DNA from: an uncultured Pelagibacteraceae bacterium | GTDB lineage: Bacteria > Pseudomonadota > Alphaproteobacteria > Pelagibacterales > Pelagibacteraceae | NCBI GenBank assembly: GCA_902580895.1 | Contig: CACHMJ010000002.1 | Span: 1 to 64,000, forward strand | Direction of reading: 5' to 3' | Length of the DNA: 64,000 nt | Shown here: positions 1-64,000 of the stretch, one piece after another | Layout of the letters: every line of letters starts with the position of its first letter | How positions within the stretch are numbered: position 1 is the first letter of the stretch | The notes under the pieces: generated by a model | Seen by the model: the letters and a program-made list of their open reading frames with translations, nothing else | Databases searched by the model: none | What the model was told of the DNA's origin: nothing | Program-made: the position numbers and the translations under genes

Positions 1-1658
<1,658 letters not shown>

Positions 1659-1726
1659 ATTAGATAAGATTAGTTTGAAATTGAGATTTTAACATGTGCT
1701 ATAGTTGTCACTCAAAATGCTTTTAA

Positions 1727-2341
1727 TTACAGAAAATATGCAGTTTCTTTAATTATATAAATTGTCAGCAAAGACATGAAGCTAATAATGAATCCATTAA
1801 TATATTTCCACGTTTTATCACTTTGAGCATATCTTGAAAAATATACTGATGAATAACCAAGTAAAAAGAAAAATATGAAAGATGCTACAGAAGCTCCAAT
1901 ACCAAAATAAATTTTTTCATCAAATAAAAAATTTTTTGAAAAATTTCCTAAAAAGAAAACTGTATCAGAGTAAACATGTGCATTTAGGTAGGTGAAACCA
2001 AGTGTCTTCAATATAATCTTAGCACTAGTAATCTCTTTTTTTTCAATATTGAAATTAGCACTAACACTAAAAGATTTAATTTTTGAATATATGAAATAGA
2101 TTAAAAAAATTATTAAACAGATGTTTAAAGTTAGCTCTACAAATATATTAAAATATTGATGAAAAAAGTGGAATAAAAGAATACCTGAAAATATCAAAAT
2201 TAGGTCTGAAAATGAGCAAATTAAGCAGACTAAAAAAACATACTGTTTTTTTAGCCCTTGTTCTATTACAAAGATATTTTGAGCACCAATCGCTAGGATT
2301 AAACTAAGCCCGGTAATAAAACCTAGTACCAGGTATTCCAT
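1727..2341 (-). CDS. LysE/ArgO family amino acid exporter
   Basis: N-terminus GFITGLSLILAIGAQNIFVIEQGLK is typical of LysE/ArgO; multi-TM. Confidence 0.85.
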   Translation of the reverse strand: MEYLVLGFITGLSLILAIGAQNIFVIEQGLKKQYVFLVCLICSFSDLILIFSGILLFHFFHQYFNIFVELTLNICLIIFLIYFIYSKIKSFSVSANFNIEKKEITSAKIILKTLGFTYLNAHVYSDTVFFLGNFSKNFLFDEKIYFGIGASVASFIFFFLLGYSSVYFSRYAQSDKTWKYINGFIISFMSLLTIYIIKETAYFL

Positions 2342-2352
2342 CTAAACTAAAA

Positions 2353-2763
2353 TTATTCTGGATTAGCTGTTAAAGTTTTAATTTCCAGAATATTTTCGTT
2401 AGGGTCTTTTACAAAAAATGTTTCTTGCTCGTACTTTGTTCCTTTAAATCTAAGATAAGGCTCATCGTAGTACTTTGCACCTTTTTCTTTCAATCTATTT
2501 TTTAAAGTATCAAAATCTTTTCTTGATAAATGAACTCCAAAGTGTGGAACAGAAACGTTACCCATATCTACATCGTGTCTCTCGTTATCTAGTTTATGCT
2601 CACTTGCATGGAGAGTTAATTCATTTCCCCAAAAGTCAACATCGGCCCACTCTTGTGCTGAATTATCAAGTCTGCACCCCAAAGTTTCACTATAAAACTT
2701 TTTTGCTGTTTCTAGATCTCCGCATGGGATTGCTAGATGAAAACAATTAGTATTTTTGTACAT
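2353..2763 (-). CDS. VOC/glyoxalase family protein
   Basis: HLAIPCGDLETAKKFYSETLGC...KDPNENILEIK. Confidence 0.8.
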   Translation of the reverse strand: MYKNTNCFHLAIPCGDLETAKKFYSETLGCRLDNSAQEWADVDFWGNELTLHASEHKLDNERHDVDMGNVSVPHFGVHLSRKDFDTLKNRLKEKGAKYYDEPYLRFKGTKYEQETFFVKDPNENILEIKTLTANPE

Positions 2764-2835
2764 TATTTCTCCTTTAAATACTGTTTAGAACCACTATATA
2801 GACATTAATTATTTTTATCAAGCTGACAAAATTAT

Positions 2836-3405
2836 ATGAATGATTTTTTACAATCTATAATAGACAGAGATCCTGCGGCAAAATCTAAGTTAAGTCTTAT
2901 CTTAACTTACCCAGGGGTTAAGGCTATTTTTTTTCATAAAATTGCAAATTTTTTTGCGATTGCAAAATTTGATTTAGTTGCAAGAATCATTTCTCAATTT
3001 TCAAGATTTTTAACAGGAATAGAAATTCATCCAAAGGCAAAGATTGGAAAAAATTTATTTATTGATCACGGTATGGGAGTTGTTATCGGCGAGACGTCTG
3101 AGATTGGAAACAATGTTACTATTTATCATAATGTTACATTAGGCGGAATTGCTCCAAGTATAAATACTAATGATCAAAGAAATACTAAAAGACACCCAAC
3201 TTTAGAAGATAATGTTGTTGTCGGATCTGGTGCTCAAATTTTAGGACCAATAACAGTTGGTAAAAATTCCTTAATCGGTGCAAATGCAGTAGTTACTAAA
3301 AATGTTCCAGAGAAATCAATAATGGTAGGAATTCCAGCTACAAGAGTTGGTGATGCTACAAAAGGATTTCAACCTTATGCTGTTACTGATAAAGATAAAG
3401 ATTAA
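2836..3405 (+). CDS. cysE: Serine O-acetyltransferase
   Basis: Left-handed beta-helix hexapeptide repeats, [28 protein letters not shown]; adjacent to cysK. Confidence 0.92.
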
Positions 3406-4406
3406 TGTCACAAATAAAAAATAACTTTATTGAGTCGGTTGGCAATACACCTTTAATAAAATTAAAAGCAGCTTCAGAGATCACTGGATGTAATATTTAT
3501 GGAAAAGCGGAGTACCTAAATCCAGGTGGATCCGTTAAAGATAGAGCTGCTCTAGCACTAATAAAAGATGCACAAGAAAAGAAGCTAATTTCAGAAGGTG
3601 GAATTGTTGTTGAAGGCACCGCGGGTAATACTGGGATTGGTTTATGTCTTTTAGGAAATTCTTTAGGCTATAAAACAATTATTGTAATGAACGATAACCA
3701 AACCCAAGAAAAAAAAGATACATTAAAAAATATTGGTGCAGATCTTAGACTGGTGCCACCCAAGCCATATAAAGATGATGGTAACTATGTAAAAGTTGCG
3801 GGTCGTCTTGCTGAAGAATTAAAAAGTACAAATAACAATGGTGTAGTTTGGGCAAACCAATTTGATAACACTGCTAACGCAAAAGGTCATTACGAAACGA
3901 CTGGGCCAGAAATTTGGGAACAAACTGATGGTAAAGTAGATGGCTTTGTCTGTGCATCAGGAACTGGAGGCACCATCGGTGGTGTAAGTAAATTTCTCAA
4001 AGAAAAAAATAAAGATATAAAAATTTATTTATCAGATCCAACAGGCTCCGCACTTTATAATCACATTATGAATGGTGAACTTAAAGCTGAGGGGGGATCA
4101 ATAACTGAAGGTATTGGTTCAAGCAGAATAACTAAAAACTTTGCTGAAGCTAAAATTGATGGTGCTTTTTCAATCAGTGATCAAGAATCTTTACCTGTAC
4201 TTTATGATTTAATACAAAATGAGGGATTAAGTTTAGGAACTAGTTGTGGAGTAAATATTGCAGGTGCAATTAGATTAGGAAAAGAGCTGGGTCCAGGAAA
4301 AACAATTGTAACTATTCTCTGTGATAGATCAGATAAATACAACTCAAAGATGTTTAATAAATCTTTTTTAAAGGAAAAAAACCTCCCCATTCCTAGCTGG
4401 TTATAA
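3405..4406 (+). CDS. cysK: Cysteine synthase A
   Basis: NPGGSVKDRAAL, EGTAGNTGIGL, ASGTGGTIGGVSKFLK. Confidence 0.92.
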   Translation: MSQIKNNFIESVGNTPLIKLKAASEITGCNIYGKAEYLNPGGSVKDRAALALIKDAQEKKLISEGGIVVEGTAGNTGIGLCLLGNSLGYKTIIVMNDNQTQEKKDTLKNIGADLRLVPPKPYKDDGNYVKVAGRLAEELKSTNNNGVVWANQFDNTANAKGHYETTGPEIWEQTDGKVDGFVCASGTGGTIGGVSKFLKEKNKDIKIYLSDPTGSALYNHIMNGELKAEGGSITEGIGSSRITKNFAEAKIDGAFSISDQESLPVLYDLIQNEGLSLGTSCGVNIAGAIRLGKELGPGKTIVTILCDRSDKYNSKMFNKSFLKEKNLPIPSWL

Positions 4407-4421
4407 TAACGCATACCAGGC

Positions 4422-4446
4422 ATGTAACAAAACAGTTACATTTTTA
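4422..4446 (+). terminator. Candidate intrinsic terminator after cysK
   Basis: ATGTAAC-aaaaca-GTTACAT followed by a T-run; stem is AT-rich, so weak. Confidence 0.45.
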
Positions 4447-4474
4447 TATTAATATTATTTAACCTCGAGGGATC

Positions 4475-4846
4475 ATGAAAAAAATAATTATAATTCTATC
4501 TTTTTTCATTTTTACATCTGCAAATGCAGGAATGAGTGACAAAGATAAATCAAAAGCATGGGATTGCGTTGGTATTTATATGGCTAACTACTTTCTTCCA
4601 TCAGGTGAAAAATTTGAGTACGGAATGAAAGAAAAATCAATTTCAACTGTGAAAGTTTTAAAAACCTACGCTCTTGAAATAGGTATTCCAGAAAAAGATT
4701 GGGATGCTGGAGTAAACAAAGCAGTTGATAAACATTACGGTTCCAAATACGACAAAGCTAAAACTGACAAATGTCATACGTTTGTTGAAGCTTTAGTTCC
4801 TAATGGAGCTGAAAGAGTAAAAAAAGTAGTCCAAACTTTATATTAA
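4475..4846 (+). CDS. Secreted protein of unknown function
   Basis: Signal peptide MKKIIIILSFFIFTSANA; two Cys. Confidence 0.75.
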   Translation: MKKIIIILSFFIFTSANAGMSDKDKSKAWDCVGIYMANYFLPSGEKFEYGMKEKSISTVKVLKTYALEIGIPEKDWDAGVNKAVDKHYGSKYDKAKTDKCHTFVEALVPNGAERVKKVVQTLY

Positions 4847-4855
4847 GGAGAGAAA

Positions 4856-5143
4856 ATGAAAAACTATATGGTAACTCACACTTTCAAATCGAAAGAGATG
4901 AAAGCAAAATTTAGTGAAACAGTAGCTTCAATGAAAATGGAGGATATTGTTAAATCAATGACAAGTGATAAAGCAGCATGTCAAATGACTTGGAACACTC
5001 CAGGTGATACAATGCAAATGTTTTGCTGGTGGAAAGCTAACAGTGAAGCGGATATCAATAATCAATTAGGTCAAATGAATGATTTCTTTGAGCCTCATAA
5101 ATTTACTGAGTGTACTGATCAAGTGATGGACTATAACGCTTAA
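4856..5143 (+). CDS. Small protein of unknown function (possible dimeric alpha/beta-barrel type)
   Basis: Strong SD (aaggagag) upstream; co-directional cluster. Confidence 0.65.
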   Translation: MKNYMVTHTFKSKEMKAKFSETVASMKMEDIVKSMTSDKAACQMTWNTPGDTMQMFCWWKANSEADINNQLGQMNDFFEPHKFTECTDQVMDYNA

Positions 5144-5154
5144 GAGGAAGATTT

Positions 5155-5469
5155 ATGAAAGCAATCTACACAAGAACTATTGGAGTTTATGATGATAAAC
5201 TTGGTGAGGCTATGGAAATCTCTAAAGGCTTAGCAAAAGTTAGAAAAAAACATTATCCAGATCATGAAGTTTACTTTTCATTTCAAATTGGTGGAAACCC
5301 AAGGACGGTAAGAGAAACACTTGTGGGCGAACAGTTTACTGATAAAGCGTTTGAAAATGATCAGAATATGTCAGCTGATCCTGAATTCATTGAACTTCAG
5401 AAAAAAATGAATGGTGTTTTTAAAGAAGGTACAATTCAGGATGAAATGAGAATGGTTTTTAACGATTAG
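5155..5469 (+). CDS. Small protein of unknown function
   Basis: SD aagaggaag; same cluster. Confidence 0.65.
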   Translation: MKAIYTRTIGVYDDKLGEAMEISKGLAKVRKKHYPDHEVYFSFQIGGNPRTVRETLVGEQFTDKAFENDQNMSADPEFIELQKKMNGVFKEGTIQDEMRMVFND

Positions 5470-5477
5470 GAGACAAA

Positions 5478-5894
5478 ATGATAGAAAAATTTAATGGGAT
5501 ATTTTATTTAATAATTTATTTAGTTCATTTTATTGGAGTTGGTGTTTACGCATTTCAAACTATTTTTGGCACTAAAAGCTTCATGGAAAGATTTGGTATA
5601 GATCCAAGTGGAGCAATAATGATTAGAATGGCAGGAGCATTTATGCTTGCTGTATTTTTAATGTCAATCTATGTAGGTTTCATAAGACCTGGTGGTTTGG
5701 AAAATACATGGGGATTCTTAAATTTAGTTTTTATAAATAATCTATGTATTTTTTTATGTAATTTTTATTCTATTAAAATAAATAAAACAGGTGTGAATGA
5801 AAAAACTACAAACGAGGGTGTTATTGCACCGTTTGTATTTACGATTATGAGTGCAATTTTATGCTACGGTTTAGCTGATAAAATTTACACTTAA
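5478..5894 (+). CDS. Small integral membrane protein of unknown function
   Basis: Four hydrophobic segments; SD taggagac. Confidence 0.65.
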   Translation: MIEKFNGIFYLIIYLVHFIGVGVYAFQTIFGTKSFMERFGIDPSGAIMIRMAGAFMLAVFLMSIYVGFIRPGGLENTWGFLNLVFINNLCIFLCNFYSIKINKTGVNEKTTNEGVIAPFVFTIMSAILCYGLADKIYT

Positions 5895-6181
5895 TGTCTG
5901 GGTTTGCAATATTCAACATAGAAGTAAAAAAACCTGAGGAATATAAAGAGTACGTAGAAAAAGTGAGACCGATTGCTGAAAAATTTGGTGGAGAATATAT
6001 TGTTAGAGGTGGTGAAACAAAAGTATTAGAAGGAACCTGGGCATATCCTAGAACAGTTGTTATTAAATTCCCAAGTTATGAAAAAGCTTTAGAGTGGTAT
6101 AACTCTGATGAATACAAACCAATTAAACAAATCCGTTTAGAAAACTCAATTGGTAACGGAATAATAATTAAAGGAGTATAA
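5894..6181 (+). CDS. DUF1330 family protein
   Basis: GFAIFNIEVKKPEEYKEYVEKVRPIAEKFGGEYIVRGG...VVIKFPSYEKALEWYNSDEYKPIKQIR. Confidence 0.85.
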   Translation: MSGFAIFNIEVKKPEEYKEYVEKVRPIAEKFGGEYIVRGGETKVLEGTWAYPRTVVIKFPSYEKALEWYNSDEYKPIKQIRLENSIGNGIIIKGV

Positions 6182-6182
6182 A

Positions 6183-6503
6183 ATGTCGATATTAAAAAGA
6201 TATACTGATGCAATAGATAAAAAAGATGAGGCAACTATGAATGAACTTTTGCATGATGATTTTAAATTCACAATGCATAAATCTGGAAATTCTTTAGGAA
6301 AAGCTGATGTTATAAAATGGGCAATGAGTGGAGATATAAATCAAGATAGAACAAGGGTTGTATATGAAAATGATGAAGTTGGGGTACATCATTCTTTTGT
6401 TACATTTAATGACGGAAATGTTGAGGCTGTAATGGCGGTTTATAGATATAAAGATGGAAAAATTGTTAGTTTAGAAACTGGCGCTACTCCAATGTCTAAG
6501 TAA
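6183..6503 (+). CDS. NTF2/SnoaL-like protein
   Basis: About 106 aa with YTDAIDKKDEATMNELLHDDFKF, typical of the NTF2-like fold. Confidence 0.65.
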   Translation: MSILKRYTDAIDKKDEATMNELLHDDFKFTMHKSGNSLGKADVIKWAMSGDINQDRTRVVYENDEVGVHHSFVTFNDGNVEAVMAVYRYKDGKIVSLETGATPMSK

Positions 6504-7052
6504 GTGAAAAAAATTTCATTCATTTTTATTTTTTTCTTATTTTCATCGTCTTTATTGGCTGATGATAATAAAAAAGAAATTGATAAATTATTTGTTCAAT
6601 TAAAAAGTGCTTTAAATTTTGAAAATTCAAAAAAAATAGAGGATAAAATTTGGGATCTTTGGACTACTCACCCAACTAAAAATAATTTAACAAAGTTATT
6701 AGCTGATGGGTCATCTGCTATGATGGATAATAAACTTGATACTGCATATGATAAATTTACTGAAGTAATTGAGCTTGATCCTAATTGGGCAGAGGCTTGG
6801 AATAAAAGAGCAACAGTATTATATTTAATGGGTAAATACGAGCTATCACAAGCTGATATTGACGAGGTACTTAAGATAGAAAAAAGACATTTCGGTGCAC
6901 TAACAGGCCAAGGTTTAGTTCAAACAGCTTTAAAAAACTACCAAAAAGCTATTGATAGTTACATTGAAGCTCATAAAGTTCATCCGTTTATGAAGTCTCC
7001 TATGATTATGATGGAAAAGCTTCAAATTGAATTGCAGAAACAAAGTATTTAA
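6504..7052 (+). CDS. Secreted TPR-repeat protein (GTG start)
   Basis: Signal peptide; TPR pattern DPNWAEAWNKRATVLYLMGKYELSQADIDEVL. Confidence 0.8.
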   Translation: MKKISFIFIFFLFSSSLLADDNKKEIDKLFVQLKSALNFENSKKIEDKIWDLWTTHPTKNNLTKLLADGSSAMMDNKLDTAYDKFTEVIELDPNWAEAWNKRATVLYLMGKYELSQADIDEVLKIEKRHFGALTGQGLVQTALKNYQKAIDSYIEAHKVHPFMKSPMIMMEKLQIELQKQSI

Positions 7053-7054
7053 AA

Positions 7055-7276
7055 ATGTTTCCAAAAAAATATTCTAACCTTTTATTTATATTAGTTATGG
7101 GATTTGGCATGAGTCTTTTAATGACATTAATAATTACTTATATAAATACTGGAATGGATAATGAGTATGTCGACCGTTTTTTTAAAGCATGGTCAGTAAG
7201 TCTTCCAATTGCAATAATTACTGCCCTTCTTGTAGGTCCCCCGATTAAAAAATTTGTAGATAAAATTACCAAATAA
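7055..7276 (+). CDS. DUF2798-like membrane protein
   Basis: Two TMs, FFKAWSVSLPIAIITALLVGPPIKKFVDKI. Confidence 0.7.
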   Translation: MFPKKYSNLLFILVMGFGMSLLMTLIITYINTGMDNEYVDRFFKAWSVSLPIAIITALLVGPPIKKFVDKITK

Positions 7277-7291
7277 GAATATCTTTTATTT

Positions 7292-7627
7292 GTGAGTAAC
7301 GTTATAGCTTTTCTAATTCTTATACTTGCTGTCATATTAGGAACTGCAGCAAATAGTTTTGCAAAAAGTGCAAATGGTTTCACATTGTTAGTTCCTAGTC
7401 TAATTACTGCAATCACAATAATTGGTTGCATGTTTACTCTTTCAATAGTGATGAAAACAATACCTGTTGGTATTACTTACGCATCTTTTGCTGGTTTATG
7501 CATAGTAGCAACTTCGATTGTTGGAATATATAAATTCAATCAAGTACCTGATCTATTCACAATCATTGGTTTGATATTAATTATATCAGGAGTCTTAATT
7601 GTTAATCTGCTGGGTAAAACAGGATAA
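7292..7627 (+). CDS. Small multidrug resistance (SMR)-type protein, GTG start
   Basis: Four-TM 111 aa; KSANGFT, IPVGITYASFAGL, IIGLILIISGVLIVNLLGK match the SMR layout. Confidence 0.8.
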   Translation: MSNVIAFLILILAVILGTAANSFAKSANGFTLLVPSLITAITIIGCMFTLSIVMKTIPVGITYASFAGLCIVATSIVGIYKFNQVPDLFTIIGLILIISGVLIVNLLGKTG

Positions 7628-7630
7628 TTT

Positions 7631-7966
7631 ATGGCAAATTTATCTGGTTATATCTTTTTAGCTTTAGCGATCCTTCTTGGAATAACTTCAAATGGTTTTT
7701 TAAAATCAACTAATGGATTTACAATAATTGGGCCAACTATTTTTTGTATCATATCTATAGTTGCTTGTATTTTTTGTTTATCTAAAGCAATGAATATTAT
7801 TCCAGTTGGTTTTACATACGCAACATATGGAGGTTTAACGATTACTGCAGTAACACTGTTTGGTGTTTTTAAATATCAGCAAATTCCAAACCTTTATGGG
7901 ATTATTGGAATAAGTTTAATAATTATTGGTGTAATTCTTTTAAATACTTTGGGTAAAACTAGCTAG
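7631..7966 (+). CDS. Small multidrug resistance (SMR)-type protein, paired subunit
   Basis: KSTNGFT, IPVGFTYATYGGL, IIGVILLNTLGK; tandem paralogue of the preceding ORF. Confidence 0.8.
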   Translation: MANLSGYIFLALAILLGITSNGFLKSTNGFTIIGPTIFCIISIVACIFCLSKAMNIIPVGFTYATYGGLTITAVTLFGVFKYQQIPNLYGIIGISLIIIGVILLNTLGKTS

Positions 7967-8762
7967 AAACTGGTTTTAAAATTTTAAGCATTTTTTTATG
8001 TAAATTATTATTAGCTGAACAAATAATATTTCCAGCTTTCTTGGCATCATCATTTTTCCAAGTCGAGACAATTCCTTTTGCAGCCTCAATAATTGGTATT
8101 AAAGCATGAATATCCCAAATTTTATTTCCACATTGAATAACAACATCAAGTTTACCCTCGGCAAAATGTGAATAACTTAAAGCATCCGAGCAGGGAAATT
8201 GCATTCTTTTTAAAATTTGAGGAATTTTTTTTTGTTTATTTAATGACAGGCTACCATGAAAAGCTGCAGACAATTTCATTTTAGAATAAGTTGCTTTTTG
8301 GTTAACAAGTATTTTCTTTTTCTTTCCATTTTCTGAAACATACGCAGAATTAAATGAGGTATTAAAATAAAACTTTTTAAGAATTGGAAAATTAGCAAGA
8401 CCTACGACTGGGTTACCTTTATAATTTAAAGATATCAAATTACTCCAAGTTGGATTTCCTATCACAAATGATCGAGTTCCATCTATGGGATCTATAACCC
8501 ATGAATAATCACTTTTAGTTTTTTTATATCCAAATTCTTCACCTATAATTTGGTGATTTGGAAACCTTTTTTTAATCTCATTTCTAATGAATCGTTCAAA
8601 AGCCTTATCAGCAGTTGTTACAGGGTCATAACCGCTTCTAAGTTTATTCGATACTTTAAAGGGTTTATTTAATTTAGAGTAATAAAACCTAGTTAATTTC
8701 TTAGCTAAACTTTCAATGAACTTAGAATAAAGTTTATAATCTGATGATTTTAAAATTTGCAC
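7959..8762 (-). CDS. hisN: Inositol monophosphatase family; histidinol-phosphatase HisN-like
   Basis: PVTTADKAFERFIRNEI, IIGEEFG, WVIDPIDGTRSFVIG, WDIHALIPIIEAAKG. Confidence 0.8.
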   Translation of the reverse strand: MQILKSSDYKLYSKFIESLAKKLTRFYYSKLNKPFKVSNKLRSGYDPVTTADKAFERFIRNEIKKRFPNHQIIGEEFGYKKTKSDYSWVIDPIDGTRSFVIGNPTWSNLISLNYKGNPVVGLANFPILKKFYFNTSFNSAYVSENGKKKKILVNQKATYSKMKLSAAFHGSLSLNKQKKIPQILKRMQFPCSDALSYSHFAEGKLDVVIQCGNKIWDIHALIPIIEAAKGIVSTWKNDDAKKAGNIICSANNNLHKKMLKILKPVSS

Positions 8763-8827
8763 AACGCTCTAATACTATTTTATTACTATTGATTAAAGCA
8801 AAATTTTAAATAATGATTTAAAAATAC

Positions 8828-9928
8828 ATGAAATTAGAGTTAAAAGATAACAAAGTATTTTTTGAAAATAAGGGTCATAAAAAAGAGATCCACCCATTTT
8901 GGCTTAGAGAAAGAGTTAACGGAGAAAACTTTGTTGATAAGTCTACTCAACAAAGATTATTTGACCCAACTAAATTACCAGAAAACATTCAAATCAAAGA
9001 TTTAAGCTTAAATAGTAATTCTTTAGAAATTAAATTCAATGACGGGGCTTCAACAAAAATTGCTATAGTTGATATTTTTAAAGAATTTTCAAATATTAAT
9101 GATGTTAAACAAATTGAAAAAATAAAATGGGACTCCTCATTTAAAGATCAAAATACTTTCAAATTCAAAGAAAATTTATTTGAAACTGATGAAATGTACA
9201 AAGCCTTGATTAATTTTTATCAATATGGCTTTGTAATTTTTAAAAATGTTCCAACAAAAAATAATTTTATTATAAACTTTGCAAATTCTATAGGAAGTGT
9301 GAGACGTACAAACTTTGGTGAATTCTTTAATGTAAAATCAAAACCAAATCCAAATGACTTAGCTTACACCTCTTTGCCTTTGGCTCCTCATACTGATAAT
9401 CCATATAGAAATCCTGTGCCATGTATTCAAATGCTTCATTGTATTGAAAATGAAGTTACTGGAGGTTTATCAACTCTAGTTGATGGATATACTGTTTCTG
9501 AAAAACTTAAAAAAGATTTTCCAGAATATTATAAAATTTTAACTGAGGTAAAAATACGTTTTCAATTTATTGATGAAAGTGTGATTTTAGAGGATTGGGC
9601 TGAAATGATTCAGTTAGATGAAAACAGCAATTTCAAACAAGTACGTTTTAGTCCAAGATTAGATTTTGTCCCATTAATTGATAAAGAAAAACTAGAATTA
9701 TTTTATTCTGCAAGAAAAAAAATATCTGAACTTTATAATTCAAAAAATTATAGAATAGAATTTAAGCTTCTTCCAGGTGATCTGTTAATGATGGATAACT
9801 ATAGATTGTTACATGGCAGAACTACTTATGATGCTAATGAGGGAAATCGTTTTCTTCAGGGATGTTATATTGATTATGATAGTACTGAGGGAAGGCTTAA
9901 ACATTTAAAAAGAAAATTTAATTATTAG
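8828..9928 (+). CDS. Gamma-butyrobetaine dioxygenase-like Fe(II)/2-oxoglutarate oxygenase
   Basis: N-terminal HPFWLRERV...QQRLFDP domain plus TauD-like HTDNPYR and HGRTTYD metal-ligand motifs. Confidence 0.75.
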   Translation: MKLELKDNKVFFENKGHKKEIHPFWLRERVNGENFVDKSTQQRLFDPTKLPENIQIKDLSLNSNSLEIKFNDGASTKIAIVDIFKEFSNINDVKQIEKIKWDSSFKDQNTFKFKENLFETDEMYKALINFYQYGFVIFKNVPTKNNFIINFANSIGSVRRTNFGEFFNVKSKPNPNDLAYTSLPLAPHTDNPYRNPVPCIQMLHCIENEVTGGLSTLVDGYTVSEKLKKDFPEYYKILTEVKIRFQFIDESVILEDWAEMIQLDENSNFKQVRFSPRLDFVPLIDKEKLELFYSARKKISELYNSKNYRIEFKLLPGDLLMMDNYRLLHGRTTYDANEGNRFLQGCYIDYDSTEGRLKHLKRKFNY

Positions 9929-10506
9929 GATAAATTTTCTATCTGTTTCTCAGCCTCTTTTATTGATTTTTCATAATCTAGGGACATTTGATCAGCACTT
10001 ACTACTTCTACCCTTTCTATGCCAAAAAAATTTAAAATAAACTTCAACCAAGGAGTTAGAAAATCCTCATTGCTATTTAGCTTTGTCCCACCCGAAGTAA
10101 TTACTAAATAAGCTTTCTTATTTTTTAATAACCCTTCCCTTCTTCCATTGGGTTTAAATCTAAAAGTTTCTCCTACTCTTGCTGCAAGATCCGACCAGGC
10201 TTTTAAAGTTGCTGGAGGTCCATAATTATAAATTGGAGCAGAAATGATTATAATATCACTCTCTTTTAATTCTTTTACAAGTGTATCTGAAAGTTTGAAC
10301 ATTTTTTTATGGGTCTCTGTTTGATCTTTTGGATCTATTTTCATTCCTGACTCTGTTAAATTAGACACAAAAACCATTTCGTCATTTAGATCTCTGTAAA
10401 TAACTTCATCCTCAGGTTTTTTGATTTTATCCAAAAGTTTTTTTGCTAAAGCTCTTGAAGTTGAACCATCTTTTCTAGCACTAGAGTCTATTTGATAAAT
10501 TTTCAT
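9925..10506 (-). CDS. FMN-dependent NADH-azoreductase / flavodoxin-fold oxidoreductase
   Basis: IDSSARKDGSTSRALAKKLLDKI, IISAPIYNYGPPATLKAWSDLAARVGETFRF. Confidence 0.85.
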   Translation of the reverse strand: MKIYQIDSSARKDGSTSRALAKKLLDKIKKPEDEVIYRDLNDEMVFVSNLTESGMKIDPKDQTETHKKMFKLSDTLVKELKESDIIIISAPIYNYGPPATLKAWSDLAARVGETFRFKPNGRREGLLKNKKAYLVITSGGTKLNSNEDFLTPWLKFILNFFGIERVEVVSADQMSLDYEKSIKEAEKQIENLS

Positions 10507-10514
10507 AATTTAAT

Positions 10515-11222
10515 TTACCCAAAATTTTGTAAGAATGGAAAAATATTTAATAAATAATATCCCAAGGCTTGCAATTGGTTAGTTAATATCAAAATACCAG
10601 TAATTAGTAGAATTATTCCACCTATTTTTGATACTAAATTAATATTCTTTCTAAAATTTTTTGAAAAGATCAGGAACCTTTGTATTAAATAACCTGATAA
10701 AATAAACGGAATAGCTAATCCAATAGAATAAAAAGATAACAATAATATTCCTTGGCTTAAACTTTCCTCAGTTGCAGCTAAAACTAAAATAGAACCTAAA
10801 ATAGGTCCAATACATGGTGTCCAACCAAATGCAAATGCCATTCCTATTAATATTGGGCTAAATACACTTTTGTTAATATTTGTTTGAATTCTCTTTTCAT
10901 AATTTAAAAATTTTAAATTTATTATTCCAATTATATGAAGCGATAAGATTATTATAACTAGTCCTGCGGTTATTCTTAATTCATAAGAATTCTTCAGAAA
11001 AATTTGTCCAAGAAAAGTTGAAGCTGCTCCAAAAGTAATAAAGACTAAAGAAAAGCCAACTGTAAATAGAATAATTGGAAATAAATTGATGTTCTTTTTA
11101 TCAACAAGTTCATCTATAGAACTTCCGGAAATATAAGAAATATAACCAGGTATGAGTGGTAAAACGCATGGTGATAAAAAACTTATCAATCCAGCTCCAA
11201 ATGCAATAATTAATTCAATCAT
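10515..11222 (-). CDS. ccdA: Cytochrome c biogenesis / thiol-electron transfer protein CcdA
   Basis: FLSPCVLPLIPGYISYISG and FGWTPCIGPILGSIL. Confidence 0.88.
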   Translation of the reverse strand: MIELIIAFGAGLISFLSPCVLPLIPGYISYISGSSIDELVDKKNINLFPIILFTVGFSLVFITFGAASTFLGQIFLKNSYELRITAGLVIIILSLHIIGIINLKFLNYEKRIQTNINKSVFSPILIGMAFAFGWTPCIGPILGSILVLAATEESLSQGILLLSFYSIGLAIPFILSGYLIQRFLIFSKNFRKNINLVSKIGGIILLITGILILTNQLQALGYYLLNIFPFLQNFG

Positions 11223-12070
11223 TACTTTTCTTTAACAACTTTCAATTTTTGTTCCCCAAGATTGTCTACTTTTAAAATCATTTCATCACCATCTTTTAAA
11301 TAATCTGGTGGATTCATTCCCATCCCCACTCCTGCTGGTGTGCCTGTTGTGATAATATCACCTGGCATTAATGTTATAAATTGACTGATATGTGAAATTA
11401 AAAAATTAAAATTAAATATCATTAAACTGGTATTTCCTGTTTGTCTTCTTTTTCCATTAAGATCTAAAGATAAATTTAAATTAAATAGATTATCAATTTC
11501 ATCCTTTGTTACCAAATACGGACCCAATGGACCAAAAGTGTCTCCAGATTTACCTTTTACCCATTGACCACCTCTATCTTTTTGCCATTCTCTCTCACTA
11601 ATGTCATTACAAATACAATAACCTAATACATGTTTCTGAGCTTCATCCTCTTTAACATATTTAGCTTTACTTCCAATAACCATTGCTATTTCTACTTCGT
11701 GATCTAAAGACTCTGAATTTTTTGGTATTACAATATTATCATTTGGTCCGACAATACAATTTGGAGATTTATTAAAAACAATTGGCTCTTTTGGAGCATC
11801 AGAATTTGTTTCCTCAGCATGAGCCTTATAATTTAAACCTATTGCGATAAAATTTGCTGGTTTTATTACACATGGTCCAATTCTTTTGGTGCTTTCAATC
11901 AATGGAAGAGAATTTAAATCTAGCTTTTTTATTTTATCTAAATTTTCAAAATTCAAATTTTCTGGTGTAAAATCTTTTAAAATATTTGATAAATTTCGAA
12001 AATTATTTTGGTTGTCAATAATTGCAGGTATTTCCTTACCATGCTCACCAACCCTTAAAAGTTTCATCAA
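11222..12070 (-). CDS. Fumarylacetoacetate hydrolase family protein
   Basis: IGLNYKAHAEE, DHEVEIAMVIG, GKSGDTFGPLGPYLV, PGDIITTGTPAGVG. Confidence 0.88.
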   Translation of the reverse strand: MMKLLRVGEHGKEIPAIIDNQNNFRNLSNILKDFTPENLNFENLDKIKKLDLNSLPLIESTKRIGPCVIKPANFIAIGLNYKAHAEETNSDAPKEPIVFNKSPNCIVGPNDNIVIPKNSESLDHEVEIAMVIGSKAKYVKEDEAQKHVLGYCICNDISEREWQKDRGGQWVKGKSGDTFGPLGPYLVTKDEIDNLFNLNLSLDLNGKRRQTGNTSLMIFNFNFLISHISQFITLMPGDIITTGTPAGVGMGMNPPDYLKDGDEMILKVDNLGEQKLKVVKEK

Positions 12071-13513
12071 CTAACCTTTAATACCAAGATGAGTATATTT
12101 AATGTTTAGATAATCTTTTATTGCCATTGATCCACCTTCACGTCCATAACCACTTTGTTTAATTCCCCCAAAAGGTGCTTCGGCAATAGCTACCATAGGT
12201 GTGTTAACAGCGACTGAACCTGTTTCTAATTGTTCTGACGCAAGATGTGCTGTCTCCATTGAGTTGGTACATACATAACTACACAAACCAAGTTCATGAT
12301 TGTTAGCTCTTTCAATTACATCATCGAAAGATTTAAATGATAACATTGGAACTAATGGTCCAAAAGGTTCTTGTTTCATTATTGTAAAATCATCTTTTAC
12401 ATCATCAAATACCGTGGGTTCATAATAAAAACCTTTGTTAAATCCTGATGGTCTCTTTCCACCCAGTAAGACTTTTGCACCCTCTTGTTTAGTTTTTTCA
12501 ACTAACTCCTCAATTTCGTTTAGCCTCTTTTTTGTAGTTAATGGACCTAATTGAGTTGAAGGATCCATACCGTCACCTATTTTTAATTTTTTTGTTTTCT
12601 CAATAAATAAATTTACAAATTCGTCCTTTTTTCTCTCGTGAATATAAAATCTATTTGGCGATATACAAACTTGACCATTGTTTCTAAATTTAGCAGCAAT
12701 TGCCATATCAGCTGCTTTTTTAATATCAGCATCATCAAATACAATAAAAGGTGAATGACCTGACAACTCCATTGTTACTCTTTGAACTTTATCTGCAGCT
12801 TGTTTCAATATTAACTTTCCAACTCTCGATGACCCAGTTATAGAAATTTTTTTAACTATATCTGAAGCTATCAATTGTTGAGCGATACTTGGTGGATCAC
12901 CTGATAAAAGATTTACTACACCTGGTGGTACGCCACATTCTCTACATATATCAACCATCTCCATTACAATTCCTGGAGTTATCACATCGGGTTTAACTAT
13001 CACAGAACAGCCAGCCGCTAATGCAGTTGAAATTTTTCTAGCAGATAATACCGCAGGAAAATTCCAAGGTGTTAATGCTGCAACAACACCAACTGGTTGA
13101 TAGTAAACATGTACTCTTGTATCCTCAAATCTACTTTCAACAGTTTGTCCGTAAATTCTTTTTGTTTCTTCAGCATTCCATTCAAAAATATCTGCAGCAC
13201 CTCCTACTTCACCTTTGGCTTCTGCGAAAGGTTTTCCAACTTCTAATGCCATCCATTTAGCAAGCACATCTTGCTTTTCTCTCATTTTATCTGCAATTCT
13301 TCTAATGATGTAAGATCTTTGCCAAGGAGCAGTTTTTTTCCAAACTTCCAAACCTTTTTTAGCAGACTTTAGTGCTCTATCAACATCTTCTGGGGTTGCT
13401 TTAGATGCATGCCCAATAATTTCTTCATTTGCAGGATTAATTACTTCATAAGTAGATTTATCAGAGGATTGGCACCATTTACCATCAATGAATTGACCAA
13501 ATTTTTCGTACAT
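12071..13513 (-). CDS. NAD(P)-dependent aldehyde dehydrogenase (succinate-semialdehyde dehydrogenase-like)
   Basis: TPWNFPAVLSARK, ELSGHSPFIVFDDAD, NNGQVCISPNRF, EPFGPLVPM. Confidence 0.88.
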   Translation of the reverse strand: MYEKFGQFIDGKWCQSSDKSTYEVINPANEEIIGHASKATPEDVDRALKSAKKGLEVWKKTAPWQRSYIIRRIADKMREKQDVLAKWMALEVGKPFAEAKGEVGGAADIFEWNAEETKRIYGQTVESRFEDTRVHVYYQPVGVVAALTPWNFPAVLSARKISTALAAGCSVIVKPDVITPGIVMEMVDICRECGVPPGVVNLLSGDPPSIAQQLIASDIVKKISITGSSRVGKLILKQAADKVQRVTMELSGHSPFIVFDDADIKKAADMAIAAKFRNNGQVCISPNRFYIHERKKDEFVNLFIEKTKKLKIGDGMDPSTQLGPLTTKKRLNEIEELVEKTKQEGAKVLLGGKRPSGFNKGFYYEPTVFDDVKDDFTIMKQEPFGPLVPMLSFKSFDDVIERANNHELGLCSYVCTNSMETAHLASEQLETGSVAVNTPMVAIAEAPFGGIKQSGYGREGGSMAIKDYLNIKYTHLGIKG

Positions 13514-13615
13514 AAATTCAATTTAGCATTACTATAGGTTGTGTCTACTATGTAATTTTTACACATTAATTATCTTTGATTAGATGATAATCTTTTAAAA
13601 AAAAAGGAGTTCAAG

Positions 13616-13933
13616 ATGAAAGCATATATAATGGGTAATTACACTGAAAAAGCTTTTCAGGGTTTTTTAAAAGATCCAACAAGTGATAGAAAAGCTGTTG
13701 TAGAACAATTAACAAAAGCTATGGGCGGAACAATGCATAGCATGGATATTGTTAGAGGTTCTTATGATTTTGTAGTTGTTACTGACGTTCCAAGTTTTGA
13801 TGATTTTGCAGCAATTAAATTGGTTGTTGAAGCATCAGGAGCTGTAAAAAACTTGACAATGCTTGAGGCAATTGATTTTACAAAAGCTACAACAAAAGCT
13901 AGTAAAATTGGTTACAAAGCCCCGGGTCAATAA
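13616..13933 (+). CDS. GYD domain protein
   Basis: GNYTEKAFQGFLKDPTSDRKAVVEQLTKAMGGTMHSMDIVRGSYDFVVVTDVP. Confidence 0.85.
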   Translation: MKAYIMGNYTEKAFQGFLKDPTSDRKAVVEQLTKAMGGTMHSMDIVRGSYDFVVVTDVPSFDDFAAIKLVVEASGAVKNLTMLEAIDFTKATTKASKIGYKAPGQ

Positions 13934-13941
13934 TCTTTTGG

Positions 13942-13972
13942 TATAACTTCCGGCTGCGGACTGGAAGTTATA
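13942..13972. terminator. Candidate bidirectional terminator hairpin between convergent genes
   Basis: TATAACTTCC(GG)-ctgcgga-(CT)GGAAGTTATA: 10-bp perfect stem, 12 bp with one G.U. Confidence 0.65.
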
Positions 13973-13979
13973 TTAATTC

Positions 13980-15266
13980 TCACTTACCTTTTTTAATTGG
14001 GTCTATTAAAAGTTTTTTGACATTATATTTATATTTACCATTATTGTAATGAAGCGAATTAACAACTAAAATTCTAGAATTTTCCATATCAATTAAAATT
14101 GCATTACCACCATAACCGCCCATGCCAAATATAACTTTATCTTTTAATCCTGGATAATCCATATGGAATTGCCCCCCATATGATTTTGTTCTATTATATT
14201 CTGGCTCGTTCTTATTATCGTTATATTTTTTAGGAATTCTTCTTTTGTGAATTTCTTTTAAATACTTACCCACACATGTATTATTTTGATAATCATCCAT
14301 CATAGCCTTGGCTATTCTAAGATAATCAAATCTTGTTGCCATTATGTTGGGATGTCCATTTCCAAAATGTTCATTAAAACTTGTATAGCCATAACGAATG
14401 CTATTTTTGATCTTTATTTTATCGTTGAAAACTTTACTATAAAATTTGTCATAATCTTTACCAATTTTAAATTTCATATAGTTTAAAATTAACTGAGTGA
14501 CAAATCCATTGTAATTATAAATTTCCTTAGATTTTTTTGTATTTTGGTTGTTAAAGTGAAAGCGCATAGTTGTTGCTATATCTTCGTCTTCATATGGGCC
14601 TAATTTACTTGTACCATCTTTAAATTCGTCGATATATTTTTGATCACCAGTATTCATATTTAAAAAATTAATTAATTTTTGATCATGATAAAGAGAATCT
14701 TTTATTATGGGCCAGTCATTTACTCTAGCATCAACTCCATATATATAACCCTCACATATTGCGTGACCTACTAAATAAGAAGTTACTGACTTGCCCATTG
14801 ACATTGAATAAAATTTTGTTTCATTATTTAAAAACTCTCCTAATTGTTCCTTAGGAGAAAATTCATCAATCAATACTTGACCATCTTGGTAATATAAATA
14901 ACTAAGAATACCTTTAGTTTTCATTTGTTTTTTTAAATATTTATCTTCAATTAAGTTGAATTTAAAATCGTAGGAACTATTTGTCGGTTTAAACTCTTTT
15001 AAATGTTGACTTCTATCTCTATATGAATATTTCCATAAATAATAAATCAGCGTATCTCTGTTTGGGTTTGAATGATAAGCAATATTAGTAGCTGATAATG
15101 CTTTATTTTTTATTTTGATATTTAGATTATTAGATCCTTGCTCATTTAAATATTGATGATGTCCGTTTTCAGAAAGCCACTTATTAAAAAACCAATTTAA
15201 ATTCTCAGCAAATAGATTGCTTGAGGCTAATAAACTTAAAGTTAAAATTAGAAATATTTTTTTCAC
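13980..15266 (-). CDS. Secreted serine hydrolase (class C beta-lactamase-like)
   Basis: Signal peptide; SxxK motif SMGKSVTSYLVG; GGYGGN near C-terminus. Confidence 0.8.
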   Translation of the reverse strand: MKKIFLILTLSLLASSNLFAENLNWFFNKWLSENGHHQYLNEQGSNNLNIKIKNKALSATNIAYHSNPNRDTLIYYLWKYSYRDRSQHLKEFKPTNSSYDFKFNLIEDKYLKKQMKTKGILSYLYYQDGQVLIDEFSPKEQLGEFLNNETKFYSMSMGKSVTSYLVGHAICEGYIYGVDARVNDWPIIKDSLYHDQKLINFLNMNTGDQKYIDEFKDGTSKLGPYEDEDIATTMRFHFNNQNTKKSKEIYNYNGFVTQLILNYMKFKIGKDYDKFYSKVFNDKIKIKNSIRYGYTSFNEHFGNGHPNIMATRFDYLRIAKAMMDDYQNNTCVGKYLKEIHKRRIPKKYNDNKNEPEYNRTKSYGGQFHMDYPGLKDKVIFGMGGYGGNAILIDMENSRILVVNSLHYNNGKYKYNVKKLLIDPIKKGK

Positions 15267-15733
15267 TTTTTAAGTTTAGATGAAAATTTTAGACTCTCAC
15301 TATTAAATTTAGAATTGTTCTTATTAATAAAATCATCCATTATTTTTATTTTTTCTTCTTCAAATTCAGCAACCTTTCTTTCATTAAGATCTACATATAA
15401 AGCCAGAATTTCAATTGTTGAAGCCAGAAATTTTTTTTCTTTGTGAATCATTTCCATTTTATATTGCAGTCGTTTTTTATCATGATCAAAATAAACGCAA
15501 TTAATATCTACTTCATCATTTAGTTGAAGTTCCTGATTATAAGTGATGTGAGATTCTACGATCATTGTGCTTTTCTTGGTTGTTTTTGCTGACTCTTCTC
15601 CCATCTTAAAAATATTATTTAATGTATCAGCACCATATTTATCAAACATCAATAGATAATATGCAACATTCATATGATCGTTATAATCAATCCAATCTTT
15701 AATTACTTTTTGAGAGCTAAGATAAACAGACAT
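15263..15733 (-). CDS. Hotdog-fold acyl-CoA thioesterase
   Basis: DWIDYNDHMNVAYYLLMFDKYG, typical of 4HBT-type thioesterases. Confidence 0.8.
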   Translation of the reverse strand: MSVYLSSQKVIKDWIDYNDHMNVAYYLLMFDKYGADTLNNIFKMGEESAKTTKKSTMIVESHITYNQELQLNDEVDINCVYFDHDKKRLQYKMEMIHKEKKFLASTIEILALYVDLNERKVAEFEEEKIKIMDDFINKNNSKFNSESLKFSSKLKK

Positions 15734-15749
15734 CTGATATTTTAAATGA

Positions 15750-16103
15750 TTAATTCTTTTTGTTATCGTTATCTACGACTAAACAAATCTCAGATTTTGT
15801 CAAAAATCTTTTTCCAGTTCCATTATCTAAAGAAAACATTCCACCTATACCCTTAACTGCATCTATAGTTAAATCAGTATGTTTCCATTTTTCATATTGG
15901 TCATCATTCATGTAAAAAGGCAGTCCACCAATTTCACCTAATTTTACATCACTTGAACCAACCATATATTCATTTCTTGGATAGCACATTGGTGCACTTC
16001 CATCACAACATCCACCAGATTGGTGAAATAATAGCTCCTCACCATGTTGAGCTTTGAGCTCTTCAATTAATTTTAGTGCTGAGTCTGTTGCTTTTACTTT
16101 CAT
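15750..16103 (-). CDS. DUF779 family protein (start re-assigned; the track start at 16136 lies in a hairpin)
   Basis: HQSGGCCDGSAPMCYPRNEY, GTGKRFLTKSEIC; adjacent to an aldehyde dehydrogenase, a common DUF779 context. Confidence 0.85.
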   Translation of the reverse strand: MKVKATDSALKLIEELKAQHGEELLFHQSGGCCDGSAPMCYPRNEYMVGSSDVKLGEIGGLPFYMNDDQYEKWKHTDLTIDAVKGIGGMFSLDNGTGKRFLTKSEICLVVDNDNKKN

Positions 16104-16104
16104 A

Positions 16105-16136
16105 AAAAATATGGCCCGTGATTCCTCACGGGCCAT
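16105..16136 (-). terminator. Rho-independent terminator/attenuator-like hairpin between aldehyde dehydrogenase and DUF779 genes
   Basis: On the minus strand: ATGGCCCGTGA-GGAA-TCACGGGCCAT (11-bp perfect, GC-rich stem) then ATTTTTT. Confidence 0.8.
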
Positions 16137-16153
16137 TATATATTAGATTGTTT

Positions 16154-17899
16154 TTAAAAGAAGCCTAATTTCTTTTCACTGTAAGACACGTGAAGATTCT
16201 TCACTTGTCTGTAGTGGTTAAGCATCATTTTATGTGTTTCTCTTCCGATACCAGATTGTTTGTATCCACCGAATGCAGCATGTGCAGGATAAGCGTGGTA
16301 ACAGTTAGTCCATACTCTACCAGCTTGTATTTCTCTACCCATTCTGTAAGCGATATTTCCATTTCTAGTCCAAACACCAGCTCCTAAACCATAAAGAGTG
16401 TCATTAGCAATTTGTAATGCTTCTGCCTCATCTTTAAACTTAGTTACTGATACAACTGGTCCAAAAATTTCTTCTTGGAAGATACGCATTGAGTTATTAC
16501 CCTCAAAAATAGTTGGTTCAATGTAGTTTCCTTTTTCTAAACCACTATTGATTTTTGCAACATTTCCACCACATAGAACTTTGGCACCTTCTTTCTTACC
16601 TAAATCTAGATAAGATTTGATTTTTTCCATTTGTTCTAATGAAGCTTGTGCTCCAATCATTGTTTCCATTTTTAAAGGATTGTCTTGCTTAACAGCTTTT
16701 GTTCTAGCAATAGCTTTCTCCATGAACTTATCATAGATAGACTCTTGAACTAGCACTCTGCTTGGGCAAGTACAAACTTCACCTTGGTTTAATGTGAACA
16801 TTGCAAAACCTTCTAAGCATTTATCTAAGAAGTCATCATCTTTTGCCATGACGTCTTCAAAGAAAATATTAGGAGATTTTCCACCCAGCTCTAACGTAAT
16901 TGGTATTAAGTTTTGAGATGCATATTGCATAATCAATCTACCAGTTGTTGTTTCACCAGTGAAAGCAATCTTTTTGATTCTTTTTGATGATGCTAGTGGT
17001 TTTCCAGCTTCTAAACCAAAGCCACTTACTACGTTAACTACTCCTGGAGGTAATAAATCTCCAATTAGTTCCATAAGTAACATGATTGATGCTGGTGTTT
17101 GCTCAGCTGGTTTTAGCACTACACAGTTTCCTGCTGCTAAAGCTGGAGCAAGTTTCCAAGTTGCCATTAGTAATGGAAAGTTCCATGGTATAATTTGTCC
17201 AACTACACCTAGTGGTTCTGGAATGTGGTAAGAATATTCACTGTTACTAATTTCAGCAACTGAACCTTCCTCTGCTCTGATTACTCCAGCAAAATATCTC
17301 CAATGATCTATTACTAGTGGTAAATCAGCAGCCATACATTCTCTAATTGGCTTACCATTATCTAAACATTCAGCTGTTGCTAATACATTAAGATTTTTCT
17401 CAATGACATCTGCAATTTTAAGAAGAATGTTTGATCTTTCCGTAATTGAAGTTTTACCCCAAGTTGGGAAAGCCGCGTGAGCTGCATCTAATGCTGCATC
17501 TACGTCTTTTTCATTTGATCGCGCAACTGAACAGATTACTTCATTTGAAATCGGAGATGTATTATCAAAATACTTTCCAGATTTTGGCTCTACAAACTTA
17601 CCGTTAATGTAGTTCCCGTATTTTGCTTTGAACGGGAATTTTACTTTCAAATGAGAAGTATCTAATACAGATGACACTTTCATAGCTTCTGCACTCATTT
17701 TTTTTACTCCTCTTGTTTTTTTTATTGATTTAAGCTTATTATTTTTTCTAGATATTTTAGAACGCTTCTTAGTCGCAGACTTTTTTGTCCTAACTTTTTT
17801 TTTCGTTCTTATTTTTTTTCTAGAAGATTTAACCAATTTAGTTTTTTTTTTATTGGTTTTTGGCTTAGCTTTTTTCTTTCTTTTAGTAGCCATAGCCAA
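16154..17899 (-). CDS. Aldehyde dehydrogenase (acetaldehyde dehydrogenase-like) with Lys-rich N-terminal extension
   Basis: [58 protein letters not shown]; residues 1-67 strongly basic; internal ATG at 17698 preceded by AGGAG. Confidence 0.88.
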
Positions 17900-18050
17900 T
17901 TAAACTCGTAAATGAGGGTAGTGTCTATTTTTATAAAATTTTATTTACTACTTATAATTGAACAAAATACTATATGTTGTATCTATAGAAAATTAATTAA
18001 TATTTGTAGATATAATTAATAAAGATTTTTAATTAAAATTGAGTATAAAG

Positions 18051-18100
18051 GTTTTGCCGATTTGATCCTATTGCGGGCTTTAACTGCTAAAACGGAAATC
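18051..18100 (+). ncRNA. SAM-II-like S-adenosylmethionine riboswitch aptamer (first of tandem)
   Basis: gttttGCCGATTTGATCCTATTGCGGGCtttaactGCTAAAACGGAAATC: P1 GCC/GGC, pseudoknot GATTT/AAATC and CC/GG, conserved GCTAAA. Confidence 0.75.
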
Positions 18101-18116
18101 CCATAATAATCAATCT

Positions 18117-18175
18117 GTAGGCATTTGAACTATATTGTGCGCCTTGCATAAAGCTAAAGTACTAAAAAAGTGAGG
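18117..18175 (+). ncRNA. SAM-V-like S-adenosylmethionine riboswitch aptamer (second of tandem, overlapping the ribosome-binding site)
   Basis: AGGCATTTGAACTATATTGTGCGCCTTGCATAAAGCTAAAGTACTAAAAAAGTGAGG: P1 AGGC/GCCT, pseudoknot ACT/AGT, conserved GCTAAA; ends at SD GAGG 5 nt before ATG 18181. Confidence 0.82.
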
Positions 18176-18180
18176 ATTTT

Positions 18181-19089
18181 ATGGATTTAAATTTTTTCAA
18201 CCAAACAAGAATTTTAGATGGTGGTATGGGCCAGGAATTGCTTGCAAGAGGTATGGAGCCTAATGGAACTTTGTGGAGTGCGAATGCGTTACTTCATGAA
18301 AAATATCATCAGTTATTATTGGATACACATTTAGACTTTATCAAGTCTGGTGCTGAGGTAATTGTAACGACTACATTCACAACTAGAAAGATAAGATTAA
18401 AAGATAATAATGTTGAAGATAAATACGAGTATTTGAATATTAAAGCAGGTGAAATAGCTCAAAAAGCAAAAAAACAATATCCTAAAACTCTTGTTGCTGG
18501 TGGATTGCCACCTCAATATTTAACTTACGAGGCTGATACAAGATCAGATAAAGAAATAGAGGATAATTTTTATAGTCAAGCAAAGCTATTAAACCCATAT
18601 ATTGATTTTTTCTATTTTGATGTTTTAAGCAGTGTAAGAGAATTTAAAATTGCTATAGAAAGTATAAAAGAATTTAATAAACCATATTTAATTGGAGCTC
18701 ATATATCAGAGGGTACAAATTTACCTAGTGGTGAAAAAATTTCTGAAATTATTAACAAAATTAATCATGAAAAATTACTAGGAATAATTTTATCATGTAT
18801 TTCCCCAGAAAATTATGATTTAAATCTTAAAGAAATAAAAAGCTTAAATATTCCATTTGGTTTCAAACTAAATGGTTTTGTGAAAACTAATCCAAAACCA
18901 AATTATACTGGAACATACAATAAAAGCAAAACAGGAAATCCAAATGAATTTCTTGGGGTAAGAAAAGATTTAACTCCAGAAAAAATGTTAAAATTTGCAA
19001 AAAAATTTAAAGATGCTGGAGCTACAATTATTGGTGGTTGCTGTGAAACTACACCATTACATATTAAAGCTTTTTCTAAGCTTAAGTAG
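18181..19089 (+). CDS. bhmT: Homocysteine S-methyltransferase family (betaine--homocysteine methyltransferase-like)
   Basis: ILDGGMGQELLARG, Zn ligands LSCIS and GGCCETTP; preceded by SAM riboswitches. Confidence 0.82.
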   Translation: MDLNFFNQTRILDGGMGQELLARGMEPNGTLWSANALLHEKYHQLLLDTHLDFIKSGAEVIVTTTFTTRKIRLKDNNVEDKYEYLNIKAGEIAQKAKKQYPKTLVAGGLPPQYLTYEADTRSDKEIEDNFYSQAKLLNPYIDFFYFDVLSSVREFKIAIESIKEFNKPYLIGAHISEGTNLPSGEKISEIINKINHEKLLGIILSCISPENYDLNLKEIKSLNIPFGFKLNGFVKTNPKPNYTGTYNKSKTGNPNEFLGVRKDLTPEKMLKFAKKFKDAGATIIGGCCETTPLHIKAFSKLK

Positions 19090-19969
19090 TTTTTTTGTAA
19101 TCAGCTTTTCTTACAAAATAAATTCCAACTGAAACAGCGATTAAAGAAATTAATACCTTTGTGGTAATTAATTCTTTTAAGAATATATAACTTAAAATTG
19201 TTCCAAAAATTGGAATTAAGTATGATACTTGTGATTGGAAAATTAAACCATTATTAACTAAAATTCTAAATCGTAATAACCAAGCGATACCTGTTGAAAC
19301 AAGACCTAAATAAATAACAGAAATAGTTGAGTCTAATCTTGGTGTTAAATTCCAAGGTTGTTCTATAAAACTGACGAGTGGTATCAAAATAATTGTAGCC
19401 CAAATTAATATTGATCCGGTTACATTTTCATTTTTTTTCTTACTAATTTTTAAAGTTAATACACCACCAATAACATAACAAGTTGAGCCTACAAGAATTA
19501 ATAAAGCAGATAAAAAATTATTCTCATCAATTAAAAGGTTATCTGAAAATAAATAAAGTATTCCTGAAAACCCTATCAAAATTCCAAATGTTTTAATAAA
19601 ATTAAACTTTTCGTTTGTTGTATAAAAATGACCTAGAACAGTTGAGCTTAAAGGTGTTGTTGACATTAAAATTGCTGCTAAATTACTTTGAACTGATTGT
19701 ACTCCATAAGCTATCAAATAAAATGGTGCTACTAAGTTTATAAATCCAATCATAGCAAACCAATGCCAATCTTTTGAGAATGCTTCTATTTTTATATTTT
19801 TATAATAACAAAGTAATAAAACTGGAATAGCTCCAAAAAAAACTCTTAAAAATGCGATGGTAACTGGACCATATGAATATGTTGCAATTTTAATATTAAA
19901 AAAGGCAGAAGCCCAAATTAATGCAAGCAAAATTAATAAAAGGTAATCTATAATTTTAGCTTGTCTCAT
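19082..19969 (-). CDS. EamA/DMT family transporter
   Basis: About 10 TM; two EamA-like halves. Confidence 0.85.
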   Translation of the reverse strand: MRQAKIIDYLLLILLALIWASAFFNIKIATYSYGPVTIAFLRVFFGAIPVLLLCYYKNIKIEAFSKDWHWFAMIGFINLVAPFYLIAYGVQSVQSNLAAILMSTTPLSSTVLGHFYTTNEKFNFIKTFGILIGFSGILYLFSDNLLIDENNFLSALLILVGSTCYVIGGVLTLKISKKKNENVTGSILIWATIILIPLVSFIEQPWNLTPRLDSTISVIYLGLVSTGIAWLLRFRILVNNGLIFQSQVSYLIPIFGTILSYIFLKELITTKVLISLIAVSVGIYFVRKADYKKTT

Positions 19970-20445
19970 TCGGTAATCTCTTCAGTAATTCCATTTGTAA
20001 TTTTTTTTAAATTTGTAAAATCTATTTTAAATACACAGTTTGGATGACCAGCAGCAGCAAACAGTAAGTTAAATCTACTTAAAGATTTATCTATTAAAAT
20101 TTCAATCTTTTTTAAATGACCAAGGGGTGAAACTCCTCCAATTGTATAACCTGTAATATTTTTTACATCTTCAGCTGAAGCCATAGATGCATCTTTTATT
20201 TTAAGTGCCTTCTTAATCCTATTTAATGATGCCCTTTTATCACCTGCAACCAAGCATAAAGTATAACTATTCTCAGTTTTAAAGAGTAAACTTTTTACAA
20301 TTGCTCCTACCTCACAACCTAAAGATGAAGCTGCCTCAAGGGCAGTCCTGGCAGAGGTTTCTAAAACAATTATATTTTGAGACTCATCAAAATCTTTGAG
20401 GATTTTTTCAACTCTTTGAACTGGTTCTTTGTCTAATAAACTCAT
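19966..20445 (-). CDS. YbaK/EbsC family aminoacyl-tRNA deacylase
   Basis: GCEVGAIVKSLLF, GGVSPLGH, FAAAGHPNCVFKI. Confidence 0.85.
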   Translation of the reverse strand: MSLLDKEPVQRVEKILKDFDESQNIIVLETSARTALEAASSLGCEVGAIVKSLLFKTENSYTLCLVAGDKRASLNRIKKALKIKDASMASAEDVKNITGYTIGGVSPLGHLKKIEILIDKSLSRFNLLFAAAGHPNCVFKIDFTNLKKITNGITEEITE

Positions 20446-20586
20446 TATTCAACTTTTAATTGTTAGTCAATTTGCACATTACCTATTAAACTTATGTAAA
20501 AAATGCATAGGTGATATAAATTAAAAGAGCATTATCTATCAGTCTTTTTTTGTTATTACAACGACCAGAATTATAAAGGAGAGATT

Positions 20587-21993
20587 ATGAGTTCAAGTGA
20601 TGTATTAAAAACTATTAAAGATAAAGACATAGAATACGTAGATCTAAGGTTTACCGATCCTAGAGGTAAACTTCAACATGTAACCATGGATGCAAAAATG
20701 GTGGATGAAGATATGTTGAACGAAGGAATTTTTTTTGATGGTTCTTCTATAGCTGGCTGGAAAGCTATTAATGAGTCTGACATGATCCTTAAGCCAGATA
20801 ATTCGAGAGCGATCGTAGATCCATTCACATCTCATAATACACTTAATCTTTTTTGCGATGTTTTAGATGCAATTAAAAAGGATCCTTATGAAAGAGATCC
20901 TAGAGGGACAGCTAAAAAAGCCGAGGCTTACTTAAAAAGTTCAGGAATTGGAGATAAAGCATTTTTTGGTCCTGAAGCTGAATTTTTTGTTTTTGATGAT
21001 GTAAGATTCAAAAATGACATGAATGAGACTGGATTTAAAATAGATAGTAAGGAAGGTCCTTACAATTCAGGCAGAGAATACGAAAATGGTAACATGGGTC
21101 ACAGACCTGGAATTAAAGGTGGTTATTTCCCTGTTCCGCCTGTTGATAGTGAACAAGATATGAGGAGTGAATATCTAAAAGCTATGAAAGAAATGGGGAT
21201 TAAAGTTGAAAAACACCACCATGAAGTTGCACCTAGTCAACACGAACTTGGAATGTATTTTGGAACTCTTGTAGATCAAGCAGATAACTTACAGTTATAT
21301 AAATATGCTGTTCACATGGTTTCTAACTCATTTGGTAAAACAGCTACATTTATGCCTAAACCTGTTAAAGGTGACAATGGTTCAGGTATGCACGTTCACC
21401 AATCAATTTGGAAAGGTGATACTGCATTATTTTCTGGTGATAAATATGCGGGCTTATCTGATACAGCGTTACACTATATAGGTGGAATTTTAAAACATGC
21501 TAAAGCAATAAACGCTTTTTCTAATGCTACGACGAATAGTTACAAAAGACTAATTCCAGGATTTGAAGCTCCAGTTCTATTAGCTTATTCAGCTAGAAAC
21601 AGATCAGCATCTTGCAGAATTCCAATCACTTTAAGTAAAAAAGCAGCTAGATGTGAAATTAGATTTGGTGATGCTGCTGGTAATCCATATTTAACTTTCT
21701 CTGCAATGTTAATGGCTGGTTTAGATGGAATTAAAAATAAAATTGATCCAGGTAAATCATTTGATAAAGATCTTTATGCTTTATCAGAGGATGAAGTTAA
21801 GAAAATTCCAACTGTTTGTGGATCTTTAAGAGAAGCAATGGAAAGTCTTGATAAAGACAGAGATTTCTTAAAACAAGGGAATGTATTTACTGATGATCAA
21901 ATAGATGCTTATATTGCATTGAAGTTTGAAGAAATACATAATTTTGAACACACACCTCATCCGATAGAGTTTGAGATGTATTACAGTTGTTAA
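20587..21993 (+). CDS. glnA: Glutamine synthetase type I
   Basis: [54 protein letters not shown]; start preceded by aaaggagag. Confidence 0.95.
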
Positions 21994-21996
21994 TTT

Positions 21997-22167
21997 TTAT
22001 TGTCTGGTTTTAGCAATTTTGTTTTTGCCAGAACCTTTTTTAACAATGTAATCAAGTGTTCCATTTGCTCCAGTATCAACAGACTTTATAAGAGATCTTA
22101 AAAAAGTTTTTCTCTTTTCTTTTCTGTCCTCACTGTTTTGCAAATTTCTGATTTCAAAGACGTTCAT
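21997..22167 (-). CDS. Candidate 56-aa basic small protein (below ORF-track cutoff)
   Basis: Translated by hand: MNVFEIRNLQNSEDRKEKRKTFLRSLIKSVDTGANGTLDYIVKKGSGKNKIAKTRQ*. Fills the gap between sufA-like gene and glnA. Confidence 0.45.
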   Translation of the reverse strand: MNVFEIRNLQNSEDRKEKRKTFLRSLIKSVDTGANGTLDYIVKKGSGKNKIAKTRQ

Positions 22168-22223
22168 AGGTGGATATTATCAATCTATGCGTTTATTGCA
22201 ACTCTGGTATGTTCAAAATGGGA

Positions 22224-22556
22224 TTATACTTTAAAGGACTCTCCGCAGCCACAACGCTCGGTTTCATTGGGATTATTGAAGACAAATGATGATGAAAAAT
22301 CCTCCTTTTTATAATCCATCTCAGTGCCTAGAAGATACATAACTGCCGCCGAATCAATATAAACTTTTACTCCTTTATCCTCGATCAACTCATCATTAGG
22401 ATTTACCTCTTTTGAATATTCCATTACGTATGACATGCCTGCACAACCACCTGATTTTACAGAAACTCTTACACCTATCGCATTTTTTTCAGCGTTAGAC
22501 ATTATTTCTTTAATTCTTAAAGCTGCATTATCACTTAATTTAATAATAGGGTTCAT
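22224..22556 (-). CDS. sufA: Fe-S cluster assembly A-type carrier (HesB/IscA/SufA)
   Basis: VSVKSGGCAGMSYVM ... CGCGESF. Confidence 0.9.
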   Translation of the reverse strand: MNPIIKLSDNAALRIKEIMSNAEKNAIGVRVSVKSGGCAGMSYVMEYSKEVNPNDELIEDKGVKVYIDSAAVMYLLGTEMDYKKEDFSSSFVFNNPNETERCGCGESFKV

Positions 22557-22852
22557 TATAAGTTTAACTCCAATTTCGCTGCATCTGACATCATATCTTT
22601 ATTCCAAGGAGGATCCCAAACCAATTCAAGATTTACATCATCTATTCCCTCTACTTGCATTGCACCCTCTTTTACCTCTTTTGGTAAACTTTCTGCAACA
22701 GGACAATTCGGTGTAGTTAATGTCATCTTAATTTCAGCCTTACGACCATTTACCTGTATATCATAAATTAAACCAAGTTCATATATGTTTACTGGTAATT
22801 CAGGATCATAAATTTTTCTTATTTCCTCAATTATTTTGTTTTTTACATCCAT
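22556..22852 (-). CDS. SUF-associated MIP18/DUF59 protein (SufT-like)
   Basis: DPELPVNIYELGLIYDI, MTLTTPNCPVAESLP. Confidence 0.88.
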   Translation of the reverse strand: MDVKNKIIEEIRKIYDPELPVNIYELGLIYDIQVNGRKAEIKMTLTTPNCPVAESLPKEVKEGAMQVEGIDDVNLELVWDPPWNKDMMSDAAKLELNL

Positions 22853-22854
22853 AA

Positions 22855-23319
22855 TTAATTTTCTGTGGTTATTTCTTTCCCATCATTTTCCATTGCAGAT
22901 ACCAAAGTGTGCCATGATAAGGTAGCACATTTAACTCTCATTGGATATTGTTTAACACCTGATAAACACATCAATTTCGTTTTATCGTCCTCTTTTAAAA
23001 TATTATTTTTAAGTTCAGGATTTTCTTTAATCATTCCTAAAAAATCCTCAATTATTTCTTTAGCTTCATTATCACTTTTGCCTTTAATCAAATCAGTCAT
23101 TATTGAAGCTGATGCCATTGATATTGCACATCCACTTCCTTCAAAAGAAATATCCTCTACTTTTCTTTGGTCATTTAATTTAAGATATACATGTACATTA
23201 TCTCCACATAAAGGATTATTGCCTTTTGCATCCTTATTAAAATTTTCTGTTTTACCCAAATTTCGGGGATTCTTTCCATGCTCTAAAATTATTTCTTGAT
23301 ATAATTCTTTTAAGTTCAT
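22855..23319 (-). CDS. sufU: SufU/NifU-like Fe-S scaffold/sulfur transfer protein
   Basis: GKNPRNLGK, NPLCGDNVHVYLK, FEGSGCAISMASASIMTDLIKGK. Confidence 0.9.
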   Translation of the reverse strand: MNLKELYQEIILEHGKNPRNLGKTENFNKDAKGNNPLCGDNVHVYLKLNDQRKVEDISFEGSGCAISMASASIMTDLIKGKSDNEAKEIIEDFLGMIKENPELKNNILKEDDKTKLMCLSGVKQYPMRVKCATLSWHTLVSAMENDGKEITTEN

Positions 23320-24536
23320 TTTAAATCGAAAATTTTTTTACAATTATTAATACCTTCATTTAACTTATCTAAATCATCTTTAGTGTTATAAACTCCTAAT
23401 GATGCACGCGCACTTGCGGGTATACCTAATTTGTCATGAAGTATTTGACAACAATGATGACCCGCTCTTATAGCAACTCCGGTTTCATCCAGAATAGTTG
23501 CAATGTCATGTGGATGAACTCCTTCTACCGTAAAAGATAGAACTCCACCTCGCTCTTTTGGATTTCCAATTAGTTTTACAGAATTATTCTTTTTTAAAAT
23601 TTCTTGGCCGTATTCTATTAATTCTTTTTCATGTTTAATTATATTTTCAATTCCAATACTTTCTAAAAATTTTATTGATTGATCAAATGCGATGACTTGA
23701 GCTGTAGCCATTGTTCCAGCTTCATACTTATTTGGAAGTTCACCATAAGAAATTCTATCTTTTTTAACTTCATTTATCATTCCTCCACCTCCTTGATATG
23801 GTGGAAGTTGCTCTAACCATTTCTTTTTTCCATACAAAACTCCAAGACCTGTTGGACCGTACATTTTATGACACGATATTGCATAAAAATCACAATCTAA
23901 GTCTTGCATATCTAATTTTAAATGTGGTCCTCCCTGACATCCATCTACTACAACGACGATACCTTTTGAGTGTGCTAATTGAGTTATCTCTTTGATTGGT
24001 AAAACTGCACCAGTAACATTTGATAAATGAGTTATAGCTATTACTTTAGTTTTTTCTGTAATTTCTTTTTCTATATTTTCAATCGGAATATCTCCGTCTT
24101 CATTAATCTCTGCAAACTTTATTTTTATACCTTTGGATTTTCTTAAAAAATGCCATGGAACATAATTTGAGTGATGTTCTAGCTCTGTAATCAAAATTTC
24201 GTCATTTGGCTCTAAGATCGCTTGACCTAAAGTGTTAGCGACCAAATTTAAAGCTTCTGTAGCACCTTTAGTAAATACGATCTCATTTTTATCTTTCGCA
24301 TTTATATATTTTTGGACAGAAGTTCTTGTATTTTCATACAAATTAGTAGCTGCAACAGCTAAATAATGTATGCTTCTGCCTACATTTGAAAATTGTTTAG
24401 AATAAAAATCATTTATTCTATCTAAAACTATCTTAGGTTTTTGAGATGAGTTAGCACTATCTAGGTAAACTAAATCGTTATTTTGAATTTTTTCATCAAA
24501 AATAGGAAACTCTTTTCTAATGTTATTTATGTTCAT
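23316..24536 (-). CDS. sufS: Cysteine desulfurase
   Basis: YLDSANSSQKP, HHSNYVPWH, SCHKMYGPTGLGVLYGK, RAGHHCCQ. Confidence 0.94.
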   Translation of the reverse strand: MNINNIRKEFPIFDEKIQNNDLVYLDSANSSQKPKIVLDRINDFYSKQFSNVGRSIHYLAVAATNLYENTRTSVQKYINAKDKNEIVFTKGATEALNLVANTLGQAILEPNDEILITELEHHSNYVPWHFLRKSKGIKIKFAEINEDGDIPIENIEKEITEKTKVIAITHLSNVTGAVLPIKEITQLAHSKGIVVVVDGCQGGPHLKLDMQDLDCDFYAISCHKMYGPTGLGVLYGKKKWLEQLPPYQGGGGMINEVKKDRISYGELPNKYEAGTMATAQVIAFDQSIKFLESIGIENIIKHEKELIEYGQEILKKNNSVKLIGNPKERGGVLSFTVEGVHPHDIATILDETGVAIRAGHHCCQILHDKLGIPASARASLGVYNTKDDLDKLNEGINNCKKIFDLK

Positions 24537-25780
24537 TGTTTTAATCCAATAATATTTGTAATTAAGTTTTTTATTTCTACGTCTGTAATTTTTTCAACAA
24601 CATCCATTAAAAACCCATTTATCAGAAGTTCTTTTGACTGTTGATAATTCAAACCACGAGACATTAAGTAAAAAATTGAATTTTCATCTAAGCTACCAGA
24701 TGCTGATCCGTGAGAACATTTTACATCATCAGCATAAATTTCTAATTCTGGTTTTGCATTAAACTCTGATGTTTCATCGAGCAGTATTGCTTTACTCAAT
24801 TGATATCCATCAGTTTTTTGAGCTTTTGAATTTACAAATATTCTTCCTTGATATGCAGATTTTGAATTTTTTCCAAGAACACTTTTAATAAGTTGATAAC
24901 TTTTTGTGTTTTCCACTAAATGATTTATTGTAGTTCTAATTTCGTGTTGTTGATTTTCCTTTAAGGAAAAAATACCATTAATAAATGCTGATGAATACTC
25001 ACCATTTAAATTGCAATTAATCTCATTTTTAAAATAATCTGAACCAGCAGATAATATAAATGTTTCTGAAACACTGTTATTGCCCTGTTCAATATTGTTA
25101 AAAGAGTATTTTAAATTATTATTAATAAATTTATCAATCTTATAATTTTTAAGTATTGAGTCTTTTTCTAAATTGAAGTTGTAAAAAATATTAATAAAGT
25201 TTTTCGCTGTGTTATTAGCAAAATAATCAATAATCTTTAAACAACTATTTTCACCTAATTCAAAATCTAATCTCAAATTGATATTAGTTGACTTTATTTT
25301 ATCATCTGTTGAATGATAAATTATTAAAGGTTTTTTTAGAGAATAATTTTTTTTAATTAAAATTTTAAAAACTTTATCAGTAAATGCACTATTCAAATCA
25401 ATTAATGAATTTTCATAATCAAATGATATATTTTTTTTAGTTTCATCAATTATTTCAATTTTATTTTGTTCTTCGAAATTAAAATCAATCTTTTCAATCC
25501 TTCCATTTATAAAAATAATTTTATTATGCTCCAAACCATCAACAAAAATTGATGGATCGATTTTATTAGATTGTGAATAATCATTGAAATAACTTAAATT
25601 GCTAATATTCTTTTTAATGATCTGGCTAATATCTAAAAATTTCCAATCTTCTTGCTTTCTATTTGGAAAACCCTTTTTTATGAAATTATTTAAATAATTT
25701 TTTTTAAACTGAATTTCTTCACGAGAAAATTTTGAAGTTTTTACAAATTTATCAAAGTCTGATTGTAATTGCTCGTTCAT
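24533..25780 (-). CDS. sufD: Fe-S cluster assembly protein SufD
   Basis: C-terminal AYQGRIFVNSKAQKTDGYQLSKAILL and CSHGSASGSLDENSIFYLMSRGL. Confidence 0.9.
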   Translation of the reverse strand: MNEQLQSDFDKFVKTSKFSREEIQFKKNYLNNFIKKGFPNRKQEDWKFLDISQIIKKNISNLSYFNDYSQSNKIDPSIFVDGLEHNKIIFINGRIEKIDFNFEEQNKIEIIDETKKNISFDYENSLIDLNSAFTDKVFKILIKKNYSLKKPLIIYHSTDDKIKSTNINLRLDFELGENSCLKIIDYFANNTAKNFINIFYNFNLEKDSILKNYKIDKFINNNLKYSFNNIEQGNNSVSETFILSAGSDYFKNEINCNLNGEYSSAFINGIFSLKENQQHEIRTTINHLVENTKSYQLIKSVLGKNSKSAYQGRIFVNSKAQKTDGYQLSKAILLDETSEFNAKPELEIYADDVKCSHGSASGSLDENSIFYLMSRGLNYQQSKELLINGFLMDVVEKITDVEIKNLITNIIGLKQ

Positions 25781-26515
25781 TTAATTAAAATTTTCGTATC
25801 CTTTTTTTTCTAATTCGATTGCTAATTCTGGACCACCAGATCTTATTATCTTTCCATTCATTAAAACGTGAACAAAATCAGGTTTAATGTAATCTAATAA
25901 TCTTTGATAATGGGTTATAATTAAAAAAGAATTATCCTTATTTCTTAAAGTATTAACTCCATCTGCTACTATTTTTAATGCATCTATATCTAATCCTGAA
26001 TCTGTCTCATCTAAAATGGATAATTTTGGGGCTAACATAGACATTTGCAGAATTTCATTTTTCTTTTTTTCTCCACCTGAAAATCCAACATTTAATTGTC
26101 TATTTAGTTTTTCTTCGTCAAATTTTAATTCTTTAGCTTTCTCTTTAACAAGTTTTAAAAATTCAATTGCATCTAATTCTTTTTCGCCTCTTGCTTTTCT
26201 AATTGCATTTAAAGATGTTTTTAAAAAGATATTTGTATTAACACCTGGAATTTCTAATGGGTATTGGAAAGCCAAAAATATTCCTTTATGCGCTCTTTCT
26301 TCGGTTTCAAGATCAAATAAATTTTTATTTTCAAATAGGATTTCGCCTGATACCTCATACCCTTTTTTTCCTGACAGAATATTAGATAATGTGCTTTTTC
26401 CTGATCCATTTGGGCCCATAATTGCATGAACTTCGCCAGGATTTATATTCAATGAAAAACCTTTTAAAATTGATTTATTTTCAACATTTGCATTTAAATT
26501 ACTTATTTTAAGCAT
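25781..26515 (-). CDS. sufC: Fe-S cluster assembly ATPase SufC
   Basis: IMGPNGSGKSTLSNILSG, SGGEKKKNEILQM, DETDSGLDIDALKIVADG. Confidence 0.95.
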   Translation of the reverse strand: MLKISNLNANVENKSILKGFSLNINPGEVHAIMGPNGSGKSTLSNILSGKKGYEVSGEILFENKNLFDLETEERAHKGIFLAFQYPLEIPGVNTNIFLKTSLNAIRKARGEKELDAIEFLKLVKEKAKELKFDEEKLNRQLNVGFSGGEKKKNEILQMSMLAPKLSILDETDSGLDIDALKIVADGVNTLRNKDNSFLIITHYQRLLDYIKPDFVHVLMNGKIIRSGGPELAIELEKKGYENFN

Positions 26516-27957
26516 TAACCAACACTCCCCTCTAAGCTAATACCTACAAGTTTCTGGGCCTCAACTGCAAACTCCATTGGTAATTGTTGTAATACTTCCT
26601 TACAAAAACCATTAACAATTAATCCCACAGCCTCCTCAGGATTAAGCCCTCTTTGTTGACAATAATGTAATTGTTCTTCACTTATTTTTGATGTCGTAGC
26701 TTCATGTGCAATATTTGAGTCAAAATTTTTATTTTTTATATACGGGACTGTATGTGCACCACATTTATTTCCCATTAATAAAGAGTCACATTGTGTGTAG
26801 TTACTAGAGTTTTTTGCTTTTGAATTAATATCTACTAAACCTCTATAAGTCATATCGGAATATCCAGCACTTATGCCTTTTGAAATAATTTTACTTTTAG
26901 TATTTTTTCCTAAATGAATCATCTTTGTTCCAGTGTCTGCTTTTTGATGATTGTTAGTAATTGCTATAGAATAAAATTCACCGATTGAATTATCACCTTT
27001 TAAAATACAGCTTGGATATTTCCAAGTTATAGCTGAACCTGTTTCAACTTGAGTCCAAGAAATCTTTGAATTATTTCCTTTACACAATCCTCTTTTAGTT
27101 ACAAAGTTATAAATTCCTCCTTTACCATTTTCATCACCAGGATACCAATTTTGTACTGTTGAATATTTTATTTCTGCATCGTCTAAAGCAATCAATTCGA
27201 CATTTGCAGCGTGTAATTGATTCTCATCTCTCATTGGAGCGGTGCATCCCTCAAGGTAACTCACGTAGCTTCCTTTATCAGCAATAATTAATGTTCTTTC
27301 AAACTGTCCTGTTTCTGATGCATTAATTCTGAAATAAGTTGATAGCTCCATAGGACATTTAACACCTTCAGGTATATAAACAAATGATCCATCCGTAAAA
27401 ACAGCAGAGTTAAGAGTGGCAAAGAAATGATCAGTAACTGGTATTACAGTACCTAAATATTTTTTTACTAGATCAGGATGTTTTTGAATTGCCTCTGACA
27501 TTGAACAAAAAATTATTCCGTGCTTTGTTAATTCACCTTTAAAAGTAGTTGCCACTGATACAGAGTCAAATACAGCATCTACAGCAATTCCATTCAGTCT
27601 TGCTTGTTCTTGTAATGGAATTCCGAGTTTTTTATATGTCTCTAAAAGTTTAGGATCAAGCTCATCTAAACTTTTTGGCTTATCCTTCATACTTTTTGGT
27701 GCTGAATAGTAATATAAATCTTGATAATCAATTTTTGGGTATTTTGGTTTTTGCCAGTTAGGCTCTTTTAAAAGTTTTAACCGCTCATAAGCCTTTAATC
27801 TAAAATCTAACATCCATTTTGGTTCTTTTTTAATATTAGAAATAAACTTGATCACATTCTCATTTAAACCTTTTGGAGCTTTAATATTTTCAATATCAGT
27901 TGTAAAACCGTATTTGTAATCTTTTAATTTTTCTATATCTTTTTCTCTAGTATCCAT
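26515..27957 (-). CDS. sufB: Fe-S cluster assembly protein SufB
   Basis: [52 protein letters not shown]. Confidence 0.95.
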
Positions 27958-27959
27958 TT

Positions 27960-28385
27960 TTAAATTCTTCTCTCGATGTTATCTTGAATAAGATCTTCTA
28001 AACTCTTTTTTTCAAAAAAATCATTAATATGATTTTCAAGCTCATCCCATAAATTATGGGTTAAACATTTTGTAGATTTACCGTTACAACCCTTTTTAGA
28101 CTCTTTTTTACATTGAACAGTTTTAACTTTTTCATCAACAGCATCAAAAATATTTGTAAGCTTAATCTCTTTAGCTTTTTTATTTAAAACGTAGCCACCT
28201 TGATTTCCTCTAACACTTTGAACAATTTCTTTTTTTCTAAGTTTAGAAAAAATTTGCTCTAAATAATCAAGCGAAATACCTTGTCTAAGCGAGATGTCTC
28301 TTAGAGATACTGGATTAATATTGTTAAATCTTGCCAGATCCACTAAAGCCATTACCGCATATCTACCTCTAGATGTTAATTTCAT
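27960..28385 (-). CDS. iscR: Rrf2-family regulator IscR
   Basis: [18 protein letters not shown]; cluster-ligand-like [22 protein letters not shown]. Confidence 0.92.
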
Positions 28386-28413
28386 AAAACCTTTATTTTA
28401 CAGGGGTATATAT

Positions 28414-28438
28414 AAACCCGACTAAAATAGTCAAGTAT
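28414..28438 (-). promoter_or_regulatory. Predicted IscR type-1 binding site upstream of iscR-suf operon
   Basis: Minus strand ATACTTGACTATTTTAGTCGGGTTT vs ATASYYGACTRWWWYAGTCRRSTAT: 24/25 positions compatible. Confidence 0.82.
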
Positions 28439-28497
28439 CTATAATAAAAAAAGACTAACATTTTGTGACGCACTTATGATAAACCTATTTTTTTTTT

Positions 28498-28516
28498 GAG
28501 AATGATAATCATTACC
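28498..28516. promoter_or_regulatory. Predicted Fur box
   Basis: GAGAATGATAATCATTACC vs GATAATGATAATCATTATC: 17/19 identical; perfect core palindrome AATGATtATCATT-type (AATGATAATCATT). Confidence 0.72.
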
Positions 28517-28520
28517 AAGA

Positions 28521-29177
28521 ATGGATAATAAAATTTTAGAAATATTCATACCAGGTCCTGCAGGAAGGTTAGAGGCAAAATACTATAAAAGTAAAAAGAG
28601 TACTTCTCCTATAGCTTTAGTGTTGCAACCTCATCCACAATATGGGGGAACCATGAATAATAAAGTTGTTGTAGAAACTTTTCATGCTTTTATGGAGAAT
28701 GATTTTTCTGTATGTCGAGTAAACTTTAGAGGTGTTGGTAAAAGTGACGGAGAATTTGATAACGGACAAGGAGAATTAGCAGATGCTGCAGCTGCACTAG
28801 ATTGGTTAGAAAGAGAAAATTTTGATAATTCACAATGTTGGGTGTCAGGATTTTCTTTTGGTTCTTTAATTGCAATGCAGTTGTTAATGAGGAGACCTGA
28901 GATAAATAGATTTATTGCAATTTCACCACAGCCAAATGTTTATGATTTTTCTTTTTTGTCACCTTGTCCATCATCTGGCTTAATGGTTTATGGAAAAAAA
29001 GATGAATTAGTGCCTTTTGAATTTATTAAAGATTTAGACAATAAACTTAGCGCACAAAAAGGAATTAAAGTAGAATTTCAAACTATATCAGAAGCTAATC
29101 ATTTTTTTACAAAAAGTGAGGCTCAATTAAATAAATGTTTGAATAAGTATATTAAAAATGAAACTGCGCTTTATTAA
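28521..29177 (+). CDS. Alpha/beta hydrolase
   Basis: LQPHPQYGGTMNNKVV, NFRGVGKSDGEFDNGQGE, VSGFSFGSLIAMQL. Confidence 0.87.
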   Translation: MDNKILEIFIPGPAGRLEAKYYKSKKSTSPIALVLQPHPQYGGTMNNKVVVETFHAFMENDFSVCRVNFRGVGKSDGEFDNGQGELADAAAALDWLERENFDNSQCWVSGFSFGSLIAMQLLMRRPEINRFIAISPQPNVYDFSFLSPCPSSGLMVYGKKDELVPFEFIKDLDNKLSAQKGIKVEFQTISEANHFFTKSEAQLNKCLNKYIKNETALY

Positions 29178-30319
29178 AAGTTTTGTAAAATATCACCACC
29201 TGAAATAGCTTTTTTGCTTCTTGTAGTGCTTGGAAATGAAATTGGTAATTTTAAATATGATCTTATAGCTAGATATGCAAAAGCTTGGGACTCAATATAA
29301 TTACCATCAAAATTATAATCATCTATATCTTTTATAATTATATTCTTGTTTACCAAATAATTTTCAATCGATTGCATCAAAGATTTATTTTTTCTTCCAC
29401 CTCCACAAATTATATAATGATGTGGATTAATGTTATTTTGTTTATTAATTTTTCTCAAACCATCAGCAATTAAATATGCAGTAAATTTTGTTAAAGTCGC
29501 ACACCCGTCCTCAAATGACAAACCTTTTACAAATGATGTATCAAAATCTTTTACATCCAATGAAGTTTCGTAAGATTTAAACTCAAAGTTATCTATTGCT
29601 TGATTTAAAATTAGATCATCAACTTTTCCAATATTTGCATAATTTCCATCTTTATCAAATTTTTGATCTTTATTATTTCTTACCCAGTCATCTATCAAAC
29701 AGTTTCCTGGTCCTACATCATAAGCAAAAAAGTTTATAGAATTATTGAGATCTTCTTTGATTTGAGTGATATTTGTAATACCTCCGATATTAATTATGTT
29801 AATTGGCAATTTAAGTTTAAAATTTTTTTGAATAATTTTTGAAATCAAACTATGAAATATTGGTGTAAGTGGAGCACCCTGGCCTCCGTGATTCAAGTCA
29901 TTTTGTCTAAAATTATTGATAACAATTTTTTTAAATAAACTTGATAAAAGTCTTCCATCACCTAATTGCTTTGAAATTTGATTTTTTGGATCATGAAACA
30001 CTGTTTGACCGTGGAAACCTATTAAATCAATATCTTCATTAATATCTCCAATTACATCGTTTATTAAATGACTATTGAATAATGTAAATTTTTTTTCTAC
30101 ATCATTAATCTCTTTAGAATGAGTTTTTAAATCTTTAAAATTGCTGATTTTATCTCTTAAACTAATTAATTGCTTGTAAAGTCCATCATCAAACTCTTTA
30201 TAAGTATTATAAATGCTGGAAAATTGATCATTACCATCAGATTTTATAACAGATAAATCCACTCCATCCATTGAAGTACCACTCATCAAACCTATTGAGG
30301 TAAATATCTTTTTTTTCAT
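29174..30319 (-). CDS. anmK: Anhydro-N-acetylmuramic acid kinase
   Basis: GLMSGTSMDGVDLSVI, GFHGQTVFHDP, NIGGITNIT, GGGRKNKSLM. Confidence 0.93.
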   Translation of the reverse strand: MKKKIFTSIGLMSGTSMDGVDLSVIKSDGNDQFSSIYNTYKEFDDGLYKQLISLRDKISNFKDLKTHSKEINDVEKKFTLFNSHLINDVIGDINEDIDLIGFHGQTVFHDPKNQISKQLGDGRLLSSLFKKIVINNFRQNDLNHGGQGAPLTPIFHSLISKIIQKNFKLKLPINIINIGGITNITQIKEDLNNSINFFAYDVGPGNCLIDDWVRNNKDQKFDKDGNYANIGKVDDLILNQAIDNFEFKSYETSLDVKDFDTSFVKGLSFEDGCATLTKFTAYLIADGLRKINKQNNINPHHYIICGGGRKNKSLMQSIENYLVNKNIIIKDIDDYNFDGNYIESQAFAYLAIRSYLKLPISFPSTTRSKKAISGGDILQNF

Positions 30320-30366
30320 TATTATTTTTTTTTAACAAAATTTGTATATTGTAGAATTATACGCTT

Positions 30367-31596
30367 ATGAATAAATTTTTAAAAGAATTTAAAGACAGAG
30401 GTTACTTTTATCAATGCACCGATGAGAATGAGTTATCTGATTTATTGGATAAAAAAAAGATAAAAGCCTACATTGGTTTTGATTGTACAGCTGAAAGTTT
30501 ACATGTTGGTAGTTTACTACAGATTATGTGTTTACGTATGCTTCAAAAACATGGGCACCAACCAATTGTATTATTAGGTGGAGGAACCACAAGAATTGGG
30601 GACCCATCTGGTAAAGATAAAACACGAAAGATTTTAAGTGAAGATGAAATTGAAAAAAATTCTAAAAATATTGAGAGAATTTTAAAAAAATTTTTAAATA
30701 CAAATGATAAAAATATAAAACCAATATTTGTAAATAATTATAAGTGGTTAAAAGATTTAAATTATATCTCTTTTTTAAGAGATATTGGGAAACATTTTAC
30801 AATAAATAAAATGTTAACATTTGAAAGTGTGAAAACAAGATTGGATAGAGAACAATCTCTAAGCTACATGGAATTCAATTATATGATTTTACAAGCTTAT
30901 GATTTTTTAGAACTTAATAAAAAAGAAAATTGTACATTGCAAATTGGTGGGTCTGATCAATGGGGTAACATAGTCAATGGTGTTGATTTAATAAAAAGAC
31001 ATTCCAATAAGCAAAGTTATGGCTTAACCACTCCTTTAATCACATTAGCAACTGGTGCTAAAATGGGAAAAACAGAAAGTGGAGCAATATGGTTAGATGA
31101 AAGATTTTTGTCACCATATGATTATTGGCAATTTTGGAGAAATATAGACGATAGAGATGTATCAAAATTCATGAAGTTTTTCACAGATTTAAGTGTTGAT
31201 GAAGTAGAAAAAATTAAAGAAAAAGATATTAATGAGCAAAAAATTATTTTAGCAAATCAAACCACTTCTATGCTTCATGGTGAACAAGAGTCAAAAAAAA
31301 GTGAAGAAACAGCAAAAAAAACCTTTTCTGAAAATTCAATTGGCTCTGCATTGCCTTCTATTAAAATTAAAAAAAATCAATTAAGTGACAAATTAAGTAT
31401 TGTTGATCTAATAATTCTTTCCAAGTTAGAAAAATCTAAAAGCGAGATAAGAAGATTAATTAAAGGTAGTGGTGTTAAGATCAATAATCAAGTTATCAAT
31501 GATGAAAAACTAATCATTAGTGAAAAATTATTTGAAAATGACAAAATCAAACTATCCTTGGGAAAAAAAAGACATATTAAAGTTGAAATAAGCTAA
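30367..31596 (+). CDS. tyrS: Tyrosyl-tRNA synthetase
   Basis: YIGFDCTAESLHVGSLLQI, QIGGSDQWGNIVNG, KMGKTESGAIWLD. Confidence 0.95.
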   Translation: MNKFLKEFKDRGYFYQCTDENELSDLLDKKKIKAYIGFDCTAESLHVGSLLQIMCLRMLQKHGHQPIVLLGGGTTRIGDPSGKDKTRKILSEDEIEKNSKNIERILKKFLNTNDKNIKPIFVNNYKWLKDLNYISFLRDIGKHFTINKMLTFESVKTRLDREQSLSYMEFNYMILQAYDFLELNKKENCTLQIGGSDQWGNIVNGVDLIKRHSNKQSYGLTTPLITLATGAKMGKTESGAIWLDERFLSPYDYWQFWRNIDDRDVSKFMKFFTDLSVDEVEKIKEKDINEQKIILANQTTSMLHGEQESKKSEETAKKTFSENSIGSALPSIKIKKNQLSDKLSIVDLIILSKLEKSKSEIRRLIKGSGVKINNQVINDEKLIISEKLFENDKIKLSLGKKRHIKVEIS

Positions 31597-33791
31597 TTTT
31601 TTTTTATTTTTTCAAGAGTTCTTGTTATGAATCTCGGTGTAAGTGTTTTAACAGGATTTACAGTTGTTTTTAATTTTTTTGGTGGACCTTTAATTTTAAA
31701 GCTTACACCAAAAACACCTTCTCCAACTTTCTTTCCTACTAAAATATCTCCGAGAAGAGGAATTGATGATATAGTTCTATTAATTGTTGTTGCCGGTACC
31801 ATTGTACCTCTAAGACTAACTAAATCACCACTTTCGATGTACCCTTCCATTAATAAAGAAATAGCAGGGCCGATGGCATATAGTTCCTCAATTTTCATCA
31901 ACTCATTCTTGTTTGAAAATTTCATCTCAAAATCTGAAAATCTTATTCCCTCACCAGTTAATAGGTCAGCGATACCTTGAAGAGATGCTAATGTTAATAA
32001 TTTTGCTAATGCTGGTACCTCTTGTACTTTAAAATTATCTATTATTAATTTTGAGTTAGAAACATTGTTTTGTTTAATAGAATGAAAATTTAAATTACCT
32101 TCTTCAAAACCTTTTATAAATTTGTATCTATTCACAAAAGGCTTGGCTAAATCAGAATAAAGAGTAGTAATTTTTTCATTTGAAGTAGATCTAATGGTGA
32201 AACTAACCCTCTTATCATTAGAAAAATCTCCTAGTAAATTAGCATCAATTACTTCATTGTTGTTAAATGTTAGATATCCATTTAAATCTTCTATTAAATG
32301 ATCTTTATCAAGGAATGCTTCTTTAATCTTAATATTTAGTCTAAAATTTTTAGAAAAAATTTTTTCACTTTCTGAATTTTTATCACCTTTCAATAAATCA
32401 TCTATAATTTTAGTGGCATTAAAACTCTTAGAATCTAATAAATAACCTTTATCTTTTTTTTTAATAGATAACTCATTTTTTAATAAGTCATTATCAAAAT
32501 AATCCAAATTTACCTTGCTTATAGATTTAATTTTATATTTTTTTGATAATAATAAATTTTTGAATTCAAATTTATTATTTTTTTCTTTTATTGAGATATC
32601 CTTTAAATTGATTTCATTAGATAAAAGATTTTTAACTCCGAAAATAATAATTTCCAATTTGTCATCATGATCTTTTTTATAATTCAAAAAATTAAGATTA
32701 AATGGATTTTTTTTGATTTCTAATGAGGTGTTAAATTTTAGTTTTGTTTTTGATTTCAAAAAATTATAATTAATATTATCTTTTTCTTTTTGGATAAGAA
32801 TATTTCCATTGCCAATAATACTTAGTAGATCTTTTTTATATTCAATTTGTATTTGGTGATCTGAAAACTCGATTATCTCATTTAATTCTGGAAAAAACTC
32901 TTCTAAATTTTTTGAGCTTGTAATTTTAGAACTTTTTAAATTCATTAAAGAATATATCTTTAAATCATTTATCTTGTATTTATCATTTATTTTAAATGAA
33001 AAAGTATTTTCTAAATCAAACTGAGCAGACTCAAACTTTACATTAAAAAGGTCGTTATTTAATAATTGATTAATTTTTTTATCATCTAAAACTAAATCTT
33101 TATTATTGTTTTTACCTGATATTAGAAGTTCATTTTTTTGTTTAATTAAAATTAATTCTGGAAACTTCAATTCATTATTATCATATGATAAATTTATATC
33201 TTTTAATTTAAATTCGTTATTTTGAATATTAAAAATAAAATTTATTTTTGATAAATCTATTTTTTTAAAAGGTTTTACTTCACCATCTTTTACAAATCCT
33301 TTTATAATAAAATCATCTTTGACTTTGCCTTTTTGATCAAATTTAAGATTTATATCTGCTATCAAATATCCCTTTTTCACAAACTTTTCTAATATGAATA
33401 TTTGCGGATTATCTTCAATTGATCTTACAAATGAAATTAAGTTTTTTATTTCTATAGTTCTAGTATTGATATCTAATGCAGATAATGAAAATTCTTTTTT
33501 TATGAATGTCTTTATATCAATATTAGATTTTATACTCTCTAGTTTAATTAATTTATTTTTACTCTTAAGATTTGCCCCAATTGTTTTTAAAACTATTTTA
33601 AATTTAAAAGGATCTAAAATGATACTTATTTTGCCTAACTCTAATTCTAATTGATTGTTAATTTTTTTAATTTCTTTAGTTATTTGATCATTAAAAGCAT
33701 TCGTTTTTATGCCAATAGTACTTAAATAAGTAATGAAACCAAAAATTGATAATAATATTAAGATTAAAAATCTAAAAATTATTTTTTTCAT
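31593..33791 (-). CDS. AsmA-like / DUF3971 (YhdP-type) membrane-anchored protein
   Basis: N-terminal TM, long beta-rich body, C-terminal PVKTLTPRFITRTLEKIKK. Confidence 0.7.
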   Translation of the reverse strand: MKKIIFRFLILILLSIFGFITYLSTIGIKTNAFNDQITKEIKKINNQLELELGKISIILDPFKFKIVLKTIGANLKSKNKLIKLESIKSNIDIKTFIKKEFSLSALDINTRTIEIKNLISFVRSIEDNPQIFILEKFVKKGYLIADINLKFDQKGKVKDDFIIKGFVKDGEVKPFKKIDLSKINFIFNIQNNEFKLKDINLSYDNNELKFPELILIKQKNELLISGKNNNKDLVLDDKKINQLLNNDLFNVKFESAQFDLENTFSFKINDKYKINDLKIYSLMNLKSSKITSSKNLEEFFPELNEIIEFSDHQIQIEYKKDLLSIIGNGNILIQKEKDNINYNFLKSKTKLKFNTSLEIKKNPFNLNFLNYKKDHDDKLEIIIFGVKNLLSNEINLKDISIKEKNNKFEFKNLLLSKKYKIKSISKVNLDYFDNDLLKNELSIKKKDKGYLLDSKSFNATKIIDDLLKGDKNSESEKIFSKNFRLNIKIKEAFLDKDHLIEDLNGYLTFNNNEVIDANLLGDFSNDKRVSFTIRSTSNEKITTLYSDLAKPFVNRYKFIKGFEEGNLNFHSIKQNNVSNSKLIIDNFKVQEVPALAKLLTLASLQGIADLLTGEGIRFSDFEMKFSNKNELMKIEELYAIGPAISLLMEGYIESGDLVSLRGTMVPATTINRTISSIPLLGDILVGKKVGEGVFGVSFKIKGPPKKLKTTVNPVKTLTPRFITRTLEKIKKN

Positions 33792-34883
33792 TTAATTTGA
33801 TACAAAGATTTCTCTAAAAAAGTATCAATATCGCCATCTAAAACTTTATCTGGGCTTGTACTTTCGAAGTTCGTCCTATTGTCCTTTACTAATCTGTAAG
33901 GTTGAAGCACGTATGATCTAATTTGATGACCCCACCCTATTTCAGATTTTGAAGCTTCATTATTTTGATTTTCTTCATCTTTTTTTTTCATTTCAAAATC
34001 ATAAAGTCTTGCTCTTAGCATATTCATACAGGTTTCTTTATTTTTATGTTGAGACCTTTCGTTTTGACATTGTACGACTATTTTTGATGGAATATGAGTT
34101 ATTCTGACAGCACTGTCAGTTGTGTTAACATGTTGTCCACCGGCGCCACTTGAACGATAAGTGTCAATTCTTAAGTCCTTATCTAATATTTCTATATTCA
34201 AATTTTCATCGACGACCGGATAAACCCAAATACTTGCAAAGCTCGTGTGTCTTCTTGCTCCAGAATCAAAAGGAGATATTCTTACAAGTCGGTGAATTCC
34301 AGACTCTTTTTTTAGCCACCCAAACACATAATCACCCTCAATTTTTATAGTGGAGGATTTAATTCCTGCTTCTTCACCTTTGTGTTCACTTATTAAATTA
34401 CACTTATAATTTTTACCATCTGACCACTTCATATACATTCTTCTTAACATATTAGCCCAATCTTGGCTTTCTGTGCCACCAGCACCTGCATGAATTTCCA
34501 CATAGCAATCAAATGAGTCTGCCTCGTTGGATAAAAAACATTTTATTTCATTCTTCTTAACTTTTGATCTCAATTCTTTAATACTTTGCATGACTTCTTT
34601 TTGAACATTAAGATTATTCTCATCTGTTGCCAAAGTATAAAGGTCATCTAAATCTTTAAGATGAGTTGCTGAGTCTTTAAATGAATTTACTAAATCTTCA
34701 AAGAGTTTTTTTTCTTTAATTGTTTTTTGAGAATTTGACTTGTCTTGCCAAAAATTGGCACCAAGCATTTTTTTCTCTAGATAATCCAGTTTTGAGTAAA
34801 TCTTATTTTTTTCAAAGATACTCCTTAACTCTTTGGTTAATTTTTTCGATTTCTTTTTTAATGTCTAAATATTTATCATCCAT
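33788..34883 (-). CDS. prfB: Peptide chain release factor 2, expressed by programmed +1 frameshift
   Basis: Zero frame MDDKYLDIKKEIEKINQRVKEYL-UGA, then +1 frame EKNKIYSKLDYLEKKMLGANFW...; GAGGTESQDWANML and GGQHVNTTDSAVRI; slippery CTTTGA with AAGGAG 3 nt upstream. Confidence 0.93.
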
Positions 34884-37222
34884 TAATAAAACTCTAATAT
34901 GTTATTTGTATCGATTCTATTATTATCAGAATACAATATTTTTCCGTTAAAAACATTTTTACTTTTGTAAGCTTCAATAATTGTATTTCTTGATTCAAAT
35001 TTTGCTTTTTCCCCTGTTGAAGGGTCAACTACCATCAATGTCATTTTTTTGGGGACTTTAAAAGGTCTGGCATCTGATTTTTTAACAGCTTTTTCTATAA
35101 ACTTTTTAAAGATTGGTAATGCAGCTTTTGAACCTGTCTCATATTTACCTAGTGGTTCTGGATTATCCATCCCAACATAAACACCAATAACTAGATTTGA
35201 GGTGAATCCAATAAACCATGCATCTGTATTTTCATTTGTTGTTCCAGTCTTTCCAGCTAAATTTAATCCTAAATCTTTTAATTTTTTTCCTGTGCCTCTT
35301 TTAATAACACCTTCTAAAATTGATGTAATCTGATAAGCAGTTTGTTCAGACATAATTTGTTCATAGTTATCTTCAATAAAAGGATACTCTTCTCCGGTAA
35401 AAGAAATTTTATCGCAATTTGCACATTTTCTGTTTTCATTATTTATAATTGTGTTTCCTTCACTATCTTGAATTCTGTCTATAATTATTGGGCTTATTAA
35501 TTTTCCTCCATTCACAAAAGAAGAATAAGCTGAAGTTAAATTTAAGAGAGTTGTCTCTGCTGATCCAAGTGATATTGATAACAATTCGTCGGGATCTTGG
35601 TAAATATTCAACTTTTTTGAAAAATTTGCAAGTTCATCTATACCTAGATTTTGTGCTATTCTAACTGTCATTAAATTTCTAGACTTTTCTAGTCCTACTC
35701 TTAATGTGGATGGACCATAGAATTTTTTACCATAATTTTCTGGTTTCCATTTTTTTAAATCAATTCCTTGGTCTAAAACAAGTGGAGCATCAAGAACTAA
35801 TGATGAAGGTGTATATTTATTTTCTAAAGCTAATGCATAAACGAAAGGCTTAAAAGCAGATCCAGGTTGTCTTAAAGCTTGTGTGGCTCGATTGAATTCA
35901 CTGTTTTTAAAACTAAAACCTCCACTTAACGCTAACACTCTCCCAGTGTAAGGATCCATAACCACAATTCCACCATTTATTTTTGGAAGTTGTCTGAGTT
36001 TATAATTTTTATCTTGTAACTTTTGAACATAAATCAAGTCTCCTATATTGAATAAATCTTCAAATTCTTTTTTTGTCCATGAAATATCTTTATATATTAT
36101 TTTTCCTTCTAAATTATCTATAGTTTCTATAACTGTTTCAAATTTTTTTATTTTTTTTACAATTGCTATTTTCCAATTAATAGAATTTTCTAATAAATAT
36201 TTTTTATCGATATCTTTTGACCAATCCTTACTGTATCTTATATTTGATATTGGGCCTCTCCATCCTTTTCTTTGATCATAAGCTATTAAGCCACTTCTGA
36301 GAGAATCTGTAGCTATTTTTTGCAAAGTTAAGTTTATAGGAGTATTTATATTGTAACCTTGCTTATAGACTTTTTCATATGAGAGTCTTTCGATTATATC
36401 TTTTCTAACATCCTCAATGTAATATTGAGAGTCCTCTAAATACACTCTTTTAATTTTTTTTAATTCAATATCTTGATTTTTAAAATTATTATAATTTTCA
36501 AGGTTTATAAATCCATTTTGATGAAGATTTTGTAATACTAAGTTTCTTCTAAATTTGGCTAATTCAATATTACGATAAGGATTATATTTACTCGGAGCTT
36601 TCGGTAAAGCTGCTAGCATAGCGGCTTCTGCATAATTAAGTTCTTTGATTGATTTATCAAAGTACTCTAAACTAGCAGCAGCTATTCCGTATGCGCCACT
36701 TCCTAGATAAATTTGATTAAGATATAGCTCAAGTATTCTTTCTTTATTTAAGGCTCTTTCTATTCTAAAAGCCAAAATAGCTTCTTTGATTTTTCGATTA
36801 ATACTAACCTCGTTAGTCAATAAAAAATTTTTAGCGACCTGTTGAGTAATAGTTGATGCTCCTTCAAGTCTTTTTGATGAAAGGATATTTTTAATATTAT
36901 TTATCGTAGCTCTAAGCACACCCTTTGCGTCTACTCCAGGATGAGAAAAAAAATTCTTATCTTCCGCGGATAAAAAAGCGTTAATTACTTTTTTTGGAAT
37001 TGCACTATAAGGTATGAATATTCTTTTTTCTTGAGAAAAGTCGGCTACTAAATCCCCATTTCCAGAATACATTTTGCTTGAAACAGGTGGTTTATAACTC
37101 TTAAGGAATTTATAATCGGGGATTTTATTTGAAAAAGTCCATAAAATCCCAAAAATCCCAATAAAAGCTATAAGGGAAATTATAATTGATATTGTAAAAA
37201 TATTTTTTAAAACTTTTGTCAT
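34883..37222 (-). CDS. mrcA: Penicillin-binding protein 1A
   Basis: Transglycosylase EDKNFFSHPGVD; transpeptidase QPGSAFKPFVYA, KTGTTNENTDAWFIG. Confidence 0.93.
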   Translation of the reverse strand: MTKVLKNIFTISIIISLIAFIGIFGILWTFSNKIPDYKFLKSYKPPVSSKMYSGNGDLVADFSQEKRIFIPYSAIPKKVINAFLSAEDKNFFSHPGVDAKGVLRATINNIKNILSSKRLEGASTITQQVAKNFLLTNEVSINRKIKEAILAFRIERALNKERILELYLNQIYLGSGAYGIAAASLEYFDKSIKELNYAEAAMLAALPKAPSKYNPYRNIELAKFRRNLVLQNLHQNGFINLENYNNFKNQDIELKKIKRVYLEDSQYYIEDVRKDIIERLSYEKVYKQGYNINTPINLTLQKIATDSLRSGLIAYDQRKGWRGPISNIRYSKDWSKDIDKKYLLENSINWKIAIVKKIKKFETVIETIDNLEGKIIYKDISWTKKEFEDLFNIGDLIYVQKLQDKNYKLRQLPKINGGIVVMDPYTGRVLALSGGFSFKNSEFNRATQALRQPGSAFKPFVYALALENKYTPSSLVLDAPLVLDQGIDLKKWKPENYGKKFYGPSTLRVGLEKSRNLMTVRIAQNLGIDELANFSKKLNIYQDPDELLSISLGSAETTLLNLTSAYSSFVNGGKLISPIIIDRIQDSEGNTIINNENRKCANCDKISFTGEEYPFIEDNYEQIMSEQTAYQITSILEGVIKRGTGKKLKDLGLNLAGKTGTTNENTDAWFIGFTSNLVIGVYVGMDNPEPLGKYETGSKAALPIFKKFIEKAVKKSDARPFKVPKKMTLMVVDPSTGEKAKFESRNTIIEAYKSKNVFNGKILYSDNNRIDTNNILEFY

Positions 37223-37315
37223 TTTAATTCCATTATATCTAGGAATTTGTTAAAGATAAGGCATTAATATTAAACAAAATTTATAAAACTAAATGAAACT
37301 TTTAATTTTACAATT

Positions 37316-39094
37316 ATGCAAAAAAATTTATACATTGATGCATCGCATCCAAATGAAACTAGGGTTGTTCTTAAATCGGATAATAATATTGAAGATTACG
37401 AATACGAAGGTTCAAAAAATAATCTTATAAAAAACAATATTTATCTAGGTAAAGTCAGCAGAATAGAGCCTTCTTTACAAGCAGCTTTTATAGATTTCGG
37501 AAGAGAGCGACACGGTTTTTTGTCATTTAATGACATTCAATCGGACTATTATCAAATACCAAAAAGTGATCTTGAAATAATAAAAAAAGAAGAGGAAAAG
37601 TTAAGAGAAGAATTATCTAAAAAAGTTGAAGAAAAAGAGGAAGAAAATTTAGCAAAAGGAAACTTAGAGGTAGATGATCCTATAGAAATTGAAAAAAAAG
37701 TAAACTCAGAGATAGAACAAAATGAAGAGGAAAAAGAAAAAAAAATAATTCACAGAAATAAATTTAAAAGATATAAAATTCAAGAAGTAATAAAACCTAA
37801 TCAGGTAATTCTTGTTCAAGTCATTAAAGATGAAAGAGGTCAGAAAGGTGCTGCGTTAAGCACATTCATTTCAATTGCAGGTAAATACACTGTTTTAATG
37901 CCAAATACACCAAAAGGTGGAGGAATTTCTAGAAAAATATTTAATCCAGCTGATAGAAAAAAAATTAGATCTATTTTAAATGAAATAGAAATACCCAAAG
38001 AAATGGGATTAATTGTAAGAACTGCTGGCAGTAACAAAACCAAAAATGAAATAAGTCATGACCTAGATACTTTGATAAAATCTTGGAATCAAATTAAAGA
38101 TAATGCCATTAATGCAATTGCACCTTCATTGATCCATCAAGAAAGTGAGATAATAAATAGAACTTTAAGAGACATGTTTGATGAAAATACAAAAAATATT
38201 ATTGTAGAAGGTAATGAAGGTTATAAAAAAGCTCAAAACTTTATGAAAATGTTAATGCCATCTCAAGTAAAAAAGATAAAAAAATATAGAGGAAAAATTC
38301 CGTTATTTATAGAAGAAGGAATTGAGCAAAAATTAAATCAAATATTTGATACAGAGGTTAAGTTAAATTCTGGTGGTTATTTAGTGATAAATCCAACTGA
38401 AGCTCTTGTTTCAATAGATATAAACTCAGGAAGCTCCATAAAACAAAAAAATGTTGAAAGTACAGCGTTAGATACAAATTTAGAAGCAGCAGAGGAGATT
38501 GCAAGACAAATCAAAATTAGAGATCTATCAGGGTTAATCATAATAGACTTTATAGACATGTTGAGTTACGGAAATAGAAAAACGGTTGAAAGAAGATTAA
38601 AAGAAAAATGCAGGTCAGACAGAGCAAGAATTCAAATTGGTAGAATTAGTAATTTTGGATTACTAGAGATGTCAAGACAAAGATTAAGAGAAAGTGCAGT
38701 TAGATGGAAAGTTGGACTGACAGATGAGTCATTTGCGCAAAAAATTTTAAAATTAGTCGAGTTTAAATCAGTAATAAACAAAGCAAAATATGTTGAATTA
38801 AAAGTATGTAAAAAAATTTCTGATTTTTTAAAAGAAAATTTTATTGAAAATTTAAATTTTTTTGAAAAAAAAAATAAAATTAAAATAGATATTATATCTG
38901 ATAATTCATTAATTATTCCTGAATACATTGTTGACATAAAAAACAAATCAAAAAAAACTATTGAATTTATAGAGCATTTTGAAAAACCTAAAATTCTTGA
39001 TATTCAAAATAAAGAAAAAAAAATAAACTTTAAAAATATTAAAATTAGAAAAAAGACCTATAGAAAAAAAAAATACTTTACAAAGTCTAAATAA
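37316..39094 (+). CDS. rne: Ribonuclease E/G
   Basis: S1-like [58 protein letters not shown]. Confidence 0.92.
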
Positions 39095-39866
39095 TACCTT
39101 TTGTTGGAGAAGATGCACTTCCCATTATTTTTTTTTCAATCCTACCAGATAAAAAAGATTGTCTTCCAGCTATCACTGCATTTTTAAAAGCCTTAGCCAT
39201 TTCAAATGGTTTATTAGCTTTAGCAATTGCTGTATTAACTAAAACTCCATCACAGCCTAATTCCATTGCAACTGTTGCATCAGAAGCTTGTCCCAGACCG
39301 GCATCAATTATTAAAGGTAATTTTGTTTGACTCCTAATTATTTGAATATTAACTTTATTTTGAATGCCTAAACCTGAACCAATAGGTGCTGCGAGTGGCA
39401 TTATTGCTGCGGCACCAACATTCTCCAACCTTTTTGCCATAAGGGGATCATCATTACAATAAACCATAACCCTAAAACCTTCTTTTGTTAAAATTTCTGT
39501 TGATTTAAGAGTTTCAATCATTTCTGGGAACAAATTTTTTTTATCTCCCAAAACTTCTAATTTCACCAACTTCCATCCTCCAATTTCTCTAGCTAATCTT
39601 AGTGTCCTTAGCGCTTCTTCAGAATTAAAACATCCAGCAGTATTAGGTAAATAAGTTATTTTTTTGGGATCAATAAAATCCATTAATAGTGGTTTCTTTT
39701 TATTTGTTATATTTACTCTTCTAACAGCAACAGTAACAATATCGGCACCTGATAATTTTATAGCTTTAGCACATTCTTTCATGTTCTTATATTTGCCAGT
39801 GCCAACAATCAATCTTGAATTAAATTTTTTCTTTGAAATGATTAATTTATCTTGTTTCAAAATCAA
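39087..39866 (-). CDS. thiG: Thiazole synthase
   Basis: [47 protein letters not shown]. Confidence 0.94.
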
Positions 39867-40075
39867 CCACCTCCAATAAAATGAACAATTTCAACTTTAT
39901 CATTTTCTTTTAAATAAATTTTATTTAATCTTTTTTTATCTATTATTTCTTTGTTCAATTCAATTGCAACTTTTTTTATTGGTACTTTTAAATTTTTTAT
40001 AAGAGCAGATATTTTAGTTTTATTATCTATAATGTTTAATTTACCGTTTATTTTTATTTTTATTTTTTTTTTCAT
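39863..40075 (-). CDS. thiS: Sulfur carrier protein ThiS
   Basis: About 70 aa ending ..EIVHFIGGG (C-terminal GG); next to thiG. Confidence 0.9.
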
Positions 40076-40091
40076 CGTATATAAATGACTT

Positions 40092-40532
40092 ATGAATTAT
40101 AAAGTAAATATTATTAATGGTCCAAATCTTAATCTATTAGGTGAACGAGAACAATCACAATATGGTACACAAACATTTGAAGATCTCAAAAAAATTTGTA
40201 TAAAAAAATCAGAAGAATTGGGTTTGAATTTGAAATTCTCTCAGTCAAATATTGAGGGAGAAATTGTAAATTTAATACAAGACTCAATAAAAAATTTTGA
40301 CGGTATTATTATAAATGCCGCTGCTTTTACACATACTTCTGTTGCGATAAGAGATGCATTGAGTGTTTTCAAAAAACCAATCATTGAGCTACATATTTCA
40401 AATATATATAAACGTGAAGAATTTAGACGTAAATCTCTCATAAGTGATGTAGTTACTGGAGGTATATTTGGCTTAGGTGCGGATGGTTATATTTTAGCCA
40501 TAATTTCAATGCAAAAGCTTTTAAAAAAATGA
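40092..40532 (+). CDS. aroQ: Type II 3-dehydroquinate dehydratase
   Basis: NIINGPNLNLLGEREQSQYG, IINAAAFTHTSVAIRDAL, ELHISNIYKREEFR. Confidence 0.95.
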   Translation: MNYKVNIINGPNLNLLGEREQSQYGTQTFEDLKKICIKKSEELGLNLKFSQSNIEGEIVNLIQDSIKNFDGIIINAAAFTHTSVAIRDALSVFKKPIIELHISNIYKREEFRRKSLISDVVTGGIFGLGADGYILAIISMQKLLKK

Positions 40533-40963
40533 AAATCGATAAAAAAATTATTAAGGAACTAAGTAACTACTTAGACGAATTTAATTTAACTGAAATAGAA
40601 TATACCGAAAAGGACACAAAAATTAAAGTTTCAAAAAATAATGTTTCTATAAACAACCAAAATATTCCTAACAAACAAAATAATATTTCACAGCCAAATA
40701 AAGATAGCACAGAAATAAAATCTAATTCAGGTAAAAAAATTACCTCACCAATTATAGGTACAGCCTATCATGCACCAGAGCCTGGAGGTAAAAAGTTTGT
40801 AGAGATAGGAAAAAATGTTAAAAAAGGTGACACAGTTATGATTGTAGAAGCTATGAAAACTATGAATCATGTGCCATCAACTTATGATGGAATAGTTAAA
40901 GAAGTTTGTGTTAAGGATGGTCAAGCTGTTGAATTTGGTCAGACAATTATCATTCTAGAATAA
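40529..40963 (+). CDS. accB: Acetyl-CoA carboxylase biotin carboxyl carrier protein
   Basis: Biotinylation motif VEAMKTMN. Confidence 0.94.
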   Translation: MKIDKKIIKELSNYLDEFNLTEIEYTEKDTKIKVSKNNVSINNQNIPNKQNNISQPNKDSTEIKSNSGKKITSPIIGTAYHAPEPGGKKFVEIGKNVKKGDTVMIVEAMKTMNHVPSTYDGIVKEVCVKDGQAVEFGQTIIILE

Positions 40964-42300
40964 TGTTTAAAAAAATATTGATAGCAAACCGTGGAGAAAT
41001 TGCGGTAAGAATAATTCGAGCTTGTAAAGAATGGGGTATTTCAACTGTTGCTGTTCACTCAGATGTGGATAAAGAGAGTATGCATGTTAGAATGGCTGAT
41101 GAAAGTGTCTGTATAGGTTCTCATCAACCAGTAAATAGTTATTTAAATATTCCAGCCTTAATGTCGGCTATCGAAATTACTAATTCAGAAGCAGTGCATC
41201 CAGGTTATGGTTTCTTGTCAGAAAATGCAAATTTTGCAAAAGTTCTAGAGGAAAATAACATTAAATTTATAGGTGCACATCACAAACTAATCGAAATGAT
41301 GGGAGACAAAATTCAGGCAAAAAAAATAGCAAAAGAAAATGGTTTACCAGTTATTGAAGGATCTGAAGGTGGAGTTAAAGATATAAAAGAGGCAAAAAAT
41401 TTATGTAAAAAAATTGGATTCCCAGTTTTGATAAAAGCTTCTGGCGGTGGTGGTGGAAAAGGAATGAAAATTGTAAATAAAGAGGAAGAATTTGAAACTT
41501 TATTTTCAACAGCAAAATCAGAAGCTCAAAAATATTTTGGAAATGACGAAGTTTATATCGAAAAATTTTTTCAGAATCCAAGACATATCGAAGTACAAAT
41601 TTTAGCTGGAAAAAATAGAGTTGTTCATTTACATGAGAGAGATTGTTCAGTGCAAAGAAGACATCAAAAGTTAATTGAAGAAACTCCTAGCCCAGTTCTT
41701 GACAACAGTTTAAGAAAAGATCTTTTTGAGAAGACAGTAAATATGGTTTCAAAAATTGGTTATACAGGGGCTGGAACTGTAGAATTTATTTATGAAGATA
41801 ATAAATTTTACTTTCTTGAAATGAATACGAGAGTTCAGGTCGAGCATCCCGTAACTGAAATGGTAACTGGAATTGACATAATCAAAGAACAAATATGGAT
41901 AGCATTTTCAGGAGATACAGCCTTGAGTCAAGATGATATAAACCCTCGAGGTCATGCAATTGAATGTAGAATAAATGCTGAAGATGCAAGCAAAAACTTT
42001 CAGCCTTCACCAGGGACAATCGGTATGTGCCATCAGCCATCAGGATTTAGAACAAGAGTAGACGGTTCAATATATCAAGGCTATAAGGTGACACCTTATT
42101 ATGATAGTATGATTTGTAAATTAATTTGTCATGGGCGAAATAGGACTGAAGCTATTCAAAGAATGAATAGATCCTTAGATGAATTTGTTATTGAGGGCAT
42201 CACAACAACTATTCCTCTTCATAAAAAATTATTAAATCATAAAAAATTTATCGAGTCTGACTTTAACGTTAGTTGGTTAGACAAAGATAAAATAATTTAG
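40963..42300 (+). CDS. accC: Acetyl-CoA carboxylase biotin carboxylase
   Basis: KILIANRGEIAVRIIRACKE, KASGGGGGKGMKIV, EMNTRVQVEHPVTEMVTGID. Confidence 0.96.
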   Translation: MFKKILIANRGEIAVRIIRACKEWGISTVAVHSDVDKESMHVRMADESVCIGSHQPVNSYLNIPALMSAIEITNSEAVHPGYGFLSENANFAKVLEENNIKFIGAHHKLIEMMGDKIQAKKIAKENGLPVIEGSEGGVKDIKEAKNLCKKIGFPVLIKASGGGGGKGMKIVNKEEEFETLFSTAKSEAQKYFGNDEVYIEKFFQNPRHIEVQILAGKNRVVHLHERDCSVQRRHQKLIEETPSPVLDNSLRKDLFEKTVNMVSKIGYTGAGTVEFIYEDNKFYFLEMNTRVQVEHPVTEMVTGIDIIKEQIWIAFSGDTALSQDDINPRGHAIECRINAEDASKNFQPSPGTIGMCHQPSGFRTRVDGSIYQGYKVTPYYDSMICKLICHGRNRTEAIQRMNRSLDEFVIEGITTTIPLHKKLLNHKKFIESDFNVSWLDKDKII

Positions 42301-42707
42301 TCGCAATTTACAAGCCAAATATCGTAAACAGGATGATCAAACGGTTCTATCGATGGACTTGATGAAAACATCCATCCATTAAAAACAAAAACATTGTTTC
42401 TGTCTTTTTTAGTTAAGTCTCTAACTTGTATATAAGCTTTAATCTCTGGATTATCATCAAATTCTGAGTTGGTACATTTGATACTTTTGATCGCTAGATC
42501 TTTATAAATATATTCTTTATCATTAATTAATCTTATTAACTCATTTTTTGAACTTATTTTATCCAAAATTTTGATATCAGTATTTTTTCCCTCAAGATTA
42601 TTATTATCTGACTTAGCTTCAAATAAAAAAAATTGAGAAATTAGTAATATTATGAAAAGTAAATAAAAACTATTTTTTCCAACTTTTATATTTTTTTTGA
42701 GCTGCAT
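42297..42707 (-). CDS. DUF2155 domain protein (secreted/anchored)
   Basis: FNGWMFSSSPSIEPFDHPVYDIWLVNC. Confidence 0.85.
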   Translation of the reverse strand: MQLKKNIKVGKNSFYLLFIILLISQFFLFEAKSDNNNLEGKNTDIKILDKISSKNELIRLINDKEYIYKDLAIKSIKCTNSEFDDNPEIKAYIQVRDLTKKDRNNVFVFNGWMFSSSPSIEPFDHPVYDIWLVNCD

Positions 42708-43032
42708 CTTTTTTACTTTTGTTTGGGTAATAAGCAGAATCAGTCCCAGTTAAATTTGGCTGATGAGGTTTTTGCCATGAATGCTTATTTAATTCATGAT
42801 CGTTTTCAATTTTATTTGGCATAAAATGCATCCAAGAAAACCACTCTACTGGAATTTTGGATGCATCTATCTCATCAAAATATATAACCCATCTTTTTCC
42901 ATTTTTACTTTGATAATATTTATTTCCAAAATCATCTTTTCCGATTAGCTTTCCAAAAAAAATAGTTTTGATTCTAGTACCAAATGTATCGCGATTCCAC
43001 CAAGTGAAAATTTTTTTTAAAAAAGTCAACAT
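42670..43032 (-). CDS. NADH:ubiquinone oxidoreductase NDUFA12-type subunit
   Basis: DDFGNKYYQSKNGKRWVIYFDEIDASKIPVEWFSWMH. Confidence 0.88.
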   Translation of the reverse strand: MLTFLKKIFTWWNRDTFGTRIKTIFFGKLIGKDDFGNKYYQSKNGKRWVIYFDEIDASKIPVEWFSWMHFMPNKIENDHELNKHSWQKPHQPNLTGTDSAYYPNKSKKDAAQKKYKSWKK

Positions 43033-43144
43033 GTAAATTTTATAATTTCAATTTCAAATTGTATAAATTAAATTAGACTAAAATATGTAAAAGTATATAA
43101 GTAAAAAGATTCAAAATTCAAATTTAATTTAAGGATTATAAAAA

Positions 43145-43969
43145 ATGGCAAAATATATTGTAGAAACTTATTATACGTGCACTTTTAAAGTAAATCATTA
43201 TCTGGACGAGGTAAATGAAACTGAACTTAAAAATCTTGAAAAAAGAGATGATGGTAAATTTGAAATTTTAGAAGTTAAATTAGATAATAGAAAGACAAAA
43301 AGTCTTGATCCAAATACTAAAAAAAATGACCAAAATAATAAAATTGATTTAATTCAAACCCAGAATGAAAACAAAACTACAAATGTTGAAAAAATAGTTT
43401 CTCAGTCTTTTGTAAAATCTGAAAAATCAGGAAAAAGATTTAGTATGCCCGACAGAAGAAAAGGTTATATTCAAAAAGCAACAATTGGTGACCATAAAGT
43501 ATATTTACATACCGGCGAATATGAAGATGGAAAAATTGGAGAAATCTTTATTGATACTAGTAAAGAAGGAGAGCTTGTCAAAGCTTTGATGAATAATTTT
43601 GCAATTGCTGTCTCACTTGGCCTTCAATATGGGGTTCCATTGGATGAATTTGTGAGTGCTTTTATAGGAACTAAATTTGAACCTTCAGGCAAAGTAAATG
43701 GAAATGACAGAATTTTAAGTGCCTCTTCAATTTTAGATTATATATTTAGAGAACTAGCGATTTCCTATCTTAATAGAGAAGATTTGGCACACACTCCTTC
43801 AATAGGTAATTTAGATACATCATCTTCAGATGAAAAAGGTTCAGATGAACAAAATCAATTACTCAAAATAGTAAAGGATATAACAAGTAAAGGATTTGTA
43901 AGAAATAATTATAAAAAAAATCTGGTCGATTTATCCGATGTTAAAATTAGTCTTAAAGGTAAAAAATAA
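43145..43969 (+). CDS. Stand-alone protein resembling C-terminal (TSCPD-type) region of B12-dependent ribonucleotide reductase
   Basis: [73 protein letters not shown]...[15 protein letters not shown] matches the NrdJ C-terminal region; no catalytic barrel. Confidence 0.8.
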
Positions 43970-45754
43970 TTACTTTTTATTTTTTATTAATAAGTTTAAT
44001 TCCTTGAGTTGATTTTCACTAACATTAGAGGGTGCATTCATCATTAAATCTTGTGCATTTTGATTCATAGGAAACATTGTAACCTCCCGAATATTTTTTT
44101 CATTTGCTAGTAACATTATTATTCTATCAATACCTGGAGCAATTCCGCCATGTGGAGGTGCACCATAACTTAATGCATTAATCATCCCGCTAAATTTTTG
44201 ATCAACGTCAGATTTAGAATAACCTGCAATATCAAATAATTTATACATAAGTTCTGGTATATGATTTCTAATTGCACCTGATGATAATTCAATTCCATTA
44301 CATACAATATCATATTGATACGCTAGTATTTCTAATGGTTTTTCAAAATCTATTTTATTTATATCTCCTTGCGGCATTGAAAAAGGATTATGACTAAATT
44401 TAATTTTGTTGGTTTGATTATCTATTTCATACATTGGATAATCTACAATCCAGCAGAATGCAAAAATATTTTCATCTATTAGATCTAAATCTTTTCCAAT
44501 TTTATCTCTAGCTAATGAAGTAATTTTTTCAACTTCTTCTTGTTTACCACAAGCAAAGAAAATACTGTCGCCTACTTCTGCATAAGTTTTGGCCATTATT
44601 TCATTTAGAGAGTCTTTAGAAAAAAACTTACCTATGGGGCCTTTTGCTAAAATTTCTTTTTCCTTTTCAATAGAAAAATAAGCAAGTCCTGAGGCACCTT
44701 GTTCTTTAGCCCATTTATCAATATTATCAAAAAAACTTCTAGGTTTATTTTTTGTATTTTTTGTAACAATACATCTTACTTTAGATCCAGACTTAACAAG
44801 TTTTTTAAAAATCTCAAATGAAACGTCTTCTCTTAAAAAAATTTCAGTAATGTCATTTATAATAAGTGGATTTCTTAAATCTGGTTTATCAGTTCCATAT
44901 TTAATCATTGACTCTTTAAAAGAAATTCTTGGAAATTCATCAAATAATAATTTTTTATTTGAAAACTTCTTAAATGTATTAACAAACAATTTTTCTACCA
45001 CATTAAATACGTCCTCTTGTTCCACAAATGACATTTCTAAATCTAACTGATAGAACTCTCCAGGACTTCTATCAGCTCTAGCATCTTCATCTCGAAAACA
45101 AGGTGCAATTTGGAAATATTTGTCAAAACCAGAAACCATCACCAGTTGTTTAAATTGTTGAGGTGCTTGTGGAAGTGCATAAAATTTTCCAGGATTTAAT
45201 CTACTTGGAACCAAAAAATCTCTTGCTCCTTCAGGACTTGAAGACGTTAAAATTGGTGTTTGAAATTCTAAAAATCCTAGTTTGTTCATCTCATTCCTGA
45301 TAAATGAAATGACTTTTGATCTTAATATTATATTTTCATGGATTTTTTTTCGTCTTAAATCTAAAAAGCGATACTTCAGTCTTATTTCTTCTGAATACTC
45401 ACGATCACTAAAAACTGGTAAAGGTAGTTCCTTGCATTCACCAAGAATTTGAAAGTTTTTAATTACAACTTCAATCTTTCCAGTTTCAATGTCCTTATTA
45501 ATTGCCTCCTGTGATCTTTCAACTACTTTTCCATAAATTTTAATTACCGTTTCTAATTGTATTTTTTCTAATTTTTTAAAATCAGAATTTTCTTTATCAA
45601 TAGTACATTGTGTTATTCCATAATTATCTCTCAAATCTATAAACAAAAGATTCCCATGATCTCTTTTTTTATTTATCCAGCCAGAAAGAGTTATTTCTTC
45701 TCCAACGTTTTCGCTTCTTAATTCATTGCATTTATGAGTTCTAAATTTGTTCAA
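43970..45754 (-). CDS. aspS: Aspartyl-tRNA synthetase
   Basis: GWINKKRDHGNLLFIDLRD, FQIAPCFRDEDARADRSPGEFYQLDLEMSF, GIAPGIDRIIMLL. Confidence 0.95.
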   Translation of the reverse strand: MNKFRTHKCNELRSENVGEEITLSGWINKKRDHGNLLFIDLRDNYGITQCTIDKENSDFKKLEKIQLETVIKIYGKVVERSQEAINKDIETGKIEVVIKNFQILGECKELPLPVFSDREYSEEIRLKYRFLDLRRKKIHENIILRSKVISFIRNEMNKLGFLEFQTPILTSSSPEGARDFLVPSRLNPGKFYALPQAPQQFKQLVMVSGFDKYFQIAPCFRDEDARADRSPGEFYQLDLEMSFVEQEDVFNVVEKLFVNTFKKFSNKKLLFDEFPRISFKESMIKYGTDKPDLRNPLIINDITEIFLREDVSFEIFKKLVKSGSKVRCIVTKNTKNKPRSFFDNIDKWAKEQGASGLAYFSIEKEKEILAKGPIGKFFSKDSLNEIMAKTYAEVGDSIFFACGKQEEVEKITSLARDKIGKDLDLIDENIFAFCWIVDYPMYEIDNQTNKIKFSHNPFSMPQGDINKIDFEKPLEILAYQYDIVCNGIELSSGAIRNHIPELMYKLFDIAGYSKSDVDQKFSGMINALSYGAPPHGGIAPGIDRIIMLLANEKNIREVTMFPMNQNAQDLMMNAPSNVSENQLKELNLLIKNKK

Positions 45755-46417
45755 TTATTCTCCTAAGACTTCCTTAATAATTTTAAAATCAATCGATTTT
45801 TTTTTTTTTAAACTTAGTTGATCGACCTTATATATGAATTCATATATTTTACTATATGATCTCTCAATTCTTTTAATAATAAAATCAATGAATTTATGAT
45901 CTAAAGCAATTTGCCTATCAGATAAATTTTTTAATATAATCGCAAATATTAACTCATCATCTGGTTTTTCAATGTTTAACAAAATAAAATTTTTTGTTCT
46001 AGATTTTAAATCTTTTAAATCAAAGGCTATATTCACTATTGGTATTGAAGATGTAACAATAATAAATTTATTATCTTGTTCAATTAAATTTAGAAGACTG
46101 TAAAATAATTTTTCGTCAATATCCGTTGATATATTTTCTATAATAATGTTTTCGTAAATTTTTATTTTTTTTAGATCATTATCTCTTAAAGATTTACCCT
46201 CAAGCTTGATACCTTTATTTTTTTGTAAAAAAATATTCATTAAATGAGATTTTCCTGAAAGTTTTTCACCAATTACATTAACAAAATTTTTCTCCCATTT
46301 TGGCCATAAATTTAAAAAATCAAAAACATGCTTGTTGCTTTTAGAGAGGTAGAAATCCTCATATTTAAAGTTTTTGTCGTAATCAAATTTAATTATTGTT
46401 TGATCTGAGTCTCTCAT
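45755..46417 (-). CDS. DnaA-related regulator HdaA-like
   Basis: WPKWEKNFVNVIGEKLSGKSHLMNIF; size and conserved context near purM. Confidence 0.78.
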   Translation of the reverse strand: MRDSDQTIIKFDYDKNFKYEDFYLSKSNKHVFDFLNLWPKWEKNFVNVIGEKLSGKSHLMNIFLQKNKGIKLEGKSLRDNDLKKIKIYENIIIENISTDIDEKLFYSLLNLIEQDNKFIIVTSSIPIVNIAFDLKDLKSRTKNFILLNIEKPDDELIFAIILKNLSDRQIALDHKFIDFIIKRIERSYSKIYEFIYKVDQLSLKKKKSIDFKIIKEVLGE

Positions 46418-47493
46418 TCAATCATCCAAACTTTTTTTTGTGTATTTAGATTATATTTTTTATTTTTCATTAAATTAATAAAATTTTGTACTGTTCCATT
46501 GAACAAAACTTCATAAAATATGAATTCTTTATTAAATTTTTGCACAGAGTAGTCACTCACTAAGTCTATTTCACTTAAAAATAATTCAAAATTATTTGAT
46601 TTTTTTAAATTGTCATTTTTAATTTTAATTATAATTGGAAGTTTTATGGAAGTATTTATTTCATTTAATTTTTTCCAAGTATTCTCGTATTGTTTTTTTA
46701 GGTTTTCAACTAGTATATTGAGATCTTCATTATTATTTAAATTAAGGTTTTGAAATGAATTATTTTTAATTATTTCATTTTCATCATTATATATTTTTGA
46801 TAAGACTCTAATTTCGTTATTACTTTTAAATATTAAAGAGATAATATAGTTATCTAAATAATACTTTTTTGTAATCTCACTAAAATCATAAGTTTCTATA
46901 TTGTTGAAATTTTTTTTTATTAGATTTAAATCTTCAAGATCCTCTGATGGTAACAAATACTCAATTAATTCATAGGATTTTAAATTAGTATTCCAATTAT
47001 TATAAATTGGATTATTAGAAAAAATTAATAAATCATTCATCTTTTCATCAATTATAATTGGGAAAAATAAAAATTTTTCATTAATAATTTGAGAAGGATA
47101 TATATTTCTTTTTTCTAAATAATCAAAAATTTTTCTTTTATTGAAAGAAACTCCAAGAATAACATTATAATCTTGGTTTATAAATTTTTCCTCTTCAATT
47201 GAAAATGTCTCGATCATACTCTTTATTTCATTTAGATTAAAAATTTCTAATTTTTTATAATCTGATGATTTCGTTAATTTATAAATTAATTCTAAAAAAG
47301 CTTTCCTAAAACCATCATCAATTACTTTATTTTTATCAAAATTTTTTTTAAATGGTTTCGAAATTTCTATATTATTGATTTCAAAAGATTTTGCTCTTAC
47401 TTTTTCTGTGGAAAAAAAAAATATTATTAAAGCTAGAATACAAAAAAAAATATATAAACGTCTATAATAATACATACAAAATTTAAAAGACAT
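46414..47493 (-). CDS. DUF2066 family secreted/membrane protein
   Basis: N-terminal hydrophobic segment; R-KAFLELIYKLT pattern; context hda-DUF2066-purMN. Start may be the internal Met near 47475. Confidence 0.65.
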   Translation of the reverse strand: MSFKFCMYYYRRLYIFFCILALIIFFFSTEKVRAKSFEINNIEISKPFKKNFDKNKVIDDGFRKAFLELIYKLTKSSDYKKLEIFNLNEIKSMIETFSIEEEKFINQDYNVILGVSFNKRKIFDYLEKRNIYPSQIINEKFLFFPIIIDEKMNDLLIFSNNPIYNNWNTNLKSYELIEYLLPSEDLEDLNLIKKNFNNIETYDFSEITKKYYLDNYIISLIFKSNNEIRVLSKIYNDENEIIKNNSFQNLNLNNNEDLNILVENLKKQYENTWKKLNEINTSIKLPIIIKIKNDNLKKSNNFELFLSEIDLVSDYSVQKFNKEFIFYEVLFNGTVQNFINLMKNKKYNLNTQKKVWMIE

Positions 47494-47497
47494 AATA

Positions 47498-48532
47498 ATG
47501 AAAAAAAATCTCTTTACCTATAAAAAAAGTGGGGTCAATATTGATGCAGCTGATAAATTTATAAGTTTCATATCTAACATTTCATCAAAAAAAAGAGGCA
47601 ATAAAAAGAATGCCAATATCGGAGGTTTTGGTTCTGTCTCAGATCTACCCAAGGACATCAAAAATCCACAAATAGTAGCTTGCACTGATGGTGTGGGAAC
47701 CAAAATTGAAATTGCAAACTTACTAAATAAATATGACACTATAGGAATAGATCTGGTCGCTATGAGTGTAAATGATTTAATTGTGCAAGGTGCAAAACCT
47801 TTGTTTTTTTTAGACTACATTTCAATTAATAAAATTAATTTAAAAAAAATGAAATTGATAATTCGTGGAATAATTAAGGGATGTGATATTTCGCAATGTA
47901 GTTTAGTTGGTGGTGAGACTGCCGAAATGCCAGATACTTATGAAAAAGGTAAATTTGATATAGCTGGTTTCGCAGTTGGAATTACGGATAAAAAAAAAAT
48001 ACTTAATAAAAAAAAAATTAAAAAAGGAGATTTAATTCTAGCCGTACCATCAAGTGGTTTACATTCAAATGGTTTTTCTCTGGTGAGACATTTATTAAGA
48101 TTAAAAAAAATAGATATAAAAAGAGATCCTTTTCTTAAAATGGAACTAATAAAACCAACCAAAATTTATGTAAAAGAAATCTTAAATCTTGTAAAAAGAG
48201 ATCTTTTAAATGGTTGTGCTAATATTACTGGTGGTGGGTTAGCTGATAATATTGGTAGAATTATACCTAATAACTTATCTGCAGAAATAGATTTGAATAA
48301 AATTATACCCCTAAATATTTTTTATTGGCTTAAAAAAAATAAAATTAGTGACAAAGAAATGCTTAAAACTTTTAATTGTGGAGTTGGATTTTGTCTTATA
48401 ATAAATCCCAAAAATATAAGAAAAATCGATAAATTTTTTTCAAAACAATACAAACCTTATATTATTGGAAAAATTTCTAAAAACAGAAATAAAAATAAAG
48501 TAAGACTTAATGGTAAAATTAACTGGATATAA
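47498..48532 (+). CDS. purM: Phosphoribosylformylglycinamidine cyclo-ligase
   Basis: TYKKSGVNIDAADKFI, ACTDGVGTKIEIA, GGGLADNIGRIIP. Confidence 0.95.
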   Translation: MKKNLFTYKKSGVNIDAADKFISFISNISSKKRGNKKNANIGGFGSVSDLPKDIKNPQIVACTDGVGTKIEIANLLNKYDTIGIDLVAMSVNDLIVQGAKPLFFLDYISINKINLKKMKLIIRGIIKGCDISQCSLVGGETAEMPDTYEKGKFDIAGFAVGITDKKKILNKKKIKKGDLILAVPSSGLHSNGFSLVRHLLRLKKIDIKRDPFLKMELIKPTKIYVKEILNLVKRDLLNGCANITGGGLADNIGRIIPNNLSAEIDLNKIIPLNIFYWLKKNKISDKEMLKTFNCGVGFCLIINPKNIRKIDKFFSKQYKPYIIGKISKNRNKNKVRLNGKINWI

Positions 48533-49091
48533 AAAGGTTAATACTGCAGTTTTTATTTCTGGCACTGGAACTAATTTAAAGTCTTTAATAAGATTTTCTA
48601 GAACAAAAAAATCACCTATTTCTATTGATTTAATAGTTTCAAGTAATCCTAAAGCTAAAGGTTTAAAGCTTGGCAAAATCTACAAGATAAAAAAAAAAGT
48701 ATTTAATTTTAATAAAAAAATTAAAATAGAAAATCAGATACTTTCTGTTTTAAAGGGTCATGAGATTAAGATGATATGTTTAGCAGGATTTATGAAAATT
48801 TTATCCAAAAATTTTATCACTAAATTTAAAGGGAAAATTTTGAATATTCATCCCTCACTGCTTCCTAAATATAAAGGATTAAACACTCATGAAAGAGCAT
48901 TAAATGATAATGAAAAATATTCAGGGTGCACTGTTCATTTTGTCACTTCAAAATTAGATTCTGGAAAAATTATTTTACAAAAGAAAGTAAAAATCTCAAA
49001 AAATGAGACAAAGAGCTCTCTTGCTAAAAAAGTGCTCGTTCAAGAACATAAAATTTATTCAAAAGCAATATTAAAATTATTTAATCTTTAA
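48510..49091 (+). CDS. purN: Phosphoribosylglycinamide formyltransferase
   Basis: VFISGTGTNLKSLI, LAGFMKILS, NIHPSLLPKYKGLNTHERAL. Confidence 0.94.
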   Translation: MVKLTGYKKVNTAVFISGTGTNLKSLIRFSRTKKSPISIDLIVSSNPKAKGLKLGKIYKIKKKVFNFNKKIKIENQILSVLKGHEIKMICLAGFMKILSKNFITKFKGKILNIHPSLLPKYKGLNTHERALNDNEKYSGCTVHFVTSKLDSGKIILQKKVKISKNETKSSLAKKVLVQEHKIYSKAILKLFNL

Positions 49092-49491
49092 AAAAGAAAT
49101 CAATTTCTATTTTAGCATTATCAACACTATCAGATCCATGCACAGAATTTTTGTCAATTGAAATCCCATATTTTTTTCTTATAGTTCCATCCTCTGCATC
49201 TTTTGGATTTGTAGCTCCCATGAGTTCTCTGTTTCCTTTTACTGCATTCTCTTTTTGAAGAACCATAACAACTATTGGACCCGATGAAAGATAGTCACAT
49301 AAATCATTATAAAATGGCTTAGTTTCGTGCACTTTATAAAATTTTTCAGCCTCGGACTTATCAATTTGAATTTTTTTTTCATTAAGAATTTTAAAACCAT
49401 TATTTTTAAACATCTCTTTAATTTCACCTTCAAGATTTCTTTCTACAGCGTCAGGTTTTATAATGGATAATGTTTGTTCAATATTACTCAT
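49081..49491 (-). CDS. ndk: Nucleoside diphosphate kinase
   Basis: TLSIIKPDAVERNL, GATNPKDAEDGTIRKKYGISIDKNSVHGSDS. Confidence 0.95.
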   Translation of the reverse strand: MSNIEQTLSIIKPDAVERNLEGEIKEMFKNNGFKILNEKKIQIDKSEAEKFYKVHETKPFYNDLCDYLSSGPIVVMVLQKENAVKGNRELMGATNPKDAEDGTIRKKYGISIDKNSVHGSDSVDNAKIEIDFFFKD

Positions 49492-50950
49492 AATGATCCT
49501 CTATAAGTTTATTTAATAATCTAACTCCGTAACCTGTTGCACCTCCTGAATTTAAGGCTCCACCATATTTAGAAAATGCCATTCCAGCTATGTCTAAATG
49601 AGCCCAGGGTGTTTCATTTAATATAAATCTTTGTAAAAATTGTGCAGCAGTAGTTGAACCAGCTCCACCAACGTAATTAATATTTTGCATATCGGCATTT
49701 TTTGAATCTATTAATTTATCATAATTTTTATTTAACGGCATTCTCCAGACTTTTTCTTCAACATATTCACCTGACTTAATTAATTGTTTAGATAATTTAT
49801 CATCATTTGAAAATAAACCCGCATATTCAGAACCTAGTGAAACAATAATAGCTCCTGTTAAAGTTGCTAAATCCACAATAAACTTTGGTTTAAACTTTTC
49901 CTCAGTAAAAGTAAGTGCATCTGCAAGTACAAGTCTTCCCTCTGCATCGGTATTTAAAATTTCAACTGTTTTACCGCTATAAGACTTAACAATATCACCA
50001 GGTCTTTGTGCATTTCCTCCAGGCATATTTTCTACTAGTCCAACAACTCCAACTGCATTAATTTTTGCTTTTCTTAGAGCTAAAGTTTTCATTAATCCGA
50101 CTACTACTGCAGAACCAGCCATATCATAAGTCATGTCCTCCATAAACTTAGCTGGCTTTAAAGATATTCCTCCAGTATCAAAACAAACACCTTTGCCAAC
50201 AAAAGCTAGAGGTTTAGATTTATTTTTTGATCCATTCCATTCCATTGTTACAAGATAGGACCCTCTAATACTTCCTTGACCAACACCAAGTAATGTATTC
50301 ATACCTAATTTTTTTAACTCTCTATCGTTATAAATCTTTATTTTTAATCCAAATTTACTTAAAGATTTTATTCGTTTTGCATATTCATCTGGATGTAGTA
50401 CATTTCCAGGTTCGGATACTAAATCTCTGGTATAAAAAGTCCCCTCCTCTATAGATTTAAATTTTAATTGATCTTTATAATTAGGAATATTCTTACCTAT
50501 AACATTAATATTGATATCACCTTCATTTTTTTTTGTTTTATATTTTTCAAATTTATAAGATTTTAACTTAATCCCATGTAAAAAATATCCCACAATATTT
50601 CGTCTTTTATCAATAGTATCTGAGTTAACACTAATATGTTTTTCTTTTAATTCTTTTAAAATATCGTAACATTTAGCGCCTAAATTTTCTGCATCAGCAT
50701 CTGAAAGGTTTTTTTTAAGTGAAACTAAAATTATTTTCTTTTTTGAGCTAATGTTAAAATTTATAACTTTTTTTTTTGTACCTTTTTTATTTAGCAAATC
50801 GGAAATGTAAGAATATTCAGAATTAGAGATATATTTTTTTAAAGCGGTAATTTTGAATCCTTCATCAACAAATAATATTAAGTTTCCATTAGATTTTGCT
50901 GAAACCTGGCTTTTATATGTGATTTTAATATTCATAAAATTTAAATACAA
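49484..50950 (-). CDS. pepA: Leucyl aminopeptidase (start likely internal MNIKITYKSQ)
   Basis: VGKGVCFDTGGISLKP, MTYDMAGSAVVVG, NTDAEGRLVLADAL. Confidence 0.94.
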   Translation of the reverse strand: MYLNFMNIKITYKSQVSAKSNGNLILFVDEGFKITALKKYISNSEYSYISDLLNKKGTKKKVINFNISSKKKIILVSLKKNLSDADAENLGAKCYDILKELKEKHISVNSDTIDKRRNIVGYFLHGIKLKSYKFEKYKTKKNEGDININVIGKNIPNYKDQLKFKSIEEGTFYTRDLVSEPGNVLHPDEYAKRIKSLSKFGLKIKIYNDRELKKLGMNTLLGVGQGSIRGSYLVTMEWNGSKNKSKPLAFVGKGVCFDTGGISLKPAKFMEDMTYDMAGSAVVVGLMKTLALRKAKINAVGVVGLVENMPGGNAQRPGDIVKSYSGKTVEILNTDAEGRLVLADALTFTEEKFKPKFIVDLATLTGAIIVSLGSEYAGLFSNDDKLSKQLIKSGEYVEEKVWRMPLNKNYDKLIDSKNADMQNINYVGGAGSTTAAQFLQRFILNETPWAHLDIAGMAFSKYGGALNSGGATGYGVRLLNKLIEDHYE

Positions 50951-50995
50951 TCTATACGAGATAATGTTATATATGAGTAAAACAATTATATTTCA

Positions 50996-52117
50996 ATGGA
51001 AAAAATACTTTTTAGAAAATTTATTCTTGATGTATCCCTGAGGGCTTTAATTATCATATTTACAATTGGTCTAATAGTTTGGATTATTCAGGCAGTCAAT
51101 TATTTAGATTTTGTAATTGATGACGGTCATAATTTCTCGATCTATTTTTACTATAATTTATTTAATTTTCCAAAAATTTTTCATCGAATTTTACCTTTTG
51201 TATTTGGAATTTCTATTTTTTTTGAATTACTTAAATACGAAAAAAATAATGAATTGTTAATATTTTGGACCAATGGGGTGACCAAAAAAAAATTTATTCT
51301 TAATCTAATAAATTTCGCATTTGTTGTGATGTTTCTTCAAATATTAATTGGAAGTATTATATCTCCAGCAAGTCAATTAAAGGCAAGATCAATTCTTAAA
51401 GAATCAAACATGGATTTTTTACCAAATTTGATAAAACAAGGAAAATTTATAGATGCTGTATCAGGCTTAACTATTTTTATAAATGAGAGAGTCAGTGAAG
51501 ATACCTTTAAAAATATTTTTATTCAAGAAGGGGACTTATTTGATTTAAAAAAAAATGACAATCAAATAATCTTTGCAAAAGAGGGTATTTTGATTAATGA
51601 AAATAAAAAAATATTTAGATTACTTAATGGAAAAATTATCAGCACCAATAATAAAAAATTAATTGGTTTTGAATTTGATAAAATAGATTATAATTTATCG
51701 AATTTAAATTCAAAAACTATAAAAAAAGCTAAAATACAAGAGCTGCCCTCATCAAAAATAATTAAGTGTTCTTTAAGTTTGTTAAATGAAAATATTTATA
51801 TTGATGAAATGTTTAGATGTGAAAAAAGCAGATTAAAAAATCTTAATCAAGAAATTTATAAAAGATTTATAAAGCCATTTTATATTCCGCTATTAGCTTT
51901 GATAAGTTGTTTTTTGTTAACCTTTTCTAAAGTTCAAAATAATTTTACATTAAAATCAACTAAAGTTTTTTTATATGTATTTCTTGCTCTAGTAATATCA
52001 GAAACACTCATGAGATATGCTGAGGACTCAAAAATTCAGTTTATTTTTATAATACTAGTTCCATTTATATTTTATTTTTTGATTTACAACTATTTAATTA
52101 AGAGAGTTAATTCATGA
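50996..52117 (+). CDS. lptF: LPS export permease LptF
   Basis: YjgP/YjgQ topology; followed by lptG-lptD. Confidence 0.88.
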   Translation: MEKILFRKFILDVSLRALIIIFTIGLIVWIIQAVNYLDFVIDDGHNFSIYFYYNLFNFPKIFHRILPFVFGISIFFELLKYEKNNELLIFWTNGVTKKKFILNLINFAFVVMFLQILIGSIISPASQLKARSILKESNMDFLPNLIKQGKFIDAVSGLTIFINERVSEDTFKNIFIQEGDLFDLKKNDNQIIFAKEGILINENKKIFRLLNGKIISTNNKKLIGFEFDKIDYNLSNLNSKTIKKAKIQELPSSKIIKCSLSLLNENIYIDEMFRCEKSRLKNLNQEIYKRFIKPFYIPLLALISCFLLTFSKVQNNFTLKSTKVFLYVFLALVISETLMRYAEDSKIQFIFIILVPFIFYFLIYNYLIKRVNS

Positions 52118-53199
52118 TTAAAACATTTGATAGATATTTTATTAAATTATTTTTTAAAAAGATAATTTTACTTACTCTAATTTTTTTTTCATTAACATTT
52201 ATTCTTACTTTATTTGAAGAAATAACTTTTTTTAGTGACTCATCTAAATCAGCATTTCATTTACCATTTATGATTACTCTACTTAATGTGCCTGCAACAC
52301 TATTGGAATTAGTTCCATTCATAGTTCTAATTTCAACTCAACTTTTTTTTGTTGAGATTATCAAAAAGAAAGAAAATGAATTAATTAAAATCAATAGGTT
52401 AGACAATTTTTATTTGATTAAATTACTTGCGTTCTGCTCTTTTTTATTTGGTATAATAATTATTACAATATACTATCCTGTATCATCTAAGTTAAAATTT
52501 TTTTATTTTGATATAAAAAATATCTATTCTGAAGACGCTAAATACCTTAAACATTACAGTGGTAATGGACTATGGATTAAAGACGAAATTGATGGGGAAA
52601 TTTATATTATTAATGGGTCATCAGACAATAAAGAAAAATTTCTCAAAAATGTGTTTATTACAAAATTTGATAAAAATTTTGATATAGTCGAGAGCATTTC
52701 ATCAAGAAAAGCTGATATCACCTCAAATGAGTGGATAATAGAAAATCCAATAATATTCAGAGATAACCAGCAAATTCAATTAAAGGAAAATATAAGACTA
52801 ATTAGTCATTTTAATTTTGACAAAATAAATAAAACTTTTAGAGATCTTAATTCACTTAATTTATTTGAATTAATGAATTTAAAAAAAGAAAATGAGTTAT
52901 TGGGATATTCCTCACAAGAAGTTGATTTACATTTTTTAAGAATCATTTCATTGCCAATTTATTTAAGTATTATGGTTATTATTTCTGCAATTATTATGTT
53001 AAATATTAAGCGGGATAGACCTTATATATTTCACGTTTTACTAGGAATTTTGTTATCTGTTATTATCTATTATATAAATAACATTTTCAATATTTTTGGA
53101 TTAACTGATAAAATACCTGTTTATTTATCTATATTTTTTCCAATTATTTTTTTAAGTATTATCTCAACAATAGGTTTAGTAAGAATTAATGAAAAATAA
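52114..53199 (+). CDS. lptG: LPS export permease LptG
   Basis: DRYFIKLFFKKI...; YjgP/YjgQ family. Confidence 0.88.
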   Translation: MIKTFDRYFIKLFFKKIILLTLIFFSLTFILTLFEEITFFSDSSKSAFHLPFMITLLNVPATLLELVPFIVLISTQLFFVEIIKKKENELIKINRLDNFYLIKLLAFCSFLFGIIIITIYYPVSSKLKFFYFDIKNIYSEDAKYLKHYSGNGLWIKDEIDGEIYIINGSSDNKEKFLKNVFITKFDKNFDIVESISSRKADITSNEWIIENPIIFRDNQQIQLKENIRLISHFNFDKINKTFRDLNSLNLFELMNLKKENELLGYSSQEVDLHFLRIISLPIYLSIMVIISAIIMLNIKRDRPYIFHVLLGILLSVIIYYINNIFNIFGLTDKIPVYLSIFFPIIFLSIISTIGLVRINEK

Positions 53200-55549
53200 A
53201 ATCTTATTTATAATTTTAATTTTAAGTCAAATTTTTTTTGTAAATAAATTATTTTCACAAGAAATTGATATCCAGGCTGCTGATATTGAATTTTCAAAAG
53301 ATCAAAATTTAACTATTGCCAATAACGCTACTGCGATAATAAAAAAAGATGGGATAATAATTAAAGGTGAAAAGATTGAGTATTTTAAAGATAAATCTTT
53401 TTTATTGATAAAAGATGGGAAAATCTCAACAACTGCTGAAAATTTAGAAATTGAGTCTAATTTGATTGAATACGAAATTGATAAATCTAATCTTAATCTT
53501 AAAGGTAATGTTGAAGTAAAAGATGATATTAACAATTTAGTAATGAAATCTGATGAAATAAATTATGATTTAAAAGAGAGAAAAGTTACAAGTTCAAATT
53601 CCTCAGAAATATCCGATGGGATAAATAATATTTATAAAGTCAGCGGATTTGAATATTCCATGAGTAATAAAATTATCAAACTTGATAATCTAGTGGCTTT
53701 AGATAATGACGGTAATTCATTTTTAGTAGATTTATCCTATTTAGATTTAAATAAAAAAGAATTAGTCGCAAAAGATATAACTATGAACTTTAAATTAATG
53801 GAAAATTCAGAAAATGAACCCAGAATTAAGGGCCGAAGCTTTATAAGTGATGAAAAAAATACCACTATAAAAAAGGGGACTTTTACTTTTTGTAAAAAAA
53901 GAGAGAAATGTCCTCCTTGGGAAATGAGTGCAGAAGAAATTAAACATGATAAACAAAAAAAAACTATATATTATAAAAATGCAAGTTTAAAAATTTACGA
54001 TCAAAAGATTTTTTACTTCCCTAGATTTTTTCATCCTGACCCAACTGTAAAAAGACAAAGTGGATTTTTAATTCCTAAATTTCAAGACAATAATTCTAGT
54101 GGTTTATCTTTAACCTTACCTTATTTTTTGGCTTTAGCTGAAAATCGAGACATGACTTTAACACCAAGACTTTTTAAAGATGATAAATTTTTAATTCAAT
54201 CAGAGTTTAGAGAAAAAAATAAAAATTCGGATCATATAATTGATATAAGCCAATTTTTTTCAAGTAACGAAAATTCAAAAGGCCATTTATTTTATAATTT
54301 CGCTAAAAACGTTGAGAACAGTTTGTTTGATGATGTAGAGTTAAATCTAAAATTGGAACAAGTCACAGATGAAACTTATTTGAAAGCTAATAAAATTGAA
54401 AGCCCTATTATAAACAATTTAACTAACCTTACTAATTCTTTAAATATTCAAATGTATAATGATGAGGTTACAATGAATACTAATTTTGATGTGTACGAGG
54501 ATCTGAGTAAAAATGATAGTGACAAGTACGAATATGTGCCTAATTTTAGTTTTTCTAAGATAATAAATGATAATTACACCTTTTATTCTAATGGTTATTA
54601 CAAAAATTATAATACTAATATTACTGAAAAAGTATTAATAAATAATCTTGAATTCCAATCAAGATTGAGATTATTTGATAGTGGTTTAATTAATGAAAAA
54701 ATATTTTCAATCAAAAATGTAAATTCAGATTCAAATAACTCAAACAATTTTAAGAACAAAACTACTGCAAATTTAACACCAATTTATCAAACTAATTATA
54801 CTTATCCTTTGAATAAAGAGAATTCTAAATATAATAATATCATCACTCCAAAACTATCTTTAAAATTAAGTCTGCCAAGTTCTAAAGATGTTAGGAAAAA
54901 AGATAGAACAATAGGATATGAAAATATTTATGACTTAGATAGACTGGGTATAGCTGAGACGAGTGAGGGTGGAATTTCTGCAACTTATGGTTACGAATTT
55001 ATTAAAATAGATAAATCTAATTTTGACGAAAAAATAAAATTTGGTTTTGCAAATAATTTAAGATTTGAAGAAAATAAAGATCTTCCAATAAATAGTAATT
55101 TAGGTGACAAAACCTCTGATATTGTGGGTTTATTTGATTATAAATATAATGATAATCTTAAATTTAATTACGATTTTTCTCTTAAAAATAATTTAAATGA
55201 TAAAAATTATGAACTTTTCGGTTTTGAGTATTACCTAAATAAATTCTCAACAAAATTTGAATATTTAAATAAGAATAATAGTAATTTAAAAACATCATAT
55301 TTGAAAAATGAAACTAGATTCAATTTTAATGAAAAAAATAGTCTAATTTTTGAAACGAGTGAGAATAAAGAAAAAAGCTTTACTGAATTTTACAACCTTA
55401 TTTATCAATATGAGAATGACTGTCTTAAAGCAGGAATTGAATACAATAAAGAATATTACAATGATGAAGATCTAACACCATCTGAAAATTTATTTTTTAA
55501 AATTACAATTTTACCATTTGGTGGATTTAATACACCCAATTTAAAATGA
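53189..55549 (+). CDS. lptD: LPS-assembly protein LptD
   Basis: N-terminal OstA-like jellyroll; CPPWEMSAEEIKHDKQKKTIYYKNASLKIYDQKIFYFPRFFHPDPTVKRQSGFLIPKF. Confidence 0.92.
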   Translation: MKNKILFIILILSQIFFVNKLFSQEIDIQAADIEFSKDQNLTIANNATAIIKKDGIIIKGEKIEYFKDKSFLLIKDGKISTTAENLEIESNLIEYEIDKSNLNLKGNVEVKDDINNLVMKSDEINYDLKERKVTSSNSSEISDGINNIYKVSGFEYSMSNKIIKLDNLVALDNDGNSFLVDLSYLDLNKKELVAKDITMNFKLMENSENEPRIKGRSFISDEKNTTIKKGTFTFCKKREKCPPWEMSAEEIKHDKQKKTIYYKNASLKIYDQKIFYFPRFFHPDPTVKRQSGFLIPKFQDNNSSGLSLTLPYFLALAENRDMTLTPRLFKDDKFLIQSEFREKNKNSDHIIDISQFFSSNENSKGHLFYNFAKNVENSLFDDVELNLKLEQVTDETYLKANKIESPIINNLTNLTNSLNIQMYNDEVTMNTNFDVYEDLSKNDSDKYEYVPNFSFSKIINDNYTFYSNGYYKNYNTNITEKVLINNLEFQSRLRLFDSGLINEKIFSIKNVNSDSNNSNNFKNKTTANLTPIYQTNYTYPLNKENSKYNNIITPKLSLKLSLPSSKDVRKKDRTIGYENIYDLDRLGIAETSEGGISATYGYEFIKIDKSNFDEKIKFGFANNLRFEENKDLPINSNLGDKTSDIVGLFDYKYNDNLKFNYDFSLKNNLNDKNYELFGFEYYLNKFSTKFEYLNKNNSNLKTSYLKNETRFNFNEKNSLIFETSENKEKSFTEFYNLIYQYENDCLKAGIEYNKEYYNDEDLTPSENLFFKITILPFGGFNTPNLK

Positions 55550-56481
55550 TTGTAGTCAGAAACTCGATTATTTTCATTTATATTTTTTTTTCATTAATAA
55601 ATTTTTGTTACTCAAAAATTCAATTAAAGATTATAATGAAAATTGATAATGAAATAATTACTTCATACGATATTGAAAAAGAAGTAAATTATCTTAAAGC
55701 ATTAAATCCAGGACTTAGTCAAATTAATAAAGATGAATTATTATTGATAGCTAAAAGATCAACTATAAAAGAATTAATAAAGAAAAAAGAAATACAAAAA
55801 TATAAAAAGTTAAATTTGCAAAATCCACAAATTGACGATGTTTTAAAAAATCTGATTCAGAATTTAAAACTTAGAGATGAAGATCAACTTAAAGATTATA
55901 TAAAAAATTTTGATTTAACTGTTAATGATTTAAAAAGGAAAATTGAAATTGAAAATGAGTGGAAAAATTTAATTTATAGTCGGTATATAAAAACAGTAAA
56001 AATTGATAAAAAAAAACTTATTGAAAAAATTGAAAAAAATAGCAAAGAGAATTTTTTTGAGGAATATAATTTATCTGAGATAGTTTTTACAAAAAAAGAT
56101 GGAACATCTTTAGATGAGCTATCAGAAAAAATAAAAAAAAGTATTGAAATAAATGGATTTGAAAATACCGCAAACCTTTACAGTATTTCCGACAGCTCTA
56201 ATATTGGGGGTAAAATAGGTTGGGTGAGAAAAAATGCTTTATCAGATAAAATTATTGAAAAATTGAAAGACTTAGAGATAGGTGATTTTAGCTCCTCAGT
56301 AAAAATTAATAATAACTTTTTTATATTTAAAATTAATGAGATTAGAAAAGTGCAAATTGAAATAGATAAAAAAAAAGAGTTAGATAAAATGATTCTTATT
56401 GAAACCTCTAAACAGTTAGAAAAATTTTCTGATATTTTTTACAATAAAATTAAATTGAATAGTAAAATAAATGAATTCTAA
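55546..56481 (+). CDS. surA: SurA-like peptidyl-prolyl isomerase/chaperone
   Basis: Signal peptide, DNEIITSYDIEKEVNYLKA; rotamase-like SNIGGKIGWVRKNALSDKI. Confidence 0.85.
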   Translation: MIVVRNSIIFIYIFFSLINFCYSKIQLKIIMKIDNEIITSYDIEKEVNYLKALNPGLSQINKDELLLIAKRSTIKELIKKKEIQKYKKLNLQNPQIDDVLKNLIQNLKLRDEDQLKDYIKNFDLTVNDLKRKIEIENEWKNLIYSRYIKTVKIDKKKLIEKIEKNSKENFFEEYNLSEIVFTKKDGTSLDELSEKIKKSIEINGFENTANLYSISDSSNIGGKIGWVRKNALSDKIIEKLKDLEIGDFSSSVKINNNFFIFKINEIRKVQIEIDKKKELDKMILIETSKQLEKFSDIFYNKIKLNSKINEF

Positions 56482-57403
56482 ACCTATATTAATTGTACCA
56501 GGAGAAAAAAAAAGTATTTTTTTTGAAATTTTTTTTAAATCGATTAAATCAAATAAAATTATTAGCCCATTGGTTTTAATTTGTAACAAAAAAATTTTAT
56601 TTTCTGAAATAAAAAAAAATAAATTTAAACAAAAGATTGAAATAATTAATTTAAATGATGTTTTGAAAAAAAAATATTTTAATAAAAGAATTTATGCAAT
56701 TGATATAAATAATTATAAATCAAAAGATTATGTTCATGTATGTTTTAAAACAGCATTTAAACTTATTAAAAGTGGTTTATCTAAGAAATTAATAAACGGA
56801 CCAATAAATAAGTCCAAGGTTTTAAAAAAAAAATATTTAGGAATAACAGAATACGTCGCTAAAAATTTTAAACAAAAAAAATATGCAATGTTGATATATA
56901 ATAAAGAATTATCTGTATGTCCAATAACTACTCATTTACCATTAAAGAGTGTGTCAAAAAAAATTAAGAAAAAAATTATTAAAGAAAAAATAATAATTGT
57001 TAATAATTTTTTTAAAAAATTTTTAAATCTAAAGCCAAGAATTGGAGTGGTGGGATTAAACCCACATTGTGAAAGCGTTTTAAAGTATAATGAGGATACT
57101 AGAATTATTCGTCCAGTTATTAATTCAATGAAAAAAAAGTTTTTGGTTAAAGGTCCTATCCCATCAGATACAATTTTTTTAAAAGATAACAGAAAAAAGT
57201 TTGATGTTATTGTTGGGATGTATCATGATCAAGTTTTAACACCTATTAAAACACTTTACGAATATGATGCAATTAATATTACAATAGGATTACCTTTTTT
57301 AAGAGTTACACCAGATCATGGTCCTAATGAGCTTATGGTAGGAAAAAATAAATCTAATCCTACAAGTTTAATAAAGGCAATTAGTTTTTTAGACAAAAAA
57401 TGA
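56471..57403 (+). CDS. pdxA: 4-hydroxythreonine-4-phosphate dehydrogenase
   Basis: GPINKSKVLKKKYLGITEYVAK, VVGLNPHCES, VGMYHDQVLTPIKTL, VTPDHG. Confidence 0.92.
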   Translation: MNSKPILIVPGEKKSIFFEIFFKSIKSNKIISPLVLICNKKILFSEIKKNKFKQKIEIINLNDVLKKKYFNKRIYAIDINNYKSKDYVHVCFKTAFKLIKSGLSKKLINGPINKSKVLKKKYLGITEYVAKNFKQKKYAMLIYNKELSVCPITTHLPLKSVSKKIKKKIIKEKIIIVNNFFKKFLNLKPRIGVVGLNPHCESVLKYNEDTRIIRPVINSMKKKFLVKGPIPSDTIFLKDNRKKFDVIVGMYHDQVLTPIKTLYEYDAINITIGLPFLRVTPDHGPNELMVGKNKSNPTSLIKAISFLDKK

Positions 57404-58188
57404 TTAGGGCAAAAAAAAGCCTTGGTCAAAACTTTTTAATTGATCAAAACATTATTAAAAAAATAATAGAAACAATTGATATAAAAGATAAAAATATTTT
57501 AGAAATTGGCCCTGGAACTGGAAATCTAACCCTAGAAATATTAAAAAAGAATCCCAAAAAAGTTATATTAATTGAGAAAGATAATATTTTAGCAAATCAA
57601 CTTATAAAAAAATTTAGTAAAAATGTTGAGATCCTAAATAAGGATGTTTTAAAAGTGAATGAAAATACTTTATGTGACCAATCTTTAATAGTTTTTGGTA
57701 ATTTACCATATAATATTTCTACAGAAATTTTGAGTAAATGGATATTAAATTTAAATCAGAATAAAATTTGGTTTAGTTGTCTTATTTTAATGTTTCAAAA
57801 AGAAGTCGCAGATAGAATAATATCTAAATTTAATACTAAAAATTATGGAAGAATATCAATTTTATCAAATTGGAGACTAGATGTAAAAAAAATTTTTGAT
57901 GTTAAAGCAGCTTGCTTTTACCCTAAACCAAAAATAGATAGTACTGTTTTATTTTTTAAACCAAAAAAAAATTTTTTTAAATTGAGAAATCCTAAAAATC
58001 TTGAAAAAATCACAAGAATTTTTTTTATGCATAGAAGGAAAATGATTAAAAAACCTTACAATCAATTATTTAATAATGATGAAAGTATAGCTTATCAAAT
58101 GGGAATAAATCTAAATCTAAGGCCACAAAATCTTGATTTTAATACTTACTATAAGTTGACTGAGAAATATGAGTGTTTAAGAAGTTAA
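57400..58188 (+). CDS. rsmA: 16S rRNA dimethyladenosine transferase
   Basis: [37 protein letters not shown]. Confidence 0.95.
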
Positions 58189-58809
58189 TTTTTCAACATG
58201 TTTTCTTATGTAGTCTAGATCATAATCTTTTGATCCATCGCTAATTTCAGCATTAATTAATTTTTTAATTTTAAGATAACATTTGTCCAAATCATCATTG
58301 ATTACTACATAATCATAGTTGATCCAGTGAAGTACATCTCTTTCAAACTGTTGCATTCTTTCCTCAGCTATTAACTTATCTTTCATATCTCTGTTTGAAA
58401 GTCTATCAAATAGAATCTTTTTGCTTGGTGGTAAAATAAAAAAAGTAATTAACCTATAATCTAATTTCTTATTTTTAATTTGATCTGCCCCCTGCCAATC
58501 GATATCAAATAATACATTTTTACCTTTATTAAGATTATCTATGATTGGAGTTCGTGTCGTTCCATAGTAATTATCAAAAACTTTTGCATATTCTAAAAAC
58601 TCTTGATTATTAATTAATCTTTTAAATTCTTTATCATCTACGAAATAATAATCTTTATCTGGTATCTCTCCATCTCTTGGTTTTCGAGTTGTATGAGATA
58701 TTGAAATTTCATAGTTATCATGATTTGAGAGTAAGTTTACCAGTGTAGTCTTACCTGCTCCGGAAGGAGAGGACAATATAACCATTGTCCCATCTTTATC
58801 TGAGGGCAT
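58177..58809 (-). CDS. gmk: Guanylate kinase
   Basis: [36 protein letters not shown]. Confidence 0.95.
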
Positions 58810-58818
58810 TTAAATCTT

Positions 58819-59058
58819 TTAGTTAGCTTTGCCTTCAATAAATTTAACTGCATCACCTACAGTTAAAATTTTTTCCGCTTCACTATCGGAAATTTCTGAA
58901 CCGAATTCTTCCTCAAAAGCCATAACTAACTCAACAGTATCTAAGCTATCCGCTCCTAAGTCATCTATAAAACTTGATTCATCTGTAACCTTAGCTTCAT
59001 CAATTCCTAAATGATCTGCAACTATTTTTTTTACTTTGCTTGAAACATCTTCTGACAT
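58819..59058 (-). CDS. acpP: Acyl carrier protein
   Basis: [24 protein letters not shown]. Confidence 0.97.
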
Positions 59059-59108
59059 ATTGATCCTTTATTTGTTATAAATCGTTAATAGTTTAATTAC
59101 TTGGATTG

Positions 59109-59846
59109 TCAAGCCATATACATGCCCCCATTTACATGCAATGTTTCACCATTAATGTAATCAGATTGATTGGATGCTAAAAAAAGAACTGCATTAGCAA
59201 TATCATCTGGTTCTCCCAATCTGGCAGAGGGTATTTTGGAAATAATGATATCTTTAAATTTATCATCAATTTTATCTGTCATCGCTGTTTTAATAAAACC
59301 AGGGGATATACAGTTAACATTTATATTTTTTTTTGCGTACTCAATAGCTAAACTCTTCGACATAGCTACAATTCCTGCTTTTGATGCAGTATAATTTGAT
59401 TGTCCTAAATTGCCACTATGACCTACAATAGAAGTAATATTAACAATTTTTCCTTTTTTGTTTTTAAGCATCTTTTTAATTGCAAACTTACACATTAAAA
59501 AAGTTGAAGTTAAATTAATATCTATTACTTTTTTCCACTCATCTAAACTCATTCTTATTGCTAGATTGTCCTGAGTAATTCCAGCATTATTAACAATACA
59601 ATCAAGACCACCATTTAATTCTTTTGATGCATCTTCAATGAAATTTTCAATTTTACTACTATCAGAAATATCAAACTTCAATATTTTAATATTATCAAAA
59701 TTTTTTTTTAAATTTTCTAATTTTTCATTTTTAGTACCTGATGCTAAAATATTTGCCCCATTATCATAGAGTTTTTTAATTATAGAATTTCCAATTCCAC
59801 CTGTTGCTCCTGTGACAATTATATTTTTATTTTTTAAATCATTCAT
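59109..59846 (-). CDS. fabG: 3-oxoacyl-ACP reductase
   Basis: VTGATGGIGNSI, NNAGITQDNLAIRM, YTASKAGIVAMSKSLA, INGETLHVNGGMYM. Confidence 0.95.
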   Translation of the reverse strand: MNDLKNKNIIVTGATGGIGNSIIKKLYDNGANILASGTKNEKLENLKKNFDNIKILKFDISDSSKIENFIEDASKELNGGLDCIVNNAGITQDNLAIRMSLDEWKKVIDINLTSTFLMCKFAIKKMLKNKKGKIVNITSIVGHSGNLGQSNYTASKAGIVAMSKSLAIEYAKKNINVNCISPGFIKTAMTDKIDDKFKDIIISKIPSARLGEPDDIANAVLFLASNQSDYINGETLHVNGGMYMA

Positions 59847-60769
59847 ATTTTTAAACTTTCTATATCTGATTCATTATTAATAGAAGTAATTTTTACATTA
59901 CGATCAATTCTCTTGACTAATCCTGCTAAAACTTTACCAGGACCAATTTCTATAAATTCATTTACTCCTGAATTGATCATATTAACGATGCTTTCTCGCC
60001 ATCTAACTCTTTTTTCAATTTGGCTTATAAGCAGATTTTTTAAATTTTTTAAATCCTTAACTTCATTCGCAGTTACATTTGAGATCAATTTATTCTTAGA
60101 TTCATTAAACTGAATCTTGTCTAACTCATTTCTCATTATCTCTGTTGCTTTAGCCATCATATTACAATGAAACGGAGCACTAACTGGTAATTTAATGTTT
60201 TTAATTTTTTTATCTTTTAAAAAGTTGCTCAAATGATCAAGATCTGTATTCTGACCACTTAAAACTATTTGACCATCTGAATTATCATTAGCAATTTGAG
60301 CTCTAAAATTTTTTTCATTGTCTCTTAAAATTTTTTCAATTTCGTTTATTTTAGTTCCTAAAACAGCTAACATACCACCCTCTCCTTTTGGAACAGAATT
60401 TTGCATAGCCTCACCTCTTACACGCAATATTTTAATTGTTTTTTTGAAATCTAAATATCCTGCACATGATAACGCTGAATATTCTCCTAGAGAGTGGCCA
60501 GCAAAATATTTAGCATCATCTAAATTTAGATTGAATTCTTCTTTAATTACTCTGTAAATCGAATAGCTTACTAAAAATATTGCAGGTTGAGTATTAGCTG
60601 TAAGATCTAGATTTTCTTTTGGACCCTCTAATACCATTTTTGAAATATCAAAATTCAACACCTCATTTGCCTCTTGAAATAATTTTTTGACAATTTCATA
60701 TTTTACAAAAAATTCTTTTCCCATTCCTACCATTTGAGAACCCTGACCTGGAAAAATTACAGAAAACAT
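59843..60769 (-). CDS. fabD: Malonyl-CoA:ACP transacylase
   Basis: FPGQGSQMVGMG, AGHSLGEYSAL. Confidence 0.95.
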   Translation of the reverse strand: MFSVIFPGQGSQMVGMGKEFFVKYEIVKKLFQEANEVLNFDISKMVLEGPKENLDLTANTQPAIFLVSYSIYRVIKEEFNLNLDDAKYFAGHSLGEYSALSCAGYLDFKKTIKILRVRGEAMQNSVPKGEGGMLAVLGTKINEIEKILRDNEKNFRAQIANDNSDGQIVLSGQNTDLDHLSNFLKDKKIKNIKLPVSAPFHCNMMAKATEIMRNELDKIQFNESKNKLISNVTANEVKDLKNLKNLLISQIEKRVRWRESIVNMINSGVNEFIEIGPGKVLAGLVKRIDRNVKITSINNESDIESLKI

Positions 60770-60856
60770 TTAAAAAATAAATTAATTATTGTTTTTTTTA
60801 CTGTTGTAATTGAATGTTTATAATAGTATATCCTCGAGTTTTATTAAAGAATAAAT

Positions 60857-61213
60857 ATGAATTTTTACGAACATACAATAATTGCTAGACAAGACACATC
60901 TCCAGCTGAGCTAAAACAATTGACGGAAAAATATTCAAAAATTATTGAAAAAAATGAAGGAGAAATAGTAAAGACCGAGAACTGGGGTCTTCTTAATTTA
61001 TCTTATCTAATCAAAAAAAATAGAAAAGGTAGTTACATTCATTTTAAAATTAAAGGGAATGGTAAAGTTATAGAACAGCTTGAAAAAAATGAGTCTATTG
61101 ATAAAAAATTATTGAGACATCTTACGGTAAAAGTAAAAAATTTTGATCTTGAAACAAACTATTTTTCAAAAAAAGAGGATGTTGAAAAGACACCTAAAAA
61201 GGAAAGAAATTAG
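60857..61213 (+). CDS. rpsF: 30S ribosomal protein S6
   Basis: YEHTIIARQDTSPAELKQL; followed by rpsR and rplI. Confidence 0.94.
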   Translation: MNFYEHTIIARQDTSPAELKQLTEKYSKIIEKNEGEIVKTENWGLLNLSYLIKKNRKGSYIHFKIKGNGKVIEQLEKNESIDKKLLRHLTVKVKNFDLETNYFSKKEDVEKTPKKERN

Positions 61214-61222
61214 ATAGTCAGA

Positions 61223-61495
61223 ATGCCAAAAAAACAAAGTGGGAATAGGAAAAATAAACAAAGTAATTTTGCTAAACTTAGCATTTTTCAACCCAATAAA
61301 TACAAATTTAAAAAAACTTGCCCACTTTCAATAAAAGGAGCTCCAAAAATTGATTACAAAAATATTAAACTTCTCAAAAAATATGTCTCTGAGAATGGTA
61401 AAATACTTCCATCAAGAATTACAAATGTTTCACAAAAGAAACAAAGAGAGTTATCATTATCAATTAAAAGAGCTAGAAATTTAGCACTAATATAA
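61223..61495 (+). CDS. rpsR: 30S ribosomal protein S18
   Basis: [48 protein letters not shown]. Confidence 0.94.
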
Positions 61496-61953
61496 TGAAA
61501 GTTATATTATTAGAAAACTTAAAGAGAATAGGTTCTATTGGCGAAGTGATAGATGTGAAAAGAGGATTCGCAAGAAATTTTTTGATCGCAAATAAAAAAG
61601 CACTTTATGCATCTAAGGAAAATATAAAAGAAGTTGAAAAGATTAAGTTAGAACTTTCAAAAAAAGATAATGAAAAAAAACAAGAGGCGAAAAAAATTTT
61701 AGAAATAATCAATAAGAAAGAGTATATCGTTAAAAAACTAAGTACTGAAAATAATGAATTATATGGTTCAGTAAAGCCAACTGAGATATCAAAATTAATT
61801 TTAAATACCAGTAAAGTTGAAATTAAACCTTCAATGATCCAGCCTGTAAAAGAGATTAAATCTTTAGGAAAATTTAATGTAAAAATTTCTTTGCACTCTG
61901 AAGTTGATGCTGATATTACTATCAAAGTTGAAACAGCTGACTCAATTCAATAA
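61495..61953 (+). CDS. rplI: 50S ribosomal protein L9
   Basis: [31 protein letters not shown]. Confidence 0.95.
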   Translation: MKVILLENLKRIGSIGEVIDVKRGFARNFLIANKKALYASKENIKEVEKIKLELSKKDNEKKQEAKKILEIINKKEYIVKKLSTENNELYGSVKPTEISKLILNTSKVEIKPSMIQPVKEIKSLGKFNVKISLHSEVDADITIKVETADSIQ

Positions 61954-62020
61954 TTATACAATTTCATCCACAGCTTCTTTTTTAAATTTTAAATCTTAAC
62001 TATTGTTGTAAGATAGAGCT

Positions 62021-63439
62021 ATGGAAAATAACCTAAGCGTTGTTAAAGAAAATTTTAGAGAATTACCAAATAATATTGAAGCGGAACAATCAGTTATTGG
62101 TTCAATTTTAGTTACAAATGAAATTTTTGATGAAATAAATACAATTATTTCTAATGCAAACTTTTATGATCCCATGCACCAGAAAATTTTTAATGCAATT
62201 GAAAGTATGATTTATAAAGGGATGCTTGCAAATCCTATAACTCTAAAGAATTTTTTTGAAAATGAAAAAGATGAACTTAATATTCCAGAATACTTAGTAA
62301 AAATAACGAAATTTTCAACATCTGCAAGACAAGCAATAGAATATTCTAAAATAATATATGATATGTTTGTAAGAAGAGAGCTAATTAAAATTTCAGAAAG
62401 TATAATTGATAATGCAAAAGAAAATGATCTTGATAATAGCGGTCAAAACATTATCGAAAATTCAGAAAAACTTCTTTACGATTTAGCGGAAAAAGGAACG
62501 TTTAATTCATCTTTAATTAAATTTGATGATGCTATGAAACAAACTATTGAAATGGCATCTGCAGCTTATAAAAATGAGGGAGGCATCGTTGGGGTGCCTA
62601 CTGGACTAAGAGACTTAGATGATAAATTAGGGGGTCTACATCAATCTGATCTTATTATTATTGCTGGTAGACCATCGATGGGTAAAACTTCACTTGCAAC
62701 TAACATAGCCTTTAATGCAGCAAAAAATATTCAAGATAATGGAAAAAAATCTTCAGTAGCTTTTTTCTCTTTAGAGATGTCATCTGAACAACTTTCTACA
62801 AGAATTATTTCTGAGCAAGCAAGAATTGGTTCAAACGATATAAGGAGAGGTCGAATTTCAGATGAACAATTTGATCAATTTTTAGAAACTTCTAAAGATA
62901 TATCAGAGCTACCTTTATTTATTGATGAAACTCCAGCAATAAGTATTGCTGCGATGAGTAACAGAGCTAGAAGAATTAAAAGACTTCATGGTTTGGATTT
63001 AGTTGTTGTTGATTATATTCAGCTTATGAAAGGATTATTCAACAATAAGGATGGGAGAGTGCAAGAAATTTCTCAAATCACACAAGGTTTAAAAGCTATA
63101 GCAAAAGAGTTGGGTGTGCCTGTCCTTGCATTATCACAATTATCAAGACAAGTTGAACAAAGAGATGACCATAAACCTCAACTTGCTGATCTAAGAGAGT
63201 CCGGTTCAATTGAGCAAGATGCTGATGTTGTGATGTTTGTTTATAGAGAAGGATATTATCTTCAAAGAAAGGAGCCAAGAGAGGCTACGGTTGAACATGC
63301 AGAATGGCAAGCAAAAATGAACGAGGTTGCTCATTTAGCTGAAATTATCATTGGGAAACAACGACACGGTCCTATTGGCAAAGTAACACTTGAGTTTGAA
63401 GAAAGATTTACAAAATTTAAAGATACTCAAAATAATTAA
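62021..63439 (+). CDS. dnaB: Replicative DNA helicase
   Basis: LPNNIEAEQSVIGSIL, IIAGRPSMGKTSLATNIA, VVVDYIQLM. Confidence 0.95.
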   Translation: MENNLSVVKENFRELPNNIEAEQSVIGSILVTNEIFDEINTIISNANFYDPMHQKIFNAIESMIYKGMLANPITLKNFFENEKDELNIPEYLVKITKFSTSARQAIEYSKIIYDMFVRRELIKISESIIDNAKENDLDNSGQNIIENSEKLLYDLAEKGTFNSSLIKFDDAMKQTIEMASAAYKNEGGIVGVPTGLRDLDDKLGGLHQSDLIIIAGRPSMGKTSLATNIAFNAAKNIQDNGKKSSVAFFSLEMSSEQLSTRIISEQARIGSNDIRRGRISDEQFDQFLETSKDISELPLFIDETPAISIAAMSNRARRIKRLHGLDLVVVDYIQLMKGLFNNKDGRVQEISQITQGLKAIAKELGVPVLALSQLSRQVEQRDDHKPQLADLRESGSIEQDADVVMFVYREGYYLQRKEPREATVEHAEWQAKMNEVAHLAEIIIGKQRHGPIGKVTLEFEERFTKFKDTQNN

Positions 63440-63459
63440 TTTACAATATAACAGGATAA

Positions 63460-64000
63460 ATGATTGATCATTTATACCAAAATACAATCTTAAAAAATCC
63501 AAAATCTGTTTTAATTGTTTTATTTATTGCTTTAATTAGTTTTGGATATTACTCAAAAGACTTTAGGCTTGATGCTTCCTCTGAAACATTACTAATAGAA
63601 GGTGACCCTGATCTTAAGTATTTAAAAGAAGTAACAAATAGATATGGCTCAAAAGATTTTCTAGTCTTAACTCATACACCTAATGACGGTATGGTTAGTG
63701 AAAGTGCAATTAATAATCTTCTTAGCTTAAAATATAAGCTTCAAAGCTTAGATTGGGTGCATAGTGTTATTACACTCTTGGATATACCTCTATTAGACAA
63801 TTCTGATGCACCTCTCCAGGAAAGACTTATGAATTTTAAAACTCTAAAGGATGAAGGTGTTGATAAAGAGAGAGGTTTTAAAGAAATTCTAGCAAGTCCA
63901 GTTTTCAGGAACTTTGTTATTAGCGAAGATGGAAAAACAAGTGGAATAATTGTCAATATAAAAGAGAATGAAAAATTAAATGATATTGAAAATAAATCAG
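63460..64000 (+). CDS. RND/MMPL superfamily exporter, 3' truncated by window edge
   Basis: Translated by hand: MIDHLYQNTILKNPKSVLIVLFIALISFGYYSKDFRLDASSETLLIEGDPDLKYLKEV..., typical N-terminus. Confidence 0.75.
   Translation, partial: MIDHLYQNTILKNPKSVLIVLFIALISFGYYSKDFRLDASSETLLIEGDPDLKYLKEVTNRYGSKDFLVLTHTPNDGMVSESAINNLLSLKYKLQSLDWVHSVITLLDIPLLDNSDAPLQERLMNFKTLKDEGVDKERGFKEILASPVFRNFVISEDGKTSGIIVNIKENEKLNDIENKS

Follow-up and report, generated by a model that had tools for sequence, protein, structure and literature searches.

A compact, putative SAM-II-type aptamer adjoins SAM-V in mmuM and metY leaders of Pelagibacter

Results

Architecture of the mmuM leader

The window, meaning the whole stretch of DNA analysed here, spans 64,000 nucleotides from an uncultured Pelagibacteraceae bacterium and contains a 281-nt intergenic region (17900-18180) that precedes a homocysteine S-methyltransferase gene. 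The encoded protein shares 79% identity over 259 aa with the product of the gene that follows the HTCC1062 mmuM leader, and by sequence the gene (18181-19089) is the orthologue of HTCC1062 mmuM. Sulfur limitation de-represses the target genes, among others, in HTCC1062 (PMC5069961). On the minus strand, positions 16154-17899 encode an ExaC-like aldehyde dehydrogenase, whose open frame has a long Lys/Arg-rich N-terminal extension, and a DUF779 gene (15750-16136, minus strand) lies downstream of it.

The original prediction placed two elements of the same layout in this leader; both are there, within 17900-18180, with the bounds of element 1 (E1) better set at 18056-18096. The features of the leader are as follows.

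18044-18049, + strand: -10 promoter element TATAAA, with predicted transcription start at G18056
18056-18096, + strand: E1, putative compact SAM-II-type aptamer (R1 covariance model; compensatory changes in P1 and P2a; core recurring in mmuM and metY leaders)
18056-18058/18076-18078, + strand: E1 P1, GCC/GGC, 3 bp
18061-18063, + strand: E1 L1 third strand, UUU
18066-18068/18094-18096, + strand: E1 P2a, UCC/GGA
18071-18074 with 18086-18087/18089-18090, + strand: E1 P2, UUGC with GC-AA
18086-18092, + strand: E1 GCUAAAA
18097-18118, + strand: linker, predicted anti-aptamer strand, 22 nt (from duplex energy against E1 nt 1-23)
18100-18102 with 18075-18077, + strand: predicted pairing of linker CCC with E1 GGG
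18104-18108 with 18069-18073, + strand: predicted pairing of linker UAAUA with E1 UAUUG
18109-18113 with 18062-18066, + strand: predicted pairing of linker AUCAA with E1 UUGAU
18110-18173, + strand: SAM-V riboswitch RF01826 (cmscan score 67.6 bits against a gathering score of 41; E 7.1e-9 over 64 kb)
18119-18122/18141-18144, + strand: SAM-V P1 (residue roles from PMC6061858)
18137-18140/18159-18162, + strand: SAM-V P2 (residue roles from PMC6061858)
18163, + strand: SAM-V U18163, putative SAM-adenine partner by analogy with 6FZ0 (PMC6061858)
18129-18131/18169-18171, + strand: SAM-V P2a, ACU and AGU, which can pair; abuts the Shine-Dalgarno sequence (SD)
18172-18175, + strand: SD GAGG, 5 nt before the ATG (18181) and directly 3' of the P2a strand
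18181-19089, + strand: mmuM-type homocysteine S-methyltransferase gene, 302 aa (PF02574, E 4.5e-52)

Element 2 is an ordinary SAM-V riboswitch

Element 2 is certainly SAM-V: its match to RF01826 is full length (model positions 1-66), and at the Rfam gathering threshold it is the one RNA recovered in the whole window. The original prediction of a SAM-V element before a homocysteine methyltransferase is thus confirmed by RF01826 for the RNA and by PF02574 for the gene, and the ACT/AGT pairing said to run into the SD can indeed form, next to GAGG. P2a and the SD fall within ~10 nt of the start codon, in the SAM-V arrangement. The crystallised SAM-V is a metY copy (6FZ0, PMC6061858), and against it the window element, itself a full family member, differs in P2a, where 3 bp (ACU/AGU) are possible and the SD follows at once, whereas the known P2a has 2 bp to which the SD contributes. 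SAM-V closes the SD when it binds SAM, an occlusion mechanism (PMC6061858), and selective SAM binding that represses translation is known for HTCC1062 SAM-V homologues (PMC6061858, PMC5069961). This OFF mechanism is established for the homologues and, by analogy, would apply to the window copy.

E1 resembles a shortened SAM-II riboswitch

E1 is laid out as GCC-GAUUUGAUCC-UAUUGCG-GGC-UUUAACU-GCUAAAA-C-GGA and reads as a SAM-II riboswitch in which P1 is reduced to 3 bp and L3 is shortened. With SAM-II of the metX type (RF00521, RF01726; PDB 2QWY) it shares P1, the GAUUU..AUUGC and GCUAAA core and a short P2a, but its P1 and L3 are shorter, it falls below Rfam detection, and within the tandem it is without an expression platform of its own. 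A check by the Rfam SAM covariance models, which identified element 2, failed on E1: neither RF00521 nor RF01726 matched it at E<=10, and E1 stays below the Rfam gathering score for SAM-II. On a 75-nt stretch containing E1, the best Rfam match was SAM-V, at 13.7 bits (E 3.2). That Rfam misses E1 is not evidence against SAM-II membership, because the published bhmT SAM-II of HTCC1062 itself reaches only 15.5 bits with RF00521, where the cut-off is 36. Across 150 relatives, every RF00521 match listed for the Pelagibacter genus lay below this cut-off. The genome from which the window derives (G000) also carries a metX SAM-II on contig 3 (63373-63447; L004, L157) that scores 29.2 bits, again below 36.

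A covariance model, R1, was built from 24 SAM-II riboswitches (metX and bhmT), almost all of them of SAR11 relatives, which were located by the GATTT..TTGC..GCTAAA core in stretches around RF00521 matches. R1 scored E1 at 27.2 bits (E 9.7e-8 in the 361-nt leader, E 2.5e-5 over 95 kb), with the next best place in the window at 16.1 bits and the SAM-V element at 13.2 bits. On HTCC1062, it gave 24.6 bits for the E1 of mmuM, 18.1 for that of metY and 61.2 for the bhmT SAM-II. The SAM-contacting motifs GAUUU, AUUGC and GCUAAA (contacts from PMC11508383 and PMC6061858) are present in E1 and invariant in all 50-56 distinct sequences. Together with the compensatory changes given below, the R1 score and these pocket motifs uphold the proposal that element 1 is SAM-II-like. 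By sequence, E1 is a compact SAM-II-family aptamer that Rfam misses, and it would be expected to bind SAM. Leaders of metX in other SAR11 genera (L222, L223, L217-L219, L221) carry SAM-II with a shortened L3, between canonical SAM-II and E1 in form.

Conservation and covariation of E1

The conservation of E1 is far beyond chance, with 30 columns invariant across 56 distinct sequences. Over 50 copies, the P1/P2/P2a pseudoknot is paired in 96% of cells, P1 in 100% and P2a (UCC/GGA) in 99%. E1 shows hardly any variation, and compensatory changes are accordingly few: P1 has AU instead of GC in HTCC1062 mmuM, and P2a has AU instead of UA in three metY copies (L224, L225 and L226), which read ACC/GGU instead of UCC/GGA. 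A further metY copy, L227, has UCC/GGU at P2a and looks like an evolutionary intermediate. The P2 core is invariant in the copies compared and so carries no covariation signal; its outermost pair (25-37) forms in 30/50. A P1 of only 3 bp counts against the two-aptamer switch discussed below.

Two pairings had been proposed for element 1. The first, CC with GG, stands as P2a (TCC/GGA), whereas comparison of relatives did not sustain the GATTT/AAATC helix, whose middle pair is absent in 25/50, which shows no two-sided change and which does no better than shuffles. We also set aside a pairing of the two bases that immediately precede GGC and GCUAAA: in one count A always occurred with U, yet these bases are unpaired in 20/50.

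E1 probably begins at the transcription start

At 79 distinct E1 loci, positions -12 to -7 before the G of GCC read T (.91), A (.92), T (.61), A (.91), A (.67) and A/T. Since the first G of E1 lies at this fixed distance from a -10 element, E1 probably starts at +1, which in the window is predicted to be G18056. Relatives of the mmuM leader show TTGATT-17-TATAAT-6-G, and the -35 is weak in the window.

A search for intrinsic terminators in the window leader returned 0 terminator-like sites. Among 65 distinct linkers of compact tandems, 18-26 nt long, only 2 contain a run of 5 or more U, and the classical bhmT tandems that served as controls have a hairpin and U tract between SAM-II and SAM-V. 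A transcriptional role of E1 by intrinsic termination, which the original prediction had thought possible for the upstream aptamer, is not supported because no terminator is present.

The tandem recurs before mmuM and metY

The two-aptamer leader is real and conserved. Together, E1 and SAM-V make up a compact unit that precedes mmuM and metY, and SAM-V accompanies E1 in 76 of 79 distinct leaders. E1 was found in 163 of the 399 Pelagibacter genomes searched (29/57 of those at least 90% complete) and SAM-V in 184 of the 399. The exact 23-nt E1 core pattern occurs in 126 of 339 Pelagibacter genomes; none of the matches listed in that same search was to the reversed 23-nt control. Outside the genus only weak E1 matches were seen, and those inspected were mostly metX SAM-II leaders. 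In viruses (IMG/VR contigs), the exact E1 core was absent.

The genome of the window itself holds a second compact tandem on contig 14 (8020-8138; L001, L152), before a metY gene of the O-acetylhomoserine sulfhydrylase type. This copy is 86% identical in DNA, and its SAM-V scores 85.4 bits. The two elements also occur apart: three mmuM leaders (L027, L036 and L042) have an intact E1 and no recognisable SAM-V, and four metY leaders have SAM-V without E1. In L036 (2434-2500), UCGG, the complement of E1 CCGA, lies ~12 nt before the start codon of mmuM, and here E1 could act directly on translation.

The description of SAM-V came from Ca. P. ubique, in its metY, mmuM and bhmT leaders (Poiata 2009, as cited in PMC9481103, PMC2704228 and PMC5069961), and the metY and mmuM leaders of HTCC1062 are listed as SAM-V only (PMC2704228, PMC5069961). 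We took genome G462 as HTCC1062, its SAM-V and bhmT SAM-II positions lying inside the published intergenic coordinates (PMC2704228). In both of these leaders E1 adjoins SAM-V, at 1005761-1005813 for metY (63.1 bits) and 732854-732906 for mmuM (55.4 bits), a few bases before it.

Linker complementarity to the 5' half of E1

Complementarity between the linker and the 5' half of E1 exceeds chance. The duplex energy of the window linker against E1 nt 1-23 beats that of dinucleotide-shuffled linkers at p = 0.019; the energy-based test was the third form tried, which makes this and the following p values somewhat optimistic. After clustering, 11/12 mmuM linkers reached p<=0.1 (0/12 with reversed E1 1-23 as control), as did about half of the 16 metY linkers (control 0). 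An earlier form of the test, based on the longest complementary run, was weak. UCGG, which complements E1 CCGA, is present in 32/32 distinct metY linkers and in 0/4 of the metY leaders that have SAM-V but not E1. Complementarity is kept via changes on both sides in HTCC1062 mmuM (P1 ACC, linker UUGGU) and in L149 (P1 GCU, linker UUAGU). The hairpin predicted for mmuM leaders draws in the 5' strand of SAM-V P1 as well (GGC 18120-18122 with GCC 18056-18058). When the full window leader is folded, pairing of the linker with E1 is predicted with a probability of only 0.2-0.4.

Plain folding energies were not used as evidence: the whole leader does not stand out from shuffles (z-score 0.07), and for E1 with its linker the excess over shuffles is modest in mmuM leaders and absent in metY leaders.

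Discussion

We think it rather probable that the mmuM leader works, as a whole, as a two-aptamer SAM OFF-switch. E1 has neither a terminator nor a start codon of its own and therefore most likely acts through the linker. In the mechanism that we propose, transcription would begin with the first base of E1, G18056, and proceed through the 22-nt linker into SAM-V. At low SAM, the linker would pair with the 5' half of E1, in a hairpin that in mmuM leaders would also take the 5' strand of SAM-V P1, so that neither aptamer would be folded and mmuM would be on. Binding of SAM to E1 would free the linker, so that SAM-V could fold and occlude the ribosome-binding site; at high SAM, SAM-V P2a would thus cover this site and shut off the SD, leaving mmuM untranslated. 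In the bhmT tandem, the linker blocks SAM binding by SAM-II, which is unresponsive when linker and SAM-V are attached (PMC11508383), and such masking fits a competition between linker and E1. The four metY leaders that do without E1 count against such a switch. Taken by itself, the coupling of E1 to SAM-V by the linker is a tentative proposal. We advance with slightly greater reserve its most complete form, in which a SAM-II-type aptamer at +1 of a terminator-less tandem would license SAM-V folding via a shared linker hairpin, as one translational switch that many SAR11 genomes would use for mmuM and metY and that would have been overlooked in HTCC1062.

The two could instead be independent SAM aptamers, with E1 acting alone on transcription or mRNA decay, through Rho-dependent termination, promoter-proximal pausing or 5'-end protection, much like the published bi-mechanism tandems minus their intrinsic terminator. 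We regard this as unlikely, although not negligibly so: E1 sits at the predicted +1, it persists without a recognisable SAM-V in three mmuM leaders, and these bacteria also have bi-mechanism tandems, the classical ones of bhmT, in which a hairpin and U tract follow SAM-II (PMC9481103). Set against these points are the window's freedom from terminator-like sites, the near absence of U runs from the linkers and a linker that is conserved and complementary to E1, for which an independent E1 would have no need. E1 might also be a relic, as its very short P1 and the SAM-unresponsive SAM-II domain of bhmT with linker and SAM-V attached (PMC11508383) could suggest, but the pocket motifs are its most conserved part, which is unlike a relic and makes this reading improbable. 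That E1 is a DNA operator for a methionine repressor at the transcription start, its likeness to SAM-II a coincidence, would suit a 23-nt almost invariant block at a fixed 6 nt from the -10 element, but is very hard to reconcile with a significant SAM-II covariance-model match, with motifs that match SAM-II in their order, with the two-sided changes seen in P1 and P2a, and with the intermediate forms in metX leaders of other SAR11 genera.

Our preferred reading, a two-aptamer E1/SAM-V switch, bears comparison with known tandems. According to a 2022 review (PMC9481103), there are 149 SAM-II/SAM-V tandems in all, and in the original 120 SAM-II always precedes an intrinsic terminator. The bhmT tandem of Pelagibacter ubique (Poiata 2009, as cited in PMC9481103; PMC11508383) has in common with the window the order SAM-II then SAM-V, the placing of SAM-V over the RBS, a methionine-making gene and the bacterial group. 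Its SAM-II has, in the same accounts, a P1 of 4-5 bp followed by a terminator hairpin and U tract, whereas in the window tandem P1 of E1 has 3 bp, L3 is shorter, the linker measures 22 nt and a terminator is lacking, and the type serves mmuM and metY. The intrinsic terminator between aptamers that marks the published bi-mechanism tandems is absent from the window leader. The original prediction that this is not a new class holds for the aptamers; the compact, terminator-less mmuM/metY arrangement differs from the published SAM-II/SAM-V tandems (PMC9481103). Among the papers compared, which cover Poiata 2009 through later citations (PMC9481103, PMC2704228 and PMC5069961), this arrangement is apparently undescribed. 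If coupling is right, the likeness to same-ligand tandems (glycine, guanidine-II) lies in two aptamers, one ligand and one translational output; those tandems pair like aptamers, whereas the window would join two related but distinct types by a competing linker hairpin.

If a second aptamer heads the metY and mmuM leaders, studies of SAM-V alone will have used part of the regulator. Pairing of the linker with E1 would offer a testable reason for the puzzling silencing of SAM-II by the linker in the bhmT tandem. In the SAR11 genus studied here, which belongs to a group abundant in the ocean, SAM-II escapes the cut-offs of Rfam.
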